Source: Pelotomaculum schinkii (lineage in GTDB: Bacteria; Bacillota; Desulfotomaculia; Desulfotomaculales; Pelotomaculaceae). Taken from it: a stretch of 64,000 bases of DNA. The stretch spans positions 1-64,000 of the forward strand of contig NZ_QFGA01000002.1 in NCBI RefSeq assembly GCF_004369205.1, given 5' to 3'. A program made the translations under genes and the position numbers. Positions 1-64,000 of the stretch are shown here, in pieces. Positions within the stretch are counted from its first letter, which is position 1. Each line of letters starts with the position of its first letter. The notes under the pieces were generated by a model, which saw only the letters and a program-made list of their open reading frames with translations, made no database searches and had not been told where the DNA came from.

Positions 1-130
1 GCATAAATTCAATTTAGCAGAAAGGTCATATCCGGTGTTCAACTTTGCCGGAAAGGGTGTCCAGTTTCAAACGGAGACACTGTTCAATCTCAGCGGTCAA
101 ACTGTTCAGTTTGACCCGGCATATTCATAA
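1..130. repeat. possible insertion-sequence terminus
   Basis: No gene is visible. The stretch carries repeated related words (variants of GTGTTCAACTTTGCCGG, GTGTCCAGTTTCAAACGG and ACTGTTCAGTTTGACCCGG) spaced about 30 to 40 bases apart. Multiple short repeats of this kind are found at the ends of IS21-type elements, so this may be the end of an element lying left of the window. The assignment is inference from the repeat pattern alone. Confidence 0.3.
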
Positions 131-162
131 AAACTTGTGGCATCTTTTATTACCTAACTTCT

Positions 163-324
163 CACATTCCCAAGTTTACTAAGTTGGTAGTACACCAATA
201 GAATTGTCAAACAATCTAACCAGCTGATATCAGCAATGAAAAACCTGTAGAGAATCCTCTACAGGTTTACAATCTCCTTATGACAGTCTTCATCATTTAG
301 ATTAAGTAATTTTTCTAGTTCAAG
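163..324. repeat. long direct repeat, copy 1
   Basis: About 160 bp nearly identical to positions 3725-3898. It contains the 3' end and terminator hairpin of the small minus-strand gene that is complete only at the second copy (3833-3988). Copy 1 lacks a 12-bp tandem unit (TAGTACACCAAT) present twice in copy 2. Between the two copies lie transposase, HEPN/MNT and replication-gene debris, so the repeat brackets a degenerate accessory segment. The gap 325-407 is AT-rich and shows nothing else. Confidence 0.9.
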
Positions 325-407
325 AAGTAAAAAGTACCCCCCAAGAAATTAACATACCTTATATATAAATATTAATAGTAATAGTTATTTATTATATTAA
401 TAAATAA

Positions 408-815
408 CTATAGACGCGTATCTGTTTCGTAAAGGAGACGCTGTAGGTTTTCCAAGTCAGCGCCTTTTAACTTAAGAAAAAGTTTGTGCTCCTGGCCTCC
501 ATCCAGCAGGGTTAAAACAGCTGTAGAATTGTCCCGCTTACGTCCTCCAATAGCTGCACCTGCTACCAGACCTATACCTCCGGTAAGCAGCCCGCCTACG
601 ACGGCTCCGGCTGCGGCTTTTCCAGCGCTACGGGTAGCATTTTCCTCCCAGTCTACACTAGTTACCTGGAATTCAACGGATTTTTTCAGGGCTCGGCTAA
701 ACTTTAAGTATCCGGGTTGCTCCCCCTTTGATATAATTACTGGCCCCTTGCTTATTAATGCGTTACCGGCTTTTACCTCCGTAAAAACTTTTATTTCAGG
801 TTTTAAGCCAAACAA
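408..815 (-). CDS. glycine-zipper hypothetical protein
   Basis: A 135-residue protein of unknown function. Residues of about 64-95 form a small-residue-rich stretch (GKAAAGAVVGGLLTGGIG) typical of glycine-zipper segments that pack in or against membranes; the flanks look soluble and beta-rich. The TTG start is chosen because AGGAGG lies 9 bases upstream. It stands alone, with the IS1595-like transposase diverging from it. No signal peptide is evident. It may be a short membrane-associated or lipid-binding protein; the role is unknown. Confidence 0.7.
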   Translation of the reverse strand: MFGLKPEIKVFTEVKAGNALISKGPVIISKGEQPGYLKFSRALKKSVEFQVTSVDWEENATRSAGKAAAGAVVGGLLTGGIGLVAGAAIGGRKRDNSTAVLTLLDGGQEHKLFLKLKGADLENLQRLLYETDTRL

Positions 816-976
816 AATTTACCGCCTCCTAGACAGTATTTCTTTCTTTATATCATGCTTTCTACGTATACGTCTAGGAACAATAATCAGGTTAAATGAT
901 TATCCCTTTAGCTCAGCAACCACTTTACCACGGAACACATGTTTGGCATACTAATTATACAAACTAACGTTCTGGG

Positions 977-1861
977 GTGATGATGGTGGCAAAGCAAGAA
1001 AAGATTAACTTGATAGATTTTCAGCAAAAGTTTTCAAATGAAGAAGCCTGCCTACAGTACTTGTTTCAAAAACGTTGGCCTAATGGATTCCAGTGTCCCA
1101 GGTGCGGCCATAATCGCTGCTATGAAATAACTACTCGTAACCTCTATGAGTGTACCAGATGCCACTACCAAGCTTCCGTTACCGCAGGTACAGTCATGGA
1201 GAAGACTCATACTAAATTGATGATTTGGTTTTGGGCCATTTATCTTGTTGCTCATGACAAACGTGGTCGATCTGCTACTTCGATAAGTGAAGAACTGGGT
1301 GTTTCATACAAAACTGCTTGGCTGATGTTGCAAAAAATTCCTAAAGCCATGGGAGACAGAGATTCACAATACATGCTTAGCGGGATCGTAGAACTTGACG
1401 ATTTTTTTCTTGGTGCACCAAATGAAGGTGGAAAACGTGGGCGTGGGACAGAAAAATCGCTCGTTCTAGCCGGCTTGTCTCTGAATAATCAAGGATATCC
1501 TTTATTCCTAAAAATGCAAGTTGTATCAGATGTAAAAGGGGTCACCTTGGCGGAATTTGCTCATTCTGTTATTGGATCCGGTTCCAAAATCTCAAGTGCT
1601 GCTTATCGTTCATACTTAAAACTTGCTAAAGAAGGTTTTGAGCATGAACCCAAAGATTTTGATCCAAAACAAAATCCCGACCATTTAAAGTGGCTCCATA
1701 CTGTCGTTCCAAATGCTAAAGCCTTTATTGCCGGTACTTTTCATGGTCTTGCTAAAAAACATCTACAGGCTTATCTCAACGAATTCTGTTATCGTTTTAA
1801 CCGTCTGATTCTCCTCGATTTGTCTATGCAAGAAAAGTATTTCAAGCAAGGTCTGCTATAG
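977..1861 (+). CDS. IS1595-family transposase with foreign C-terminus
   Basis: Protein of about 294 residues. The N-terminal third has the zinc ribbon of this family (CPRCG and CTRCHY), followed by a helix-turn-helix and a DDE-type core beginning at GIVELDDFFLG with the GKRGRGTEKS stretch, as in ISXO2/IS1595 transposases. Family members usually end shortly after the YLNEFCYRFNRR motif with a conserved tail; here the frame runs into unrelated sequence after YRFNR (about 1800) and stops. The start may be GTG at 977 or ATG at 983. Probably inactive or at least altered, with loss of the terminal part. No clear inverted ends were found. Confidence 0.8.
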   Translation: MMMVAKQEKINLIDFQQKFSNEEACLQYLFQKRWPNGFQCPRCGHNRCYEITTRNLYECTRCHYQASVTAGTVMEKTHTKLMIWFWAIYLVAHDKRGRSATSISEELGVSYKTAWLMLQKIPKAMGDRDSQYMLSGIVELDDFFLGAPNEGGKRGRGTEKSLVLAGLSLNNQGYPLFLKMQVVSDVKGVTLAEFAHSVIGSGSKISSAAYRSYLKLAKEGFEHEPKDFDPKQNPDHLKWLHTVVPNAKAFIAGTFHGLAKKHLQAYLNEFCYRFNRLILLDLSMQEKYFKQGLL

Positions 1862-2088
1862 AGAGTGCCTATAACCTAAGTACAAGTGACTTAAATACAA
1901 AAGATATTGGCGTATCACCTACGCATCTTGCATTACTAGGTGATGTCGTATACAACTACATTATTAAACTTATTAAAGCAAATAAGCTAAGAGCCTGGAA
2001 AGTAGATTATACAAGATACTGGGAAGTTGACATACATGACCCTATAAAATGGTTGTTAAGACGTCCAAATTTTGTCCGGATTGGTTAA
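1804..2088 (+). pseudogene. 3' fragment of an unrecognised gene fused to the transposase end
   Basis: In another frame from the transposase an open stretch runs to a stop at 2088. Its C-terminal part reads like a compact helical domain (IIKLIKANKLRAWKVDYT followed by RYWEVDIHDPIKWLL), reminiscent of small DNA-binding or excisionase-like tails. It has no start of its own and overlaps the transposase 3' end by about 57 bp. I infer that a deletion or insertion joined the two genes. Family not identified. Confidence 0.45.
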
Positions 2089-2172
2089 AAAAACTTGTTA
2101 ATTTAAAATAGTATTGGGAGGTCCGAAGTTACCGCCCAATACTATTAATAATACATTGTCTTATATATCTAT

Positions 2173-2289
2173 TCATTGATATTTCTTGTTTTTTGACTCT
2201 TGCCGAACAAAAGATAGTAAACTTGGTGATATCATTAATTTCATCGGTACTTTTTTCTCTTTAACCTTCTTATTTAATTTAGTCTTCAT
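2173..2289 (-). CDS. small basic peptide, 38 residues
   Basis: A 38-codon frame starting ATG with AAAGGA about 9 bases upstream. The product is lysine-rich (begins MKTKLNKKVKEKKVPMKL) and has no recognised domain. It lies alone in the 2089-2464 gap. The good ribosome binding site is the only positive evidence; it may be non-genic. Confidence 0.35.
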   Translation of the reverse strand: MKTKLNKKVKEKKVPMKLMISPSLLSFVRQESKNKKYQ

Positions 2290-2464
2290 TGTAATTCATC
2301 CTTTCTAGTCTAAAATTTGAAGCTTATATTCTTAGCCAAATAAAATAATCATACAATCTTCTTGGTCTTTGCTGGAAACCCGGACGTAACCGATGTTTAA
2401 AAGTAATTCCTCCCATTAAGAGTAAAACCGGCTTATGCCCGGCTTTAGCGTTCAGGTTGTAAAT

Positions 2465-2791
2465 TTATTCTTCATAAACGGTCTTACCTTTTTGAATAAT
2501 CTCATCAAACAAAAAGTCACCCTGCCTGGCCTTTTGGTACTGCTCAACAGAATATGGACGTGGTGAGATATCCAGGTCAACCCCAAAGGTTAGTTTTTTA
2601 AGCATCAATGATTCTTTAAACCGGTCGCGCCCGAGATCCGGAGAGATGATGGCCAGGTCAATGTCACTGTCCTCATCACTGGTACCAGCAGCTAGGGAAC
2701 CATAAAGGATGGCTTTTTTAACCCGGATATTTTTAGATCTAAGTTCTTCTAAGTATTTTTTTATACTTACGTCAAACTGTTTTTTAGCCAT
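2465..2791 (-). CDS. MNT-type nucleotidyltransferase (antitoxin-like)
   Basis: 108 residues with the minimal nucleotidyltransferase signature: the GSLAAGT loop at about residues 31-37 followed by DSDIDLAI, giving the two metal-binding aspartates, and a later aspartate near VDLDI. In HEPN/MNT (type VII) toxin-antitoxin pairs this protein AMPylates and silences the HEPN RNase. The upstream HEPN gene overlaps its start by 25 bp, so the two were translationally coupled. As the HEPN gene is frameshifted, this antitoxin may be an orphan. Confidence 0.8.
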   Translation of the reverse strand: MAKKQFDVSIKKYLEELRSKNIRVKKAILYGSLAAGTSDEDSDIDLAIISPDLGRDRFKESLMLKKLTFGVDLDISPRPYSVEQYQKARQGDFLFDEIIQKGKTVYEE

Positions 2792-3167
2792 TCTAAAACC
2801 TCACTCGTTTTTTTCATAATATCCTCTGTAACCGCCCGCGTGCAGTTCTTAGCCAGTTCCTTCCGATCCTCGGCATACCTGGACTCTATATAATACTGTG
2901 AGAGCAGGACAAAAAGCTCCTTTCTTGTTTCGTCAAGTTCAGGAAAAATGCCAGCATTCTTCGCCAAAGCTACTAAATCATGTTTCCTGGGTGGTGTCTT
3001 GTTGACTTATCATAATATACAGCTTTAACAGCCTTTTCAATGGCCTGCTGGCAGAAGAAAAGGCTATACAGGTATTTCTTTTTATTAAATAAGTGCCCAG
3101 CCACCTCATGGTCATCGTCAGCAGTCTCAATCCAATTTAACGTTTGTGGTTTCAGCACTTTCACCAC
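2767..3167 (-). pseudogene. HEPN-domain protein, frameshifted
   Basis: Two adjacent frames together make one HEPN protein of about 130 residues: the first ends at YYDKSTRHHPG, and the second continues as KHDLVALAKNAGIFPEL to KNSLT. The family normally reads TPPRKHDL at this place, so one base is missing around 2990-3000. The N-terminal part has the usual FFCQQAIEKAVKAVYY helix. The 5' start is GTG after GAGGAAAGG. The frameshift would remove the second half of the domain and inactivate the RNase, unless it is a sequencing error. Confidence 0.75.
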
Positions 3168-3230
3168 CTTTCCTCAAACGGTTCTCGCTTAAACTAAGAA
3201 TTTCTACGGAAAATATTTTAGTCCTGCATT

Positions 3231-3377
3231 CTATCGATGCTGCTTGCCAACTTCAGAACAGTATATTGCTTGACACAAGAAAAGTCCGGCTGTAACGCTT
3301 CCTAGTGCTTGTGCAAAATCAGCGTGATAAGAAACCGGCCTATCCGCAAGAATTTTAATTAAAACATCTTTTGCCAT
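3231..3377 (-). pseudogene. N-terminal fragment of a replication-type (DnaD/RepA-like) protein
   Basis: A 48-residue frame beginning MAKDVLIKILADRPVSYHAD and containing ALGSVTAGLFLCQAIYCS. Phage and plasmid replication proteins often open with a similar motif (RPVxYHxxLAxALGSVxAALFLSQ), which then continues for over 200 residues. Here it stops after 48 codons. I read it as a truncated remnant of an integrated element. No clear ribosome binding site. Confidence 0.45.
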
Positions 3378-3452
3378 ATATTATTATCCCACCTTTTGAA
3401 ACAATGCAAAAGAACCTGACAAAAAGCCCCAACTAGAATTTTCTCACAAAAG

Positions 3453-3481
3453 AAAAAACGATAGGTCTTAAAGGCCCATCG
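3453..3481 (-). terminator. intrinsic terminator
   Basis: Imperfect hairpin (CGATGGGCC paired with AGACCTATCG) followed on the minus strand by a T-rich run (TTTTTTCTTTT). No gene is left upstream of it on that strand, so it is probably a leftover of the degenerate element. Confidence 0.5.
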
Positions 3482-3690
3482 CCCAAAATAAAGACAACCC
3501 TTATATTTTAGTATAAGCAAACGTTTTCCAAAAAATGATCACACAAATGATCACATACGGCAAATAATTACCTGTAATTTTAAATACTCAATAAAATAAC
3601 CCAGCCGGAAAGCCTTTAAAAATTAGCATTTAATGAACATGAAAATACGGAAAACAACCCGAAATTACGTATTGCGATTAGTTCGCATTC

Positions 3691-3726
3691 AAGAGGTCAG
3701 GGGTTCGAATCCCCTTAGGTCCACCA
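3691..3726 (+). pseudogene. 3' fragment of a tRNA (T arm, acceptor strand, CCA)
   Basis: The segment shows a T arm (AGGGG TTCGAAT CCCCT), a 3' acceptor strand TAGGTCC, and an encoded A-CCA end. No matching 5' acceptor strand is found upstream, so the tRNA is incomplete and its identity is not resolved. The direct repeat copy 2 starts at its CCA. Tyrosine integrases commonly use tRNA 3' ends as attachment sites, which makes this a likely att remnant. Confidence 0.65.
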
Positions 3727-3898
3727 CATTCCCAAGTTTACTAAGTCAGTAGTACACCAATTAGTACACCAATAGAATTGTCAAACAATTTAACCAGCTG
3801 ATATCAGCAATGAAAAACCTGTAGAGAATCCTCTACAGGTTTACAATCTCCTTATGACAGTCTTCATCATTTAGATTAAGTAATTTTTCTAGTTCAAG
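3725..3898. repeat. long direct repeat, copy 2
   Basis: About 174 bp matching 163-324, beginning exactly at the CCA end of the tRNA fragment. It differs mainly by an extra 12-bp tandem unit near 3752-3775. It includes the 3' part of the small gene 3833-3988 and its terminator. Confidence 0.9.
3815..3842 (-). terminator. terminator of the 51-residue gene
   Basis: Strong hairpin AACCTGTAGAG/CTCTACAGGTT with a short loop, followed on the minus strand by TTTTT. It overlaps the stop codon of the small gene. The same hairpin is present in repeat copy 1 at about 239-271. Confidence 0.75.
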
Positions 3899-3988
3899 GT
3901 CGTTTTCGGCGATAATCTGCTGCAGACTCTTTAATGACTGTTCCACGCCCCCCGCCTTAATACGTAGCTTGTTCCATTTATCTGTCAA
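3833..3988 (-). CDS. small hypothetical protein, 51 residues
   Basis: TTG start preceded by GGAGG (about 9 bases) and directly followed by a terminator. The product is a charged, helical protein (begins MTDKWNKLRIKAGG, then LKSLQQIIAENDLELEKLL), possibly coiled-coil. Only its 3' half recurs in repeat copy 1. Function unknown; the setting next to a tRNA end suggests it belonged to an integrated element. Confidence 0.6.
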   Translation of the reverse strand: MTDKWNKLRIKAGGVEQSLKSLQQIIAENDLELEKLLNLNDEDCHKEIVNL

Positions 3989-4234
3989 ATAAGACCGCCT
4001 CCTGAAAACCGCGTCTTTTTGAAGACTAAAGGGCTTCTATTTTTCTAGAAAAAATATGCGGTTTTAAAAAAAAGACCCTCTATTACTATAATCATACCAA
4101 CTTCCCATTCACATGTAAAGTAAAGGGACTTGAACCCTCGTGGTTTTAAGTCTTTTTGCTCATATTATATTTATGATATATTCAGTATAAAGAATTATTT
4201 TTGTATAAGGAAGAGATGAAAATGGTGATAAATA

Positions 4235-4788
4235 ATGAAGGAATATAAAAGAGAATATCCCTTGTTTTCTTTATGTGGTCTTAACTGTGGACTTTGCCCA
4301 AGATATCAAAGTGAGGGAACATCAAGGTGTCCCGGATGCGGTGGCAAAGATTTTCATCTGCAACACCCAAGCTGTGCAGTGATTACGTGCAGTAAAAAGC
4401 ATGGTGATGTTGAGTATTGCTTCCTGTGCAAAAATTATCCATGTAATAGATATAAATGCCCAAGCGAAAAAGATTCGTTCATCACCTATCGGAATGTTAT
4501 AAATGATATGCAGAAGGCCATTGACAACGGGATTGAACAGTATCAAGCGGAGCTTAATGAAAAAATTTTATTTTTGGAATACTTAATCAGTAATTTTAAC
4601 GATGGCAGAAAAAAAACTTTTTTTGTATTGCCGTCAATCTCCTGGATCTTGCGGATTTGAATGACATAAAAGAACATATTAAAAAATGTGACGAAACAAT
4701 TCCGCAAAAAGATAAAGTGAAAATGGTAGAATCATGGTTTAATGAAAAAGCAAAGAGTAAAAATATTGACTTTAAACTGAGAAAATAA
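4235..4788 (+). pseudogene. DUF3795-type zinc protein, frameshifted
   Basis: Starts MKEYKREYPLFSLCGLNCGL with the DUF3795 cysteine pattern (CGLNCGLCP, CPGCGG, CAVITC, CFLCKNYPC). The reading frame slips at an A8-C-T7 homopolymer near 4609-4624; after the slip the reading continues as CIAVNLLDLADLNDIKEHIKK to a stop at 4788, completing the usual helical C-terminus. One base is missing in the run. Because the break is in a homopolymer it could be a sequencing error or a phase-variable site. Function of the family is unknown. Confidence 0.75.
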
Positions 4789-4886
4789 GTATTATGCGTA
4801 AAAATGCATTGGCATCTATATTCACCTAACTTTTCAGGAACAAATTCGCCCTATCGGGCGACTTAATTAAACCGGGGATAGATTAG

Positions 4887-5141
4887 CTATGGGCTATCTC
4901 TATCCTCGGTTTCACCCGTATAAAACATATCCCTCCCGCACTGTGGACAATCAACGGTAGGCATTACTCCAGGCTTTTCATCCCAAGCAAATTCATCAAT
5001 TATCCACGCAGGGATCCATTCGCTAAACCCACAACTCTGACAACGATACCTGTGATGTTCCCTGTCCTCTGGGCCGTCCTGAAATGGAATTACATCTTCG
5101 TCCCATATTTCGTCTGTTTTGCCCGCCATCCTCCACAACAC
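4887..5141 (-). CDS. small zinc-ribbon protein in the IS91-like element
   Basis: 84 residues with two CxxC knuckles (CQSCGF near residue 34 and CPQCGR near residue 70) and many acidic residues. It overlaps the end of the transposase gene by 119 bp in another frame, an arrangement pointing to a passenger or accessory gene of the element or to an alternative C-terminus of the transposase. Function unknown. Confidence 0.5.
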   Translation of the reverse strand: MLWRMAGKTDEIWDEDVIPFQDGPEDREHHRYRCQSCGFSEWIPAWIIDEFAWDEKPGVMPTVDCPQCGRDMFYTGETEDRDSP

Positions 5142-6345
5142 ACTCCTTCTTCATATCAGCAATGGCATCATAAATGTAGCCATAACGGGGATGCCAAATC
5201 ACCCAGAGTTCCATCTCACATTTGCAACTTGGACACTTAAGGGGATTCTTACCAAAACTTTGTATCAATCGTTCTTTCCACGTCTGTTTTTTTGCCGCGG
5301 CCGGCTTCAGCTTACTTTTTATTCTCGTTTTCAGGTATTTATAAAGCCCTACTATTTTTTGAGCCAATTTGTTAAGATCACGACGGTAAATGCCATATCG
5401 CCTGACCATCTTGAAATGCTTTTTAGGTATATGCATAATCAGTTTCCCAATAAATTCGAGAGCATGCAGCTCTTCCTCTTTCCTTTGTTCATCCCTATGA
5501 TCAATATACCAAAACTTTACCTTCTCACCATCATAGCCAATTATTCTAGACTCTGCTATTGCTGGCCGGGCTAAATACCGGCCTATATATTCCGCCGCTC
5601 CCTTGGCATCTCTCATCCTATTTTTAGCATGTACGTAAAAACCTTTTGGATATCTACGGTATAATTCATTTATTAGCTTCTTTATCCCCGGCTCACGTCC
5701 AAATCTCTTTTGAATAATTCCCAGCATTACTTTCTGCCAGCTTTTCCTTAAGTAATTGTAAGGAATATACCCCACGTCTTTCCAATTCTTAAACTTATCT
5801 ATTGCACCTTCCGTTACCAAGGCATGAACGTGAGGATTAAAACCTAAATTACGTCCAAAGGTATGAATTGTTGTAATTATACCAACTTCATAACCCATTT
5901 TTTTGGACTTGTTCCTGTACCAGTATTGAATTACCTCTGCAACTCCGTCGCTCAGATCTTTTAGCAGTTCTCTATGCCAATAAAACTTACCCCTTAATTC
6001 TTGGGGAATAGAAAACACCGTGTGGCGATGCCCTACATCTATAATCCTTTCAACCTGTTTGTTTACCCAATTATCTATATAAATCTTACCGCATCGATTA
6101 CAAAACCGGCTCTTACATGAAAATCCTACAACCCTTTGATGCTTGCCACATTCCGGGCAAATATACTTAGCATAGCCGTACCGTGGGTCACCACACTTTA
6201 ACATCTTTTCAACAGATTCTATGACACTCTCAACTAGATCTTTGGGAATCTTTTGCAAATTAGTTTTTTTAAATTCTTCCCAGTGGTCAGCAAAGATCTG
6301 CTTGATTTTAATTGTCTCTATCTGCTCTCTACCATTTGCTTCCAT
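5023..6345 (-). CDS. IS91-family transposase (HUH, zinc-binding N-terminus)
   Basis: 440 residues. The N-terminus carries the transposase zinc-binding domain (CPECGKHQRVVGFSCKSRFC, then CGKIYIDNW). The rolling-circle nuclease shows the HUH motif as NPHVHALVTEG at about residues 170-180, and the tyrosine helix as AAEYIGRYLARP, with two tyrosines four apart. A late CPSCKCEME knuckle follows. The last 40 residues look unnatural (RRNMGRRCNSISGRPRGQG) and overlap the zinc-ribbon gene, suggesting a frameshift near the 3' end. Confidence 0.85.
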   Translation of the reverse strand: MEANGREQIETIKIKQIFADHWEEFKKTNLQKIPKDLVESVIESVEKMLKCGDPRYGYAKYICPECGKHQRVVGFSCKSRFCNRCGKIYIDNWVNKQVERIIDVGHRHTVFSIPQELRGKFYWHRELLKDLSDGVAEVIQYWYRNKSKKMGYEVGIITTIHTFGRNLGFNPHVHALVTEGAIDKFKNWKDVGYIPYNYLRKSWQKVMLGIIQKRFGREPGIKKLINELYRRYPKGFYVHAKNRMRDAKGAAEYIGRYLARPAIAESRIIGYDGEKVKFWYIDHRDEQRKEEELHALEFIGKLIMHIPKKHFKMVRRYGIYRRDLNKLAQKIVGLYKYLKTRIKSKLKPAAAKKQTWKERLIQSFGKNPLKCPSCKCEMELWVIWHPRYGYIYDAIADMKKECVVEDGGQNRRNMGRRCNSISGRPRGQGTSQVSLSELWV

Positions 6346-6406
6346 ACCATAATTCTACACTTATCCACAAACTTCGAAAAGCATAATTTCCTATACAATA
6401 AAAACA

Positions 6407-6435
6407 AGGCTCCGGGAACCGGAGCCTTTTGCATG
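6407..6435. terminator. bidirectional terminator
   Basis: Hairpin AAGGCTCCGG/CCGGAGCCTT with T-rich flanks on both strands, between the IS91-like element and the tupBC operon. It may serve the tup operon, although a 135-bp repeat now separates the two. Confidence 0.75.
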
Positions 6436-6445
6436 CGCTATTCTG

Positions 6446-6580
6446 AAAATGCAGGTGCGAATTCATTCGCACAAAGGCTACATTATATGCCCAAGTTCGG
6501 CGCTGGCGCGCCGTGTGCGATTGAAATGGCGCCTACATCGGCTGGTATTTTCATGATACGTGTGGCGCCCGCGCTAGCGT
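6446..6580 (+). repeat. 135-bp interspersed repeat, copy 1
   Basis: Contains the hallmark words GGTGCGAATTCATTCGC, CGGCGCTGGCGCGCCG, GTGCGATTGAAATGGCG and GGCTGGTATTTTCAT. Related copies are at 41164-41290 and 49762-49887, with fragments at 22587-22665 and about 12930-13040. It is rich in short palindromes and ends just before the tupC stop codon. No coding capacity. Confidence 0.85.
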
Positions 6581-6593
6581 CCCATTTTTTATA

Positions 6594-7676
6594 TTAATCG
6601 TACTGTCCAATCAGGTGTACTTTATCCGGACTGAACTGGACGGTAATTTCATTATCAGCCAGCACTTCTCCACCCATAACCTGTTCCGGGTTCACAAAGG
6701 CGATTAGCGGAAAACCACAGTCAATTACGGCTTTATACAGGTAGTTGTGTGGCAAAAGCTCGGAAACTTTGCCGCCAAAACTATTATCCCCATGACGGGA
6801 TACACCTTTAAAAATTCTGATGTCTTCCGGCCGTAACAGGATTAGAACATTAGTTCCGACCGGGACAGCCGCTATAGACTTAATGCGATGAGGTCCGGCC
6901 TGCACAAACACTACCCCATCCTGAGTCCCTACCACCTTACCTGGGATCATGTTTTCAACCCCTACCAGAGAGGCTACGGTACGGCTGGTCGGTCTGGTCA
7001 TAATCTCTCTGGGAGAAGCTTGTTGGATAATCCTCCCCTGCTCCAGGACCGTCACGGTCTCGGCCAGTAGGGGCACCTCACTATAATCATGGGTCACAAA
7101 CACGCTCGTTATGCGAGTATCCCGTAAGATGCGGGCGAGTTCGGCGGTCAGAGCGGCCCTGGTCGGAACATCCAGCGCCACAAAAGGCTCGTCCAGGAAA
7201 AGGACCTCCGGCTCTAAGACCAGCGCTCTGGCCAGGCTCACCCGCTGGGACTCGCCGCCGGAAAGGTAGCGCGCCTGGCGTCCGGCAAGGTGGGAAATTC
7301 CCAGGCGCCCCAGCCATTCATTTACCCTGGCCGGGATGGTATCCACTTTAAAACCCCTGAGCTTCAATCCGGAGGCCACGTTATGATAAACAGTGGTATC
7401 CAAAAGCAGTGGCTCCTGGAATACCATGGCCATGCGGCGGCGGTAAGCGATAGGTTTTTTCCAATCCACCCTGTCCCCTTTAAAGAACAACTCTCCTCCG
7501 GTAGGTCGTTGCAAAAGCATCAGCACCTGCATAAAGGTACTCTTGCCGGCCCCGTTTGGGCCAATCAGGGCTACCGCTTCTCCTTCCTCAAGAGAGAAGT
7601 ATTCAATGTCAAGAATTTTTTTTCTCCCTTTGGTCAGGTTTAAATTTTTTACTTCTATAATAGTATTACTGCTCAT
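6594..7676 (-). CDS. tupC: tungstate/molybdate ABC transporter ATPase
   Basis: 360-residue ATPase driving oxyanion uptake across the cytoplasmic membrane. Walker A is GPNGAGKST (about residue 38), the signature LSGGESQRVSLARAL, and Walker B LFLDEPFVALD, with the switch histidine in VFVTHDYSE. The C-terminal 120 residues form a TOBE-type regulatory domain (VLILLRPEDIRIF). Its ATG overlaps the permease stop by 4 bases (ATGA), so the two are translated together. The Moco riboswitch upstream and the TupB-type permease point to tungstate or molybdate rather than sulfate. Confidence 0.85.
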   Translation of the reverse strand: MSSNTIIEVKNLNLTKGRKKILDIEYFSLEEGEAVALIGPNGAGKSTFMQVLMLLQRPTGGELFFKGDRVDWKKPIAYRRRMAMVFQEPLLLDTTVYHNVASGLKLRGFKVDTIPARVNEWLGRLGISHLAGRQARYLSGGESQRVSLARALVLEPEVLFLDEPFVALDVPTRAALTAELARILRDTRITSVFVTHDYSEVPLLAETVTVLEQGRIIQQASPREIMTRPTSRTVASLVGVENMIPGKVVGTQDGVVFVQAGPHRIKSIAAVPVGTNVLILLRPEDIRIFKGVSRHGDNSFGGKVSELLPHNYLYKAVIDCGFPLIAFVNPEQVMGGEVLADNEITVQFSPDKVHLIGQYD

Positions 7677-8368
7677 ACAGGCCTCTTCTGTTGTTGGATG
7701 GTGAGAAATAAAGTGACACCGTAGGCAAGTATCAGGAGGATCACGCTGATAGCTATGGCCACATCCAGGTTGCCCTTGGAGACTTCCAATACTGTCGCAG
7801 TAGTCAAGACCGCAGTTTCTCCCTTGATGTTGCCTCCGACCATCATGGAGGCCCCCACTTCAGAGATAACTCCTCCAAAACCGGCCATCACTGCCGCCAG
7901 AAGCCCCATCCTGGCTTCGCGCACCAGGAACAGAAGGGTCTGCCACCAGGTGGCCCCCAGGGCTATTATCTGCAGCCTTATTTTGGGATTTAACTGCTGG
8001 ATGGCGGCGATGGTAAAGCCTATTACAATAGGTGAGGCAATAATGGCCTGGGCCAGTACTATAGCCGTTGGCGTATACATCAGGTGGAGGAATCCCAGCG
8101 GCCCGTTCCGCCAGAGGAAAATACTCACCCATAGTCCCACCACAACCGGCGGCAGGCCCATCCCGAAATTAACCAGGCTGACCAAGAGCCTCCGCCCCGG
8201 GAAAACGGATAAAGCTAAAAATACACCTACAGGGAGCCCGATTATAACGCTGATCAGGGTAGCAAGACCTGAAACCTTAATAGTCAGCACGGTAATCTGC
8301 ATGATTTCACGGTTTCCCTGCAAGAGCATTTCGCTGGCCTTAATTATCCCTTGCCAGATAATCTCCAT
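7673..8368 (-). CDS. tupB: tungstate/molybdate ABC transporter permease
   Basis: 231 residues, about five or six membrane helices, with the permease EAA-type loop around IIALGATWWQTLLFLV. The TupB-like features are the GLPPVVVGLW stretch and GGVISEVGASMMVGGNI. The ATG at 8368 is preferred over a TTG at 8431 because AAGGTGG stands about 9 bases before it and the length then fits the family. No periplasmic binding protein gene (tupA) lies in this operon; it must be elsewhere or the system borrows one. Supplies W or Mo for the formate dehydrogenases and aldehyde oxidoreductase of this window (inference). Confidence 0.85.
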   Translation of the reverse strand: MEIIWQGIIKASEMLLQGNREIMQITVLTIKVSGLATLISVIIGLPVGVFLALSVFPGRRLLVSLVNFGMGLPPVVVGLWVSIFLWRNGPLGFLHLMYTPTAIVLAQAIIASPIVIGFTIAAIQQLNPKIRLQIIALGATWWQTLLFLVREARMGLLAAVMAGFGGVISEVGASMMVGGNIKGETAVLTTATVLEVSKGNLDVAIAISVILLILAYGVTLFLTIQQQKRPV

Positions 8369-8431
8369 ATCAGTTACCACCTTTTCATGGTCTTTTTCGT
8401 AAATAGTTGTTAGGCTATTACACCCGACCAA

Positions 8432-8474
8432 TAAAAAACGGCAGGTTATGCGAAAAGCATCATCTACCGTGTGT
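8432..8474 (-). terminator. riboswitch-controlled terminator before tupBC
   Basis: On the minus strand a 14-bp imperfect stem (ACGGTAGATGATGC with GCATAACCTGCCGT) is followed by TTTTTTATT, directly downstream of the Moco aptamer. This is a classic transcription-attenuation layout: ligand binding would favour termination and lower transporter expression when cofactor is plentiful (inference on sign). Confidence 0.7.
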
Positions 8475-8488
8475 GGTAATCAGGTAGT

Positions 8489-8590
8489 GTTCTCCTTTCC
8501 GCAGTGGGAGGTGCGCAGGTTTCCCATACACACCCTTCCGGCCCATTAACCATAACTACCAAGTCCCAGGTAAGCAGGCTCGGAGAACTC
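8489..8590 (-). promoter_or_regulatory. Moco/Tuco riboswitch upstream of tupBC
   Basis: Minus-strand leader with the Moco RNA landmarks in order: TTCTCCGAGCC, GGCCGGAAGGG, GGGAAACC, CACCTCCCA and CGGAAAGGAGAA; the outer stem pairs TTCTCC with GGAGAA. The Moco motif is reported to sense molybdenum or tungsten cofactor and to control cofactor synthesis, transport and user genes. Position before a W/Mo transporter fits this. The same landmarks recur five more times in this window. Confidence 0.85.
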
Positions 8591-8857
8591 ATATACAGAT
8601 CAAGTCTATTGAAAAATAAAAGGCTCTCTAGTATCTACAAAAGCGTAATCATTTTTCAACATAAAGCGACTCCTTCGCTTCTTTTATCATTTTATTTACT
8701 GGAATTTATAAAGTCAATAAATATCTAATAAAAATAGGGTTTGGCAAATTTAGTTTAAAAAGCTATAATAGTATAAGTTCAAGACATTACAAAAATTTGT
8801 ATTGCCTGGTTTTTTTATTTTTCAAGACCTCTACCAGACTATTATAGATAATAAAAT

Positions 8858-9092
8858 GGATTGTTTGGTAAAAAAAGGGGTATAATTTCAATTAATAGTT
8901 TTTTCTTATTTCCATTACAGTACCCGGTTTATTTTTTGAAGGCCCCCTCTTCAGATGAAAAAATCTGTCTGGGAGGTAATGGCGGCAAATAAGGGCCATC
9001 ATTTTGCGCAGGAGGTGGTAGCAGCATATTTTAAAGTCAGCTTGCCGCTCATTATATTTAAAATTAAGGTTTCGTAAGGTGGTGTTTGGATT
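8858..9092 (+). promoter_or_regulatory. hppA promoter and long leader
   Basis: A perfect -10 box TATAAT at 8881-8886 has a weak -35 (TGGATT) 17 bases upstream. The following leader of about 200 nt is long and contains a hairpin-forming stretch (CCTCTTCAGAT with ATCTGTCTGGGAGG, 8946-8976) and a G-rich part near 8980-9025. It does not match any riboswitch consensus I recognise. The rest of the 8600-8857 gap is AT-rich without features. Confidence 0.45.
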
Positions 9093-11087
9093 TTGTTTAG
9101 TGGGTTTTCTATTTATGCAGTGTATGCGTCATTGCTCGGTATTCTTTTCGCATTATATCTTGCATCCTGGATTTTAAAACAACCGCAAGGCAATAAACGC
9201 ATGATCGAGATTTCGGAGGCTATCCAGGAAGGCGCCATGGCTTACCTGACCCGTCAGTACAAAACCATCGCGGTGGTCGGCATTATCATCGCCGTCTTAC
9301 TCTTTTTCGGTTTGGGCTGGATTACTACTTTGGGCTTCATCATCGGAGCTGTCTTCTCGGCTCTCTGCGGATACGTAGGCATGACCGTCTCGGTAAAGAG
9401 TAACCTCAGGGTTTGTGAAGCAGCTAAGAAAGGTCTGCCTGCCGCACTGGCTTTGGCCTTTAAAGGCGGCTCTGTAACCGGCCTCATGTGTGTCAGTCTG
9501 GGGCTATTGGGCGTGGCAGGCATGTATATTCTTTTTAGAGACCCGACCTACCTGATCGGGCTGGGCTTCGGAGGCAGTCTAATCAGCGTTTTCGCCCGTC
9601 TGGGCGGCGGTATTTATACCAAAAGCGCCGATGTCGGGGCGGACCTGGTCGGCAAAGTGGAAGCCGGTATTCCGGAAGACGACCCGCGCAACCCGGCTGT
9701 TATAGCCGACAACGTGGGTGACAACGTAGGTGACTGCGCCGGTATGGCTGCCGACCTTTTTGAAACCTACGCCATTACAGCCATCGGAGCCATGCTGCTG
9801 GGACAGATATTCTTCCCCGGCAACGAGCATTACGTGGTATACCCTCTGGTGCTTGGCGCTATTGCCATCATCGCCAGTATTATCGGCGTCTTCTTTGTTC
9901 GCATGAGCCAGGGCGGGGAAATCATGTCCGCGCTGTACAAGGGCTTATTTGCCGCGGCAATTATCTCTCTTATCGGCTTTTACCCCGCCACCACCTATTT
10001 CTTCGGTACCCCGCAGTATTTCTATGCGGCAATTGTGGGCGTGGCAGTGACGCTAATCATCGTTTTCCTTACCGATTACTATACCTCAACGCGCTACAAG
10101 CCAGTTAAGACAATCGCCAAGGCCTCGGAATCCGGCCATGCGACCAACATCATCAGCGGTTTATCGGTAGGTATGGAGGCCAGCGTCTCACCGGCCATCG
10201 CCATCGTCGCCGGTATTGTGCTATCGTACCTTATTGGCGGCATCTACGGAGTCGGTATTGCTTCAATGGCCATGCTTTCCATGACCGGTATAGTCGTAGC
10301 CATTGACTCTTACGGCCCCATTACCGACAACGCCGGCGGCATTGCCGAGATGGCGGAACTGCCGCCTGAAATTCGCAACATTACCGACCCGCTTGACGCG
10401 GTGGGCAATACCACCAAAGCGGTAACCAAGGGTTATGCCATCGGCTCCGCCGGTCTGGCTGCCATTGTGTTGTTTTCCTCCTACACCCAGGAAATCACCA
10501 GGTTCAGGGGCGAGGCGCTCAGCTTCAATATCGAGGACCCCTGGGTTCTGGCCGGTCTTTTAATTGGCGGAGCGCTGCCCTTCCTCTTCTCCTCACTGGC
10601 CATGGGCGCTGTCGGCAGGGCCGCCAACGAGGTGGTCAACGAAGTGCGCCGCCAGTTCAGGGAAATAACAGGCATCATGGAAGGCAAAGCCAGGCCGGAA
10701 TACGGCCGCTGTGTTGACATTGTAACCAAGCGGGCCATCAAGGAAATGATGCTGCCCGGCCTGATCCCGGTTGTGGTCCCCATTCTGGTCGGCTTTCTAT
10801 TGGGAGCAAAAGCTCTCGGCGGCATGCTGATGGGCGTAATTATCACCGGTCTCTTCCTGGCCGTGATGCTGACCGCCGGCGGCGGCGCCTGGGACAATGC
10901 CAAGAAATACATCGAAGACGGCAATTTCGGCGGCAAGGGTAGCTTTGCCCACGCTGCGGCAGTGACCGGGGATACTGTAGGTGACCCCGCCAAAGACACC
11001 GCCGGCCCGGCCATCAACCCGATGATTAAAGTGGTCAACATTGTCGCCCTTCTGATCGTAAGCTACGTGGCCATGATTGTACGTTAA
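9093..11087 (+). CDS. hppA: membrane-bound proton-pumping pyrophosphatase
   Basis: 664 residues with about 16 membrane helices. It couples hydrolysis (or synthesis) of pyrophosphate to ion transport across the cytoplasmic membrane. Diagnostic stretches are [39 protein letters not shown] and the late [14 protein letters not shown] motif. The sequence [14 protein letters not shown] has lysine where K+-dependent enzymes have alanine, indicating the K+-independent, H+-pumping class. TTG start with AAGGTGG 10 bases upstream. In syntrophic and fermentative anaerobes such pumps recover energy from PPi released by acyl-CoA synthetases. Monocistronic, with a terminator directly after. Confidence 0.95.
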
Positions 11088-11103
11088 AACAAAAGACTCA
11101 CAT

Positions 11104-11152
11104 AAAAAAAACGGGGACTCCCGGTACTAACCGGCAAAGTCCCCGTTTTCTA
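11104..11152 (+). terminator. hppA terminator
   Basis: Hairpin AAAACGGGGACT/AGTCCCCGTTTT with a 17-nt loop and T-rich tail, 17 bases past the hppA stop. Confidence 0.85.
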
Positions 11153-11260
11153 TACATACAACAGCAAGATAATCCTTCTTCAAACACAATATACAATGGT
11201 TGCGAATTAATATGAACCATAGTTTTGCAACTTAATATAAATGTTAGTGTGTCGCTATGG

Positions 11261-11592
11261 TAAAGGTCATTGTTAACTGGTTCTCGAAAAGCCTTTGGGG
11301 TAGTGGGCTTGGGGTTATCCTCCGCTCTCTTCGCAATTCTCCATTTGTGAAACATGAGCCTCTTGCCGACCGCATCTACTGACAGCCATCCGGTAGCTAC
11401 GCGCTATTTAAGCTTTGACTTTTATGCAACGCACGCGCTAAGGAACGCACCCAGGTGCTTCGTTCGCTCCGGATAACCCCAAGCCCGCAAGTCAAGCCTT
11501 TTCGAGCAATATTCTTGAGACAGGTGAGACAAATGACGATATCCCCCCCATTGTCACTCCCCAGTGTGCATTTTCATCGGTATCATGTGATG
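11261..11592 (-). repeat. 300-bp repeat with inverted ends, copy 1
   Basis: Reverse-complement copy of elements at 42528-42838 and 63110-63438. Its two flanks are imperfect inverted repeats: one side contains CTCGAAAAGG and GCTTGGGGTTATCC, and the other their complements, about 45 bp each. It encodes nothing convincing and behaves like a MITE (non-autonomous transposon). It fills the gap between hppA and the next gene. Confidence 0.8.
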
Positions 11593-11609
11593 AAAATCAT
11601 GGTTGGTTC

Positions 11610-12716
11610 TTACCCCACGCTTCGCTCTCTGAAGGCAATTTCCCTTTTCTGTTCCAGCAAGTCGACAAAAGCTTCAAGCCGGGTTTGTATACCCGCTTCA
11701 CCGGAGTGCTCATCCATGATCAGTGTCAGGGAAGGAATATTCAAGTCGCAACTGACATCAGGCAGTATGCTTTCAGCTACGATTTCGGGCATGCAGGTAA
11801 ATGGAAACACCTGGATTAGTCCGTTATAACCGGCCTTTGCATAAAGGACCGCAGACCCTATTGTTTCCTGGCCATGCCCGCCGACGAAATGCCGCAGATA
11901 TGGATGAGCCGATGCGCAAACCTCGTTTCTCCGTCTTTCGCCTTTCAATAATCCTCCAAAGAGATGGTTGTTTACCCATTCACTTAAGTAAATAGAACGA
12001 TCCACTTCAACCCCCAAAGTGCCCAGGCTGCGCTCCAGGTTCTGGTTCGAAAAAGGCTCCAACAGGGTGTAAATCTCCCCGACAAGGCCAATTTTTAAGA
12101 CTGTTTTCTTATCGTCAACCATTACCTCCCTGAGCGCATCTCCGGCTTTTTCCACCGCGTAATTTAAACCATCCCAGGTACAGGCGCCATCAATCAGGGC
12201 CAGTGCCTTCCGGTAAGCTGCGTCCGTTGCTCCAACCACTGTTTCACGAGGCCGCAGTTGGAAAGACGCCCTTTCAACGTCGTCGACCGCCTTTGCTTTC
12301 CTGTAGCCAAAGCGAACCGCCTGGAAAATATCCCACCAAGACTTCTTTCCTGCGATTCGTTTTATTTTTGCCAGTAATTCGGTAATATGGCGGTCAGGCG
12401 GTTCAAGCACAATAAAATCCATATCTCGACCGATATCCTTTAATATTGCATGTTCAATCTGGGCGTAATAGCCAAAGCGGCACGGTCCGCAGCCGCCGCC
12501 CATGATCACGGTATCGGCGCCCAGTTCACCAGCCTCTATAAAGTTGCCAAGGTTTAATTTCAAGGGCAGGCAGGCAAATTCAGGACCATGCTTCACCCCA
12601 AGACTCAAAGTTTTTTTACTGGAAGGCGGCGGTACCACAACATCCAAGCCCAGGCGCTTCAGCATTGCCTTTAAAGGAATATGCATGTTCCCCATATGGG
12701 GAAAGGTTACCCGCAT
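11610..12716 (-). CDS. 2-hydroxyacyl-CoA dehydratase/activase-related protein (DUF2229 type)
   Basis: 368 residues starting MRVTFPHMGNMHIPLKAML, with conserved cysteines in EFACLPLKLNLGNF, GGGCGPCRFGYYAQ and FPFTCMPEIVAESILP. This pattern belongs to the CoA-substrate-specific enzyme activase-related family, relatives of the Fe-S subunits of 2-hydroxyacyl-CoA dehydratases. Substrate and reaction are unknown. In many clostridia such a gene is paired with an ATP-binding activase; no partner is adjacent here. ATG with GGAGG 7 bases upstream. A 135-bp repeat fragment lies upstream and a MITE just downstream. Confidence 0.75.
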   Translation of the reverse strand: MRVTFPHMGNMHIPLKAMLKRLGLDVVVPPPSSKKTLSLGVKHGPEFACLPLKLNLGNFIEAGELGADTVIMGGGCGPCRFGYYAQIEHAILKDIGRDMDFIVLEPPDRHITELLAKIKRIAGKKSWWDIFQAVRFGYRKAKAVDDVERASFQLRPRETVVGATDAAYRKALALIDGACTWDGLNYAVEKAGDALREVMVDDKKTVLKIGLVGEIYTLLEPFSNQNLERSLGTLGVEVDRSIYLSEWVNNHLFGGLLKGERRRNEVCASAHPYLRHFVGGHGQETIGSAVLYAKAGYNGLIQVFPFTCMPEIVAESILPDVSCDLNIPSLTLIMDEHSGEAGIQTRLEAFVDLLEQKREIAFRERSVG

Positions 12717-12801
12717 TCATGATCCTCCGTTCCTTTAATGTCTTTTGTTGCTCTATAAAATTTGAGTATGGACAATTTCATGAGTTTTATGCAGAAATAA
12801 A

Positions 12802-12822
12802 CCCAAGGCCGGGCGCCTTGGG
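12802..12822 (-). terminator. weak terminator downstream of the TPR gene
   Basis: Perfect hairpin CCCAAGG/CCTTGGG followed on the minus strand by GTTTATTTC. It could end transcripts from the TPR gene. The T-run is poor, so the call is tentative. Confidence 0.4.
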
Positions 12823-12929
12823 ATAAGCTTTCAAACATGGATGCAAGTCAGCCCCATAACACATGCCGCTGGCACAAAACTTGCAGAAGAGATAATAATA
12901 TGAATCCTGCTTTGTCCAAGTCTTTTTGT

Positions 12930-13040
12930 GGGTGCGGTTTCAATCGCACTTGCGCAGTGAAGCAGTTTAAGGGATTTCTGCTCACCTTATTAATTCTGCT
13001 TTTTTATGGGCCATGTACGAATGAATTCGCACCCGCATTT
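12930..13040. repeat. diverged fragment of the 135-bp repeat
   Basis: Contains GGTGCGGTTTCAATCGCAC and, 60 bases on, ACGAATGAATTCGCACCCGC, the two end words of the 135-bp family in altered arrangement. Nothing coding is supported in the 12717-13098 gap. Confidence 0.5.
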
Positions 13041-13098
13041 ATTAGCAGAGCAATGCTCAGCAGAGGAACTTTGCAAAATAGTCCAGTACCAGGGAGGT

Positions 13099-13776
13099 TC
13101 ACTTGCTGTAGAAAAGGCCTACTTTTGACAGTAGCGCCCACCTTCTATACAGACGGCGCAAAGAACCTCTGCAGGCCTGATAATTTTCTATCGTCTCTCT
13201 GAACAAACGGCGGGCTTTCTCCTTGTCGTTGTAATTTAAAAACAAACTGCCCGCCAAGTAGTGGATTTTGGGTGATCCGTATTGCAGCAACTGTTGGTAA
13301 AGATTATCAATCTTTGCACCGTCCTGACTTTGTTGGAGGTAAATTCTTGCCAGATACAGGTATGGTTCACCGAAACTTATCTTTGGGTTGATGACAACCG
13401 CTTTTTCAATCTCAGCCCTGCCCTCCTCGATCCGGCCAAGTTGATAATACGAGGCCCCACGGTAAAAATGAAATAAGGGGTGGTCCTCCATCTTGTCAGC
13501 CGCTCTATTTAAATATGATAAAGCCTGCTCATATTGCCCCTTCTGCAGGAAGGATTCGCCGAGCTCCAGGTAGGCTTCAGCGTTGGCGGGATTGACCCTT
13601 ACTTCTCTCTGTAGTTCCCGCACTCTGTTGGACCTCCTCCAGGAGGCGGTAAAATCAGGTAATAAGCCAATAAAACGCCTTTCTACAAGGAAAAGAATCA
13701 GCAGCATGACAACAAGAGCTAACAAGGGGTTGCGGGTGAGCAAGGTTAATAATATGTAAAATCCAAATATTTTCAT
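13099..13776 (-). CDS. membrane-anchored TPR protein
   Basis: 225 residues. An N-terminal membrane segment (residues about 5-35, LLTLLTRNPLLALVVMLL) is followed by three to four tetratricopeptide repeats (for example NAEAYLELGESFLQKGQYEQ, then ALSYLNRAADK and YYQLGRIEEGRAEIEKA), which act as protein-binding scaffolds. ATG with GGAGGG 6 bases upstream. It diverges from the fdhE operon, with 205 bp between them. A role in assembly of the neighbouring exported enzymes is possible but unproven. Confidence 0.8.
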   Translation of the reverse strand: MKIFGFYILLTLLTRNPLLALVVMLLILFLVERRFIGLLPDFTASWRRSNRVRELQREVRVNPANAEAYLELGESFLQKGQYEQALSYLNRAADKMEDHPLFHFYRGASYYQLGRIEEGRAEIEKAVVINPKISFGEPYLYLARIYLQQSQDGAKIDNLYQQLLQYGSPKIHYLAGSLFLNYNDKEKARRLFRETIENYQACRGSLRRLYRRWALLSKVGLFYSK

Positions 13777-13981
13777 GTTGACCCTCCGTGGTAAGGATAT
13801 AGAATCATTATATCAGATAAACCCGGGTTGAAAAAAAAAGAAATTCTACTTTTTTCCTATAAACATGGAGGAAATATAACAATTTTGTTGAATATATACA
13901 GCAGTTTGAAGTATCCAGCTCACCCCCCTGATTATATCTCCTGCGTATTATAGAATCTTTGTAGAAAGTGAGCGTTGAAAA

Positions 13982-14788
13982 ATGGCGGATTATACGGTTC
14001 AGCAAGTGCTTATCGATTTCAACAAGGAGTTTACGCAGATTGCTCTACCTGAAGATGCCGTTAAGCTTGTTAGACCACAGGATGGTTTATTGAAGTCGCT
14101 CAGAGAACATGATGCGCCTTTCATCAAGATCTGCCCGCCGCAGGTAAATACGGATATATTTTTTGATATCTTGAAAGAGGTTTCCGTCATCACTGTAAAA
14201 CACAAACCGGACTTGGAGGGTGATATTAGCGAAATTTTCAGTGCTTTACCGGAGGATGCCGCGGCCAGAGAAACTTTTGTCAGACAAGCTTTCACACCTG
14301 GTGCAAACCTGTTGGATTATTTCAAAAAAAAGGTATCACCCGAGACCTTTGGTTTTATCTTAAGCCATGCGGTCAGGCCCTTTATGAAGCTATACGCCCG
14401 GCAGGTTTCTGCTTTTTATGACCCGGAGCAGTGGTATAAAGGAACTTGCCCGGTATGCGGCGCCAGGCCCACCCTGGCCTTGCTGGAAAAGGAGGACAAG
14501 AAGAGATATCTCTATTGCGGTCTGTGCGAGGCAAGGTGGCGGTTCCAACGTCTGGGCTGCCCATATTGTTTGAACCACGAATCGCGGTTCTTCACGGTGG
14601 ATGGCATGGAGCAATACCGCGTTTATTATTGCGACAACTGCCACGGCTATATTAAAACTGTCAACGAGTCCATGCTAGATAGCAGCAGTTTGGATTTATT
14701 CTGGGAAGATATCAATACAGTCCATCTGGACCTGCTGGCCATGCAGGAAGGTTATGTCAATCGACCAGCTGAAATTATTGAAAAATAA
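13982..14788 (+). CDS. fdhE: formate dehydrogenase accessory protein FdhE (copy 1)
   Basis: 268 residues. FdhE binds Tat-exported formate dehydrogenase before transport and is needed for its activity. The C-terminal half carries rubredoxin-like iron/zinc knuckles: CPVCGARP, CGLCEARW, CPYCLN and CDNCHGY. First gene of the cluster fdhE-tatA-tatC-fdhA-Fe-S-nrfD. The leader has AGAAAGTGAGCGTT just before the ATG, and the same words precede fdhE2. Closely similar to the copy at 23830, so the two arose by duplication. Confidence 0.92.
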   Translation: MADYTVQQVLIDFNKEFTQIALPEDAVKLVRPQDGLLKSLREHDAPFIKICPPQVNTDIFFDILKEVSVITVKHKPDLEGDISEIFSALPEDAAARETFVRQAFTPGANLLDYFKKKVSPETFGFILSHAVRPFMKLYARQVSAFYDPEQWYKGTCPVCGARPTLALLEKEDKKRYLYCGLCEARWRFQRLGCPYCLNHESRFFTVDGMEQYRVYYCDNCHGYIKTVNESMLDSSSLDLFWEDINTVHLDLLAMQEGYVNRPAEIIEK

Positions 14789-14862
14789 TATAATTCCAGC
14801 AGGAGATCTGTCTGAAATGGCGTAATTAAAATTGTAAATATTTGAAAGGGGTGTAATTTTAT

Positions 14863-15075
14863 ATGCCGCACATAGGAGCTCCCGAGTTGATCCTTGTTTT
14901 GGCGCTGGCTTTAATTATCTTTGGACCCGGCAAATTACCCGACCTTGGTAAGGCGGTTGGTAAAACGATTAAAGAATTTCGCCGTTCCTCCAACGAAATA
15001 ATGAACGATGTGGAAACAGTAGCCAGTGGTGACAAAAAAGAAGAACAACAGCTGATTAAGGCAGCAAAAAGTTAA
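14863..15075 (+). CDS. tatA: twin-arginine translocase TatA
   Basis: 70 residues: short N-terminal membrane helix (ELILVLALALIIFGPGKLPD), the FGPGKLPDLGKAVGK hinge, and an amphipathic helix with basic residues (KEFRRSS). Forms the translocation pore with TatC. Placement between fdhE and tatC and upstream of Tat-dependent FdhA implies a dedicated export route for these enzymes. No separate TatB is visible, as in other Firmicutes with minimal TatAC systems. Confidence 0.93.
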   Translation: MPHIGAPELILVLALALIIFGPGKLPDLGKAVGKTIKEFRRSSNEIMNDVETVASGDKKEEQQLIKAAKS

Positions 15076-15123
15076 AAACCCCCCATCCCAAAACCGCCCG
15101 TCATATTAGTGAGGGAATAAACG

Positions 15124-15903
15124 ATGGCTAAAAAAACCGACGAAATGACCATTATTTCGCATTTGGAAGAACTGCGTCGGGTTTTAATTGTTTCCATTAT
15201 TTCAACAACCGTACTTGCTGTGGCAGCATATTTTTTCAGCGACAAAATTTTAGCGTTTCTGATGGAACCGCTCACTACACTTGGCCAGGGCGTATTTTTC
15301 ACCGCGGTCACGGGGGCTATATTTGCTAAAATCAAGATATCTTTTTTCGCAGGTTTTCTGGCAGCCCTGCCAATAATTTTGTGGCAAATCTGGAGTTTTG
15401 TCGTTCCTGCTTTAAAGAAGAAAGAAAAGTTATATTTTACACTTTTCGTTTTGGTCTCCTTTATCAGCTTTGTGGCGGGAGTCGCCTTCGGTTTTTTCGG
15501 TGTCTTCCGAATAGGGGTAGCGTTTCTGCTCCAGTTTGCCGGCCCCACTCTGACTCCACTTCTGACAATCGACAAGTATATTTCTTTTATTATTTCCTTT
15601 CTTCTGCCTTTTGGAATCGTATTCGAGTTTCCATTGGTAAGTTTTTTCCTGGCCAAACTGGAACTGGTAACATATGCCTTTTTTGCCCGGAACCGCCGTT
15701 ATGCGATACTGGGGGTCGTAGCCCTGGCAGCGATAATCACTCCTACCCCGGACTTGATTACCTGCCTCATCGTCAGCGGCCCCATGTATTTACTTTTTGA
15801 AGTAAGCGTGCTGGTTGTACGCATCGTCGAACGCAGGATTGCTCGCAGGAAGGAACGTGAGCGACTGGCCGAAATGGCGGAACCGGCAGTCACAGTTAAA
15901 TAA
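15124..15903 (+). CDS. tatC: twin-arginine translocase TatC
   Basis: 259 residues with six membrane helices. The N-terminal cytoplasmic ISHLEELRRVLI motif, which receives the twin-arginine signal, is clear, as is the conserved first periplasmic loop. The tail is strongly basic (RRIARRKERERLAEMAE). ATG with GAGGGA upstream, 48 bp after tatA. Serves FdhA1, FdhA2 and the hydrogenase small subunit, all of which have RR signals. Confidence 0.95.
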   Translation: MAKKTDEMTIISHLEELRRVLIVSIISTTVLAVAAYFFSDKILAFLMEPLTTLGQGVFFTAVTGAIFAKIKISFFAGFLAALPIILWQIWSFVVPALKKKEKLYFTLFVLVSFISFVAGVAFGFFGVFRIGVAFLLQFAGPTLTPLLTIDKYISFIISFLLPFGIVFEFPLVSFFLAKLELVTYAFFARNRRYAILGVVALAAIITPTPDLITCLIVSGPMYLLFEVSVLVVRIVERRIARRKERERLAEMAEPAVTVK

Positions 15904-15994
15904 ACAAGGCTGTGGATATTAATGGTGAAAGGAGGCTTCTAATTTTAAGAATATTCTATAGATAATAAATTTTCTGGAGAGAGGGGCACCAAAT

Positions 15995-16094
15995 TTACTC
16001 CGAACCTGGCAATCTAAGGCTTAATAAGCTATGATTTCCAGGTCGTTAGGGTATATAAGGGAAACCTGTATGCCTCCCATTTGGAAAGGAGTAG
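15995..16094 (+). promoter_or_regulatory. Moco/Tuco riboswitch upstream of fdhA1
   Basis: Landmarks TTTACTCCGAACC, CCAGGTCGTTAGGG, AAGGGAAACC, TGCCTCCCA and TGGAAAGGAGTA in the Moco order; the outer stem is TACTCC/GGAGTA. It lies 50 bases before the fdhA1 start, inside the cluster between tatC and fdhA. Downstream GCGT/ACGC pairing followed by CTTTTTTGG (16094-16126) may be a weak terminator; alternatively control could act on the adjacent ribosome binding site. It would tie FdhA synthesis to cofactor supply. Confidence 0.8.
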
Positions 16095-16143
16095 CGTCAT
16101 TTAGCTATTTACGCGCACTTTTTTGGATAAGGAGGTCAGGTTT

Positions 16144-19100
16144 GTGAAGCAAAAGATTAGCCGTCGCGATTTTCTGAAGATACTTGGAATTGGTACCGCC
16201 GGGTCGGCCTTGCTTAATGGCGTAACAGCCGTGCCGGCCTTAGCCAGCACGGCGGAAGACAAGCTGCCTACCTTCGCTTTGGGTGAATTTAAACTGGCCA
16301 AGGCCAAAGAAACCCCTTCAGTTTGCGCTTTTTGCGGGGTTGGCTGCGGCCTTATTGTTTATTCGAATGAAGAAGGCAGGGTTTTGAACATAGAAGGAGA
16401 TCCGGACAACCCGAATAATGAAGGCACCATGTGCTGCAAAGGCATCGCGCTTGGCGACGCCAACACTATTATCGACCCGAAGAGCCGCAAGCGTACAGTT
16501 AATGACCGGCGGATTATGGACGTTCTATACCGCGCCCCCGGCGGGACCAAGTGGGAGAAGAAGGATTGGGAATGGGCTCTTAGTGAAATAGCCAAACGGG
16601 TCAAAAATACCCGTGACGCCGCCTTTGAAGAAAAGGACGCGAATGGTGTCACCGTTAACCGTACCCAGGCCATCGCCCATATCGGCAGCGCCTCCTGCGA
16701 TAACGAAGAGAATTACCTCTTTCAAAAGATGATGCGGTCATTAGGGGTCATCAACATCGACCACCACGCCCGCCTCTGACACTCCTCCACAGTGGCCGGT
16801 CTTGGCCAAACATTTGGCAGGGGTGTTATGACCAACAGCTTTACGGATTACAAAAACACGGACGTTTTCCTGATTATCGGCGCCAACCCGGCGGAGAACC
16901 ACCCGCAGGTTATGCGCCACATGGGCAGGGCCATGGCCGAAAGAGGCGCCAAGGTTATTGTCGTTGATCCCAGGTTTACCAAAACGGCAACCAAAGCAAA
17001 TATTTACGCTCCTCTACGCCCTGGCACCGATATCGCATTTCTTTACGGTATTATGAATTACGCTCTTGAAAACAACTTATACTTCCATGACTATGTCGCC
17101 AATTATACCAACGCCTCATATCTTGTGAGCCCTGAATATGCCCTTAACGAAGGAGCGTTTAGCGGTTTAACGGAGAAAGACGGCAAATTCTCCTATGACA
17201 CTACAAGCTGGCAGTACCAAAAAGACGGGGATACCATTAGAAAAGACCCCTCCTTGCAGAATCCTTTCTGTGTATTCCAAATTCTGAAGAATCAGGTCGC
17301 CCGCTATGATATCAAAACCGTATGCAGCATCACCGGTACTCCGGAAGATGTATATAAGAAAGTCTGTGATCTCTATTGCTCCACCGGCAAGCCCGATAAG
17401 GCCGGCAACCTGATTTACGCCATGGGTATTACCCAGCACACCTACGGCAGCCAGAACGTCCGGGCAACCGCCATGCTGCAGCTGCTGCTCGGCAACATCG
17501 GCATCGCCGGCGGCGGCGTCAACGCCCAGCGGGGTGAGTCAAACGTGCAGGGTTCCACGGATCAGGGGATCCTCTATCACCTGCTCACCGGTTACCTGGG
17601 TTCACCGAGCGCGACCGCCCATGCTAATTTGCAGGAATACATCGAGAAGGAAACGCCCAAGACAGGTTACTGGTCGAACAAACCAAAGTTTTTAATCAGC
17701 ATGCTCAAAGCATGGTATGGGGATAAGGCAAACAAAGAAAACGACTTCTGCTTTGACTACATTCCCAAACACGACGGTAAAGACCACTCCCATATGGCCA
17801 TTTACGAGGCTATGGCAGCCGGTACAGTCAAAGGCTATTTTGCCTGGGGACAAAACCCGGCGGTCGGCGGCCCCAACGCCCTTGCCGCGCGCAGCGCGCT
17901 GGAAAACCTGGACTGGATGGTGGCTGTCGACCTGTTTGAAACAGAAACCGCCGCCTTCTGGAAGCGTCCCGGCGTCAACCCGGCCGATATCAAAACAGAG
18001 GTTTTCCTCCTGCCGACCGCTTTCTCTTACGAAAAAGAGGGCACTGTCGCCAACAGCTCGCGCTGGATCCAGTGGCGCTGGAAGGCCGTGGAACCGCCCG
18101 GGCAGGCCAAGAGCGACCTGTGGATTGCCTATAATATGTTTAAGGCCATCCGTAAGGAGTACCAATCCGGCGGCAAATTCACCGACCCGATTAACAACCT
18201 GGTCTGGGACTACGACATGCCCGGCCACGACGAGCCGGATATCATCAAAATAGCCAATGAGATGAACGGTTATGTAGTGGGGGATGGAACCATTCTGGAT
18301 TCTTTCGCCAAATTAAAAGATGACGGCACTACGGCTTGCGGTATATGGATTTACGCCGGCTACATGTTTGTCGATCCGGTGGCCAAAGTACCTGCTTCAC
18401 AGCGGCGCGACCGTGAAGACAAAAGCGGCCTGGGGCTCTTCCCCAAATGGACGTTTGCCTGGCCTGTCAACAGACGTATCGTATATAACCGCAACTCTGC
18501 CGACCCGTCCGGCAGACCTTGGGATCCGAAAAGAATGCTGGTTTCCTGGGATGGAACACAATGGGTCAACAACGACGTGCCTGACTTCGGGTTTAAGGAT
18601 GCCGCAACCGGGGCCTTTATTACTCCGGACAAGTCGGCCGTCAATTCCTTTATCATGACCACCGAAGGACAAGGGCGCCTGTTTGCTCCAACGGGTATGA
18701 AAGACGGGCCGTTGCCTGAGCACTACGAGCCGGTTGAAAGCCCGGTTAAAAATGCCATGGGCAAATACCAAAGCAACCCTCTGGCAACCAGGTACAAGGG
18801 TGACTTTGCCAGGCTGGCGGAAACAGCCAGCCCAGATTTCCCCTACATCGGCACCACACCACGTCTGGTCGAACACTATCAGAGCGGCGCCGTCACTAGA
18901 AACTGCCCCACCCTGGCTGAAATACAGCCGGAAATGTTCGCCCAGATTTCTTTAAGCCTGGCCAATAAGTTGGGCGTCAAACCCGGCGACTGGGTGCTGG
19001 TAAGCTCCGCGCGAGGCGAAATCAAATGCAGGGCCAATGTCATGCCTGTGGTTAAGCCGCTGCAAGTGGCCGGCAAGGAATTGGAAATAGTCAGTCTGCC

Positions 19101-19227
19101 ATGGCACTGGGGTTACCAGGGAAGGGTACCGGGCGCATCTGCCAACGAGCTCTCTCCCGCAGTCGGTGATCCCAACACCATGATTCCCGAATCCAAGGCT
19201 TTCCTGGTTAATATCAGAAAAGCGTAG
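16144..19227 (+). CDS. fdhA: selenocysteine formate dehydrogenase, catalytic subunit 1 (FdnG-like)
   Basis: Oxidises formate to CO2 (or the reverse) with a W/Mo-bis-pterin centre outside the cytoplasmic membrane. 1027 residues when the in-frame TGA at 16777-16779 is read as selenocysteine 212. Tat signal KQKISRRDFLKILGIG, then a [4Fe-4S] site (CAFCGVGCG and later CCKG), then molybdopterin domains. Context around the TGA is HHARL-Sec-HSSTVAGL, the conserved active-site loop. The GTG start is chosen for GGAGG 8 bases upstream; a TTG at 16123 is in frame but has no site. Followed by its Fe-S and NrfD subunits. Confidence 0.95.
16777..16825 (+). promoter_or_regulatory. selenocysteine insertion (bSECIS) element of fdhA1
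   Basis: The UGA is followed by a hairpin whose apex is GTGGCC-GGTCTT-GGCC. The GGUCU apical loop is the SelB-binding feature known from E. coli fdhF/fdnG, here about 20 bases after UGA. The fdhA2 copy has a matching hairpin with the same loop, supporting function. Confidence 0.85.
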
Positions 19228-19281
19228 GTTCATAAAATTCTGCTCACGCTTTAACTCCAAGCAGAAACCGGAGGTGTTAAG

Positions 19282-20109
19282 ATGTCGAAAGGTGTTTTGG
19301 TAGACGTTACCAGATGCATTGACTGCAAGAGCTGCATGGTCGCCTGCAAAGTATGGAACGATTTACCATCCAGAAAGACGGAGTTTTCAAATGACCTGGA
19401 TGCGGGGCAATTAAATTCCGACACATATACGGTAGTAAACAACTGCATCAGTGAAAACGGCGGCGAGGTGGTCTGGCGCTTTGTCAAAAGACAGTGCATG
19501 CACTGCAAAGAGCCCGCCTGCGAGTCGGCCTGCTTCACCCACTCGTTCGTTAAAACCAAGGAAGGGGCGGTTATTTACAAGCCAACCGTGGTTGACCAGG
19601 ACTACTGCGTGGGCTGCCGTTACTGCATGATCGCCTGCCCCTTTGGCGTACCGACGTTTCAGTGGGAAAAAGCATTCCCCTACGTTGAAAAATGTACTTT
19701 TTGCTATGAACGCACTCAGCAAGGCCTTAAAACCGCCTGTACCCAGGCCTGCCCCACCGGCGCTTTGAAATTCGGGGACAGGGAAGAACTGCTGGCCGAG
19801 GCCTGGCAGAGGATTAACAACAATCCCAACTACGTCAAGCATGTCTACGGAGAAAAAGAGTACGGCGGCACGTCCTGGCTGTATATTTCAGACGTCCCCT
19901 TCGCTCAGCTGGGCTTTAAGACAGAAGTATTCAACCGTCCTGTTACGGAAAAATCAATCCCCTCCTTGACCTGGGATGTGCTCAAGTGGACCCCCTACAT
20001 CTTCGTCGGGTGGGGCGCCCTCTTGACCGCTATGCGCGCTTACACCAAGAGGCGCGCTGAGGTGCACAATGAGGAGGAAATGTACGGTCCTGTTGATCCC
20101 AAGGAGTAA
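19282..20109 (+). CDS. Fe-S electron-transfer subunit of formate dehydrogenase 1
   Basis: 275 residues with four ferredoxin-type clusters: CIDCKSCMVACKVW, CMHCKEPACESACFT, CVGCRYCMIACPFG and CTFCYERTQQG followed by CTQACPTGA. A C-terminal membrane helix (WTPYIFVGWGALLTA) anchors it, as in FdnH; there is no signal peptide, so it is probably carried across by FdhA's Tat signal. It passes electrons from FdhA to the NrfD subunit. ATG with GGAGGTG. Highly similar genes lie at 24766 and 34055. Confidence 0.92.
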   Translation: MSKGVLVDVTRCIDCKSCMVACKVWNDLPSRKTEFSNDLDAGQLNSDTYTVVNNCISENGGEVVWRFVKRQCMHCKEPACESACFTHSFVKTKEGAVIYKPTVVDQDYCVGCRYCMIACPFGVPTFQWEKAFPYVEKCTFCYERTQQGLKTACTQACPTGALKFGDREELLAEAWQRINNNPNYVKHVYGEKEYGGTSWLYISDVPFAQLGFKTEVFNRPVTEKSIPSLTWDVLKWTPYIFVGWGALLTAMRAYTKRRAEVHNEEEMYGPVDPKE

Positions 20110-20136
20110 ATTTCAGTTAACTGGAGGTGAGAATAT

Positions 20137-21303
20137 ATGTACGGAAGAAATTGGAGCTTTAGAATTACCTGGTTCAGAATACTGTTGATCATATTAGTCC
20201 TTGGCGCGGCTGCAGCTTGCCTGTACCGTTTCATCTTCGGCCTAGGGGCTGTAACCAACCTGAGTGACCAGTGGCCCTGGGGCCTGTGGATTGGCTTTGA
20301 CCTCCTGTGCGGCATCGCCTTGGCCGGCGGCGGCTTCAGTACGGCGCTGGTCGTCCACGTCCTGCACCGGGATAAATACCTCCCCATCGCCCGCGCAGCG
20401 CTGTTGACTTCCTTGCTTGGCTACATTATCTCCCTGGTCAGCCTCTTCCTGGATATCGGGAGATGGTTTAACTTCTGGAGGCCTTTCTTTTACTGGGGTT
20501 TCCACTCGGTATTGTTCGAAGTATTCTGGTGTATTTCACTATATACGACTATCCAGGTCCTGGAGTTTGGTGATATCTTCTTTGAGAAGGTGAAGTTCCC
20601 CGCTTTGAAAAAGATCCTGGGCTACATGATGACGCCGCTGCTGATCCTTGGCATCGTCCTGCCCAGCCTGCACCAATCCTCCCTGGGTTCGCTCTACATC
20701 GTTGCTATTGATAAGCTCTACCCACTGTGGTGGTCCATGCTGATCCCGTTCTTCTTCGTCTGGTCCGCTTTCTTCCTGGGGCCGGCCATGGTCACCGTTG
20801 AAGGCACCCTGGCGTCGAGAGCCTATGGACGTCAGCCAGAGTTGCCGGTATTTCAAAGCATGACCAAGCTGACCATGTGGATGATGATCATCTACTTTAT
20901 AGTCAAGATGATCGATCTCAACTACCGTGGTGTGTTCGGGATGGCCTTCAACGGTTCTTACGAAAGCAACATGTTCTTAATCGAGATGATTGTCTTTGTC
21001 CTGCTGCCGATTTTCATGTATGCCATCCCCTCCATCCGTACCAAGCTGTGGGGGGTTGTAACGGCTTCTCTCCTGGTGGTAGTTGGTGTTGTGTTTAACC
21101 GCATGAATGTGGTCTTCACCGGGATGGCCAAGAGCGTGGGCGGCAGCTACTTCCCGAGCATCTGGGAATTCCTGATTACCATCGGCATGTGGAGCGCGCT
21201 GGCCCTGGCCTACCTGTTTATCGTAGAGAACTTCTCTATCCTGCCCAAGGAAGAGCATACTCACAGCACGCACACCAGCTACGGACCAAGCTTCCATGCT
21301 TAA
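20137..21303 (+). CDS. NrfD/HybB-type membrane subunit 1
   Basis: 388 residues with about ten membrane helices, in the NrfD/PsrC family of quinone-reactive integral subunits without haem. It starts MYGRNWSFRITWFRILL with GGAGGTGAGAATAT before the ATG, 27 bp after the Fe-S gene. It should exchange electrons with menaquinone and may take part in proton translocation (family knowledge). The two paralogues at 25628 and 34903 have exactly the same length and near-identical sequence. The operon ends at a terminator just after it. Confidence 0.92.
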   Translation: MYGRNWSFRITWFRILLIILVLGAAAACLYRFIFGLGAVTNLSDQWPWGLWIGFDLLCGIALAGGGFSTALVVHVLHRDKYLPIARAALLTSLLGYIISLVSLFLDIGRWFNFWRPFFYWGFHSVLFEVFWCISLYTTIQVLEFGDIFFEKVKFPALKKILGYMMTPLLILGIVLPSLHQSSLGSLYIVAIDKLYPLWWSMLIPFFFVWSAFFLGPAMVTVEGTLASRAYGRQPELPVFQSMTKLTMWMMIIYFIVKMIDLNYRGVFGMAFNGSYESNMFLIEMIVFVLLPIFMYAIPSIRTKLWGVVTASLLVVVGVVFNRMNVVFTGMAKSVGGSYFPSIWEFLITIGMWSALALAYLFIVENFSILPKEEHTHSTHTSYGPSFHA

Positions 21304-21328
21304 ATGCCAAGCAAAAGTGTCTTTTTTG

Positions 21329-21356
21329 GCGGGGGGATCACATCCCCCCATTTTTT
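21329..21356 (+). terminator. terminator after nrfD copy 1
   Basis: GC-rich hairpin GGGGGGATCACATCCCCCC followed by ATTTTTTC, 26 bases after the stop codon. Confidence 0.85.
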
Positions 21357-21361
21357 CTTGT

Positions 21362-21391
21362 TTGTCCAAGCATGCTTACTTGTTTTATAAT
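21362..21391 (+). promoter_or_regulatory. putative promoter of hypA-mrp-protease
   Basis: TTGTCC (-35) and TATAAT (-10) with an 18-base spacer, placed right after the terminator and 50 bases before the hypA start. Confidence 0.6.
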
Positions 21392-21440
21392 AAACAAAGA
21401 ATGTACGCGATATAAAATACAAATACCGGAGATGGATATT

Positions 21441-21854
21441 ATGCACGAATGGGCGCTGGCGGAATCCATAATCGTTACCGTCATGAAAGAATCCGAAAAA
21501 GAAAAACTAAGCAAGGTTTTTAAGGTTACGGTAAAAATCGGTGAATTACAGTCGATTGAACTTGATATTTTTAAATTCGCCCTGGAAAATATGGTTGAAT
21601 TGTACAAACCTCCTGTGGACCTGGAAAATATTTACCTGGAGATAGACAGGTGCATCCTCAAGTGCAAGGTCTGCGGCAATATTTGGAACTACCGTGATAC
21701 TCCCAAAGAACTGGCAGAGGACGAAAAAGAAGCTATCCATTTTGTGCCCGAAGTTGCCCATACTTATATGAGGTGCACCCAGTGCGGCAGTCCGGATTTT
21801 GAAATACTGCAGGGGCGCGGCGTGTGGATCGATTCAATAGAAGGGGAGAAATAA
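21441..21854 (+). CDS. hypA: hydrogenase nickel insertion protein HypA
   Basis: 137 residues beginning MHEWALAES, where the N-terminal Met-His-Glu forms the nickel site. Zinc ligands are CKVCGN and CTQCGS; the region between them is longer than usual (about 40 residues), making the protein longer than a typical 113-residue HypA. ATG chosen because of the invariant MHE start and the GGAGATGG site; a longer frame upstream is spurious. Its stop overlaps the next ATG by one base (TAATG). Delivers Ni to the hydrogenase large subunit encoded 11 kb downstream. Confidence 0.9.
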   Translation: MHEWALAESIIVTVMKESEKEKLSKVFKVTVKIGELQSIELDIFKFALENMVELYKPPVDLENIYLEIDRCILKCKVCGNIWNYRDTPKELAEDEKEAIHFVPEVAHTYMRCTQCGSPDFEILQGRGVWIDSIEGEK

Positions 21855-22582
21855 TGGATCCAAGACTAAATATTATTAATAAAAGGTTGGGAAACATCAA
21901 CAGGATCATTGCTGTCTCTGGCGGCAAGGGCGGCATCGGCAAAAGCCAAACCGCGGCAGCCCTGGCGCTATATCTGGCTAGTCAGAATTACCGGGTGGGT
22001 CTTTTGGATTTGGATTTTTGCGGTCCCTCTTCTCACGTAATCCTGGGGATTGAAGGGGTTTCCCCAGAGGAAGACATGGGCATCATACCACCGCTGGTCA
22101 ACGGTATTCGTTTCATGTCAATCACGTTCTTCAGCGGTGGTCAACCTTCTCCGCTGCGCGGCGGAGAAATCTCCAATGCCATCATTGAAATACTGGCCAT
22201 AACCCGTTGGGAGTCACTGGACTTTTTAATTGTTGATATGCCTCCCGGCACCGGTGACCCAACCCTGGATGTAATCCGCCTGATGGAGAGGGTTGAGTTT
22301 CTCCTGGTCACAACACCGTCACGGGTAGCCCGGGAAGTAATGAAAAAGGAATTATCGGTATTGAGGGAACTCCGCATCCCGGTCATCGGAGTCCTGGAGA
22401 ACATGAAAATAAAAAAGGATTCCCCCGCCGGAGAGGCTCTGGCCGGCTTAAAGGTCCCCTTTCTAGGTTCAATTGACTTTGATGAAGACCTTGAGGAAGC
22501 CCTGGGTGACACTGATAAACTGCTGCATACCAATTTTATCAAACAGTTGGGCCAAATACTGAGCAATTCGAAGATCATATAA
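21854..22582 (+). CDS. Mrp/NBP35-like P-loop ATPase
   Basis: 242 residues. The deviant Walker A of the ParA/MinD/Mrp group is AVSGGKGGIGKSQTAAAL near residue 20; LLDLDFCGPSSHVILG and VDMPPGTGDPTLDV are typical of Mrp-type Fe-S carriers. It is coupled to hypA by a one-base overlap. HypB, the usual HypA partner, is a different GTPase and is not present here, so this ATPase may help metal-cluster delivery to hydrogenase or formate dehydrogenase (inference). Confidence 0.8.
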   Translation: MDPRLNIINKRLGNINRIIAVSGGKGGIGKSQTAAALALYLASQNYRVGLLDLDFCGPSSHVILGIEGVSPEEDMGIIPPLVNGIRFMSITFFSGGQPSPLRGGEISNAIIEILAITRWESLDFLIVDMPPGTGDPTLDVIRLMERVEFLLVTTPSRVAREVMKKELSVLRELRIPVIGVLENMKIKKDSPAGEALAGLKVPFLGSIDFDEDLEEALGDTDKLLHTNFIKQLGQILSNSKII

Positions 22583-22586
22583 TAAA

Positions 22587-22665
22587 TTGAAATCGCACCT
22601 GCATCGGCTGGTATTTTCATGATACGTGGCGCCGCCATAGCGGCCCCTATAAACGCACCTGCGAG
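22587..22665 (+). repeat. fragment of the 135-bp repeat
   Basis: Right half of the family, with GCATCGGCTGGTATTTTCATGATACGTGGCGCCGCCATAGCGG words (given here only as landmarks GGCTGGTATTTTCAT and GTGGCGCCGC). It sits between mrp and the protease gene, ending about 10 bases before the latter's start, so it now forms the protease leader. Confidence 0.75.
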
Positions 22666-22677
22666 GATCTGCTGAAA

Positions 22678-23154
22678 ATGGATCAAGAGAACAGCAAAAA
22701 AGTATTTGTTATCGGCGTTGGCAACCTGCTTCTGGGTGATGAGGGCATTGGCATACATCTCATCCGGGAGATGAAAAAGGAGCTTTTGCCTCGTAATGTC
22801 GAACTGGTCGATGGTGGCACCGCCGGGATTGACCTGCTGTACTGGCTGGAAGAAGCAGATTACGCTATCATAGTTGATTGCGTTGAAGCCGGGGCAGTGC
22901 CAGGAGCTATTTTTCGTGTTCCCGGAGATGAGCTGCTTATTGAATCCACAGGCCAGCTCATCTCCCTGCACGATATTAATCTTAGCGAAGTATTATTATT
23001 AGCGACTAAAATGAATAAGCTTCCCCCTACGATAATTTTTGGTATCCAGCCTGAGGTTATCGGTTACCAAACCGAGCTGTCACCAACCCTTCAAAACACA
23101 CTCCCCCGTTTGATGCAACTTATAAAAAAGGAAATATTAAAAATTTTTGCATAA
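22678..23154 (+). CDS. hydrogenase maturation endopeptidase (HyaD/HycI family)
   Basis: 158 residues. After nickel insertion it removes the C-terminal tail of the hydrogenase large subunit. Family marks: GVGNLLLGDEGIGIHL with the metal-binding Glu/Asp, VDGGTAGIDLLYWLE with Asp, and a later HDINLSEVL with the metal-binding His. The substrate is presumably the large subunit at 32568, which ends with the expected cleavable tail. GAGGAT precedes the ATG. A truncated second copy of the 3' half of this gene lies at 30621-30897. Confidence 0.9.
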   Translation: MDQENSKKVFVIGVGNLLLGDEGIGIHLIREMKKELLPRNVELVDGGTAGIDLLYWLEEADYAIIVDCVEAGAVPGAIFRVPGDELLIESTGQLISLHDINLSEVLLLATKMNKLPPTIIFGIQPEVIGYQTELSPTLQNTLPRLMQLIKKEILKIFA

Positions 23155-23219
23155 AAAATATTTTGTATTATTGTAATTTAGAAGGAATTTTAGATATTTA
23201 GTGGAAAATTATCATTATA

Positions 23220-23318
23220 TTTCTCCGAGCCGGGTTATAACCTAAGCAATTGGTATGGTTTACCGGCCGTTAGGGTGCACCGGGAAACTGTTGGGCCTCC
23301 CATTGTGGAAAGGAGATC
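23220..23318 (+). promoter_or_regulatory. Moco/Tuco riboswitch, tandem copy 1 before fdhE2
   Basis: Landmarks TTTCTCCGAGCC, ACCGGCCGTTAGGG, ACCGGGAAACTG, GGCCTCCCATTG and GGAAAGGAGAT; the outer stem TCTCC/GGAGA closes the aptamer. It is followed by its own terminator, then a second full riboswitch. Confidence 0.87.
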
Positions 23319-23332
23319 TCCTAAGCAAAGGT

Positions 23333-23370
23333 AAAACTTTGTCCTTTTCACATTGGACAAAGTTTTTTTG
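23333..23370 (+). terminator. riboswitch terminator 1 before fdhE2
   Basis: Hairpin AAACTTTGTCC/TTGGACAAAGTTT with loop TTTTCACA and seven following T residues, 17 bases after the aptamer. Confidence 0.85.
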
Positions 23371-23431
23371 CTTTTAGAGCTATTGATATAGCTTTGCAAT
23401 AATTAATGTTTTTTGAAAAATATCATTATGT

Positions 23432-23527
23432 TTCTCCGAGCCAGTTACAACCTAAACAATTGGATGGTTTTCTGGCCGTTAGGGTTCACCGGGAAACTGT
23501 TGGGCCTCCCATTGTGGAAAGGAGATC
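23432..23527 (+). promoter_or_regulatory. Moco/Tuco riboswitch, tandem copy 2 before fdhE2
   Basis: Second aptamer with TTTCTCCGAGCC, CTGGCCGTTAGGG, ACCGGGAAACTG, GGCCTCCCATTG and GGAAAGGAGAT. The spacing to the following terminator equals that of copy 1, so the whole aptamer-terminator unit was duplicated. Confidence 0.87.
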
Positions 23528-23533
23528 TTTAAA

Positions 23534-23588
23534 CAAAGGTAAAACTTTGTCCTTTTCACGTTGGATAAAGCTTTACCTTTATGTTTTT
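23534..23588 (+). terminator. riboswitch terminator 2 before fdhE2
   Basis: Long hairpin AAAGGTAAAACTTTGTCC with TTGGATAAAGCTTTACCTTT, then ATGTTTTT. A gap of about 240 bases to fdhE2 follows, containing no obvious further element. Confidence 0.8.
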
Positions 23589-23829
23589 AGAGGTATTTAT
23601 CCATTCTAAATCTTATAAATAGCGCTACTAGAGTCTTATCCGTAAGGGGTCCTCTTTAAAGAAATGGTTAGTTGGATTTTGGCAGCCTAAATGCGGCCAA
23701 ATGTGAAGCATGGTTCATATACAACTGTTTAAAGGGGGTGCATATATAAACACATATAACTTGTTGAGTATTTTGTTAATTCATTCACAAGGAGGGTTCT
23801 GGAAAACTCATAGAAAGTGAGCGTTTAGA

Positions 23830-24651
23830 ATGACAAACAATACGGTTCAGCAAATGCTTATTGATTTCAACAAGGAGTTTACAAAGATTGTTCTTCCGGA
23901 TGATGCAGTTACGGTTGTTAGGCCGCAGGCTGGGTTATTAAAGTCGTTAAGGGAAAATGATGTGCCTATAATAAAGGTCTGCCCACCGCAGGCAAATGCG
24001 GATATGTTTTTTGATGTTTTAAAAGACGTTGCAGGCATCGTTGTAAAGCATAAACCGGACTTGGAGGGTGATATAAACAAAATTTTAAGCGCTTTACCGG
24101 CTGCCGCTGAGGCAAGAGAACTTTTTGTTATGCAGGCCTTCACACCTGGTACAAACCTGCTGGAATCTTTCAATGAGGAATTATCCCCTGAAAGCTTAGG
24201 CTTTATCTTAAACCATGTGGTCAAACCGTTTATGAAGCAGTACGCACGTAAGGTCTCTACTTTTTTTGCCCCTGAACAATGGCTAAAAGGCGCCTGCCCG
24301 GTTTGCGGCGGCAAACCCACCCTGGCACTGCTTGAAAAGGAAGAAGGGAAGAGATATCTGTACTGCGGTATGTGTGAGGCAAGATGGAGATTCCAGCGCC
24401 TGGGCTGCCCTTACTGCTCCAGTAATGAATCGCGGTTCTTCAGCGTGGAAGGAATGGAGCAATACCGCGTTTATTATTGCGACAACTGTCACGGCTATAT
24501 AAAAACTCTCAATGAGGCCATGATGTTTGACAGCAGCAATTTGGATTTATTCTGGGAAGACATCAATACTGTCCACCTGGACCTATTGGCGTTGCAGGAA
24601 GGCTATGTTAATCAACCAGTTGAAATTACTGCAGCACAGCCAACGTCATAA
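23830..24651 (+). CDS. fdhE: formate dehydrogenase accessory protein FdhE (copy 2)
   Basis: 273 residues, strongly similar over its whole length to the copy at 13982, with knuckles CPVCGGKP, CGMCEARW, CPYCSS and CDNCHGY. It opens the second formate dehydrogenase operon, behind two tandem riboswitches. The leader again has AGAAAGTGAGCGTT before the ATG. Next comes a scar of a lost fdhA, then Fe-S and NrfD genes. Confidence 0.92.
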   Translation: MTNNTVQQMLIDFNKEFTKIVLPDDAVTVVRPQAGLLKSLRENDVPIIKVCPPQANADMFFDVLKDVAGIVVKHKPDLEGDINKILSALPAAAEARELFVMQAFTPGTNLLESFNEELSPESLGFILNHVVKPFMKQYARKVSTFFAPEQWLKGACPVCGGKPTLALLEKEEGKRYLYCGMCEARWRFQRLGCPYCSSNESRFFSVEGMEQYRVYYCDNCHGYIKTLNEAMMFDSSNLDLFWEDINTVHLDLLALQEGYVNQPVEITAAQPTS

Positions 24652-24653
24652 CA

Positions 24654-24725
24654 CCCAGCGTCGGGGATCCCAAAATGATGATCCCGGAATAAAAAGCTTT
24701 CATCTGCAACGTGAAGAAGTCTAGA
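24654..24725 (+). pseudogene. scar of a deleted fdhA gene (last about 24 codons)
   Basis: Directly after fdhE2 the translation reads PSVGDPKMMIPE-stop-KAFICNVKKS, matching the end of FdhA1 (PAVGDPNTMIPESKAFLVNIRKA). The intergenic sequence that follows also matches the one after fdhA1 (AAGCAGAAACCGGAGGTGT). So the order fdhE-fdhA-Fe-S-nrfD of cluster 1 once existed here too; a deletion removed nearly all of fdhA, and an internal stop has since arisen. Confidence 0.85.
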
Positions 24726-24765
24726 AATAACACCTTAAATCAAAGCAGAAACCGGAGGTGTAACG

Positions 24766-25599
24766 ATGTCAAAGAGTGTCCTGGTGGATATTACCAGGTG
24801 TATCGGCTGCCGCAGCTGCATGGTTTCGTGCAAGTCATGGAACGACCTGCCGGCCGAGCCGAGCGAGTTCTCCAACAACTGGGACAGCCCGGGGAAATTA
24901 AGCGCCGATACCTGGACCAACGTAAGCTCCTATGTGCTCGAAGAAGGCGACCAGCTCAAGTGGCGCTTCGTTAAAAGACAATGCATGCACTGCAATGAGC
25001 CAGCCTGTGAGTCGGCGTGCTTTACCCACTCATTTGTCAAGACTAAAGAAGGGGCGGTTATTTACAAGCCTACCGAACTGAATGAGGACTACTGCGTCGG
25101 CTGCCGCTACTGCATGATCGCCTGCCCCTTTGACGTACCCGGCTTCCAGTGGGATAAGGCTCTTCCGTACGTGCAAAAGTGCCGTTTTTGTTACGACCGC
25201 ACGAAGGAAGAAGGACTTGAGCCGGCATGTGTAACGGCATGCCTCACAGGCGCCTTAACCTACGGGGAAAGGGATGAAATGCTGGCACTGGCACAGGACA
25301 GGATGAGCAAAGACCCCAGGTACATTAAACATATCTACGGAGAAAAAGAATACGGCGGTACTTCCTGGCTGTATATATCGGATGTACCCTTTGATCAAAT
25401 CGGCTTCAAGACGGAAGTATTCAACCGCCCTGTAACGCAAAGGTCAATCCCCTCCTTGACCTGGGATGTGCTCAAGTGGACTCCCTACATCTTCGTCGGT
25501 TGGGGCGCCCTCCTGACCGCCATGCGGGCTTATACCAAGAGACGGGCTGAGGTGCATAACGAGGAAGACTTGTACGGGCCTGTCGATCCCAAAGAATAG
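24766..25599 (+). CDS. Fe-S electron-transfer subunit, copy 2
   Basis: 277 residues, four [4Fe-4S] motifs (CIGCRSCMVSCKSW, CMHCNEPACESACFT, CVGCRYCMIACPFD, CRFCYDRTKEEG with CVTACLTGA) and a C-terminal membrane anchor (WTPYIFVGWGALLTA). Same organisation as copy 1, and no signal peptide. Now preceded by the fdhA scar, it must work with the fdhA gene placed downstream at 26958, or with another catalytic subunit. Confidence 0.92.
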   Translation: MSKSVLVDITRCIGCRSCMVSCKSWNDLPAEPSEFSNNWDSPGKLSADTWTNVSSYVLEEGDQLKWRFVKRQCMHCNEPACESACFTHSFVKTKEGAVIYKPTELNEDYCVGCRYCMIACPFDVPGFQWDKALPYVQKCRFCYDRTKEEGLEPACVTACLTGALTYGERDEMLALAQDRMSKDPRYIKHIYGEKEYGGTSWLYISDVPFDQIGFKTEVFNRPVTQRSIPSLTWDVLKWTPYIFVGWGALLTAMRAYTKRRAEVHNEEDLYGPVDPKE

Positions 25600-25627
25600 A
25601 ATTTTAGATAAATGGAGGTGAGAATGT

Positions 25628-26794
25628 ATGTATGGAAGGAATTGGAGCTTTAGAATTACCTGGTTCAGAATACTGTTGATTATGTTAATGCTTGGCGCTG
25701 TGGCGGCTGCCCTGTACCGTTTTGTCTTCGGTCTGGGAGCGGTCACCAACTTGAGCGACCAGTGGCCCTGGGGCCTGTGGATCGGGTTTGACCTCCTGTG
25801 CGGTATCGCCCTGGCGGGCGGCGGTTTCAGCACGGCGCTGATTGTACACGTCCTGCACCGGGATAAGTACCTGCCCATTGCCCGGGCCGCGCTTTTAACT
25901 TCCTTGCTTGGCTATATTATCTCCCTGGTCAGCCTTTTCCTGGATATCGGACGTTGGTATAACTTCTGGAGGCCTTTCTTCTACTGGGGTTTCCACTCGG
26001 TATTGTTCGAAGTGTTCTGGTGTATTTCGCTGTATACCACTATCCAGGTCCTGGAGTTTGGCGACATCTTCTTCGAGAAGGTGAAATTTCCGGCTTTAAA
26101 AAAGCTCCTGGGGTACATGATGACGCCGCTTTTAATCCTCGGTATTGTTCTACCCAGCCTGCACCAGTCCTCACTGGGCTCGCTCTACATCGTTGCGGTT
26201 GATAAGCTGTATCCCCTGTGGTGGTCCATGATCATACCCTTCTTCTTCGTCTGGTCCGCCTTCTTCCTGGGGCCGGCCATGGTCACTATTGAAGGCACCC
26301 TGGCGTCGAGGGCTTACGGACGGCAGCCGGAACTGCCTGTCTTTCAAAGCATGACCAAGATAACCATGTGGATGATGATCATTTACTTTATCGTCAAGAT
26401 GATCGATCTGAACTACCGTGGCGTTTTCGGGATGGCCTTCAACGGCTCTTTCGAGAGCAACATGTTTTTAATCGAGATGATTGTCTTTATCCTGCTGCCT
26501 ATTTTCATGTATGCCATTCCTGCCATCCGCACCAAGCTGTGGGGTGTTGTTACGGCTTCTCTCCTGGTGGTAGTCGGTGTAGTGTTCAACCGCATGAATG
26601 TGGTCTTCACCGGTATGGCCAAGAGTGTGGGCGGCAGCTACTTCCCGAGCGTCTGGGAATTTCTCATTACCCTCGGTATGTGGAGCTTCCTGGCGCTGGC
26701 CTACCTGTTTATTGTTGAAAATTTCTCGATCCTGCCCAAGGAAGAACATACTCACAGCACACATACCAGCTATGGCACAGGCTTCAATGTTTAA
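25628..26794 (+). CDS. NrfD/HybB-type membrane subunit 2
   Basis: 388 residues, same length and start (MYGRNWSFRITWFRILL) as copies 1 and 3; differences are mainly conservative. ATG with GGAGGTGAGAATGT. About ten membrane helices, predicted quinone-reactive. Ends EEHTHSTHTSYGTGFNV. There is no terminator before fdhA2, so the two are probably co-transcribed. Confidence 0.92.
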   Translation: MYGRNWSFRITWFRILLIMLMLGAVAAALYRFVFGLGAVTNLSDQWPWGLWIGFDLLCGIALAGGGFSTALIVHVLHRDKYLPIARAALLTSLLGYIISLVSLFLDIGRWYNFWRPFFYWGFHSVLFEVFWCISLYTTIQVLEFGDIFFEKVKFPALKKLLGYMMTPLLILGIVLPSLHQSSLGSLYIVAVDKLYPLWWSMIIPFFFVWSAFFLGPAMVTIEGTLASRAYGRQPELPVFQSMTKITMWMMIIYFIVKMIDLNYRGVFGMAFNGSFESNMFLIEMIVFILLPIFMYAIPAIRTKLWGVVTASLLVVVGVVFNRMNVVFTGMAKSVGGSYFPSVWEFLITLGMWSFLALAYLFIVENFSILPKEEHTHSTHTSYGTGFNV

Positions 26795-26957
26795 TAACAA
26801 ACAACGCATTAAATGAATTGAGAGATATTCATTCGGCAGTTTTGGCCGATACGTAATAAAATCAATAGATTCAGGAACTTTGAGGGGAAGAGCTGGAATG
26901 CTTGAAAAACTATTTATTTCGTTTATTCTAAAGTAAAGGAGGTTACTATTAACTAAT

Positions 26958-29900
26958 ATGAAAAAATATATTAGCCGCCGTGATTTCTTTAAATATTTGG
27001 GAGTAGGCGCAGCCGGAGCGACTTTATCCGGAGCGACTTTATTTGGAGGAGTCGGCGCAAAACCTGCTTTAGCTGGAGAAAATTTGCCTAGTTTTGAGTT
27101 GGGTACTTTTAAGTTAAAGAAAACCAAAGAAACTGCTTCTGGCTGTCCTTATTGCGGATGTGGTTGTAGTACTATTGTTTATTCAGAAAACGATAAGGTG
27201 GTTTTTATTGAAGGGGATCCTGATAGTCCTATTAATGAGGGGGCTTTATGTCCAAAAGGGGCAGCTCTTCCGGATATCCATAACTTTGTAAATAAAAAGC
27301 GTCAGCGTGTACTCAACCCGAATCGGTTAACGGAGGTTCTTTACCGTGCCCCCGGCAGCAACCAGTGGGAAGTAAAAGACTGGGATTGGGCTATGCCTGA
27401 AATCGCTAAAAGGGTAAAAAAGACCCGGGATGAACACTTTGAAGAAAAAGACGCTAATGGTGTCACGGTTAACCGCACCATGGCCATTTGCCAGATGGGC
27501 AGCGCAAATATTAACAACGAAGAAGACTATTTAATTAATAAGCTCATGCGGGGAGCCCTGGGTGTGGTTGATCTTGACCATTGCGCCCGTCTCTGACACG
27601 CCCCAACCGTAGCCGGTCTGGCTAATACTTTTGGTCGGGGAGTAATGACTAATAGTTTTACTGATTATAAGAATACAGACATATTTTTAATTATTGGATC
27701 CAACCCGGCCGAAGCTCACCCCATGGCCATGCGTCACATTGGCAAGGCCCTGGCAAAAGGAGCCAAAATGATTGTCGTTGACCCGAGGTTTACCAAAACA
27801 GCGGCCAAGGCAGATATTTACGTTCCTTTGCGTCCGGGGACAGACATTGCCTTTCTTTACGGTCTGATTAACTACGCCGTTGAAAATGATCTTTACCAAC
27901 ACGAGTACGTGCATAACTATACCAATGCTTCTTACTTAATCAGTCCCGATTATAATTTTGCGGATGGTGTTTTTTCCGGTTTAGAGGAAAAAGACGGCAA
28001 ACTATCCTATAACACCGCCAGCTGGGCTTACCAAAAAGACGGCGATAATATTAAAAAAGACCCCACTTTGCAGGATCCCCGGTGCGTCTGGCAAATCATG
28101 AAAAAGCATGTTTCCCGCTATGACATCAAAACGGTCAGCAAAGTCACGGGAACCCCGGAAGATATTTTACAAAAAGCTTACGCTACTTATTGCGAGTCGG
28201 GAAAACCGGATGTGGCAGGCAATTTAATTTACGTACTGGGAATCACCCAGCACAGTTACGGAACTCAAAACACACGGGCAACTACCATGGTGCAGCTCTT
28301 GCTGGGCAATGTAGGCCTGCCCGGTGGCGGCCTTAACCCCCAGCGGGGGCAGTCAAATGTTCAGGGCGCCTGTGACGTGGGAATGCTGTGGAATAATATT
28401 ACGGGCTATCTCAATGTCCCCGATGCGACAAAACATCCCACGTATAAGGACTACCTGGCGGTGGAAACGCCCAAGACGGGATACTGGTCCAACAAACCCA
28501 AGTTCCTGGCCAGCCTGCTCAAGGCCTGGTACGGGGAAAAAGCCGCCAAAGAAAATGACTTTTGCTATGACTGGCTGCCTAAATCAGACGGGAAAGACCA
28601 TTCCCACATGTCTTCCTACGTCTCCCTGGCGGAAGGACATATTAAAGGCGTCTTTTGCTGGGCTGAAAATCCTTCCGTAGCCGGGCCGGATGCTTCTCAC
28701 GAGGCCAAGGCCCTGGAAAACGCGGACTGGATGGTCTGTGTTGATTTATTTGAAAACGAAACAGCAGCTTTCTGGAAGCGTCCAGGAGTAAACCCGGCGG
28801 ATATAAAAACTGAAGTTTTTGTGCTGCCGGGCGCTCTCATATACGAATCAGAAGGCACGAGAACAAACAGTTCACGCCATATTCAATGGCGCTGGAAGGC
28901 TGTTGAGCCGCCCGGACAGGCAAAAAGCAGTCTCTGGATTGCCGACCGGATATTTAAGGCTGTCCGCCAGGAATACCGTAGCGGCGGCAAATTTACCGAT
29001 CCTATTTTAAACATGGTTTGGAATTATGATAAGCCGGGACAGGACGGGCCGGATATAGAAAAAATAGCGATTGAAATGAACGGTTATAATGTGGCGGACG
29101 GCCGGGTTTTAGGTACTTTCGGCGACCTGAAAGATGATGGTTCTACGGCCTGCGGTATATGGGTTTACGCCGGTTATTATTACGTTGACCCCAATGAGCA
29201 AGACCCGTTGTTAAAGATACCCGCTACCAAAAGGCATGGTACGGAGGATAAAAGCGGGCTTGGCGTATATCCGAAATGGACCTTTGCCTGGCCTGTGAAT
29301 CGGCGCATTGTTTATAACCGTTGTTCGGCTGACCCGGCCGGACGGCCCTGGAAAAAGGATAAACCCTATATGGTCTGGGACGGAACAAAGTGGATTGCCA
29401 ACGATGTTCCCGATTTCGGCATCACGGACGCGGCTACAAAAGCGCCGGTACCACCGGAAAAGACAGCCAATGCTCCTTTTATTATGCTTCCTGAAGGGCA
29501 GGCGCGCTTCTTTGTTCCTGCCGGCTTGAAAGAAGGTCCTATGCCGGAACACTACGAACCGGTGGAAAGCCCGGTAAAAAATTTAATTAGTAAGCAGCAA
29601 AACAATCCTATGGCTAAGAGATGGGGAGGCGAATTTGCTAAATTGGCCGAAACCGGCAGCAAAGAGTTCCCTTACGTGGCTACAACCGTCCATTACATTG
29701 AACATTATCAAACCGGGGTAAGAACCAGAAACAGCCCCATGCTGGTAGAATTGATGCCGGAACAATTTGCCACCATATCGCCGACTTTAGCCGGTAATTT
29801 GGGAATAAAACCTGGAGATGAGATAATTGTAAGCAGCGCCCGGGCGGAAATAAAAATGAAGGCCAATGTTTTACCGATTGTTAAACCCTTAATTGTAAAC

Positions 29901-30056
29901 GGCAGTCCCATTGAAATTGTTTCCTTGCCATGGAGCTGGGGCTACATGGGATTATCCAAGGGAAGCATTGGGAACGATTTAACACCTTTTATCGGTGATG
30001 CTAACGTCGTTGTTCCGGAATACAAATCTTTTTTAGTTAACATTAGAAAAGCATAA
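26958..30056 (+). CDS. fdhA: selenocysteine formate dehydrogenase, catalytic subunit 2 (FdnG-like)
   Basis: 1032 residues with the in-frame TGA at 27594-27596 read as selenocysteine 213 (context DHCARL-Sec-HAPTVAGL). Tat signal KKYISRRDFFKYLGVG, then [4Fe-4S] ligands CPYCGCGCS and CPKG. Strongly similar to FdhA1 throughout. AGGAGG is 15 bases before the ATG, a longer spacing than elsewhere, and an in-frame stop rules out an earlier start. The first 350 bases are more AT-rich and use other codons than the rest. It stands after nrfD, reversed in order from cluster 1, which suggests a separate arrival or rearrangement. Confidence 0.95.
27594..27642 (+). promoter_or_regulatory. selenocysteine insertion (bSECIS) element of fdhA2
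   Basis: After the UGA the stem TAGCC/GGCTA encloses the GGUCU-type loop (TAGCCGGTCTGGCTA), at the same distance as in fdhA1. The two differ in several stem bases while pairing is kept, which is covariation evidence. Confidence 0.85.
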
Positions 30057-30171
30057 CTATTAGCTTAAGACTAACGAGCGGACCTAAATAACCTTAGTAA
30101 TTAATCATGTTTTATGGTATCCTTAAAGCAACAGCCTGACTTTTGCAGGAAAGACAAAGAAAAAAACAGCG

Positions 30172-30207
30172 TAACCACTTGAAACATAGCGGTTGGCGCT
30201 GTTTTTG
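30172..30207 (+). terminator. terminator after fdhA2
   Basis: Hairpin AAAACAGCGTAACCAC with GCGGTTGGCGCTGTTTTTG, about 115 bases past the stop codon. Confidence 0.75.
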
Positions 30208-30252
30208 TTTTGTCATAACTTCATTGTGGAAATCAGCCTTTTTTCACATCAC

Positions 30253-30445
30253 CTAAAATATTTTTAATAATAAATGCTTCATGGCCTCCGGTGTAAGAGG
30301 GGGTACCGACGTTTTAGGAGCTTTTTTCACAGGAAGGGAGATGACTTTCTGGAAATGGAGTATACCTTCAGGTTCCCCGTATTGGGCATAGCGGAAAAAG
30401 GAGCCATTGAGCCGCCGATTAGTTGCCGTAATGGGTGATATTACA
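30253..30445 (-). pseudogene. tyrosine recombinase (integrase) fragment
   Basis: Reverse-strand reading gives NRRLNGSFFRYAQYGEPEG, then ISLPVKKAPKTSVPPLTPE and AMKHLLLKIF before a stop at 30253. This matches the end of the core-binding domain and the start of the catalytic domain of the transposon-borne tyrosine recombinases (NRRLAAIRSFFRYA, then IPxKRxxxxxVxxLTPEE). Both ends are lost. It lies 110 bases from the tRNA-Ser half, a fitting place for integrase debris. Confidence 0.65.
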
Positions 30446-30555
30446 TAGAGATAATCATAATTAGAGGGAAAATATTAGGGTTAGGAAATAGCATAAGTCG
30501 GTAATACTGAACACTTCCCGTCAACAGCTGAAAATGCCCGAAAGGCCCTCCACAG

Positions 30556-30618
30556 AACTCGAAATCGAGTAGACCGTGATGAGCGGTCTCGTGGGTTCGA
30601 ATCCCACCCTCTCCGCCA
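30556..30618 (+). pseudogene. 3' half of a tRNA-Ser (CGA-type), truncated at the anticodon loop
   Basis: From the anticodon loop on (CTCGAAA, then TCGAG) the sequence has a long class II variable arm (ACCGTGATGAGCGGT), T arm (GTGGG TTCGAAT CCCAC), acceptor strand CCTCTCC and G-CCA. The 5' half, including the stem partner CTCGA, is missing and replaced by unrelated sequence. Site-specific integration or recombination in the anticodon loop would leave such a half. The complete gene is not in this window. Confidence 0.75.
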
Positions 30619-30620
30619 TA

Positions 30621-30897
30621 TTGCGTAGCAGCAGGGGGGGAACCAGGAGCTATTTTTCGTGTTCCCGGAGATGAGCTGCTTATTGAATCCACAGGCCAGC
30701 TCATCTCCCTGCAGGATATTAATCTAAGCGAAGTATTATTATGAGCAACTAAAATGAATACACTTCCCCCCATTATAATTTTTGGCGTCCAGCCTGAGGT
30801 TATCGGTTACCAAACTGAGCTGTCACCAACCCTTCAAAATACACTCCACCGTTTGATCCAACTTATCAAAAAGGAAATATTAAAAATTTTTACATAA
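30621..30897 (+). pseudogene. 3' remnant of the hydrogenase protease gene
   Basis: Matches the second half of the gene at 22678-23154 from the TTGCGT near 22879 onward. It lacks the start and has an in-frame TGA at the place of a leucine in SEVLLLATK. Pure debris carried by the duplication that also brought the riboswitch leader. Confidence 0.85.
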
Positions 30898-30962
30898 AAA
30901 ATATTTTATATTATTGTAATTTAGAAGGAATTTTAAATATTTAGTGGAAAATTATCATTATA

Positions 30963-31061
30963 TTTCTCCGAGCCAGGTTATAACCTAAGCAATTGGTATG
31001 GTTTACCGGCCGTTAGGGTTCACCGGGAAACTGTTGAGCCTCCCATTGTGGAAAGGAGATC
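30963..31061 (+). promoter_or_regulatory. Moco/Tuco riboswitch, tandem copy 1 before the hydrogenase
   Basis: All landmarks kept: TTTCTCCGAGCC, ACCGGCCGTTAGGG, ACCGGGAAACTG, GCCTCCCATTG and GGAAAGGAGAT. One change (TTGGGCC to TTGAGCC) relative to the fdhE2 copy. Its gene target is a nickel-iron hydrogenase operon, unusual for this riboswitch class. Confidence 0.85.
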
Positions 31062-31071
31062 TCTTAAGCAA

Positions 31072-31118
31072 AGATAAAACTTTGTCCTTTTCACATTGGA
31101 CAAAGTTTTACCTTTCCT
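31072..31118 (+). terminator. riboswitch terminator 1 before the hydrogenase
   Basis: Hairpin AAACTTTGTCC/TTGGACAAAGTTTT followed by ACCTTTCCTTTT. The T-run is less perfect than in the fdhE2 copy. Confidence 0.75.
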
Positions 31119-31180
31119 TTTAAAGATATTGATATGATATAGCTTTGTTATAAGTAATGTTTTTTGAAAAATATCATTAT

Positions 31181-31279
31181 GTTCTCCGAGCCAGGTACAA
31201 CCTAAGCAATTGGTATGGTTTGCTGGCCGTTAGGGTCCATCGGGAAACTGTTGGGCCTCCCATTGTGGAAAGGAGATCT
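31181..31279 (+). promoter_or_regulatory. Moco/Tuco riboswitch, tandem copy 2 before the hydrogenase
   Basis: Landmarks GTTCTCCGAGCC, GCTGGCCGTTAGGG, TCGGGAAACTG, GGCCTCCCATTG and GGAAAGGAGAT. Intact by eye; substitutions fall in variable positions. Confidence 0.85.
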
Positions 31280-31287
31280 CGTAAGCA

Positions 31288-31338
31288 AAGGTAGAACTTT
31301 GTTCTTTTCACATTGGACAAAGTTTTACCTTTCCTTTT
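31288..31338 (+). terminator. riboswitch terminator 2 before the hydrogenase
   Basis: Hairpin AAAGGTAGAACTTTGTTC with TTGGACAAAGTTTTACCTTT, then CCTTTTAG. Preserved pairing but a weak T-run. About 210 bases of leader follow to the small-subunit start. Confidence 0.7.
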
Positions 31339-31548
31339 AGAGGCATTTAATGATTCTTAATCATTTAAAATATCGATACTGGAGTTCCAGCCATAAGGAG
31401 TCCTCTTTCGTGAAACGATGCGTTAAATTTGGCAGCTCAGATGCGGCCAAATATGAGACTGGTTTCCAAGTAACCGGTTAAAGGGGGTGCATAGAGACAC
31501 ATAACTTACCGGGACTTTATTAATTCATTTACAGGGAGGGATAAGGAC

Positions 31549-32553
31549 TTGAGTTTAACCAGGCGTGAATTTATTAAGCTATGTATGAGCTCTGCGGTGG
31601 GGGCAAGCCTGCTCACAATTGTCGGACCTGATCTTGAGAAAACACTGGCTCTGGCAGCCGAAGGCAAACCGCCGGTGATCTGGCTGCAGGGGGCCAGCTG
31701 TACCGGATGTTCCGTATCTTTGTTAAACAGCGTTGACCCCGCAATTGAAAAAGTACTTCTCGATATTATCAGCTTAAAATATCACCCGAATATTTCTGCC
31801 GGGTCCGGCCACCTCATCGCTGAGATCCTGGACGAAGCCGCCACCAAATACAAGGATCAGTTTATACTGGTTGTTGAAGGCGCCATCCCCCTTAACAACG
31901 ACGGTGTTTATTGTACCATCGCTGAAAAGGACGGGCGGGAAATAACCATGCTGCACGCGGTAAATGTACTGGGCAAAGCGGCCAAGGCCGTGATTGCCGC
32001 CGGCCAGTGCGCATCATACGGAGGTATTCCCGGCGCAGCCCCCAATCCCACCGGAGTCGTGGGAGTAAATAAGATCGTTGACGAAAAAAAGGTGATCAAT
32101 ATCTCCCTGTGCCCGATGCAGCCGGACCATTTCCTGGGCACCGTGGTATATATATTGACATACGGCGAGATCCCGGAACTGGACCGGTATGGACGGCCCA
32201 AGATGTTTTTCCCGAAACCAATACATGAAAGCTGCTTAAGGCGTGAACATTTTGACGCAGGCAGGTTCGCGCGTTTCATCGGAGATGAGGGCTGCCTGGC
32301 CCTGTTGGGCTGCAAGGGCTTTGTGGCTATGTCCGACTGCCCCACCCGCGGCTGGAACAACAACGTCAACTGGTGTGTTAAGGCCGGCGCCCCTTGCTAT
32401 GCCTGCTCGGAACCGACATTCCCCGATATGTCCTCACCAATTTACGGCGTTTATCCCTTAACGAACAAAACAGCGGCTGCTGCAGCCTATTTGAATCCCC
32501 AGAAAACAGAGTTTTTGGAAAAGAACAGAGCTAGCAGAAAACTTGCTGAGTGA
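31549..32553 (+). CDS. [NiFe] hydrogenase small subunit
   Basis: 334 residues. Tat signal SLTRREFIKLCMSSAVG sends the dimer across the membrane. Carries three Fe-S clusters that conduct electrons from the NiFe site: proximal ligands in GASCTGCSVSLLNS and AAGQCASYGGIPGA, further Cys in ISLCPMQPDH, and distal/medial ligands in HESCLRREHFDAG, GDEGCLALLGCKG, CPTRGWNNNVNWC and CYACSEPTFPD. TTG start with GGGAGGG 8 bases upstream. Belongs to the periplasmic uptake type (group 1). Confidence 0.93.
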   Translation: MSLTRREFIKLCMSSAVGASLLTIVGPDLEKTLALAAEGKPPVIWLQGASCTGCSVSLLNSVDPAIEKVLLDIISLKYHPNISAGSGHLIAEILDEAATKYKDQFILVVEGAIPLNNDGVYCTIAEKDGREITMLHAVNVLGKAAKAVIAAGQCASYGGIPGAAPNPTGVVGVNKIVDEKKVINISLCPMQPDHFLGTVVYILTYGEIPELDRYGRPKMFFPKPIHESCLRREHFDAGRFARFIGDEGCLALLGCKGFVAMSDCPTRGWNNNVNWCVKAGAPCYACSEPTFPDMSSPIYGVYPLTNKTAAAAAYLNPQKTEFLEKNRASRKLAE

Positions 32554-32567
32554 GGTGAAATGAAGCA

Positions 32568-34013
32568 GTGGTACAACGTATTATTATTGATCCGGTAACC
32601 CGGATAGAAGGGCACCTGAAAATTGAAGCAGAGATTGAAAACGGCCGGGTCATTGACGCCAAGTCGAGCGGCACTCTATTCCGCGGTCTGGAAATAATCG
32701 CCAGAGGGCGGGATCCCCGCGACGCCTGCCACCTGGTCCAGCGGATCTGCGGCGTCTGCCCCATCGCGCACGGCACCGCCTCCATCTTGTGCCTGGACGA
32801 CGCCTTTAACGTCACCCCGCCTGCCAACGGCAGGATTTTGCGCAACTTGATTCAAGGCTCAAACTACCTGATGTCACACATCCTGCACTTTTACCATCTG
32901 ACCGCCCTTGATTACGTTAAGGGTCCGGATACCGCCCCTTTCATCCCCCGGTATGAGGGTGACTACCGGCTGCCCAAGGAAATCAACGACAAAGCCGTGG
33001 AGCACTATATCCAGGCTTTGGACATCCGCAAAAAGGCGCATGAAATGGGCGCCGTATTCGGGGCCAAAATGCCGCACGTTACCGCCTACACGGCAGGCGG
33101 GGTAACGGAAACCGTCACGCCGGAGAAAATTACTCAGTTCAAGGCTTACCTCGTGGAAATAACTTCCTTTATCAACGACGTATATGTCCCGGATGTCCTG
33201 GCTGTAGCAGGCGCATATGACGATTGGTTCACCATCGGAGCAGGCTGCAAAAACCTGCTGGCCTACGGCGCTTTCCGGTTAACCGACCAGTTGGACCCGG
33301 ATGGACAACAACAGCTTTTCAGGCGCGGTATCTACACCAAAGGCCAGTACGCGCCCATGGACCCTAAAAAGATTACCGAGGAAGTTAAATATTCCTGGTA
33401 CGACGACAAATCGACCGGCAAATACCCCGGGGATGGCGCGACCGTACCGGCGCCGGGCAAAAAAGACGCCTATTCCTGGCTCAAAGCGCCGCGTTATGAC
33501 GGCATGCCCTATGAAGTCGGCCCATTGTCGCGGCAGGTCGTTAACAAACAGAAAGACGTTATGGAGTTGGGAGATAAAGCGTTTTCAGTTTTGGGCAGGC
33601 ACTTCGCCCGCGCCCTGGAAACAGCCCAGGTGGCAGCGGCCATGGTGGAATGGCTTGACCAGTTGGCGCCGGGCCAACCCTGTTATGAACCCTTCGATAT
33701 TCCCAAGGAAGGGTCGGGCATGGGTCTGCACGAGGCGTCCCGCGGCGCCCTGGGGCACTGGATTACCATCAAAGATTACAAAATTGAGAACTACCAGGCT
33801 GTGGTGCCTACAACCTGGAACTGCGGCCCGCGGGACGACCGCGGCCAGCGCGGTCCGGTCGAGGAGGCCCTGGTGGGAACACAGGTGAAAGATCCGCATA
33901 ACCCGATTGAACTGGCGCGTATCGTCCGGGCCTTTGACCCATGCATTGCCTGCGCGGTCCATGTACTGGAAATCAAGGGTGTTTCCAAAGAACCGATGAG
34001 CTTTATCGTCTAA
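32568..34013 (+). CDS. [NiFe] hydrogenase large subunit
   Basis: 481 residues containing the Ni-Fe active site. L1 motif RICGVCPIAHG (near residue 60) and L2 motif DPCIACAVH near the C-terminus give the four Ni/Fe cysteine ligands; neither contains selenocysteine. Cleavage after the L2 histidine would remove a 16-residue tail beginning VLEIKG, the job of the protease at 22678. GTG start, 14 bases after the small subunit stop, with GAGGTG overlapping that stop. Exported as a passenger of the small subunit. Confidence 0.94.
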   Translation: MVQRIIIDPVTRIEGHLKIEAEIENGRVIDAKSSGTLFRGLEIIARGRDPRDACHLVQRICGVCPIAHGTASILCLDDAFNVTPPANGRILRNLIQGSNYLMSHILHFYHLTALDYVKGPDTAPFIPRYEGDYRLPKEINDKAVEHYIQALDIRKKAHEMGAVFGAKMPHVTAYTAGGVTETVTPEKITQFKAYLVEITSFINDVYVPDVLAVAGAYDDWFTIGAGCKNLLAYGAFRLTDQLDPDGQQQLFRRGIYTKGQYAPMDPKKITEEVKYSWYDDKSTGKYPGDGATVPAPGKKDAYSWLKAPRYDGMPYEVGPLSRQVVNKQKDVMELGDKAFSVLGRHFARALETAQVAAAMVEWLDQLAPGQPCYEPFDIPKEGSGMGLHEASRGALGHWITIKDYKIENYQAVVPTTWNCGPRDDRGQRGPVEEALVGTQVKDPHNPIELARIVRAFDPCIACAVHVLEIKGVSKEPMSFIV

Positions 34014-34054
34014 TTACCATGTATTAAGTCCGAGCGGAAATAGGAGGTGCAAAG

Positions 34055-34870
34055 ATGTCCAATGGCGTTTTGGTAGACATTAGCAAATGCATCGGCTGCC
34101 GGAGCTGTGTGACAGCCTGCAAGACATGGAATGACCTGCCCGTTAAAACGTCCCAAAATACAAATCAGTGGGACGCCCCCGTCGATCTCGATTCCGATAC
34201 CTGGACCAGGATTAGCTGCCACATTGTCGGCGAGGGGAACCAGCGCAAGTGGCGGTTTGTCAAAAGGCAGTGCATGCACTGCAACGAGCCGGCCTGCGAG
34301 TCCGCCTGCTTTACCCATTCCTTCGAAAAGACCGAGGAAGGCGCGGTTATTTATAAACCCACCGAATTGGACAAGGATTACTGCGTGGGTTGCCGCTACT
34401 GCATGATTGCGTGTCCCTTCAACATACCCAAGTTCCAGTATGAAAAAACGTTCCCGTACGTCCAAAAATGCCGTTTTTGCTACGACCGCCTGCTGGAGAA
34501 CGAACGGCCCGCCTGTATCACCGCCTGCCCCACCGGCGCCTTGAAGTACGGCAACCAGGAAGAGCTCCTTGCCGAGGCCAGGCAGAGAATAAACAGCAAT
34601 CCCGGCTATGTCAATCAAATCTACGGGGAAAAGGAATACGGCGGCACATCCTGGATGTATATTTCAGACGTACCGTTTGAACAGCTTGGTTTCCGCACCA
34701 ATGCAACGCAAAAATCGATACCATCTTATACCTGGGATGTGCTCAAGTGGACTCCCTATATTTTTGTCGGCTGGGGCGCCCTGCTTACGGCAATGAGATT
34801 CTTCACCAAGCCGAAAGAAGAGGGGCATAATGAAGCCGAAATGTACGCTCCCGTCGATCCCAAGGAATAA
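34055..34870 (+). CDS. Fe-S electron-transfer subunit, copy 3 (hydrogenase)
   Basis: 271 residues with the same four-cluster plan (CIGCRSCVTACKTW, CMHCNEPACESACFT, CVGCRYCMIACPFN, CRFCYDRLLENE with CITACPTGA) and C-terminal anchor (WTPYIFVGWGALLTA) as the two formate dehydrogenase versions. It replaces the HybA role between hydrogenase and membrane. Unlike E. coli HybA it has no Tat signal of its own. ATG with GGAGGTG. Confidence 0.92.
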   Translation: MSNGVLVDISKCIGCRSCVTACKTWNDLPVKTSQNTNQWDAPVDLDSDTWTRISCHIVGEGNQRKWRFVKRQCMHCNEPACESACFTHSFEKTEEGAVIYKPTELDKDYCVGCRYCMIACPFNIPKFQYEKTFPYVQKCRFCYDRLLENERPACITACPTGALKYGNQEELLAEARQRINSNPGYVNQIYGEKEYGGTSWMYISDVPFEQLGFRTNATQKSIPSYTWDVLKWTPYIFVGWGALLTAMRFFTKPKEEGHNEAEMYAPVDPKE

Positions 34871-34902
34871 AAACTATTTTTAGATACTGGAGGTGAGAAT
34901 AG

Positions 34903-36069
34903 GTGTACGGAAGAAACTGGAGTTTTAGAATTACATGGTTTAGAATACTGCTCATACTATTTGTACTTGGCGCGGTTGCGGCTGCCTTATACCGTTTCAT
35001 CTACGGCTTGGGCGCGGTAACCAACTTGAACAATGATTGGCCCTGGGGCCTGTGGATCGGCTTTGACCTCTTATGCGGGATCGCTCTGGCGGGCGGCGGT
35101 TTCAGCACAGCCTTGATTGTACATGTCCTCCATAAAGATAAGTATCTGCCCATCGCTCGCGCCGCACTGTTAACTTCCTTGTTGGGATACATTATCTCCC
35201 TGGTCAGCCTCTTCCTGGATATCGGGAGATGGTTTAACTTCTGGAGGCCTTTCTTTTACTGGGGTTTCCACTCGGTATTGTTCGAAGTGTTCTGGTGCAT
35301 TGCACTTTACACAACAATCCAGGTCCTGGAGTTTGGGGACATCTTCTTCGAGAAGGTGAAGTTCCCCGCTTTGAAAAAGATCCTGGGCTACATGATGACG
35401 CCGCTGTTGATCCTTGGCATCGTCCTGCCCAGCCTGCACCAGTCCTCCCTGGGTTCGCTCTATATCGTTGCAGTTGATAAACTCTATCCCCTGTGGTGGT
35501 CCATGCTGATCCCGTTCTTCTTCGTCTGGTCCGCTTTCTTCCTGGGGCCGGCCATGGTCACCGTTGAAGGCACCCTGGCGGCGAAAGCTTATGGAAGGAA
35601 TCCGGAGCTGCCTGTATTCCAAAGCATGACCAAGGTGACCATGTGGATGATGATCATTTACTTTATCGTCAAGATGATCGATCTCAACTACCGTGGTGTG
35701 TTCGGGATGGCCTTCAACGGTTCTCACGAGAGCAACATGTTTTTAATTGAAATGATCGTCTTTATCCTGTTACCGATTTTCATGTACGCCATCCCTTCCA
35801 TCCGCACCAGGCTGTGGGGGGTTGTAACGGCTTCTCTCCTGGTGGTAGTAGGTGTTGTGTTTAACCGCATGAATGTGGTGTTCACCGGAATGGCCAAGAG
35901 CGTGGGCAGCAGCTATTTTCCCAGTATCTGGGAATTGCTCATTACCATCGGCATGTGGAGCTTCCTGGCATTAGCGTACTTGTTCATCGTTGAAAATTTC
36001 TCGATTCTGCCCAAGGAAGAGCATACCCACACCACAACCAGGATCTACGATACCGGCTTCCACGCTTAG
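34903..36069 (+). CDS. NrfD/HybB-type membrane subunit 3 (hydrogenase)
   Basis: 388 residues, GTG start after GGAGGTGAGAATAG. HybB-like quinone-reactive membrane subunit with about ten helices. Long DNA stretches (for example about 35199-35290) are identical to copy 1 while others follow copy 2, a patchwork suggesting gene conversion. Terminator follows. With the three upstream genes it forms a Hyd-2-like H2-oxidising or H2-evolving membrane complex. Confidence 0.92.
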   Translation: MYGRNWSFRITWFRILLILFVLGAVAAALYRFIYGLGAVTNLNNDWPWGLWIGFDLLCGIALAGGGFSTALIVHVLHKDKYLPIARAALLTSLLGYIISLVSLFLDIGRWFNFWRPFFYWGFHSVLFEVFWCIALYTTIQVLEFGDIFFEKVKFPALKKILGYMMTPLLILGIVLPSLHQSSLGSLYIVAVDKLYPLWWSMLIPFFFVWSAFFLGPAMVTVEGTLAAKAYGRNPELPVFQSMTKVTMWMMIIYFIVKMIDLNYRGVFGMAFNGSHESNMFLIEMIVFILLPIFMYAIPSIRTRLWGVVTASLLVVVGVVFNRMNVVFTGMAKSVGSSYFPSIWELLITIGMWSFLALAYLFIVENFSILPKEEHTHTTTRIYDTGFHA

Positions 36070-36104
36070 CCAAACCGGTTCACTTCAAACTTTCAAGAAA
36101 TTCA

Positions 36105-36141
36105 TAAAAAATCAGGGGGCTGTGCAGTCCCCTGATTTTTA
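36105..36141 (+). terminator. terminator of the hydrogenase operon
   Basis: Hairpin AAAATCAGGGGGCTG/CAGTCCCCTGATTTTT with a T-run, 40 bases after the stop codon. Confidence 0.87.
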
Positions 36142-36203
36142 CTTCACTAAGATATAAAAATAGCTATCCATTACTGAAAGCCTCAAAACCTATTCCGCCT
36201 TAG

Positions 36204-36446
36204 TTAAGGCTTCTCTTGGGCTTCTGTAGCAGTTGTCCGCGGTTGCGTAGTCTCTTCTTCCACTTCTTTTTTGGCTTCCTTGTCTGACTCCAGCACCTCA
36301 TCCCACCCCGACATGGATGCCCTTCTGATCTCGTTTAAGGTTCTGCCCAGAGCCTTTCCGACTTCGGGAATTTGTTTGGGACCAAAAACTACCAGCGCTA
36401 TAACCAGGATTAATATTATCTCAGGCATACCCAAACTGGGAAACAT
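36204..36446 (-). CDS. tatA: TatA-family translocase protein, copy 2
   Basis: 80 residues: PEIILILVIALVVFGPKQIP membrane helix, the FGPKQIPEVGKALG hinge, basic amphipathic helix, acidic tail (KEAKKEVEEETTQ). The ATG at 36446 is preferred over one at 36461 because a G-rich site (GGTGGGGGG) stands 7-8 bases before it. It converges on the hydrogenase operon and has no tatC beside it. Probably a second pore component for the exported enzymes. Confidence 0.87.
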   Translation of the reverse strand: MFPSLGMPEIILILVIALVVFGPKQIPEVGKALGRTLNEIRRASMSGWDEVLESDKEAKKEVEEETTQPRTTATEAQEKP

Positions 36447-36485
36447 AAAAAATCCCCCCACCCGTTATCCCTGGCAATAATTTGT

Positions 36486-36830
36486 TTAGTTTTCCGGTTG
36501 AAAAATTCCGTTTAAGACCCAGCTGACAATACTGGTGATGATAGCTCCCCAAAACGCTCCCCAGAAACCGTATACTGTAAACCCGGGCACGAACCAGGAA
36601 GCAAGCCAAAAGGCCAGACCGTTTATGATAAAGATAAACAACCCCAAGGTGAAAAAAGTAATGGGCAACGTTAGGACAATCAGCACAGGTTTGATCAAGG
36701 TATTAACCACACCCAGGACCAGCGCGGCGAGCATTGCCGAAAAAAACCCTCTGATAGCAAAGCCGGATACCAGAGCATCGGCTATAATCAGGGCCAGACT
36801 GTTTAGAATTAGCTTAACTACCCAATTCAC
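36486..36830 (-). CDS. four-helix membrane protein of the phage-holin-4 (PF04020-like) family
   Basis: 114 residues, four hydrophobic helices with the family words LGVVNTLIKPVLIVLTLPIT and NGLAFWLASWFVPGF. Despite the name, chromosomal members are of unknown function and widespread. It lies upstream of tatA2 with a 40-bp gap and may be co-transcribed. The following 36831-37035 shows nothing else. Confidence 0.8.
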   Translation of the reverse strand: MNWVVKLILNSLALIIADALVSGFAIRGFFSAMLAALVLGVVNTLIKPVLIVLTLPITFFTLGLFIFIINGLAFWLASWFVPGFTVYGFWGAFWGAIITSIVSWVLNGIFQPEN

Positions 36831-37035
36831 CGGCGCTCACCACCCAGCAGCATAAAGCTGCTTTTATAGTTGTTTCCTTCCGACAAGGATCCTGCAGTTG
36901 TTTCTTAACTGCTGCCTGTAAACAATAGTATAGCACAATAAAATCATATCAAGTAAAAAAAATAACTAATCTGAAAATAAGAGTCCGGCGTACCCCCACA
37001 TTGACTAGTTTTCATCCGCTGCTGTCTCCGTGTTT

Positions 37036-38100
37036 TTATTTCAGTATTTTATCTTCTTCCAGGTCGGAGACACCGGCTTCGTCAAAAGAAGCCATCTCCC
37101 GCATTATTTTCGTGGCAGCTTCAACCAGGCTCATGGTTAGAGCGGCTCCCGTTCCCTCCCCGAGCCTCATTTGCAGGTGAATCACCGGGCGCAGATCCAA
37201 CAGGTCCAACATCAGGCGGTGTCCCTGTTCACCGGACAGGTGGGAGGCAATCATGTACTGGCGGGATTTAGGCTGCAGTTTGAAGGCCACCAGGGCGGCC
37301 GCGGTGGTTATAAACCCATCAATCAATACCGGCGTCCGCCTGGCAGCGGCCCCCAGGATCACACCGGCCAGACCGGCGATCTCAAGCCCGCCGACTTTTG
37401 CCAGAACATCCAGGGCGTCTTCCGGATCCGGCCGGTTTTTTGCGAGCGCCCGGGCTATCGCGGAAATCTTCAGTTTCATAACTTCGTCGTTGACCATGGT
37501 CCCGCGGCCGGTCGCCTCTTCAGCTGTATAGCCGCCAAAGGCTGCCAGGATAGCGCTGCTCGGGGTGGTATTGCCGATCCCCATATCGCCTGTAGCGAGG
37601 AGGTTGCTTCCTGCGTCAATCTCGGACTGAGCTACCTCTATCCCCACTTCCAGTGCCTGTACTGCCTCGTCCCGTGACATAGCCGGGCCGGCGGCAATAT
37701 TCCCGGTACCTGCCCTGACCTTACGCTGTACGACACCCTGCAAGGCGACGGGCGTGAGAACACCGACATCGACCACAACCAGCCTGGCAGCAGCGTGCCT
37801 TGCCAGAACCCCTATTCCGGCTACACCATTTACCATTGCCTGCATCATCTGAACGGTAACTTCACGGGGCGCTACACTTACACCTTCGTCGACCACTCCG
37901 TGGTCCCCCGCCATGACGATAACCGATTTCCCCTGAACGCGGGGTTTGGCTTTGCCGGTAATACCGGCCAGGCGTACTGCTATCTCTTCCAGCACGCCGA
38001 GGCTCCCCGGCGGCTTGATTAAGCTGTCCAGCCGTTTCTGCGCCTCTTCCATGGCCTTGCGATCCAGCTCCCCAATTTGCTTGATGGTTTGATAAAGCAT
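37036..38100 (-). CDS. cobT: nicotinate-nucleotide-dimethylbenzimidazole phosphoribosyltransferase
   Basis: 354 residues. Makes alpha-ribazole phosphate, the lower-ligand nucleotide of cobalamin, from nicotinate mononucleotide and a base. Family marks are KPPGSLGVLEEIAVRLAGI, VMAGDHGVVDEGVS, GDMGIGNTTPSSAIL and the catalytic glutamate in MRLGEGTGAALTM. ATG with AGGAGG 9 bases upstream. Single gene under a cobalamin riboswitch. Corrinoid supply would suit methylmalonyl-CoA mutase or methyltransferases (inference). Confidence 0.95.
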   Translation of the reverse strand: MLYQTIKQIGELDRKAMEEAQKRLDSLIKPPGSLGVLEEIAVRLAGITGKAKPRVQGKSVIVMAGDHGVVDEGVSVAPREVTVQMMQAMVNGVAGIGVLARHAAARLVVVDVGVLTPVALQGVVQRKVRAGTGNIAAGPAMSRDEAVQALEVGIEVAQSEIDAGSNLLATGDMGIGNTTPSSAILAAFGGYTAEEATGRGTMVNDEVMKLKISAIARALAKNRPDPEDALDVLAKVGGLEIAGLAGVILGAAARRTPVLIDGFITTAAALVAFKLQPKSRQYMIASHLSGEQGHRLMLDLLDLRPVIHLQMRLGEGTGAALTMSLVEAATKIMREMASFDEAGVSDLEEDKILK

Positions 38101-38153
38101 TGTTTTTCAACCTCCTAATATAGTTAGAACTTGGAATCGGCTGGGGAAAAAAC

Positions 38154-38186
38154 AAAAATCCACAGCCTCATCAGGCCGTGGATTTT
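38154..38186 (-). terminator. attenuator of cobT
   Basis: Hairpin AAAATCCACGGCCTG/GGCTGTGGATTTTT followed by GTTTTTTCC on the minus strand, between the cobalamin aptamer and the cobT start. Confidence 0.8.
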
Positions 38187-38227
38187 ACCATCATCCATCG
38201 GATACCCCTGCATAGCAGGGTTCGTGG

Positions 38228-38388
38228 ACACAACAGGCAGGTCTCCTGGCTCACATTCATCACACATCGCACCTTCCCGGCAAACTGCCAGTGGTAAACT
38301 AGCGATAGCGCTCGTGTTTACAGTGGCGGGACCGCTCAGGACTTAAACCTGATTCCCTATTCTCCCCAGCGGGCACCTGTTGGTTTAA
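38228..38388 (-). promoter_or_regulatory. cobalamin riboswitch of cobT
   Basis: Minus strand shows the B12-box layout: GGTGCCCGC, GGGAATCAGGT, AGTCCTGAGCGGTCCCGCC, ACTGTAA, then GCCAGGAGACCTGCCTGTTG. With the attenuator it should switch cobT off when adenosylcobalamin is abundant. Confidence 0.93.
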
Positions 38389-38459
38389 CACAGTAATAAT
38401 TTTCATAAAGATTCAACTTTAGCCATACATATTCCTGCTGTTTAAAGCAGAAATATTTT

Positions 38460-41108
38460 CTATTTTTCAACCCACAACTTAAGCACCCGGCTGACCACCA
38501 CCGCTGTTTCCGCACGGGTTGCCCCGTCCTTGGGCCTGAATAAGCCGCCTTCGCCCTGCAATAAACCGGCGCTGGTAGCTTTGGCCACCGCGGTTCTGGC
38601 AAAATCGGGAATTGATCCAGTATCTTTATACTTTAGGTTCTCGTCTGTCTCCTGCAGCGCCAGCGCCCGGTCGATCATAACAGCCATTTCACTTCTGGTA
38701 ATGCTGGCATCCGGCCTAAAGGTACCGTCCGGGTAACCTGAGACGACCCCGTTGGCAACCGCGGCAGCGACAGCGCTGCTGGCCCAGTCCGGTATGCTGT
38801 CCTTAAAGGCCGGTAACTTTTCCACGGCCGGCCACTGCAGGGCTGATGACAGCAGCTTGACAAACTGAGCTCTGGTTACGGCCTGACCGGGTAGAAATGT
38901 GCCATCGGGAAAACCGTTGGCCACCCCGCGCGCCGCCAGGTCGTTGATGGCCGCTTCGGCCCAGTGCTTGCCGGTATCCTTGAAGGACGGAAGTCTCCTA
39001 TGGTCATCCACCAGGACCAGTTGGCCAAACCCCCATACCCGGGCGCTAATTGTTTTCACCTCACCCTGGTCATCCAGCCTGGCAGGCTGCTCTTCCCATT
39101 TTTTAGTGGAATCATCCCACATCAGGATGGCCGGACGGCCTGTTATTGTACCGGGTTGATAATCCCAACTCAGCCACCAGGGGGCCATGAGATCAGCTTT
39201 CTCCCCAGGCGCCGGGCTTACCGTTATTGCGCCGAGGTTGATGCAGTTCGCCGGTAGCCCGGTAGTCTCAGCGGCATAAGCCAGCCTTATCGTGGCCGGC
39301 GCTGATACGCTTGACGCAGGGAACGTAACATGAATCCAGCTATCCAGTCCAGCAGATGATTCCTGCTCCGGAAGAGCCTGCAGTTCTACCCAGGACGGTT
39401 TAACAGTAACCGGTATCGATGTGCTCAACCCCTGGAAGGTGGCCTTAATTTCACCTTCAGCAACCTGATCTGTCGCGGTAAAGCTGCCATCCGCAATCTT
39501 ACCTATTGAACCGCTGATGGTCCATGTGACATCCTGGAATTTTAAATCAAAGGTATCACCATAAATTGTATTCACCTTTGCCGACAGGGGAACCTTCTCC
39601 CCAGGCTTAACAGTAATAGCCGACGGTGTTACAGCTAAACTTAATAGAGACTCCGGCCCGACAACCTGCACATTCACCGAACTCTGTACGTTATCCAGCT
39701 TGGCCGTGACGGTTACCGTACCACCTTGCTTAGGTATTAAAACATTACCGGTAAAATCACCTGAAGGAGTTGCGGACCATTTTATGTCGGCTGGTTTAAT
39801 ACTTACAGGATTGTAGTATTGATCATACCCTTTGGCGCTAAATGAAGCCTGTGTTCCGGCAAGAGCCAACGACGGCCCGCTTAAAGCCATGCCGTGCAAA
39901 CTGCCCTGCGGCGCTGTCGAAAAAACGCCTATAGCATCTGCAACCGATCGCAAGGAAGAACCCTGTGGTTGATTGATCAGGCTGGCCTCGAAGTCACCCA
40001 GGCTCCGTGCGGCCATGGTGGTGGAACCACCACCGTCCAAATTAACAGCTCTCCAGACCCCGATTGAAATCAAAAATTCAGCCAACTCCTCCTGGCTCAT
40101 ACCCCTGCTGATTATAGTCCCGTCGGCAGCAGCCTTCCTTTCAACCGCCACCAGGTAGAGAGTCTTGCCGTCACTTGATACACCAACCGCCGTCCGGGCG
40201 ACTTTACCAGAAATATTCTGGGTAAAGTAGGCAGGCAGGTGGCCATCCTCAACCAGCAGTGCCTGTCCGCCCACCGCAGCCAGGAGTTTGTCTCCGTGAG
40301 GGGCCACCGAGTAGCTGGCGGCAACTTTTGTACCCACCGGCATATTGTCGGTTATGAATTGGGCTGCCAGGCCATGTCCCTGCAGGACAAAACCATCCTG
40401 CGGGATCGTTACGCCCGGTTGGTCGGTTAAGACCTGCTGGACGACTCCGTTCCTGACCACTGCAACTTTTACCCCGGTGAGGCCGGATATTTTACCCCGG
40501 CTGGTGGTACCCCACAGCGTTGTGTACATATTAAGGGCATCCACATCAGATGAAAGTCCGTTCATCAAGAGATAACCCGGCTTGTTGATTCCGGCCAGCG
40601 GAAAACTTTTACCGGCTTCTGTGACCACCTGGCCGGTGAAGTTGAAAATTTCCAACAGCGGCAGTTTATCTTCGGTAATGCCAAATCCATACATATCATT
40701 ACGCAGGGCGGGGCTCTCCACCAGTTGCCCGCCTTGATAGGCTAAACCGATGGTCCGGCCGCTTTCCGCCATTTGAAAGAAATCTCCATTGATAGCGGCC
40801 ACCGCCCCGGTACGCTTGGCCATATCCAGCACTGACTGGTTCTTATTGAGGGTGCCGTCCGATCCGATGATCGTATCAATTTTAACGTAAGGATTGGAGA
40901 GATCTGCTTCGAGGACATAAACATTCAGCGGTCCCTCGTTAGTATTCAGGTTGATGCTATGTAAAACAACCCCCTGGGTGATGATTTCCTCAGTGACGTT
41001 GTTGCCGTTCACCTGATAGGCGTAAGCCTGAAAGGGCGCAACCAGAGACAATATTATGGATACCAGAACAATATTTTTTATTATTCTTCTAAAACTTTTA
41101 ATAGACAA
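38460..41108 (-). CDS. SLH-domain surface protein with phosphodiester glycosidase (NAGPA) domain
   Basis: About 882 residues. Signal peptide at the start (IVLVSIILSLVAPFQAYA). Residues about 60-400 form the phosphodiester glycosidase domain (VAAINGDFFQMAESG, TAVGVSSDGKTLYLV, AVNLDGGGSTTM). A middle part has Ig-like beta domains (LAVTPSAITVKPGEKVPLS). Three C-terminal SLH modules (FKDTGKHWAEAAINDLAARG, FKDSIPDWASSAVAAAVANG, YKDTGSIPDFARTAVAKA) bind secondary wall polymer. A TTG at 41108 with GGAGGG 6 bases upstream is the likely start; an ATG at 41123 is also in frame. Acts at the cell surface, perhaps on wall glycans. Confidence 0.88.
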   Translation of the reverse strand: MSIKSFRRIIKNIVLVSIILSLVAPFQAYAYQVNGNNVTEEIITQGVVLHSINLNTNEGPLNVYVLEADLSNPYVKIDTIIGSDGTLNKNQSVLDMAKRTGAVAAINGDFFQMAESGRTIGLAYQGGQLVESPALRNDMYGFGITEDKLPLLEIFNFTGQVVTEAGKSFPLAGINKPGYLLMNGLSSDVDALNMYTTLWGTTSRGKISGLTGVKVAVVRNGVVQQVLTDQPGVTIPQDGFVLQGHGLAAQFITDNMPVGTKVAASYSVAPHGDKLLAAVGGQALLVEDGHLPAYFTQNISGKVARTAVGVSSDGKTLYLVAVERKAAADGTIISRGMSQEELAEFLISIGVWRAVNLDGGGSTTMAARSLGDFEASLINQPQGSSLRSVADAIGVFSTAPQGSLHGMALSGPSLALAGTQASFSAKGYDQYYNPVSIKPADIKWSATPSGDFTGNVLIPKQGGTVTVTAKLDNVQSSVNVQVVGPESLLSLAVTPSAITVKPGEKVPLSAKVNTIYGDTFDLKFQDVTWTISGSIGKIADGSFTATDQVAEGEIKATFQGLSTSIPVTVKPSWVELQALPEQESSAGLDSWIHVTFPASSVSAPATIRLAYAAETTGLPANCINLGAITVSPAPGEKADLMAPWWLSWDYQPGTITGRPAILMWDDSTKKWEEQPARLDDQGEVKTISARVWGFGQLVLVDDHRRLPSFKDTGKHWAEAAINDLAARGVANGFPDGTFLPGQAVTRAQFVKLLSSALQWPAVEKLPAFKDSIPDWASSAVAAAVANGVVSGYPDGTFRPDASITRSEMAVMIDRALALQETDENLKYKDTGSIPDFARTAVAKATSAGLLQGEGGLFRPKDGATRAETAVVVSRVLKLWVEK

Positions 41109-41163
41109 AAGAATCCCTCCCATACAACTACCTTGAAAACATTTCGGCCGCTACAATGTGCTC

Positions 41164-41290
41164 AAATGTAGGTGCGAATTCATTCGCTCAAAAGCCACAT
41201 TAGGCGCCCAAGTGCGGCGCTGACGCGCCGTTTTGCGATTGAAATGGCGCCTACATCACTTAGTTGATACGTGACGCCGCGATAGCGGCA
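41164..41290 (+). repeat. 135-bp interspersed repeat, copy 2
   Basis: Same family as 6446-6580, with GGTGCGAATTCATTCGC, GCGGCGCTGACGCGCCG and GCGATTGAAATGGCGCC. It fills the gap upstream of the SLH protein gene. Confidence 0.85.
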
Positions 41291-41340
41291 TGATTTTCTA
41301 ACTAATTAATTACGGTTCACCATATCGTTTGGCGGGGTTG

Positions 41341-42246
41341 TCACCCGCCGTTAAGCCTGGTCAAACCGGCCTCTCTGGCGGCCTGAACCGCCGCCGAATA
41401 CTCCTTTCTGCTGATTCTTTTGTTTAATTCGGGATGGTCAAAGGCCTTGTAGGCCGGATAATACTGGTCCATAACATTGACAAAAGTATCCTTGGATATT
41501 TCTTCGGCTATAAATTCCATGATTTTTTCAGTACGGGCCAGGTTACCGGGCATGACCAGGTGCCTTACCAGCAGTCCCCGGGTGGCAATCCCCCGTTCAT
41601 CTATAACCAGGTCACCGACCTGGTCGTGCATTTTTTTTACGGCCTGCCTGGTTACGGTATAGTAGCCTGCCGCGCCTGAATACTTTCGCCCGGCGTCATC
41701 ATCTGCAAACTTTATATCCGGCATATATATATCAATAATGCCTTCCAGCAGGTCAAGCGTTGCCGGCGTGTCGTAACCACCCGTGTTGTAGACGATCGGA
41801 ATTGTCAGCCCCAAGTCAACAGCTACAACAAGCGCTTCCAGGAACTGGGGAGCAAAGTGACTCGGCGACACCAGGTTGATGTTGTGGCAGCCACCCTCCT
41901 GCAGTTCCAGCATCATTTCGGCAAGTTCCCTGGCAGAAACCTCATCACCATAACCATATTGGCTGATGTCGCAGTTTTGGCAGAAAACACACTTCAAATT
42001 GCAGAATGCAAAAAATATCGTTCCCGACCCTCCGGAGCCGACCAGCGGCGCTTCCTCGCCGAAATGAGGGCAAAAGCTGCTTACCGCAGCATACCTGCCC
42101 CCTTGGCAGAGGCCCAGTTCCCCCTTGAGGCGGTTGACCCGGCAGTACTGAGCGCACACCGTGCAGTCGCCCAGCATGTCAACGGCATTTTTAGCTCTTT
42201 TTCCCAACTCTCCGGTTGTTAATTGCAAATAGGACCCTTGGCTCAT
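41341..42246 (-). CDS. PflA/PflX-like radical SAM protein
   Basis: 301 residues with the radical SAM cluster CNLKCVFCQN near residue 83, and an N-terminal cysteine-rich part (CTVCAQYCRVNR, LGLCQGG). GGSGTIFFAFCN and NINLVSPSHFAPQ are typical of the COG1313 branch, relatives of pyruvate formate-lyase activase. Substrate unknown. ATG at 42246 chosen for AAAGGA 7 bases upstream. Single gene. Confidence 0.82.
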   Translation of the reverse strand: MSQGSYLQLTTGELGKRAKNAVDMLGDCTVCAQYCRVNRLKGELGLCQGGRYAAVSSFCPHFGEEAPLVGSGGSGTIFFAFCNLKCVFCQNCDISQYGYGDEVSARELAEMMLELQEGGCHNINLVSPSHFAPQFLEALVVAVDLGLTIPIVYNTGGYDTPATLDLLEGIIDIYMPDIKFADDDAGRKYSGAAGYYTVTRQAVKKMHDQVGDLVIDERGIATRGLLVRHLVMPGNLARTEKIMEFIAEEISKDTFVNVMDQYYPAYKAFDHPELNKRISRKEYSAAVQAAREAGLTRLNGG

Positions 42247-42289
42247 AATTATTCCTTTCAAACAAAAGACCCGCGCGGGGTCATTATCC

Positions 42290-42403
42290 TCAGGCGATTT
42301 TATTTAAAAATATATCATCACCGACCAGCCCGTACGCGTTGTGGACACCCCAAGCGGCCAATTGCTCAAGAATAGCCGCGGCCACATTTCTTTGAGTTGG
42401 CAT
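42290..42403 (-). pseudogene. N-terminal stub of a thiamine-diphosphate enzyme
   Basis: A 37-codon frame with a strong site (GGGAGGTCAACC before ATG) reads MPTQRNVAAAILEQLAAWG, then VHNAYGLVGDDIF before a stop. This is the opening of pyruvate oxidase/acetolactate synthase-type proteins (AEAILEQLxxWGVxxVYGVxGD), which run to over 500 residues. The rest is missing, so it is a truncated gene, though its translation signals are intact. Confidence 0.65.
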
Positions 42404-42527
42404 GGTTGACCTCCCTGTTTCTCTTTAAGCTTTACAGGTATTATTTCAACAACCCTGCTTATTTACTCAAAGACAAACAGTAAGTTCAACTTTTAAAAGG
42501 TCATGAGCCAATCTAAAACTTTAAATC

Positions 42528-42838
42528 AATGAAAATACACAATGGTGAGACATATGTCTCGTCACCTGCCTCACCTGTCTCAAAAATACTATTCGAAAAG
42601 GCTTGACTTGCGGGCTGGGGGTTATCCGGAGCGAGCGGAGCACCTGGGTGCGTTCCTTAGCGCGTGCGTTGCATGCAGAAAAGCTTAAATAGCGCGTAGC
42701 TACCGGATGGCTGTCTGTAGATGCGGTCGGTATGACGCTCTTGTTTCACTAATGGAGAATTGCGAAGCGAGCGGAGGATAACCCCCAGACCACTACCCCA
42801 GAGACTTTTCGAGAACCAGTTAACAATGACCTTACCTT
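42528..42838 (+). repeat. 300-bp repeat with inverted ends, copy 2
   Basis: Contains CGAAAAGGCTTGACTTGCGGG, here cited only as ends CTTGACTTGCGGGC and AGACTTTTCGAGAACC, with the core TAGCTACCGGATGGCTGTC. Opposite orientation to copy 1 at 11261. No coding region is convincing in 42404-42986. Confidence 0.8.
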
Positions 42839-42986
42839 GCGATTCACCCAAATTTATAATGGCTGCAAAACCAGGTTACAATTAATGCGCACCCACATCT
42901 GAATGCATGAGGATTTTTAGGATGTCCTTATCAATATGACGCTGAATTTGGCTGGATGGTTCAGCCGGATGTTGAAAAATGTAGAA

Positions 42987-44081
42987 TTAAACATTAAACC
43001 TGAAGTTTATGACGTCCCCGTCCTGCACAATATATTCTTTGCCCTCCAGGTGGAACAGGCCCTTTTCCTTGATCTTGCTCATGCTGCCGGTCTCTCTCAG
43101 GTCTGCGTATTTGACAACTTCAGCTTTGATGAAACCCCGCTCAATATCCGAGTGGATTTTACCCGCCGCCCGTTTAGCGTCGGTCCCTTTTTGAATAGTC
43201 CAGGCTTTCACCTCATCCTCTCCAACGGTAAAGAAAGAGATCAGCCCAAGGTACTCGTAGGCGGCGCGCGCCAGGCGGTCAATTCCCGACTGTGTTATAC
43301 CCAGGTCTGCCAAAAACAGCTCTTTGTCCTCGTCGGGCAGCTGGCTGATTTCCATTTCAATTCGCCCGCTTATTTCCAGGACAGGCAGTCCCCTTTCTGC
43401 GGCATAGGCGAGAAGCTCACTCTTGAAGGGGTATTTTTGTGCCTTAAACTGCCGTTCATCAATGTTGATTACCAGCAGTAAAGGTTTTTCAGTCAGGAAA
43501 CTATAATTTTTCAAAACCATCCTTTCATCGGCGGTAAGCTCCAGGTTGCCTATGGGGCGCTCTTCTTCCAGGGCCCCGAGGCATTTTTCCAGCACTTCGA
43601 GCTCGATCAGGTTTTCTTTCTTGACCTTTTTACCGCCTTTAATACGTTCAATCCTTCTCTCAACGATCTCCATATCCGCAAACAGGAGTTCCATATGTAT
43701 GGTCTCGATGTCCCTTAAGGGATTAATCTCATCGTCCACATGCGGCACATCCCGGTTCTCAAAAGCCCGCACCACATGGGCAAGCATGTCCACGTTGCGG
43801 ATGGCGTTGAGGAACTGGTTGCCCACTCCTTTTCCCTGGCTTGAGCCGCGTACCAGTCCGGGCACATCGCTGAAATGGATTTGAGCATAGGTAGTCTTGC
43901 GGGGCTTATACATACTACTAAGTAGATCCACCCTGCTGTCCGGCAACCTGGCCATACCGGTATTGGTTTCTGCTTTGCCGGTTAAAAAATTGGAAGTCTC
44001 CGCCCCCGCTCCCGTCAGAAGGTTGAAAATTGTTGTCTTCCCGACCATTGGAAGACCAATCAGACCACAATTTAGATTCAT
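42987..44081 (-). CDS. ychF: YchF-type translation-associated ATPase (Obg family)
   Basis: About 364 residues. P-loop GLIGLPMVGKTTIFNLL at the N-terminus, switch and G3 motif SDVPGLVRGSSQGKGVGNQF, then a coiled-coil insert and a C-terminal TGS domain ending YIVQDGDVINFRFNV. YchF binds ribosomes and preferentially hydrolyses ATP. Starts at 44090 (GTG), 44087 and 44081 (ATG) are all in frame; 44081 gives the family's usual N-terminus. Single gene. Confidence 0.92.
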   Translation of the reverse strand: MNLNCGLIGLPMVGKTTIFNLLTGAGAETSNFLTGKAETNTGMARLPDSRVDLLSSMYKPRKTTYAQIHFSDVPGLVRGSSQGKGVGNQFLNAIRNVDMLAHVVRAFENRDVPHVDDEINPLRDIETIHMELLFADMEIVERRIERIKGGKKVKKENLIELEVLEKCLGALEEERPIGNLELTADERMVLKNYSFLTEKPLLLVINIDERQFKAQKYPFKSELLAYAAERGLPVLEISGRIEMEISQLPDEDKELFLADLGITQSGIDRLARAAYEYLGLISFFTVGEDEVKAWTIQKGTDAKRAAGKIHSDIERGFIKAEVVKYADLRETGSMSKIKEKGLFHLEGKEYIVQDGDVINFRFNV

Positions 44082-44237
44082 ATTCATCACCCAAGTAGTA
44101 GTTTATCACCAGCGCCATTGATTTACAAACTGGTTTTATTTTGAATAGCCCGCTCTTGGCTTAATCCCCGTTCAGGGTCTGTTTACATTCTGTAACCCTC
44201 GTTAATAGAATAATAAAAAATGAGGAGAAACGGGAAC

Positions 44238-45656
44238 ATGGGTTCAAAGATTAAACTCACAAATTCTACCGGTACAAAAATTACCAACGAAGAACTTTGT
44301 ACCTTGGGTAGTCAACATGCCGTCATCACCTGGGTAACCCCGCAACAACGCGCGGATACCTCCATGTATATTGGAGAAACGCCAAAACACCTTAAAAAAC
44401 ACACTTTTGCCTTGGATTCAGAATTTCACTATTTAGAAATGTATAATCTAAAACCATCCACCCGCTACTGGTACCAGGTGGAAAGCAACGGCGTCAAAGG
44501 TTCTCTCAATTCTTTTACAACCTTGCCTGCGCCAAAGGGGAAATACCTGTTCAGCTTTGCTGTTATGAGCGATACCCATATCAACTACGGAGAAGTCGCA
44601 GAAGATATCAATGAGATTTATTTTGGTAAACTTGTAGATTATGCAAATCCTCTCTTAACCCAGTGTATTCTGGACAGTAAGAGAAGGAATATCGACCTGG
44701 CCGTCATTACCGGCGACCTGACCGACACTGCCAGCAGGCTTCAGTATTTGGGATTGAGGAATCAGCTATTGCCTTACTTTGGTGATACACCATATCTTCT
44801 TTGCCCCGGCAACCACGACAAATATACGAAAAATTCCGGTCTAGGTGAACAAGGTTTCCTTGATAACCTAGCCGATAGAGAAAAAACTTACACAAGTATA
44901 ATATTTAAAGATTACCTGTTTCTGCTGATCGATTCATGCAGACAGGATGAAAATTGGGGCGACATTGATCCTGTTCAAATGCGGTGGATTGAAAGCATGT
45001 TGACAACAAACAAAGACCGGCCGGCTTTCCTGTTTCTTCACCATCCCTGTAACGGCCCGGACTTGTGGTTTGGGATAAAAAACAACCGGGAGTTTCTGAA
45101 GCTTACCCGGTCCTTTCCCAATATACAAGGTATTTTTTGCGGGCATATACACCGCAATTATGTGAGCGTCAACCGTTTAATGACCGGCAGCCGCCCGTAT
45201 GTGGAAGTTCCGGCAACCGTTCAGTTTCCCTGCGCCTATGCCGTTGTACGGGTATATGAAAACGGCTTTGCATACAATTCATATAAAGTGAGCAGGCTTG
45301 ATTTATCAGAGATGTCTCGGGAACGGTTTATTCTAAAAAAAGGCGGGAAAGCAATTCTAACCAGGTACTGTCTGGGCCGTATCGGTGACCGTAGTTTTTC
45401 TTATTTCAATGACCAATTATTCCGCCCCAAGCAGTATGAACTATCTGTAACACTGGATAATACGAATGCCAACAAGCTCTATGAAAATGCCCGGTCTATT
45501 GATGGCGCCAGCCTCATACCCGCGTACGATACCAAAAAAGCTAAAGTCATACTTGGCCGTTATGATTCTCTGCATTTGACAACTCAAGCATTTCGGGAGA
45601 AATTTTTCCGTTACGGCGCGTATGCAAGGATTATGGAGGTTGGTAATGAGAGTTGA
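44238..45656 (+). CDS. metallophosphoesterase with N-terminal fibronectin-like domain
   Basis: 472 residues. Residues about 1-95 resemble the purple-acid-phosphatase FN3-like domain (AVITWVTPQQRADTSMYIG). The calcineurin-like core has all five motifs: MSDTHINYG, TGDLTDT, PGNHDKY, FLHHPCN and CGHIHRN. No signal peptide, so cytoplasmic. ATG at 44238 chosen for GAGGAG 10 bases upstream. Substrate unknown. Confidence 0.87.
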   Translation: MGSKIKLTNSTGTKITNEELCTLGSQHAVITWVTPQQRADTSMYIGETPKHLKKHTFALDSEFHYLEMYNLKPSTRYWYQVESNGVKGSLNSFTTLPAPKGKYLFSFAVMSDTHINYGEVAEDINEIYFGKLVDYANPLLTQCILDSKRRNIDLAVITGDLTDTASRLQYLGLRNQLLPYFGDTPYLLCPGNHDKYTKNSGLGEQGFLDNLADREKTYTSIIFKDYLFLLIDSCRQDENWGDIDPVQMRWIESMLTTNKDRPAFLFLHHPCNGPDLWFGIKNNREFLKLTRSFPNIQGIFCGHIHRNYVSVNRLMTGSRPYVEVPATVQFPCAYAVVRVYENGFAYNSYKVSRLDLSEMSRERFILKKGGKAILTRYCLGRIGDRSFSYFNDQLFRPKQYELSVTLDNTNANKLYENARSIDGASLIPAYDTKKAKVILGRYDSLHLTTQAFREKFFRYGAYARIMEVGNES

Positions 45657-45658
45657 GC

Positions 45659-46279
45659 TTAGGCAATGTAAGCTAATATATCTGCAAAAGTTTCATAACG
45701 AATCGTTTTGATTCCTTTTTTGAGACAATAGATATACAAGTCTCCTTTGGCAAACACAACATCGGCATGCATAGCAGGACATGTGTCGGAATAACCATCT
45801 CCTATGTAAACAGCCTGACCCTCTTCCTTTAACGCCGTCATCAGTTTCGTTTTGCAGGTTCCGCAATTCCCGCATGATTCATTGAAGTGAGGGCATTCAA
45901 TTTTGAAGCCCCGGTCATATAGCATTTTATTTGCGTAATAAGGAACCTGTATATCATATTTTTCAAAAACTGCTTCAATACAAAAATCGTAGCCATCACT
46001 TAAAACATAAACTTTATAGCCTTTTTCCCGGCAGATACTCAAAAATTGCTTAAAGAAATTATCTATCTCCATTTTTTCCATCAACCCGGCGATGTCGTCG
46101 ATACCGGCCCGGAAAAGCTGAAAAGTCCGGTTGGCGCACTCCTGCGTTGACAATTCCTTGCGTTCCCACTTTTCATTTATTTCTTGCCAGCCCTCCTCGG
46201 CAAAAGCTTCGACCATGGCCGCGCAGGTATCAACCTTTGTTATTGTGCCGTCGAAATCAACAAAAATTGTCTTTTTCAT
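45659..46279 (-). CDS. HAD-family phosphatase at the end of the thiamine operon
   Basis: 206 residues. HAD motif I DFDGTITKVDT, motif II VYVLSDGYDF and motif IV GDGYSDTCPA, with a small helical cap as in phosphoserine phosphatase/MtnX relatives. A cysteine cluster (CPHFNESCGNCGTC) sits before motif IV. ATG overlaps the thiE stop by 4 bases and has GGAAGGAC upstream, so it is part of the thi operon. It may dephosphorylate thiamine phosphate or a hydroxymethylpyrimidine phosphate (inference). Confidence 0.8.
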   Translation of the reverse strand: MKKTIFVDFDGTITKVDTCAAMVEAFAEEGWQEINEKWERKELSTQECANRTFQLFRAGIDDIAGLMEKMEIDNFFKQFLSICREKGYKVYVLSDGYDFCIEAVFEKYDIQVPYYANKMLYDRGFKIECPHFNESCGNCGTCKTKLMTALKEEGQAVYIGDGYSDTCPAMHADVVFAKGDLYIYCLKKGIKTIRYETFADILAYIA

Positions 46280-46902
46280 ATGTCCTTCCACAATCCGGTA
46301 ATATTTTTGGCGGCTTCCACTATATCAAGTTTCCCCAGGATGGCCGAGATTACGGAAATCCCATCCACACCCGTCTTTTTCACTTCACTAATATTGGTTA
46401 TACCTACTCCTCCGATAGCCACTACCGGTATCGACACGCTATCCTTGATCGTTTTTAAGGTTCCAGGCCCTATTGGCAAACCGGCGTCAGCTTTGCTTCC
46501 TGTTGCGTAAACCGGGCCGGCCCCCAGGTAATCCGCCCCATTTTTCTCACCAAACAGCGCTTGTTCAGGATTGGATACCGAATAGCCGATTATCTTGTCA
46601 GGACCCATAATTTCTCTCGCAATACGCAGAGGAATATCATCCTGTCCGATATGCAGGCCATCGGCATCAACGGCAAGGGCGATATCGAGCCTGTCATTGA
46701 TAATCAGCGGGACGTCGTACGAATTGGCAAGATCTTTCATTTTAACAGCTAAATCATAAAAAGCCCGGCTGGATATATCTTTTTCCCTGAGTTGAAGCAG
46801 GCTTGCCCCGCCTTTTATCGCATCCTCAACAGCTTTGAACAAATCCCTGCCGCCCAGAATACCTCTGTCTGTAACAAGGTAGACACTGTAGTCTACAGGC
46901 AT
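46276..46902 (-). CDS. thiE: thiamine-phosphate synthase
   Basis: 208 residues. Joins hydroxymethylpyrimidine diphosphate and hydroxyethylthiazole phosphate to thiamine phosphate. Family marks are YLVTDRGILG, LLQLREKDISSRAFYDLA, INDRLDIALAVDADGLHIGQ and IGGVGITN. Overlaps thiM by 10 bp; AGGGGG before the ATG. Confidence 0.95.
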   Translation of the reverse strand: MPVDYSVYLVTDRGILGGRDLFKAVEDAIKGGASLLQLREKDISSRAFYDLAVKMKDLANSYDVPLIINDRLDIALAVDADGLHIGQDDIPLRIAREIMGPDKIIGYSVSNPEQALFGEKNGADYLGAGPVYATGSKADAGLPIGPGTLKTIKDSVSIPVVAIGGVGITNISEVKKTGVDGISVISAILGKLDIVEAAKNITGLWKDI

Positions 46903-47696
46903 TCAATTCTGCCCCCTTTCAATATGTCTTGTGCAGTCATCCCGTATACGTAATCAAACAACCTGACCCTGAAGGTACCAGGAAGTTCCTTTACCATAGA
47001 ACCGGCAGTCATTTCCCCGGCCAGCCCCATAATCATAACAGCAGCGGCGCTCGCAACCCATTTATCCTCTACAGTCCCGGCAGCGGCTGCGACCAGGGCG
47101 CCAACCATACAGCCTGTCCCTATTACCATTCTCAACATTGGTGTCCCATTATGGATCAGGCAAGTCCTTTCGCCATCCGTAATAATATCCGTTTTACCTG
47201 TAGCGACGACCACCGTCCCGTATTTTTTAGCCAGGCTCACGCAGGCCTCAACCGCGTCGTCTCCCTCATCTAAAGAATCAACCCCCCTGGCCATGCTTTT
47301 AAAGCCCGCAAGTGACTTGATTTCAGCTATATTCCCTTTAACAACAGTTATTTTCGCGTTTTCAAGAAGTTCCCTGGATACATCCATTTTCCGGGTGATG
47401 ACCGGACAGGCAACCGGGTCCAGCACAACCGGTTTTTGCAGCTCTGTGGCCTTTTTAGCTGCAAGCACGGCGGCGACTTTTTGCTCTTCGGTCAAGGTCC
47501 CAAGGTTGATATACAGGGCGGATATAAATCCGGCAAATTCTTCCACCTCGGACCTGACCTCGCACATGGCCGGTGAGGCGCCGAAACACAACAGGATGTT
47601 GGCGCAGTCATTGATTGTTACATAGTTTGTAATAGCTTGGACGAGCGGAGTTTTATCCCTGACAGTATTGAGCGCGCTAGCAATTTTGTTTAGCAT
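46893..47696 (-). CDS. thiM: hydroxyethylthiazole kinase
   Basis: 267 residues. Salvages thiazole by phosphorylation. ITNYVTINDCANILLCFGA and KKPVVLDP-like VVLDPVACPV are typical of ThiM, as is the anion-hole region GTGCMVGALVAA. GGAGA before ATG, overlapping the end of the transporter gene. Points to a salvage-based thiamine supply, since no thiC or thiG lies in the window. Confidence 0.95.
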   Translation of the reverse strand: MLNKIASALNTVRDKTPLVQAITNYVTINDCANILLCFGASPAMCEVRSEVEEFAGFISALYINLGTLTEEQKVAAVLAAKKATELQKPVVLDPVACPVITRKMDVSRELLENAKITVVKGNIAEIKSLAGFKSMARGVDSLDEGDDAVEACVSLAKKYGTVVVATGKTDIITDGERTCLIHNGTPMLRMVIGTGCMVGALVAAAAGTVEDKWVASAAAVMIMGLAGEMTAGSMVKELPGTFRVRLFDYVYGMTAQDILKGGRIECL

Positions 47697-48894
47697 ATTT
47701 ATCTCCTTTCAAAACCAGATATTTGCTAATAAGACGGATTAACCCATATACCACCATAGTAACGGTCATGGCTGGAATCGTCGAGCCGATTAATAGATCC
47801 ATACCGGTAACGGCGTAGTAGGTGATTACACCAGTTATAGCCGCGACAAAACCGGTAATATTGAAAGCATCCATGGAGCGGTTGTCTTTATAGATAAAAT
47901 AATCCATTAACACAATTGTAAATATTGGCGCAAATAGGGACCCGATCATGTAAAGGAAATTTTCGTACTGTTCCATAGGAAAGAACATTGCCAGCAGCGT
48001 ACCCAGGGCTGTAAAAATCAGAATCAGGTTCTTCCTTGAAACGCCGGGTGAGATATTGCTTGTTGACATTACCGCGGAGTATACATCCAGGAAGGTTGTG
48101 GTGACAGTTGATAAGATCACGATAAAAACAGCTGATATGCCCAGGTTCAAACCGGCCATAACCCCTATGGGATCCGGCGTTCCCGCGTATGTCGCGGACA
48201 ACAGGCCAATGATATACATAAAAGAGCTGCCCAGAAAATATCCGCCAAAGCTGCCCCAGAAACTCCCTGCCCTGCTTTTGCCCAGCATGGTATAATCAGA
48301 GATTAACGGCAGCCACGTCAAAGGCATAATAATGCTTAATTCCAACGCTGCGCCAAAGGTAATACTAGAAGCAAACTCCTGCGCTTCTCCCGCCTGCAAT
48401 ACTGACCTTAACATCAACACACATAGTAATAACAGGAGTACTACGGCAACGTTGTTAATCAGATTAATACCCCGGTGGGCGTTAAACGCCCAAATCCCCA
48501 CAAGAATTCCAATAGCTATTACCAGTACGGTGAAATTATCAAAACCAAACAGTTTCCCTGTGATAGACTGCAGTGATCTTGTACACTGGATTAACATAAT
48601 GGCAGTCCAACCGACCAACTGGATGATGTTAAACACTGAAATAATGTACGAACCATACCGGCCGAGAGACAGGCGGCTCGATTTGAGGGATGGACTTTTC
48701 TCCCTGAAACCAATAACCCCCACTAATGCCAGGATCAGCGTGCCGATCAGATGCCCTGCCAGGATTACCGCTATCCCTTCCTTGATACCGAGGGGAGCGA
48801 TTAAGCTGCCCGTCATAATTTCTGCCAGGGACACGGCTGCGCCAAACCAAAGGGCAAACTGGTTAAGCCCCCCCAGTGTTCCTTCTTTACCCAT
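47677..48894 (-). CDS. cytX: putative hydroxymethylpyrimidine transporter (NCS1 family)
   Basis: 405 residues with about twelve membrane helices of the nucleobase-cation symport-1 family (FALWFGAAVSLAEIMTG, IMPLTWLPLISDYTMLG). CytX-type members sit in thiamine operons and are thought to import HMP. ATG at 48894 overlaps the thiD stop by 8 bases; a longer frame from 48957 is less likely. Confidence 0.88.
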   Translation of the reverse strand: MGKEGTLGGLNQFALWFGAAVSLAEIMTGSLIAPLGIKEGIAVILAGHLIGTLILALVGVIGFREKSPSLKSSRLSLGRYGSYIISVFNIIQLVGWTAIMLIQCTRSLQSITGKLFGFDNFTVLVIAIGILVGIWAFNAHRGINLINNVAVVLLLLLCVLMLRSVLQAGEAQEFASSITFGAALELSIIMPLTWLPLISDYTMLGKSRAGSFWGSFGGYFLGSSFMYIIGLLSATYAGTPDPIGVMAGLNLGISAVFIVILSTVTTTFLDVYSAVMSTSNISPGVSRKNLILIFTALGTLLAMFFPMEQYENFLYMIGSLFAPIFTIVLMDYFIYKDNRSMDAFNITGFVAAITGVITYYAVTGMDLLIGSTIPAMTVTMVVYGLIRLISKYLVLKGDKYAKQNC

Positions 48895-49699
48895 TGAAAA
48901 TACCTGCCTTTCGATATAAGTCATAAAAGTGACCGGTCGGTCCAAATCCGTGGCCAAGTTCTATTGAGTGCAATATTGCGCCGTTGATATAATCCTTTGC
49001 CAGCGACACCGCTTCCGGCACTGCATACCCCCTGGCAAGGTGAGCCGCTATCGCCGATGAAAAGGTACACCCGGTACCATGCGTGTTTTTTGTATCTACC
49101 CGCGTCCCCTTAAAGTACTTAAAGCTGCTGCCGTCATAAAGCACGTCTACCGCATCTTCTGTAAGATGGCCCCCCTTTACCACGACACAGCCCGGTCCAA
49201 ATTCGTAGATTTTACGGGCCGCTTTTTTCATTTGCTCGAGGCTTGCGATCTTATCGTCGGTTATCAGCTCTGCCTCGGGAATATTTGGCGTAACAACTGC
49301 CGCTATGGGAAACAATACTTTTACCAGCTCTTCTTTCGCTTCCGGACGCAAAAGATAATGACCACTTTTGGAAACCATGACCGGATCCACAACTACATTC
49401 ACAGCTTTATTCGCCCTCAGACAAGCCGCGATGACGTTGATGATTTCAGCGTTTGACACCATCCCAATTTTTAACGCGTCAATTTCAATGTCAGCAAACA
49501 AGCAGTCAATCTGATTTCTGACAATATCAACATCCATTTCCCTGACATCAACCACGCCTGTGGTATTCTGCGCCGTCACTGCTGTAATCACACTCATACC
49601 ATAGGTGCCCAGTGCGCTGAATGTTTTTAAGTCTGCTTGTATTCCTGCTCCGCCACATGAATCGGAACCCGCAATTGTTAATGCCACTTTTGTCTTCAA
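48887..49699 (-). CDS. thiD: hydroxymethylpyrimidine kinase / HMP-phosphate kinase
   Basis: 270 residues. Phosphorylates HMP twice to [25 protein letters not shown] opens the protein, [15 protein letters not shown] and [17 protein letters not shown] complete the ribokinase-like signature. TTG start with AGGGGG 8-9 bases upstream. First gene of the operon under the TPP riboswitch. Confidence 0.95.
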
Positions 49700-49761
49700 A
49701 CTAAAGCCCCCTCGCTTTCATTATGGCAACAAAAAGAAACAACATCCCTCCTTCTACCCTC

Positions 49762-49887
49762 AAAATGTAGGTGCGAATTCACAAAAGTTACTTTAAATGC
49801 CCAAGTTCGGCGCTGGCGCGCCGTGTGCGATTGAAATGGCGACTACATCGGCTGGTATTTTCATCATACGTGGCGCCGCTTCAGCGC
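49762..49887 (+). repeat. 135-bp interspersed repeat, copy 3
   Basis: Shares CCCAAGTTCGGCGCTGGCGC words with copy 1 and lacks part of the first palindrome. It lies between the thi riboswitch terminator and thiD, so the thi transcript carries it in its leader. Confidence 0.85.
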
Positions 49888-49907
49888 ATAATTGTCTAAA
49901 TAGAAAC

Positions 49908-49936
49908 AGCCCTTTACCTGAAGTTGGCAAAGGGCT
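49908..49936 (-). terminator. TPP riboswitch terminator
   Basis: Hairpin AGCCCTTTGCC/GGTAAAGGGCT followed by GTTTCTATTT on the minus strand, directly after the TPP aptamer. Confidence 0.75.
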
Positions 49937-49951
49937 AACGATCCAATCGAA

Positions 49952-50048
49952 AAGCAGCATCCCTCCGCTGGCATTACCCAGTTCAGGTTCATTGGGTCAG
50001 AACGCACTGTTCTTTCTCAGCCGGATTACCCAGCTCCCCATGCATATA
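49952..50048 (-). promoter_or_regulatory. TPP riboswitch of the thi operon
   Basis: Minus strand has the THI-box order: GGGGAGCTGGGT, GGCTGAGAAAG, TGACCCAATGAACCTGAACT, GGGTAATGCCAGCGGAGGGA. Controls thiD-cytX-thiM-thiE-HAD by attenuation. Confidence 0.95.
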
Positions 50049-50342
50049 TGAAATTTAAATTAACCAGGGCATAACTACCCCAGTTCCTACCTTGGATTCT
50101 AAATTATAGTAAGGACATTATAACACATTATTTCATTTATTGATATATCGATTATTTAAGACATAATTTTATTTTACAAAAGAAAACAAGCATTACTGCG
50201 AAAATACCATATTTTACATTCTATCACTCAGAATATTTTATGTCCTTTTCCTCAAGGTGTTGTATAATAATCAATGGTTAAAAATACAAACACAAAGGCG
50301 GCATAGATTTTTCCGGAAAAAAACTTAAGAGGAGTTGGCTTT

Positions 50343-51194
50343 GTGAAGGAATGGCATGTTGAGGATGCCGGCGGCGGTTGTCGCGCTTTTTCTGAAATTT
50401 TGGTGCTTGTATGCGAGGAGACAAGAGAAATATTTGCCACTGCTCTGCCCTTGACCTGGGATGACGGATTCAGCCTTGAGGAAAAGGCATGCAACCAGTT
50501 AACCGGCCTGATGGAAAAGGCAGGCGTACAGAAAAATGACCGGCTGGTGGTGTGCTCCGGCAATATTTTTAATACTTTTCACCATTGGTTGACCGAGAGC
50601 GGTTACACCTGGGATACAGGCAAAATTGACGGGCTTGCCCATGACCTCGCAGAATATTTTTTTCACACCCAGGCTGTCCAGGCCGGCTTTCCTCCTGAAC
50701 TTCAACTGGTTGAGCGTAATTACCGGGAGTATTACAGCCTTATTGAAAAATGGGTAGGGGCAGAACCAGGGCGCCAAATCTTTTGGAAAGACCGTGAAGT
50801 CAGGCGCAAACCTGCCGAAACCCGTTATATTCTTAAATGCAACGGTGGCCATAGCCGCTCCTGCCAGCAGTGCCGTCAAAAAATCAGGCCATATTCACCG
50901 GTTGTCGTTTACCGCTTCAGGGAAAACGGACGCCGCATACGCAGGTACTTCCATCCTGCCTGCACCCCGGTGACACCTTTAAAGAGTACGCTGGAAACGT
51001 TTGTAGTAAGCTGGAACTCCTCCAAGATCGAAGGGGTAATCCTGAACGCCAGGGATGAAAAGAGGACTTGTTCGATCTGCGGTCAGGTTGTCGGTGCGGG
51101 CGACCGCACATTTTATGGGTACGTCAATGATCAGGTCATTGTTGGCCACCCCGCTTGTTTTAAGGAAGAAAAGGACGCAGTGCGTGGAGCATAG
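50343..51194 (+). CDS. unrecognised protein with two C-terminal zinc-finger-like motifs
   Basis: 283 residues, GTG start with GAGGAG 9 bases upstream. Residues about 1-150 have no recognised domain. The C-terminal half carries two related units, CQQCRQKI followed about 27 residues later by FHPAC, and CSICGQVV followed by GHPAC, i.e. CxxC-x(25-28)-HPxC treble-clef-like fingers, such as in some nucleic-acid-binding proteins. A basic patch (ENGRRIRRYFHP) sits in the first. Monocistronic; function unknown. Confidence 0.75.
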   Translation: MKEWHVEDAGGGCRAFSEILVLVCEETREIFATALPLTWDDGFSLEEKACNQLTGLMEKAGVQKNDRLVVCSGNIFNTFHHWLTESGYTWDTGKIDGLAHDLAEYFFHTQAVQAGFPPELQLVERNYREYYSLIEKWVGAEPGRQIFWKDREVRRKPAETRYILKCNGGHSRSCQQCRQKIRPYSPVVVYRFRENGRRIRRYFHPACTPVTPLKSTLETFVVSWNSSKIEGVILNARDEKRTCSICGQVVGAGDRTFYGYVNDQVIVGHPACFKEEKDAVRGA

Positions 51195-51201
51195 CGTCCT
51201 T

Positions 51202-53040
51202 TTAATCTATATAAACCTCCAGGTGCTTTTCCTTCTCGTTCGAGTTGACTGTCAGGTAGAGCCATCCGTCGTCTTCCTGGACGGTCGTTATAGATTCACC
51301 AATGACGTAATTTTTGCGGTCTGTTCCCACGTAAACAGCCACTGTCATATCCTTTAATCCGTCCGGGTTTTCGAGATTAATGGCAAACCCGTTACCTTCC
51401 AGCTTTTCGACCTGCCACTTGGTGGCGGCATGCCGGTTGAGAAAATCAGCAAACCGGCTCATCGGCTCAACTCTGAGCCTGCCTTTCTCCTGCTCAGCAA
51501 GCGCTTTATCTTCCAATGCCCGCATTGCATCCAGTTCAAAGGACACATATGAGGGATGCGTATAGACCATGCGGATTGACCTTTCCTGCGCTGAGAATTC
51601 TACCAGGTCCTCCAGCCACTGTTTGACTTCCCCCGGGGACACATGTCCCCTTTCCATCTCCTCGAGGGAGGCAAATTGCCGGTAAGGGGTAATGGGAAAG
51701 GCCCAGGTTGTTCCATCAGTCGGTTTGTCATCCAGTAACGGCTGAGTGGGGCTGGAACCGGTGTCACCAGCAAAATAATAGGCTTTAACCCCCATTTCTT
51801 CCAGCGCCTGATTAACCCAGTAAGGGTGATTACCACCCGGGGCGCTGTATTCCACCACTTTTTTGCCGGTAACCGCCTCCAGCGCCTCAGAATTCCACCT
51901 GATTAGTTCAACGACTTGATCCTGTGGCAGGTACTGCATGTTATAGGCAAAAAAGTTGTGCGCCCAGCCGCCATGCGAGCCGATCTCACCATAATCCTGC
52001 AGCATTTCCAGGAGCGGTCGCCCCTTAAGCTTGTCCTCAGCTGAAAAACCCATATGATCGCCCAGTTTATAAGTATCCGGACCGGCCGTAATATGTATGG
52101 AAAAAGGAAGTTCTTTTTGGAAAATACCCTGCATCATCATAACTGTTAAGGCCTTGAAGTAGGCGCCGCTGCATATATGCAGGTTGAAGACTAATCCTCC
52201 CGCCCCTCCAGGGCTGTTGACCAGGCGAGGCAGGCGCGCCTTCTTAATCAGGAAACTGCGAAGAACAGACCTGATCGCGAGGTCATCCGAGCGCAACTTG
52301 TACTTGGCCAGGGGCAGGTTGGCGTATACTACGGTTCCCCCGCCGGCATACTGCTTTTCTGTGATAACCGGCACTTCCGAGCCGTCCACCCGGTCAAAGG
52401 CCACAATATCGGCATCCTGGTTAACAGCTCTGGCGTGTTCATACTTCAGCTTCCCGTAGGAATAGCTGTTGACGGCATTGTCTCCATCCAGTTTCCCGGG
52501 TGTTATCCCCCATTCACGGCCCTTGCCGGCTGAAGAAAAATACCAGAAACCGGAATAGGTTGTCTGCTGGTCCTCCGGCGCTTGCTGGTAATACTTGACT
52601 CCGGCTAATTCCGACAACAGTCCTGCCTGGCGAAGTTCCCCCCCGGCTGTTCTTGTGGCCGGATCCAGGACCAGCAAGACGTCGTGCCCATAGCTGCGGA
52701 CATAGGAACTTATAGCTTGAGAAAAGTCCTCAGGCATAGTCGCATTGATAACTTCGGGGACTATCAAGGCATCATAATTAATTTGGATTTCCCCTGCACT
52801 ATTAACCAGGTCACCAGGTTTTACCACCTGGCAGGGGAACCCCTCTTCCTTCAAGATCTGCTCGTAAGCTGAGAGCAACAGTGTATCCTGTTCGGACTTC
52901 AATTCGCCTGCAAGAACGCCTACACGAATCGTCTCGTTCGGCTCCGCCCAGGAATTATGGAGGATTTCCGTTGGAGTGAGCAGCAGTGTAAATAGGCAAA
53001 CGCATATAAACAATATAATTATTTTATAGTTACCATTCAT
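51202..53040 (-). CDS. exported polysaccharide-deacetylase-like protein
   Basis: 612 residues. N-terminal membrane/signal segment (IIILFICVCLFTLLLTPTE). Residues about 40-290 resemble a flavodoxin-like/GATase-like fold (YDALIVPEVINATMP); residues about 300-530 resemble a NodB-type deacetylase barrel with GEIGSHGGWAHNFF and the YSAPGGNHPYWVNQ motif that gives metal ligands. Probably acts on an extracellular glycan. Convergent with the gene at 50343, with 7 bases between stops. Confidence 0.7.
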   Translation of the reverse strand: MNGNYKIIILFICVCLFTLLLTPTEILHNSWAEPNETIRVGVLAGELKSEQDTLLLSAYEQILKEEGFPCQVVKPGDLVNSAGEIQINYDALIVPEVINATMPEDFSQAISSYVRSYGHDVLLVLDPATRTAGGELRQAGLLSELAGVKYYQQAPEDQQTTYSGFWYFSSAGKGREWGITPGKLDGDNAVNSYSYGKLKYEHARAVNQDADIVAFDRVDGSEVPVITEKQYAGGGTVVYANLPLAKYKLRSDDLAIRSVLRSFLIKKARLPRLVNSPGGAGGLVFNLHICSGAYFKALTVMMMQGIFQKELPFSIHITAGPDTYKLGDHMGFSAEDKLKGRPLLEMLQDYGEIGSHGGWAHNFFAYNMQYLPQDQVVELIRWNSEALEAVTGKKVVEYSAPGGNHPYWVNQALEEMGVKAYYFAGDTGSSPTQPLLDDKPTDGTTWAFPITPYRQFASLEEMERGHVSPGEVKQWLEDLVEFSAQERSIRMVYTHPSYVSFELDAMRALEDKALAEQEKGRLRVEPMSRFADFLNRHAATKWQVEKLEGNGFAINLENPDGLKDMTVAVYVGTDRKNYVIGESITTVQEDDGWLYLTVNSNEKEKHLEVYID

Positions 53041-53537
53041 TATTCAGCAGGTTCACCCTTTTTTGGTTTAATCGATAGTATTATTAATAAAGCCTAAACC
53101 TTATTTTACTCCATATTCGAATAGAATGTAAAATAGCGTTTATAATTAAAAAATCTTTGAATAATACGTAATTAACTATAGCTGTCTAGTTTTTAAACCC
53201 TTGCTTTGATATAAAGCATGTGAATAGTCGCACAAAAGACCGGCGTCTATTGTCCGGCCCGGAAATACCATACTTTTTTGCCGCATCTTTAGCGGCAGGC
53301 CCCATGCAGGTTTCCTTTCCCTTTTATTTTAGTAGATTTTGGGTATTAAATGCTTATAGGTCCTTTTTTTGGTTAAACCCAACAATAATGACTTCCACCG
53401 CTGCATCTATGTTTGTAATATTGTACAAAAATATAAATTTTTCATGAGCAAGCAGGAAATTCAGCTCCAATACAGAATTATTTGTATAGTTATTATATTT
53501 AATTTATACGAACTTGACAATGAGAGAAGGTACTGTT
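53041..53537. other. intergenic region with two GC-rich hairpins
   Basis: Mostly AT-rich. Between about 53245 and 53310 lie two neighbouring hairpins (CCGGCGTCTATTGTCCGG and GCCGCATCTTTAGCGGC) surrounded by conserved-looking GC words (GCCCCATGCAGGTTTCC). On the minus strand this would be the leader of the deacetylase gene. I compared it mentally with the c-di-GMP and other riboswitch consensus patterns without a match. Confidence 0.35.
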
Positions 53538-53738
53538 ATGGTACACTGCCTAAGCAGCAGGGAAAAGCAGATCATACAGTTTATCCGCGAACTGGGGTGG
53601 GGCGACATGAAAATCAGAGTTGAAAATGGTCAGCCGGTACTGATCTACGAGGCTATCAAGACGATCAAACTTGATGAAGAGCCGGCCCAACCGCACAAGA
53701 ATTACCAGAAAAAGGTACAATCTAATCGCTTTAAATAA
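53538..53738 (+). CDS. DUF2292 (YezD-type) small protein
   Basis: 66 residues. The core MKIRVENGQPVLIYEAIKTIKL matches the DUF2292 pattern of one short helix and a beta-hairpin ending in the Lys-Ile-x-Leu strand. The ATG at 53538 has GAGAAGG 8 bases upstream; an in-frame ATG at 53514 lacks one. Often found near sulfur-metabolism genes, but the function is unknown. (The motif named here spans residues about 27-48: MKIRVENG, VLIYEA, KTIKL.). Confidence 0.7.
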   Translation: MVHCLSSREKQIIQFIRELGWGDMKIRVENGQPVLIYEAIKTIKLDEEPAQPHKNYQKKVQSNRFK

Positions 53739-53767
53739 ATGCCGGCCCTTAAAGGGCCGGCATTTAT
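53737..53767. terminator. bidirectional terminator
   Basis: Perfect hairpin AAATGCCGGCCC/GGGCCGGCATTT with T/A-rich flanks, serving both the DUF2292 gene and murI. Confidence 0.87.
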
Positions 53768-54565
53768 TTAAAGTCTAACCTGCTCCACTACCAGCTTGCG
53801 ATCCCCCCATAATAAGCGCACTACTCTTTGCACTTCCTCCTGCTCACCGCTCGTAAAGAAATGCTCCCGGCCGGACGCACTTATATCCGCAGCGAGATTA
53901 CAGCCTTGCAACAGTCTCGCAACTTGACGGGCAACTGCGGCTCCAGAATCAATAACAGAGACCCCGCTATGGCTCATCTTTTGCACAAGCGGCTTCAGAA
54001 AGGGGTAATGCGTACAGCCGAGCACAATGGTGTCAACCCCTCTGGCCAGCAGCGGGTCCAGATAGCGGGCAAGTAAAGTCCTGGTTTCAGGGCTTTCCAA
54101 CTTACCGGCCTCAACCAGTTCAACCAAACCCGGACAAGGCTGGGTATAAACCTCAACTGTCTCCCCAAACCGCTCTACTAACGAATGGAACCTTTCCCCT
54201 GCAAGCGTCACTCCGGTTGCCAAAACTCCAATTTTCCCATTTTTGGTTGCGGCTACAGCCGGCTTTACAGCCGGCTCGAGCCCAACGACGGGAACAGTGA
54301 TACGCTCCCTAACCGCATCCAAGGCAGTGATTGAAGCTGTATTACATGCCATTACAATCAACTTTACACCTTTGGAGATAAGAAAATCACAGATTGTAAA
54401 AACCCTGTCGCGTATGATCACGGGCGGTTTTCCACCGTAAGGACAGTAAATTGAGTCGGCGTAATAAATCATGTCTTCCCCGGGCAGGAGGCGCCGGACT
54501 TCCTTCATCACAGAAAGACCTCCTACGCCGGAATCAAAAAAGCCTATTGGACCTGTGCAGTTCAC
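53768..54565 (-). CDS. murI: glutamate racemase
   Basis: 265 residues. Supplies D-glutamate for peptidoglycan. Catalytic cysteines lie in VMACNTASITALD and VLGCTHYPFLKP; the N-terminal FFDSGVGGLSVMKE motif is typical. GTG start with GAGGTG upstream. Confidence 0.95.
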   Translation of the reverse strand: MNCTGPIGFFDSGVGGLSVMKEVRRLLPGEDMIYYADSIYCPYGGKPPVIIRDRVFTICDFLISKGVKLIVMACNTASITALDAVRERITVPVVGLEPAVKPAVAATKNGKIGVLATGVTLAGERFHSLVERFGETVEVYTQPCPGLVELVEAGKLESPETRTLLARYLDPLLARGVDTIVLGCTHYPFLKPLVQKMSHSGVSVIDSGAAVARQVARLLQGCNLAADISASGREHFFTSGEQEEVQRVVRLLWGDRKLVVEQVRL

Positions 54566-54751
54566 TCAAAACACCTCGTTCGGCTAGAGTCCTATCTTTA
54601 TAATAGCGGGATCTTAAGTATTGAACAAGTCAAACGATTTTACAGCAGCTTACAACCGTCAACACTTATTTTTTAAGCGTACTTGCAGGGAGGAATCCAA
54701 AGTAAAGCAGGAAAATACTTATTTTGCCCCGAAGAGAACCTCTAAAACAAA

Positions 54752-55138
54752 ATGAGCGTTGATAAAATGGAAAATGACCTATGGTATGCCGGCGAAGGTT
54801 TTTGGGTGGCCTATTGCGAAGACGCCGATACAATAGCAGAATTTAAAAAGATCAAGGAAATGCAGGAATCAGCCACCTACTTTCATTTCCGGGCAAGAGG
54901 AAAACGCGCCTCACAATTCAGGTTTCACCAGGGGGAGATACTTGAACGGGGACAGTGTCTTCTTTCCTATGTCTGCTCACGGCTTCATCTAAACTTTTAT
55001 GCGGCCCTAGAACTATACCGTAACAACGAAAGTACTCCTTACATGGAAAAATACCCTGACTCAACCTATCAGCTTGAGTTATTCCCCGAGAAATACCGGA
55101 GAAGCTCGAAAAAGAAGCCAGATCTCAACAAAAGTTGA
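54752..55138 (+). CDS. hypothetical protein, 128 residues
   Basis: No recognised domain. An acidic N-terminus (YCEDADTIAEFKKIKE), aromatic residues, and a basic lysine-rich tail (KYRRSSKKKPDLNKS). It ends 29 bases before the aldehyde oxidoreductase start, so the two are probably co-transcribed. The start could be at 54752 or the ATG at 54767; no strong ribosome binding site is seen. Confidence 0.55.
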   Translation: MSVDKMENDLWYAGEGFWVAYCEDADTIAEFKKIKEMQESATYFHFRARGKRASQFRFHQGEILERGQCLLSYVCSRLHLNFYAALELYRNNESTPYMEKYPDSTYQLELFPEKYRRSSKKKPDLNKS

Positions 55139-55167
55139 TCAACTGCTTGTTCCAGGGAGGCTATAGT

Positions 55168-56961
55168 ATGGATTTATATGGATGGTTTGGTAAAGCTCTC
55201 AGAGTTAATCTAAGTACAGGTGTTATTAAAGAAGAGGAAATAGAAAAAACCCTTATGATGGATTGGTTAGGTGGCCGCGGCTTGGGAACACGTATGATAT
55301 ACCGTGAGGTCCCGGCAGTCTGCAACCCCCTTGGGTCAGAAAACAAGCTTGTGTTTGCCGCCGGTCCCCTGACGGGCTCCAACTTTCCGGGTTCGGGCAG
55401 GTTCAGCGTATCTGCCAAGTCACCGCTGACCGGGACGATTTTTGATTCAAATGCCGGGGGAACCTGGGGTGTAAGATTAAAGAGATGCGGTTTTGATATG
55501 TTGATTATCGAAGGTGCGGCATCTACACCTGTTTTCCTGTCGATAAAAGACGGAGCAGCTTCCCTGGAAGATGCGGGCGAACTCTGGGGTAATGATGTTT
55601 TTGAAACCAACCACAAAATAATAAGCATACTAGGAAAAGATGTTAGTGTTGCCTGCATCGGCCCGGCCGGTGAAAACCAGGTTAAATTTGCGGCAATCAT
55701 GAATGACGCTCACCGGGCTCTGGGCCGTGGCGGGCTGGGCGCTGTCATGGGAGCAAAAAAAATCAAGGCTGTCGTTGTCAGCGGTAATAAGAAGGTCAGG
55801 GTTGCCCACCCTGAGAAAATGGACCTCATGGTTTACGAGTCCGACAAATGGATTCAAGCAAGCCCCATAACCTCTAAGGGCTTGCCTGAATTCGGCACCC
55901 CTGTCCTGGTAAATCTTTTTAACGAACTGGGAGTGTTCCCCTCATATAATTTTCAAGGTTCACAATTTGCCAATGCCGGCAAAATATCAGGTGAAGCTAT
56001 TGCTGAAACTATTTACGCCGGCCGCAAGGGCTGTTACCGCTGCCCGGTCCAATGTACCCGGATGGTCAAAATTGGTGCTTCAACTATACCCGGTCCGGAG
56101 TATGAGTCCTTGTGGGCCTTGGGTCCGGAATGCGGCATTGACGACCTAACGGTCATAGCCGAGGCCAATAATCTCTGCAACCAGCTTGGACTTGACACAA
56201 TTTCCACCGGGGTAACCATAGGCTGCGCTATGGAGCTTGAAGAGAGAGGCTTGCTCAAAACAGGGCTAAAGTTCAATGATGCGGTTGGGCTCCTCCGGGC
56301 TATCAAACAAATTGCCAGCCGGGAGGGAGTCGGCGATCTGCTGGCGGAGGGTTCACGCCGTATGGCTGATAGTAGCGGCTTCTCCCAGTATAGTATGCAG
56401 GTAAAGGGACTGGAGCTGCCTGCTTACGACCCCCGGGGCATGCAGGGTATGGGCCTGGGGTTTGCTACCTCCAACAGGGGTGGCTGCCACCTGAGCGCCT
56501 ATATGGTTGGACCTGAGGCGCTCGGGGTTCCAAAGATGGTGGATCGTTTCAGCACAGGCGGTAAGGCCGGTCTTACCATCACCCAGCAGAACATCAACGC
56601 TGCCGTTGACAGCCTGATCATCTGCCGTTTTATTAACCTGGCCGTATCGGAGGAGTATTTTGCCAGAGCATTGTCCGCGGCAACCGGTGTCGATTATAGG
56701 CCCCAGGACCTGCACCGCATCGGGGAGCGGATTTGGACCCTGGAAAGACTATATAACTTACAAGCGGGACTGGATTCCTCCTTTGACACCCTCCCTCCGA
56801 GACTGTTGGAAGAACCTATTGCAGAAGGTCCGTCCCTCGGTAAAACAGTCGAATTAAAACCTATGCTTGCTGAATACTACAGATTTAGAGGCTGGGATGC
56901 GGCAGGCATTCCCACTTCTAAAAAATTACAGGAGCTGGAATTGGAGGAATACTCGTGTTGA
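55168..56961 (+). CDS. aor: tungsten-type aldehyde:ferredoxin oxidoreductase
   Basis: 597 residues. Oxidises aldehydes to acids (or the reverse) with a W-bis-pterin and a [4Fe-4S] cluster, in the cytoplasm. N-terminal GWFGKALRVNLSTG, cofactor loops GGRGLGTRMIY and AGPLTGSNFPGSGRFSVSAK, and cluster ligands CYRCPVQC with a later Cys in NNLCNQLGLDT are in the family's order. The ATG at 55168 has GGGAGG 7-8 bases upstream. Overlaps the aldolase start by 7 bases. Relies on tungsten uptake, linking it to tupBC. Confidence 0.93.
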   Translation: MDLYGWFGKALRVNLSTGVIKEEEIEKTLMMDWLGGRGLGTRMIYREVPAVCNPLGSENKLVFAAGPLTGSNFPGSGRFSVSAKSPLTGTIFDSNAGGTWGVRLKRCGFDMLIIEGAASTPVFLSIKDGAASLEDAGELWGNDVFETNHKIISILGKDVSVACIGPAGENQVKFAAIMNDAHRALGRGGLGAVMGAKKIKAVVVSGNKKVRVAHPEKMDLMVYESDKWIQASPITSKGLPEFGTPVLVNLFNELGVFPSYNFQGSQFANAGKISGEAIAETIYAGRKGCYRCPVQCTRMVKIGASTIPGPEYESLWALGPECGIDDLTVIAEANNLCNQLGLDTISTGVTIGCAMELEERGLLKTGLKFNDAVGLLRAIKQIASREGVGDLLAEGSRRMADSSGFSQYSMQVKGLELPAYDPRGMQGMGLGFATSNRGGCHLSAYMVGPEALGVPKMVDRFSTGGKAGLTITQQNINAAVDSLIICRFINLAVSEEYFARALSAATGVDYRPQDLHRIGERIWTLERLYNLQAGLDSSFDTLPPRLLEEPIAEGPSLGKTVELKPMLAEYYRFRGWDAAGIPTSKKLQELELEEYSC

Positions 56962-57545
56962 AAGATTTTCAGAAGATTGGCAGAGACCTTTTTCTTAGCG
57001 GCCTTAACAGCTCGCACAGCGGCAATCTAAGTGTGCGTTACGGGGATAGAATTGTCATCACGCGACGGGGTTCGATGTTGGGACATTTGGAAGAGCGTGA
57101 CCTGATCGAAACGGGGCTTGCCAAGAACGACTCCAAGATCATCCTGGCTTCAACTGAAATCGGTGTCCACCGGGCCATTTACAAAGGGACCTCCGCTCTT
57201 GCCGTAGTACATGCCCACCCGGTCCACGCAATTGCCCTTTCCCTGCTTGAAGATCAAATCATACCCGTTGATTCCGAAGGGGCTTACCTGTTGCACAAAA
57301 TCCCCGTGATTGGGGCGGAGCATACGATTGGATCTAAAGAATTGGAAAATATTCTACCCGGTCTTTTAAGTGAATATAAAATTGTGATGGTCCGCGGACA
57401 TGGAAGTTTCGCGGTAGGCCAAATGATTGAGGAAGCCTACCAGTGGACTTCCTGCCTGGAACAGGTCTGCCGGATTATTTGCCTGACCCGGAGCCTCCAT
57501 GGAGAGATGAAAGAAAAACGATTCGAAAAGTTTACAAGCTGGTAA
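56955..57545 (+). CDS. class II aldolase (FucA/AraD family)
   Basis: 196 residues. Zinc-dependent aldolase/epimerase fold: NSSHSGNLSVRYGDRIVIT, metal ligands in VVHAHPVHAI and a third His in RGHGSFAVG. GTG start lies inside the aor 3' end with GGAGGA upstream, so translation is coupled. It could cleave a sugar phosphate to an aldehyde that the oxidoreductase then uses (inference). Substrate unknown. Confidence 0.87.
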   Translation: MLKDFQKIGRDLFLSGLNSSHSGNLSVRYGDRIVITRRGSMLGHLEERDLIETGLAKNDSKIILASTEIGVHRAIYKGTSALAVVHAHPVHAIALSLLEDQIIPVDSEGAYLLHKIPVIGAEHTIGSKELENILPGLLSEYKIVMVRGHGSFAVGQMIEEAYQWTSCLEQVCRIICLTRSLHGEMKEKRFEKFTSW

Positions 57546-57606
57546 AAAGGAACCTTATATCATGGATCTGCCGGCAAAATGATAATTAGGAGAGATTTTT
57601 TCTAAA

Positions 57607-58143
57607 ATGAGTATTTTGGACTATCTCATTCACGGAAATTTGGCTATTCGCCAGGAAATCATCAATAAATTTTTGAAAAACCTAATTCAAGAAAACCGGT
57701 TGGTCCAAGATATTGAATTAAAAATAAGCCGGGGCCTGATTAACCTTGAGGCTACCTTATGTTCATCAGAGGCTTCAACTTATAAAGTCAACCTGGTGAT
57801 GTCTCTAAGCAACTTCGCCTTCAACCGTAACAGCCGGTTTGTAGAACTGCCTCTCCAGGGTCCGGTTCTGATTTCCTATCAAGGATTGAATATCAAAGCC
57901 AGGTTGGAAGTGGTTATGGACCCTGATCCGGTAGCCCGCGCCGAAACCCCGGAGAACCTGCTCAGGCTGATGGAGTACCTTATGATTGAGGAAGATAAAA
58001 TAACCATTGACTTTAACCAAATTCCAGGTTTTAATCAGCTGTTGCAAAAAAAGCTGGGCTTTTTGCTGAATAACCTGGAAATATCCAGGCTCGAACTGGG
58101 TGAAGGAATGCTTATTGTGCAACCTTCAATTAAGTTCTTCTGA
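57607..58143 (+). CDS. hypothetical protein, 178 residues
   Basis: No recognised family. It alternates beta-strand-like and amphipathic helical parts (VNLVMSLSNFAFNRNSRFVE, then ENLLRLMEYLMIEEDKITI); the pattern of a strand-rich body that ends in FLLNNLEISRLELG resembles lipid-binding-like domains but I cannot place it. Same strand as the aor-aldolase pair and 61 bases downstream of it; GGAGA stands 14 bases before the ATG. Confidence 0.65.
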   Translation: MSILDYLIHGNLAIRQEIINKFLKNLIQENRLVQDIELKISRGLINLEATLCSSEASTYKVNLVMSLSNFAFNRNSRFVELPLQGPVLISYQGLNIKARLEVVMDPDPVARAETPENLLRLMEYLMIEEDKITIDFNQIPGFNQLLQKKLGFLLNNLEISRLELGEGMLIVQPSIKFF

Positions 58144-58232
58144 GTTTACCTGTAAATTAAACGTGGAAACACATATTAACAGACATATTAAAATCACTTT
58201 CCCCGCAGAATACTATCAAACTCTCAAGTGTA

Positions 58233-58796
58233 TTATGCTTTTTTGCTGTTTATCTCACTACCGTCAAGTTTCTCCGCCACTTTTTCCATCTTCAAATGTT
58301 TTTCCAAAAGCTCTAGTATGACGAAGCCGTGCTGAAGTAAGGTTTCCTTATCTACGCTTTCCTCCAGGGACGTTACTTGAGAAATTTTATCAAAATTTTT
58401 AGGGACCTCCAACTTATCGATGTTGCCGGACCTGGCCATTTCCACAGCAATTCTGCGGCCCCTGCCGGCTTTATCTTCCTGGTAATCAACATCAAGAAGC
58501 GCTTTGTTAAACCCGTCAAAAGCCTCGTAAAGCTGATTATGCTCCTCGTATAGACTGGCAATAAGCTCACTGAGATCTTTACCGGCGCCCTCGGAAAGCC
58601 CGGGGTAAACAGTCTCCTCTTCCGCCTTGAAATGGGGAATCACCACATTGCGAACCAGTTCTACGAACTCCCTGAGTTCCCAGATCACATTGACGCCTGC
58701 TTCACCATACTCAATGTCCTTGAGGTTTCCTTCCAGCTTGCTGATAATTCTCATCAAAGCCGCATGGTCGTCGTGAAATCTTTTCAGCCAGTCCAA
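58233..58796 (-). CDS. hemerythrin-like protein
   Basis: 187 residues forming a four-helix HHE bundle. Iron ligands are likely in FHDDHAALM, VIPHFKAEEETVYP, EEHNQLYEAF and HGFVILELLEKHLKMEK. Such proteins bind O2 or handle iron/NO stress in anaerobes. A TTG at 58796 with GGAGG 8 bases upstream is preferred to a TTG at 58811, which lies in front of that site. Confidence 0.85.
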   Translation of the reverse strand: MDWLKRFHDDHAALMRIISKLEGNLKDIEYGEAGVNVIWELREFVELVRNVVIPHFKAEEETVYPGLSEGAGKDLSELIASLYEEHNQLYEAFDGFNKALLDVDYQEDKAGRGRRIAVEMARSGNIDKLEVPKNFDKISQVTSLEESVDKETLLQHGFVILELLEKHLKMEKVAEKLDGSEINSKKA

Positions 58797-58831
58797 TTGC
58801 CAGACCTCCAAACCTTAAAAATACTCTTATA

Positions 58832-60745
58832 TTACTCCCCGGCTGCCTTTAAGAGTTCATGCTTTAGCCTCAGGTAACTGCCGGTAAAATGAGCCGCGTT
58901 TTGCGCTTCACGGTGGTCGAAGCCGTAGGCCCGCCTGCTTACCGCCAGAACCGGCGGCGCCTGAATGCGTTTGGCCACACCCATGCCGGTATACAGCTTC
59001 CACCAGCGCTCCAGGTCATCAATAAATTCCGCGGGACCCGGAAACAGTTCTTTTACCAGGCCCGGACGGCAGCCTACCTTTTCTTCAAGGCATCCTTGCG
59101 CGTACCAGGTCAATATATCCTCTGGGGCGGCCCTTTTCCAGTGTTCCATGAAAGCCCTGAACAGGTAATCGTGATAAGGATAGACAATCGGGTCGCCCTT
59201 GCCCTGATCAACATCCTGCTCGCGTGACAGTTCAGCGCTTGGTACCAGGTCAATGATCTCCTGGGGTATCACGTTTTTCTGGTAGACTTGCTCGTTAAGA
59301 TAGCGGGCCAGATCATAGACCTGGTGCTTCCAGAGATCGCCCAGCGCCGCCATAAACCCGGCCAGATCCCCGTACAAGGTAGAGTACCCGACGGTCATTT
59401 CACTTTTATTCGCGTTGCAGGTGAAGCCCCCCTCTACCGCCGCAGCCAGGGCGGCCAGGATCCTGGCCGAGCGGTCGCGGGCCTGGATATTCTCCAGGAC
59501 AAAGGCGGACACAGATACCTTGAACTCACTGGCGTCAGTCAGGTCGGCCACAGGGGTCTGAGTCAATTGGTTATAGGTGTAGTCAACAACCTCCTGAATC
59601 GGCATAACCGTATACATGCATCCCAGGTTCTGGGCCAACCTGGCTGCCAGCCCCCGCGTGGTCCGGGAGTTAAAGACGCTGGGCATGTTGACCAGATATA
59701 CATTCTTGGGCCCCAGCACCCTGGTGTAAAGGCAGGCGCTTACAGCCGAGTCAATACCCCCCGAAAGACCAACCACCACTTTCCTGATGTTTATCGCGGC
59801 TAGGAACTTACTGATACCATAATGAAGAGCCTGATAAATAGCCCCGGTATCCCAATCCGTGGGTACCTCGACCGGAACTAAGTTCTCGCCCCCGCTTTCC
59901 AGGTCTATTTCAATAATCTTCAGCTCCTGTGAAAAAGGACGGCAGAAGTCCACTATCTCTCCGCGTCTGTTATAAACCGTACTGTGACCATCAAAGGTGT
60001 ATATCGTCTTGCCGTTATTTTGGATGCCGACATTATTTACGTAGATTAAAGGCGCCCCGGTCTCATTAACCTGCTTGGAAAACACACGGTTGCGCTTGTC
60101 ATTCTTACCGAATGTGAAGGGCGAACTTGAGATATTAACAAACAGGTCCACCGGTCCATTGCGATGAATGGACGCCATCGGCTTTACAGCATAATCGTCG
60201 CTCCAGCCGTCTTCACAGAGGATACAGCCCACTCTGACCGGTTTACCTTCGATAGTAATATTTACAGGCTGCAAAAGCTCTCCGATAGTTTTGTCTACTT
60301 CCATGGACAGCTTGCGCAGGCTGTAAAAGTGGCGGGTATCGTCAAATTCACGGTAGTTGGGTTGGAGTGTTTTTATCCTGAACGGGTAGGGAAAGTTTTC
60401 ACCGCCACAAAGCCGCCCACCTTGAGCGGCAAAAAAAGCATTATACTTGCGCACTCGCCCGTCGTCCCCTATTTTCCCCCAGTCAACACCTACATTGCCG
60501 AACAACACACATATTCCATCAGTTGAAGCTTCCACTATCCTGCGGCCATACTCCTCGCAATCCCTCAGATAAGCTTCATATTCCCAGGTGTCACCCAATA
60601 AATAACCAGGGATGGCCATCTCCGGGAATATGACCATTTGGGCTTGCGCCCGGCGAGCTTCCCCGATCATGTCCAGCATCGTGGCGCTATTTAAATCCGG
60701 CCTGCCCGGTATAACTTCCATCTGGCCTATTGCAATTCTAATCAA
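58832..60745 (-). CDS. nadE: glutamine-dependent NAD+ synthetase
   Basis: 637 residues. N-terminal nitrilase-type glutaminase (Glu in VIFPEMAIPGYLLG, Cys in GCILCEDGWSD) releases ammonia, and the C-terminal ATP-pyrophosphatase domain (VVVGLSGGIDSAVSACLYT) amidates deamido-NAD. TTG at 60745 with GAGG 8 bases upstream is chosen over a GTG at 60754 that overlaps the site. Single gene. Confidence 0.94.
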   Translation of the reverse strand: MIRIAIGQMEVIPGRPDLNSATMLDMIGEARRAQAQMVIFPEMAIPGYLLGDTWEYEAYLRDCEEYGRRIVEASTDGICVLFGNVGVDWGKIGDDGRVRKYNAFFAAQGGRLCGGENFPYPFRIKTLQPNYREFDDTRHFYSLRKLSMEVDKTIGELLQPVNITIEGKPVRVGCILCEDGWSDDYAVKPMASIHRNGPVDLFVNISSSPFTFGKNDKRNRVFSKQVNETGAPLIYVNNVGIQNNGKTIYTFDGHSTVYNRRGEIVDFCRPFSQELKIIEIDLESGGENLVPVEVPTDWDTGAIYQALHYGISKFLAAINIRKVVVGLSGGIDSAVSACLYTRVLGPKNVYLVNMPSVFNSRTTRGLAARLAQNLGCMYTVMPIQEVVDYTYNQLTQTPVADLTDASEFKVSVSAFVLENIQARDRSARILAALAAAVEGGFTCNANKSEMTVGYSTLYGDLAGFMAALGDLWKHQVYDLARYLNEQVYQKNVIPQEIIDLVPSAELSREQDVDQGKGDPIVYPYHDYLFRAFMEHWKRAAPEDILTWYAQGCLEEKVGCRPGLVKELFPGPAEFIDDLERWWKLYTGMGVAKRIQAPPVLAVSRRAYGFDHREAQNAAHFTGSYLRLKHELLKAAGE

Positions 60746-60845
60746 TGTTGACACCTCGTTGCCTGGTCAAGAATTTCCAGTTAGTTGCTGTTATTATTGC
60801 CATAGTAGCATGTTCCTTTTTATTTGGAAACAAGTAAAAGCTATA

Positions 60846-61286
60846 TTATAACTTTTTATCTTTTGAAAGCACAGCTTCCACAATCTCTTTATGGTAAGGA
60901 CCGATAAAGGTGGTATTCTGGATCCCGGACAGGCCAGCCCACTTAAATTCGGTATGTTCATGGCTGAGGTTGATCACCGGTTTGGAACCATCACCCATAC
61001 TATACAGGTAAAAGACACCAAAACGTTCGAAACTGTGGGGAAACTTCACTACGTAGGTTTTTAACAGCTCCAGCCCGCCTGTAAGCCGCAAACCGGTTTC
61101 TTCCCTTACCTCCCGCAGCAGGTCATCCACCGGATCACCAGATATATAGTGTCCGCCGGGAAGACCCCATAAACCTGCCACGCTATTGCCCTGATAGCCT
61201 GAATAACGAAGCAGCAGGACTTCTCCTTGGCAGACCATAACCACGTGTTGCATTACAGCCAGCAGCTTGTGTTTAAATCCTTGCAT
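60846..61286 (-). CDS. Nudix hydrolase
   Basis: 146 residues. The Nudix box reads GGHYISGDPVDDLLREVREE, then TG; compared with GX5EX7REUXEEXGU the first Glu is an Asp and the following spacer is one residue short. The catalytic REVREETG helix is intact. Hydrolyses a nucleoside diphosphate derivative; substrate unknown. ATG with GGAGAG upstream. Confidence 0.85.
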   Translation of the reverse strand: MQGFKHKLLAVMQHVVMVCQGEVLLLRYSGYQGNSVAGLWGLPGGHYISGDPVDDLLREVREETGLRLTGGLELLKTYVVKFPHSFERFGVFYLYSMGDGSKPVINLSHEHTEFKWAGLSGIQNTTFIGPYHKEIVEAVLSKDKKL

Positions 61287-61378
61287 ATTTCTCTCCTTAA
61301 ATATTTACATATCTATACCATCATATCCCATTCCTGCTATAAAATTATAATAAATCTGAAAAATACGGAGGACTTGCT

Positions 61379-62122
61379 GTGAAAGTTGTATATCATGATA
61401 TATTTCGTTTGGTTTATGACTATGACCCCGCTGCCGCCAAGGGCAGAATTGACTGCATCATTGATGAATTACACGGCGCTTACGAATTTATCGAGCCTGA
61501 TCCGGCACAAGAGGCAGATCTGCTGCTGGTCCACCAGCCAGGCCATATTGAATATGTAAAGGGCAATGGCACGCTTTACCAGGTTGCCCTTTTTGCCGCA
61601 GGTGGAGCGATTAAAGCGGCTGAACTGGCATACCGGGGCGAACCGGCCTTCGCGCTGGTCAGGCCGCCTGGTCACCACGCCGGCAGAAATTCGTGCTGGG
61701 GTTTTTGCTGGTTTAACAATATAGCCATAGCCATTGAGAAACTGCGCCGCAGGGGAGCCGTCAACAAGGTCTTGATTGTTGATATAGATCTCCATTTTGG
61801 GGACGGAACAGACAATATTTATGAGGATGCCCCTGAGGTTAGCTATTATCATCTGTACGGTATAGACGGGCTCAGGCAGTGTCTCAGCGTCTACACCGAC
61901 TGCGACCTGGTCGCTGTTTCGGCAGGTTTTGACATGCATATGAAGGACTGGGGCTTTATCCTCAGGACGGAGGACTACAAGACTATCGGCAAGCTAATAG
62001 CCGGCCACGCCCGCAGGTTTTGCGGCGGCAAATTTTTTGCCGTCCTGGAGGGGGGCTACAACCACCAGGTGCTTGGGAAAAGCGTCAAAGCCCTGCTGGA
62101 GGGGTTTGACGCCGGACGGTAA
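61379..62122 (+). CDS. histone deacetylase family protein (acetoin-utilisation/AcuC-like), short
   Basis: 247 residues, shorter than the usual 300 to 375. The zinc and catalytic residues are all visible: PPGHHAGRN (His-His), VDIDLHFGDGT (Asp, His), SAGFDMH (Asp) and EGGYN. GTG with GGAGG 8 bases upstream. Deletes part of the loop-rich region found in larger members. Probably a lysine or polyamine deacetylase. Confidence 0.87.
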   Translation: MKVVYHDIFRLVYDYDPAAAKGRIDCIIDELHGAYEFIEPDPAQEADLLLVHQPGHIEYVKGNGTLYQVALFAAGGAIKAAELAYRGEPAFALVRPPGHHAGRNSCWGFCWFNNIAIAIEKLRRRGAVNKVLIVDIDLHFGDGTDNIYEDAPEVSYYHLYGIDGLRQCLSVYTDCDLVAVSAGFDMHMKDWGFILRTEDYKTIGKLIAGHARRFCGGKFFAVLEGGYNHQVLGKSVKALLEGFDAGR

Positions 62123-62453
62123 ACCATCCTCGGCCAACCTCTTAAGCTTAAAAAAAAGCGATAGCTTTCAGTTATTCAAGACATAAACTGCAGATCCCTG
62201 CCTTGACATCCGCCTGCTCAATTTTTCTTCACCATCTCCAGCAAGTCGCTGCCGCCGGAAGAGGATGAAACTTATAAATGCACGCATTGCACAACAATTT
62301 AATGGTTTCTGCTGATTCTTAAAATTATTGAAAGCGATTAATTGAGCGGGAGGAATTCAAAAGCTATTTAAGAGCATTTAAAAGCATGCTAGTTGACAAC
62401 ATAATATCCTTGATCTAACATAGCACCATAACATCCTCAAAAAGGAGATTATT
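62123..62453 (+). promoter_or_regulatory. intergenic region with lepB promoter
   Basis: TTGACA at 62393-62398 and TAACAT at 62416-62421 with a 17-base spacer give a good vegetative promoter for lepB. Around 62237-62300 a short frame reads SKSLPPEEDETYKCTHC before a stop, possibly the tail of a lost zinc-ribbon gene. Otherwise nothing. Confidence 0.55.
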
Positions 62454-62978
62454 ATGCATCTGGAAAGAAAGAACATTATAGACTGGGGCGTCACACTGGT
62501 TTTTGCCGTTCTGCTTGCCCTGGGTATACGCGCCTACGTAGCGGAAGCCAGGTGGATCCCTTCTGAATCCATGCTGCCCACCTTGAAAATTGGCGACCGG
62601 CTGATTATTGATAAGGTTTCATTCCATTTTAGCGGTATCAGCAGGGGTGACATGATAGTATTCGAGGCGCCCCCCGCAAGCAAGCTGGACGAGGTCCTGA
62701 TTAAGAGAGTTATCGGCCTGCCCGGCGACACCGTTGCTATAAAGAATGGGATTGTCTACATCAACGGCGCCCCCCTGGACGAACCATATGAACTGGAAAA
62801 ACCCAGAGACGATTATAAGGCTATAACCGTACCGGAAAACAGCCTTTTTGTGATGGGTGACAACCGCAACAAAAGTTACGACAGCAGGTTTTGGGGTGTG
62901 GTGCCGGAGGAACTCATCATCGGCAAGGCCGTGGCAAGGTTTTACCCATTTTCCAGCGCCACTTTTTTTACCCTGTAA
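62454..62978 (+). CDS. lepB: signal peptidase I
   Basis: 174 residues. One N-terminal membrane helix (WGVTLVFAVLLALGIRAYV); catalytic Ser in WIPSESMLPTL and Lys in LIKRVIGLPGD; GDNRNKSYDSRFWG is the box E signature. Removes signal peptides at the outer membrane face, including probably Tat signals. ATG with GGAGA upstream. Confidence 0.95.
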   Translation: MHLERKNIIDWGVTLVFAVLLALGIRAYVAEARWIPSESMLPTLKIGDRLIIDKVSFHFSGISRGDMIVFEAPPASKLDEVLIKRVIGLPGDTVAIKNGIVYINGAPLDEPYELEKPRDDYKAITVPENSLFVMGDNRNKSYDSRFWGVVPEELIIGKAVARFYPFSSATFFTL

Positions 62979-62998
62979 AAAGAAACGACCAGCTATAA

Positions 62999-63064
62999 GA
63001 GCCGGTTGTATACCGAGAATAAGACAAAGCTGGAACCTCTCGTATAAGCCGGCTTTGTTTTTTT
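62999..63064 (+). terminator. lepB terminator
   Basis: Long imperfect hairpin AGCCGGTTGTATACCGAGA with TCTCGTATAAGCCGGCT, then TTGTTTTTTTAT. Confidence 0.75.
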
Positions 63065-63109
63065 ATTACATTGTTTTGGAGACTTGTGCGAAAATGAACC
63101 AACCTTGAT

Positions 63110-63438
63110 TTTTCATCACATAATACCAATGAAAATGCATACTGGGGAGTGACCATGGGGAGACATATTTCACGTCATTTGCCTCCACCTGTCTCAACAA
63201 TATTGCTCGAAAAGGCTTGACTTGCGGGCTTGGGGTTAACCTGGGTGCGTTCCTTAGCGCATGCGTAGCTTAAAGTCAAAGCCAAAATAGCGCGTAGCTA
63301 CCGGATGGCTGTCTGTAGATGCGGTCGGTATGACGCTCTTGTTTCACAAATGGAGAATTGCGAAGAGAGCGGAGGATAACCCCAAGCCCACTACGCATGC
63401 GGCTTTTCGAAAACCAGCTAACAATGACCTTTACCATT
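63110..63438 (+). repeat. 300-bp repeat with inverted ends, copy 3
   Basis: Same orientation as copy 2 (42528-42838): ACTGGGGAGTGACCATGG at the left and GGCTTTTCGAAAACCAGC at the right, core TAGCTACCGGATGGCTGTC. It lacks about 20 bases after the left inverted repeat compared with copy 2. Fills the gap between lepB and the nitroreductase gene. Confidence 0.8.
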
Positions 63439-63482
63439 GTGTTTCTGCATGAATGCAGAAGAAGTAGAATTTGCACCTATCG

Positions 63483-64000
63483 TTACTTCTGCTCAAATCC
63501 GATCCAGCGGACTTTATTGTCCTTTCTGGGTGGCGCAGGTGGTTTCTGGTCCGGGTAACCGATAGGGATAACCGAGACAAGTTCCTTTCCCTCTATGCCC
63601 ATTACTTCGTTTATTTCGTCCTCCACGTGCTTGGGAGCAGTCATCCAGCAAGTTCCCAATCCCTCGGCCTTGGCCAGCAGCAGGATATTTTGAATCAAGG
63701 CTGCAGCGCTAATAAAACTGAGCAGCCTGCCTTGTTCATTTTGATACCTTTCGAGATTGTTCATTTCCGGGTGTATTTCAACAATTATCTTCGGTATGTA
63801 GACCAGCAGGATTACCGGGGCTCCGCCAAGGGTCCTAAAAAACTGCAGGGTAATGTTGACCATTTTCTCCGGGAATAACTTTTCAAGGTGCGGCTTAAAA
63901 TATTTATTGGTTTTGGCGATAGCCTCCACCAGTTTTTCTTTCTGTTCACCCCGCACGGCTACTATCTGCCAATTCTGCCTGTTGAGCGCCGACGGCGCCC
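63483..64000 (-). CDS. nitroreductase family protein (cut by window end)
   Basis: The visible C-terminal 172 residues continue in frame to the window edge; before MRGEQKEK the reading is APSALNRQNWQIVAV, the FMN-binding motif of nitroreductases, so the true start lies beyond 64000. Later marks are AAALIQNILLLAKAEGLGTCW and IPIGYPDQKP. FMN-dependent oxidoreductase of unknown substrate. Confidence 0.9.
   Translation of the reverse strand, partial: APSALNRQNWQIVAVRGEQKEKLVEAIAKTNKYFKPHLEKLFPEKMVNITLQFFRTLGGAPVILLVYIPKIIVEIHPEMNNLERYQNEQGRLLSFISAAALIQNILLLAKAEGLGTCWMTAPKHVEDEINEVMGIEGKELVSVIPIGYPDQKPPAPPRKDNKVRWIGFEQK

Follow-up and report, generated by a model that had tools for sequence, protein, structure and literature searches.

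Tandem Moco/Tuco riboswitches before a [NiFe] hydrogenase operon in Pelotomaculum schinkii: a conserved leader with a probable OFF-switch layout

What do two riboswitches of a molybdenum- and tungsten-cofactor class do in front of a hydrogenase operon whose enzyme carries neither cofactor? This is the question raised by a locus of Pelotomaculum schinkii, in which two RNAs of the RF01055 class (Moco/Tuco, the tungsten-cofactor form also being referred to as Wco) lead directly into [NiFe] hydrogenase genes. Regulski et al. (2008, PMC2408646), in the part of that paper available to us, link the class to MPT, Mo and W genes, and the word ‘hydrogenase’ is absent from its main text. A sequence-only reading of the locus had set the pairing against established knowledge of the class; it is not unprecedented, however, and the novelty is reduced, because one line of Sherlock et al. 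(2022, PMC9481103) already places tandem Wco riboswitches upstream of ‘nickel and zinc binding hydrogenase’ genes. The available part of that paper gives no control sign, conservation, mechanism or purpose for the hydrogenase tandems, and its Table 2, as far as accessible, contains no pair of Moco/Wco with c-di-GMP. In the accessible text of PMC2408646, PMC5651825, PMC3543383, PMC6239172, PMC5317091 and PMC3766115 the link between riboswitch and hydrogenase is absent. The conservation, sign and purpose of the association are thus without an account in the open-licence literature searched, and are the subject of the present analysis.

The window, as we call the whole 64-kb stretch of DNA analysed, contains the following hydrogenase operon.

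31549-32553, + strand: [NiFe] hydrogenase small subunit with a Tat signal (TIGR00391 over cut-off)
32568-34013, + strand: [NiFe] hydrogenase large subunit with RICGVC and DPCIAC (PF00374 and NF033181 over cut-off)
34055-34870, + strand: HybA/HmcB-like Fe-S subunit (ferredoxin), by family search
34903-36069, + strand: HybB/NrfD-like membrane subunit, by family search

The C-terminal motif of the large subunit, DPCIAC, has a cysteine and no selenocysteine. Both large-subunit motifs, read by eye, and the Tat signal of the small subunit agree with the marks of a group 1-type enzyme, namely RxCGxC at the N-terminus and DPCxxC at the C-terminus of the large subunit and a Tat signal on the small one. 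Judged from its sequence, the operon product is a Tat-exported [NiFe] hydrogenase without a Mo/W cofactor, as had been claimed, the families and the DPCIAC motif both pointing this way. The operon resembles that of Escherichia coli Hyd-2 (HybOABC) in its small, large, HybA-like and HybB-like subunits and in the presence of a HybD-type protease in P. schinkii, whereas all of these proteins score below the E. coli-specific cut-offs and the operon has a riboswitch leader. The idea of a Mo/W enzyme hidden in the operon was rejected: with the window's own proteins as queries, none was found in the corresponding stretches of four related genomes (G012, G013, G016 and G009). Two further genomes, G014 and G015, have a 29% Mo-enzyme-like match more than 4 kb beyond the large subunit, and in G015 a large ORF intervenes.

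The leader upstream of this operon is made up of two aptamers, each followed by a hairpin.

30889-30917, + strand: promoter-like TTTACA-17-TATTGT, weak (9/12), just 5' of aptamer 1
30954-31074, + strand: Moco/Tuco aptamer 1 (RF01055), 62.2 bits, P3 absent
31075-31110, + strand: terminator-like hairpin 1, -15.2 kcal/mol, loop CCTTTTCACATTGG complementary to aptamer CCATTGTGGAAAGG
31172-31291, + strand: Moco/Tuco aptamer 2 (RF01055), 63.1 bits, P3 absent
31287-31332 (extended), + strand: terminator-like hairpin 2, -21.8 kcal/mol, with a similar complementary loop

Both aptamers are full-length matches to the Rfam covariance model, well over its gathering cut-off of 36 bits and the same in a repeat search, so that the intact tandem proposed from the sequence alone, and the covariance-model check suggested for it, are borne out; the proposed feature start, 30963, belongs to a real leader but falls inside aptamer 1, which begins at 30954. 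In the covariance-model alignment the P3 positions of both aptamers are deleted, which puts them in the P3-less Tuco subclass. According to the accessible part of Regulski et al. (PMC2408646), this form tracks tungsten-cofactor use, and since P3 is absent Tuco is the likelier ligand of the window aptamers, a prediction from the correlation with P3 loss. The window RNAs are thus like the Moco RNAs described there in having an aptamer over threshold and the P3-less form of tungsten users; some of those RNAs, in the same part of the paper, have terminators, and tandem and triple copies occur in Syntrophomonas wolfei. The single + strand promoter candidate between 30600 and 31600 is that at 30889-30917, and promoter-like sites on both strands (three, against 2.4 in shuffles) are weak evidence. 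A terminator after each aptamer had also been claimed, and holds by folding: a simple terminator scan of the leader, with a loop limit of 8, found none, missing the hairpins because their loops are longer, so the label ‘terminator’ on both of them rests on folding, and the scan was replaced by a custom search that misses hairpins with mismatched stems. The tail 3' of each hairpin is T-rich but interrupted, and hairpin 2 shares the last bases of the Rfam span of aptamer 2. By sequence and folding, the leader is a tandem riboswitch, with two complete aptamers of the same class and an expression platform for each.

The layout of these platforms bears on the sign of control. In the window, a duplex with a single mismatch (-20.7 kcal/mol) can form between the aptamer segment around CCATTGTGGAAAGG and the terminator loop around CCTTTTCACATTGG, and the equivalent pair in G012 is CATTGCGAAAAG with CTTTTCGCAATG. 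In 13 of 17 hydrogenase leaders, judged by eye, the aptamer 3' segment has its best duplex partner within the terminator loop. Tested against dinucleotide shuffles, four of 17 hydrogenase aptamers reach p 0.02 or less (both window aptamers, RS1 and RS2, and those of G001 and G012), and the other 13 lie above 0.05. When loops were swapped between 19 of 34 leaders, a leader's own loop beat the swapped ones (p=0.001), most of the signal coming from the 11 non-hydrogenase leaders (p=0.0024) and the eight hydrogenase leaders giving a weak p=0.094; against mononucleotide shuffles, four of these eight succeed at 0.05. Seven near-duplicates (window RS2, G001, G015, G100, G102, L010 and L016) and seven leaders in which no terminator was found (G013 RS1, G105, G106, L001, L002, L004 and L018) were left out of the swap test, and G107 was removed by hand. 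Complementarity of this kind is also present in the leader of a tungstate-type transporter (p=0.04, with the loop set by hand), which counts for an OFF sign because repression of such a transporter by the cofactor makes sense.

Folding of growing transcripts, a thermodynamic sketch without ligand or kinetics, covered 10 of the 17 leaders. The 3' strand of P1 flips to the loop as the loop emerges in nine of these 10 (0.83 and 0.69 in the window, 0.89 in G001, 0.91 in G012, 0.88 in G013 RS2, 0.85 in G101, 0.87 in G014, 0.84 in G016 and 0.63 in G009), with no flip in G107 (maximum 0.32). At lengths that include the whole terminator, P1 is restored in both window copies and in G012, G101, G014 and G009, being lost again at the last length in G012; it returns at one length only in G013 RS2 and weakly in G016 (0.14 at the last length), and never in G001, which keeps the antiterminator at every folded length beyond the loop. 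The custom search found no terminator in G105 and G106, and the leaders of G105-G107, if functional, must work otherwise. A terminator that excludes, and is excluded by, an antiterminator using the aptamer 3' strand, as expected of an OFF riboswitch, is therefore found by folding in the window copies, is weak in some orthologues and was not seen in G105-G107. On these models the window leader has a probable OFF-switch layout, in which the ligand would let the terminator form; we infer the same sign for the cell.

A survey of 113 genomes of the order found a related small subunit (E 1e-60 or better) in 55 genomes, with 82 matches, and upstream DNA was examined for 50 of the 82 (all 35 at 53% identity or above and 15 of the 47 below). 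An RF01055 RNA precedes the orthologous hydrogenase in all 15 genomes that carry the hydrogenase of the window's clade (8/8 of family f1 and 7/7 of family f16) or, counted by copies, 15 of 17. The two copies without one (G000:C3 495624 and G001:C199 8700) belong to a single paralogue lineage, 88% identical to the window protein, which arose by duplication within the genus and constitutes a natural unregulated control. Outside the clade, RF01055 was found before none of 32 testable homologues (17 at 53-67% and 15 at 40-44% identity), one of the 33 stretches, L106, having been excluded because its 204 bases of upstream DNA are too short; three further loci from a named collection (L080-L082, 44-48% identity) likewise have no RF01055 upstream. 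The distance from the end of the nearest aptamer to the start codon is 179 to 257 bases in 12 of the 15 cases and 581 to 628 bases in G099, G101 and G102, and an extra gene between riboswitch and hydrogenase in these three long leaders was rejected, no ORF over 52 codons being found there. In a tree of 31 small subunits all 17 copies fall into one clade (support 100/99), and riboswitch presence requires two label changes, compared with 10.7 in shuffles, which we read as one gain and one loss and hence as an old linkage of single origin.

Clade members, by letter-for-letter sequence match, include P. propionicicum MGP (G013), P. terephthalicicum JT (G016) and Peptococcaceae bacterium SCADC1_2_3 (G105), and their leaders vary in composition. 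The hydrogenase aptamer of P. terephthalicicum JT (L065 6733-6862) has the P3 stem, that is the Moco form, whereas those of its close relatives G014 and G015 lack P3 (by eye), a contrast which suggests that sensing at a single gene may have switched between W and Mo. The P. propionicicum MGP leader (L064 6233-6646; also L071) has a Moco aptamer, a c-di-GMP-I aptamer (62.7 bits) and another Moco aptamer in series; the 3' end of the c-di-GMP aptamer can pair with the loop of the middle hairpin, and on folding of the composite leader the first Moco aptamer gave no clear result. Degenerate second Moco-like copies, sub-threshold and recognized by eye, lie between aptamer and hydrogenase in L086, L088 and L089. 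From these sequences it looks as if tandem aptamers in the hydrogenase leader have often been gained and lost.

The window holds a second copy of the same leader, which precedes a formate dehydrogenase operon (FDH2).

22678-23154, + strand: intact hybD (hydrogenase maturation protease), by family search
23211-23331, + strand: RF01055 aptamer 1 of the duplicate leader before FDH2, 57.9 bits
23422-23540, + strand: RF01055 aptamer 2 of the duplicate leader before FDH2, 63.9 bits
23830-30056, + strand: FDH2 operon with fdhE-like, HybA-like, HybB-like and FDH-N alpha genes, by family search
30620-30894, + strand: hybD 3'-end remnant with an in-frame stop, which travelled with the duplicated leader

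The FDH-N alpha gene of FDH2 is one frame with a TGA at 27594-27596 that probably encodes selenocysteine. The segment from 22877 to ~23796, comprising the 3' part of hybD and the tandem leader, is repeated at 30620 to ~31540 with 87% identity over 931 bases and 92% over the first 300. After the second terminator, a stretch of the hydrogenase and FDH2 leaders (31428-31487 and 23678-23737) is conserved at 70% over 60 bases; it ends in a G run before TGCA and is also seen by eye in G001. Abutting the start of the duplicate at 30620, positions 30540-30618 look by eye like the 3' half of a serine tRNA with a CCA end, where ARAGORN calls no tRNA; an integration event may have left this piece behind as a scar. 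The sister genome G001 (Pelotomaculum sp. UBA10960, identical in its letters to record L069) has a similar layout, with an intact hybD followed by a leader with one RF01055 match on the FDH2 side; on the hydrogenase side there are 54 bases matching the hybD end, an intact aptamer and, by eye, part of a second one.

Gene order suggests which of the two sites is the older. In nine other genomes, six of the same family (G009, G012-G016) and three of f16 (G105-G107), hybD lies directly 5' of the riboswitch and the hydrogenase directly 3' of it, which points to the hydrogenase as the original site and to FDH2 as the probable recipient of the duplicate; hybD was not found in the available upstream stretch of four more f16 genomes (G099-G102). 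Outside the clade, G095 and G098 have hybD upstream of the hydrogenase with no riboswitch between them. Probably, then, the order of hybD and hydrogenase predates the riboswitch, which would have been inserted between the two, FDH2 acquiring the duplicate later.

The hydrogenase RNAs can also be set beside the other members of their class, of which the Rfam model finds six in the window and 19 in the genome. The window abounds in W/Mo genes with RF01055 leaders, and two of its RNAs precede single-aptamer operons.

8476-8596, - strand: RF01055 before ABC transporter genes resembling TupB and WtpC, both below the curated cut-offs of those models
15986-16107, + strand: RF01055 before FDH-N operon 1, no terminator found, in-frame TGA at 16777-16779

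Elsewhere in the genome, the genes 3' of RF01055 resemble, as named by reading the sequences, aldehyde oxidoreductase (AOR), NAD-linked FDH with moeA, xanthine-dehydrogenase-like operons and an ECF-type transporter. RF01055 RNAs are also found upstream of two very large proteins with no evident Mo/W role, one of 1355 aa with RCC1 repeats and Shr-like domains (L023 8414-12481, minus strand) and one of 1490 aa with Kelch repeats and a subtilase domain (L024 1051-5523, plus strand). Riboswitches of other classes in the window are a TPP riboswitch (49943-50050, minus strand) and a cobalamin riboswitch (38219-38395, minus strand), the latter lying upstream of a DBI_PRT-family gene (37036-38100).

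Several other accounts of the hydrogenase leader have to be weighed against an OFF switch. It could have been left behind passively by a duplication of FDH2 sequence and be irrelevant to the hydrogenase, as the repeat with its broken hybD 3' end might suggest; we find this barely credible, since hybD, riboswitch and hydrogenase follow one another in nine other genomes and the linkage persists in 15, and a hitch-hiker from FDH2 is rejected by genomes that have this order without an adjoining FDH. It is hardly more probable that the hydrogenase aptamers recognize some other molecule, such as a compound linked to assembly of the nickel-iron site, which the lack of a Mo/W cofactor in the enzyme might suggest. 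Of the 21 near-invariant core columns of the genome's 17 other RF01055 RNAs, 20 are identical in all 17 hydrogenase aptamers and the 21st varies among the other RNAs as well, so that the core gives no sign of an altered ligand, and a nearly identical leader serves an FDH. Distinctly unlikely, too, is that most hydrogenase mRNA starts within the leader after the second terminator, leaving the riboswitches with little effect: more than 200 bases, including the stretch shared with the FDH2 leader, separate hairpin 2 from the start codon, yet a bypass promoter between 31340 and 31548, which had been named as a finding that would refute the proposal, was absent from the + strand in a scan for one promoter type, a weak test.

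An ON switch, with the cofactor raising hydrogenase and FDH2 together so that the enzymes of H2 and formate exchange rise when the W cofactor allows formate metabolism, is unlikely but has more to be said for it. It would suit the duplicated leader common to FDH2 and the hydrogenase, and in two W/Mo enzyme operons of the genome, read as AOR and cytosolic FDH, the predicted accessibility of the ribosome site was 0.06 and 0.08 and rose to 0.26 and 0.27 when P1 was forced to form, which is an ON direction. The other two operons tested went from 0.84 to 0.85 (no difference) and from 0.17 to 0.11 (a slight drop), the latter values, free and forced, giving no support to a translational ON switch before FDH-N operon 1. 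Moreover, most hydrogenase leaders have the OFF layout, with a terminator whose antiterminator partner lies within the aptamer, whereas no terminator was found in the AOR and cytosolic FDH operons.

We consider it fairly probable that tandem tungsten-cofactor (Tuco/Wco) riboswitches with their own intrinsic terminators respond to abundant cofactor by repressing the operon of a periplasm-facing [NiFe] hydrogenase, an explanation for which aptamers, hairpins, complementarity and single-origin conservation come from sequence and folding, and ligand, OFF sign in vivo and purpose are our interpretation. In the ligand-free RNA, the P1 3' strand together with the adjacent P5 segment would pair with the loop of the hairpin under transcription, spoiling the terminator and letting RNA polymerase read on; with ligand bound, P1 would hold and the terminator form, and two gates in series should sharpen the response. 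Scarcity of the W (or Mo) cofactor, under which formate dehydrogenases would not be assembled, would thereby lead to synthesis of a W/Mo-free hydrogenase, which would let electrons leave as H2 or enter from H2. The earlier suggestion that hydrogenase rises when formate dehydrogenase cannot be assembled fits the OFF layout, but cannot hold for FDH2, which should follow the hydrogenase rather than oppose it because its operon carries a duplicate of the same leader. FDH2 would thus also be off when the cofactor is plentiful, which is odd for a W/Mo enzyme and the weak point of the OFF model; FDH2 may be a backup enzyme, perhaps using Mo, or the OFF sign may be wrong. The 88% identical hydrogenase without a riboswitch in the same genome likewise counts against the OFF explanation. 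The first interpretation of the locus is thus supported in part; it had overlooked the duplication, the presence of the leader across 15 genomes and the probable direction of control.

A parallel to the proposed substitution comes from Pelobacter carbinolicus, in which W raised FDH activity 100-2700-fold and H2 could take the place of formate as a shuttle (PMC4275255). The authors called the hydrogenase activity of this organism the same whether or not W was supplied (BV 91 without and 83 with; MV 115 without and 60 with) and used its hydrogenases as their W-independent reference. By analogy these data support the substitution idea, but they show no clear W response of that organism's own hydrogenases, which counts against the OFF explanation. 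A wider scenario, which we hold with a little less than even confidence, is that a single capture event placed a tungsten-cofactor riboswitch between hybD and the hydrogenase genes in one Desulfotomaculaceae-type syntroph lineage, where it has since acted as a direct switch between a W-dependent exchange currency, formate, and a W-free one, hydrogen, with c-di-GMP as a second input in P. propionicicum and one copy freed after duplication.

The logic of such a switch can be compared with that of the B12 riboswitches, which repress B12-independent isozymes. The shared feature is a cofactor sensor that governs a substitute enzyme not needing the cofactor; the difference is that the substitute under the hydrogenase leader catalyses another reaction (H2 for formate) and is no isozyme. 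‘Isozymes of B12-dependent enzymes’ are a class of RNA-motif-regulated genes in the available part of PMC3766115. If the OFF model is true, the RF01055 class would gain a comparable substitute-enzyme logic, and the one-line puzzle of W-cofactor riboswitches before hydrogenases would be explained. Whether syntrophs use formate or hydrogen as electron carrier to methanogens is a long-running question, in which tungsten supply is one factor. If the leader works as predicted, W-cofactor status would set hydrogenase expression in these organisms through RNA alone.
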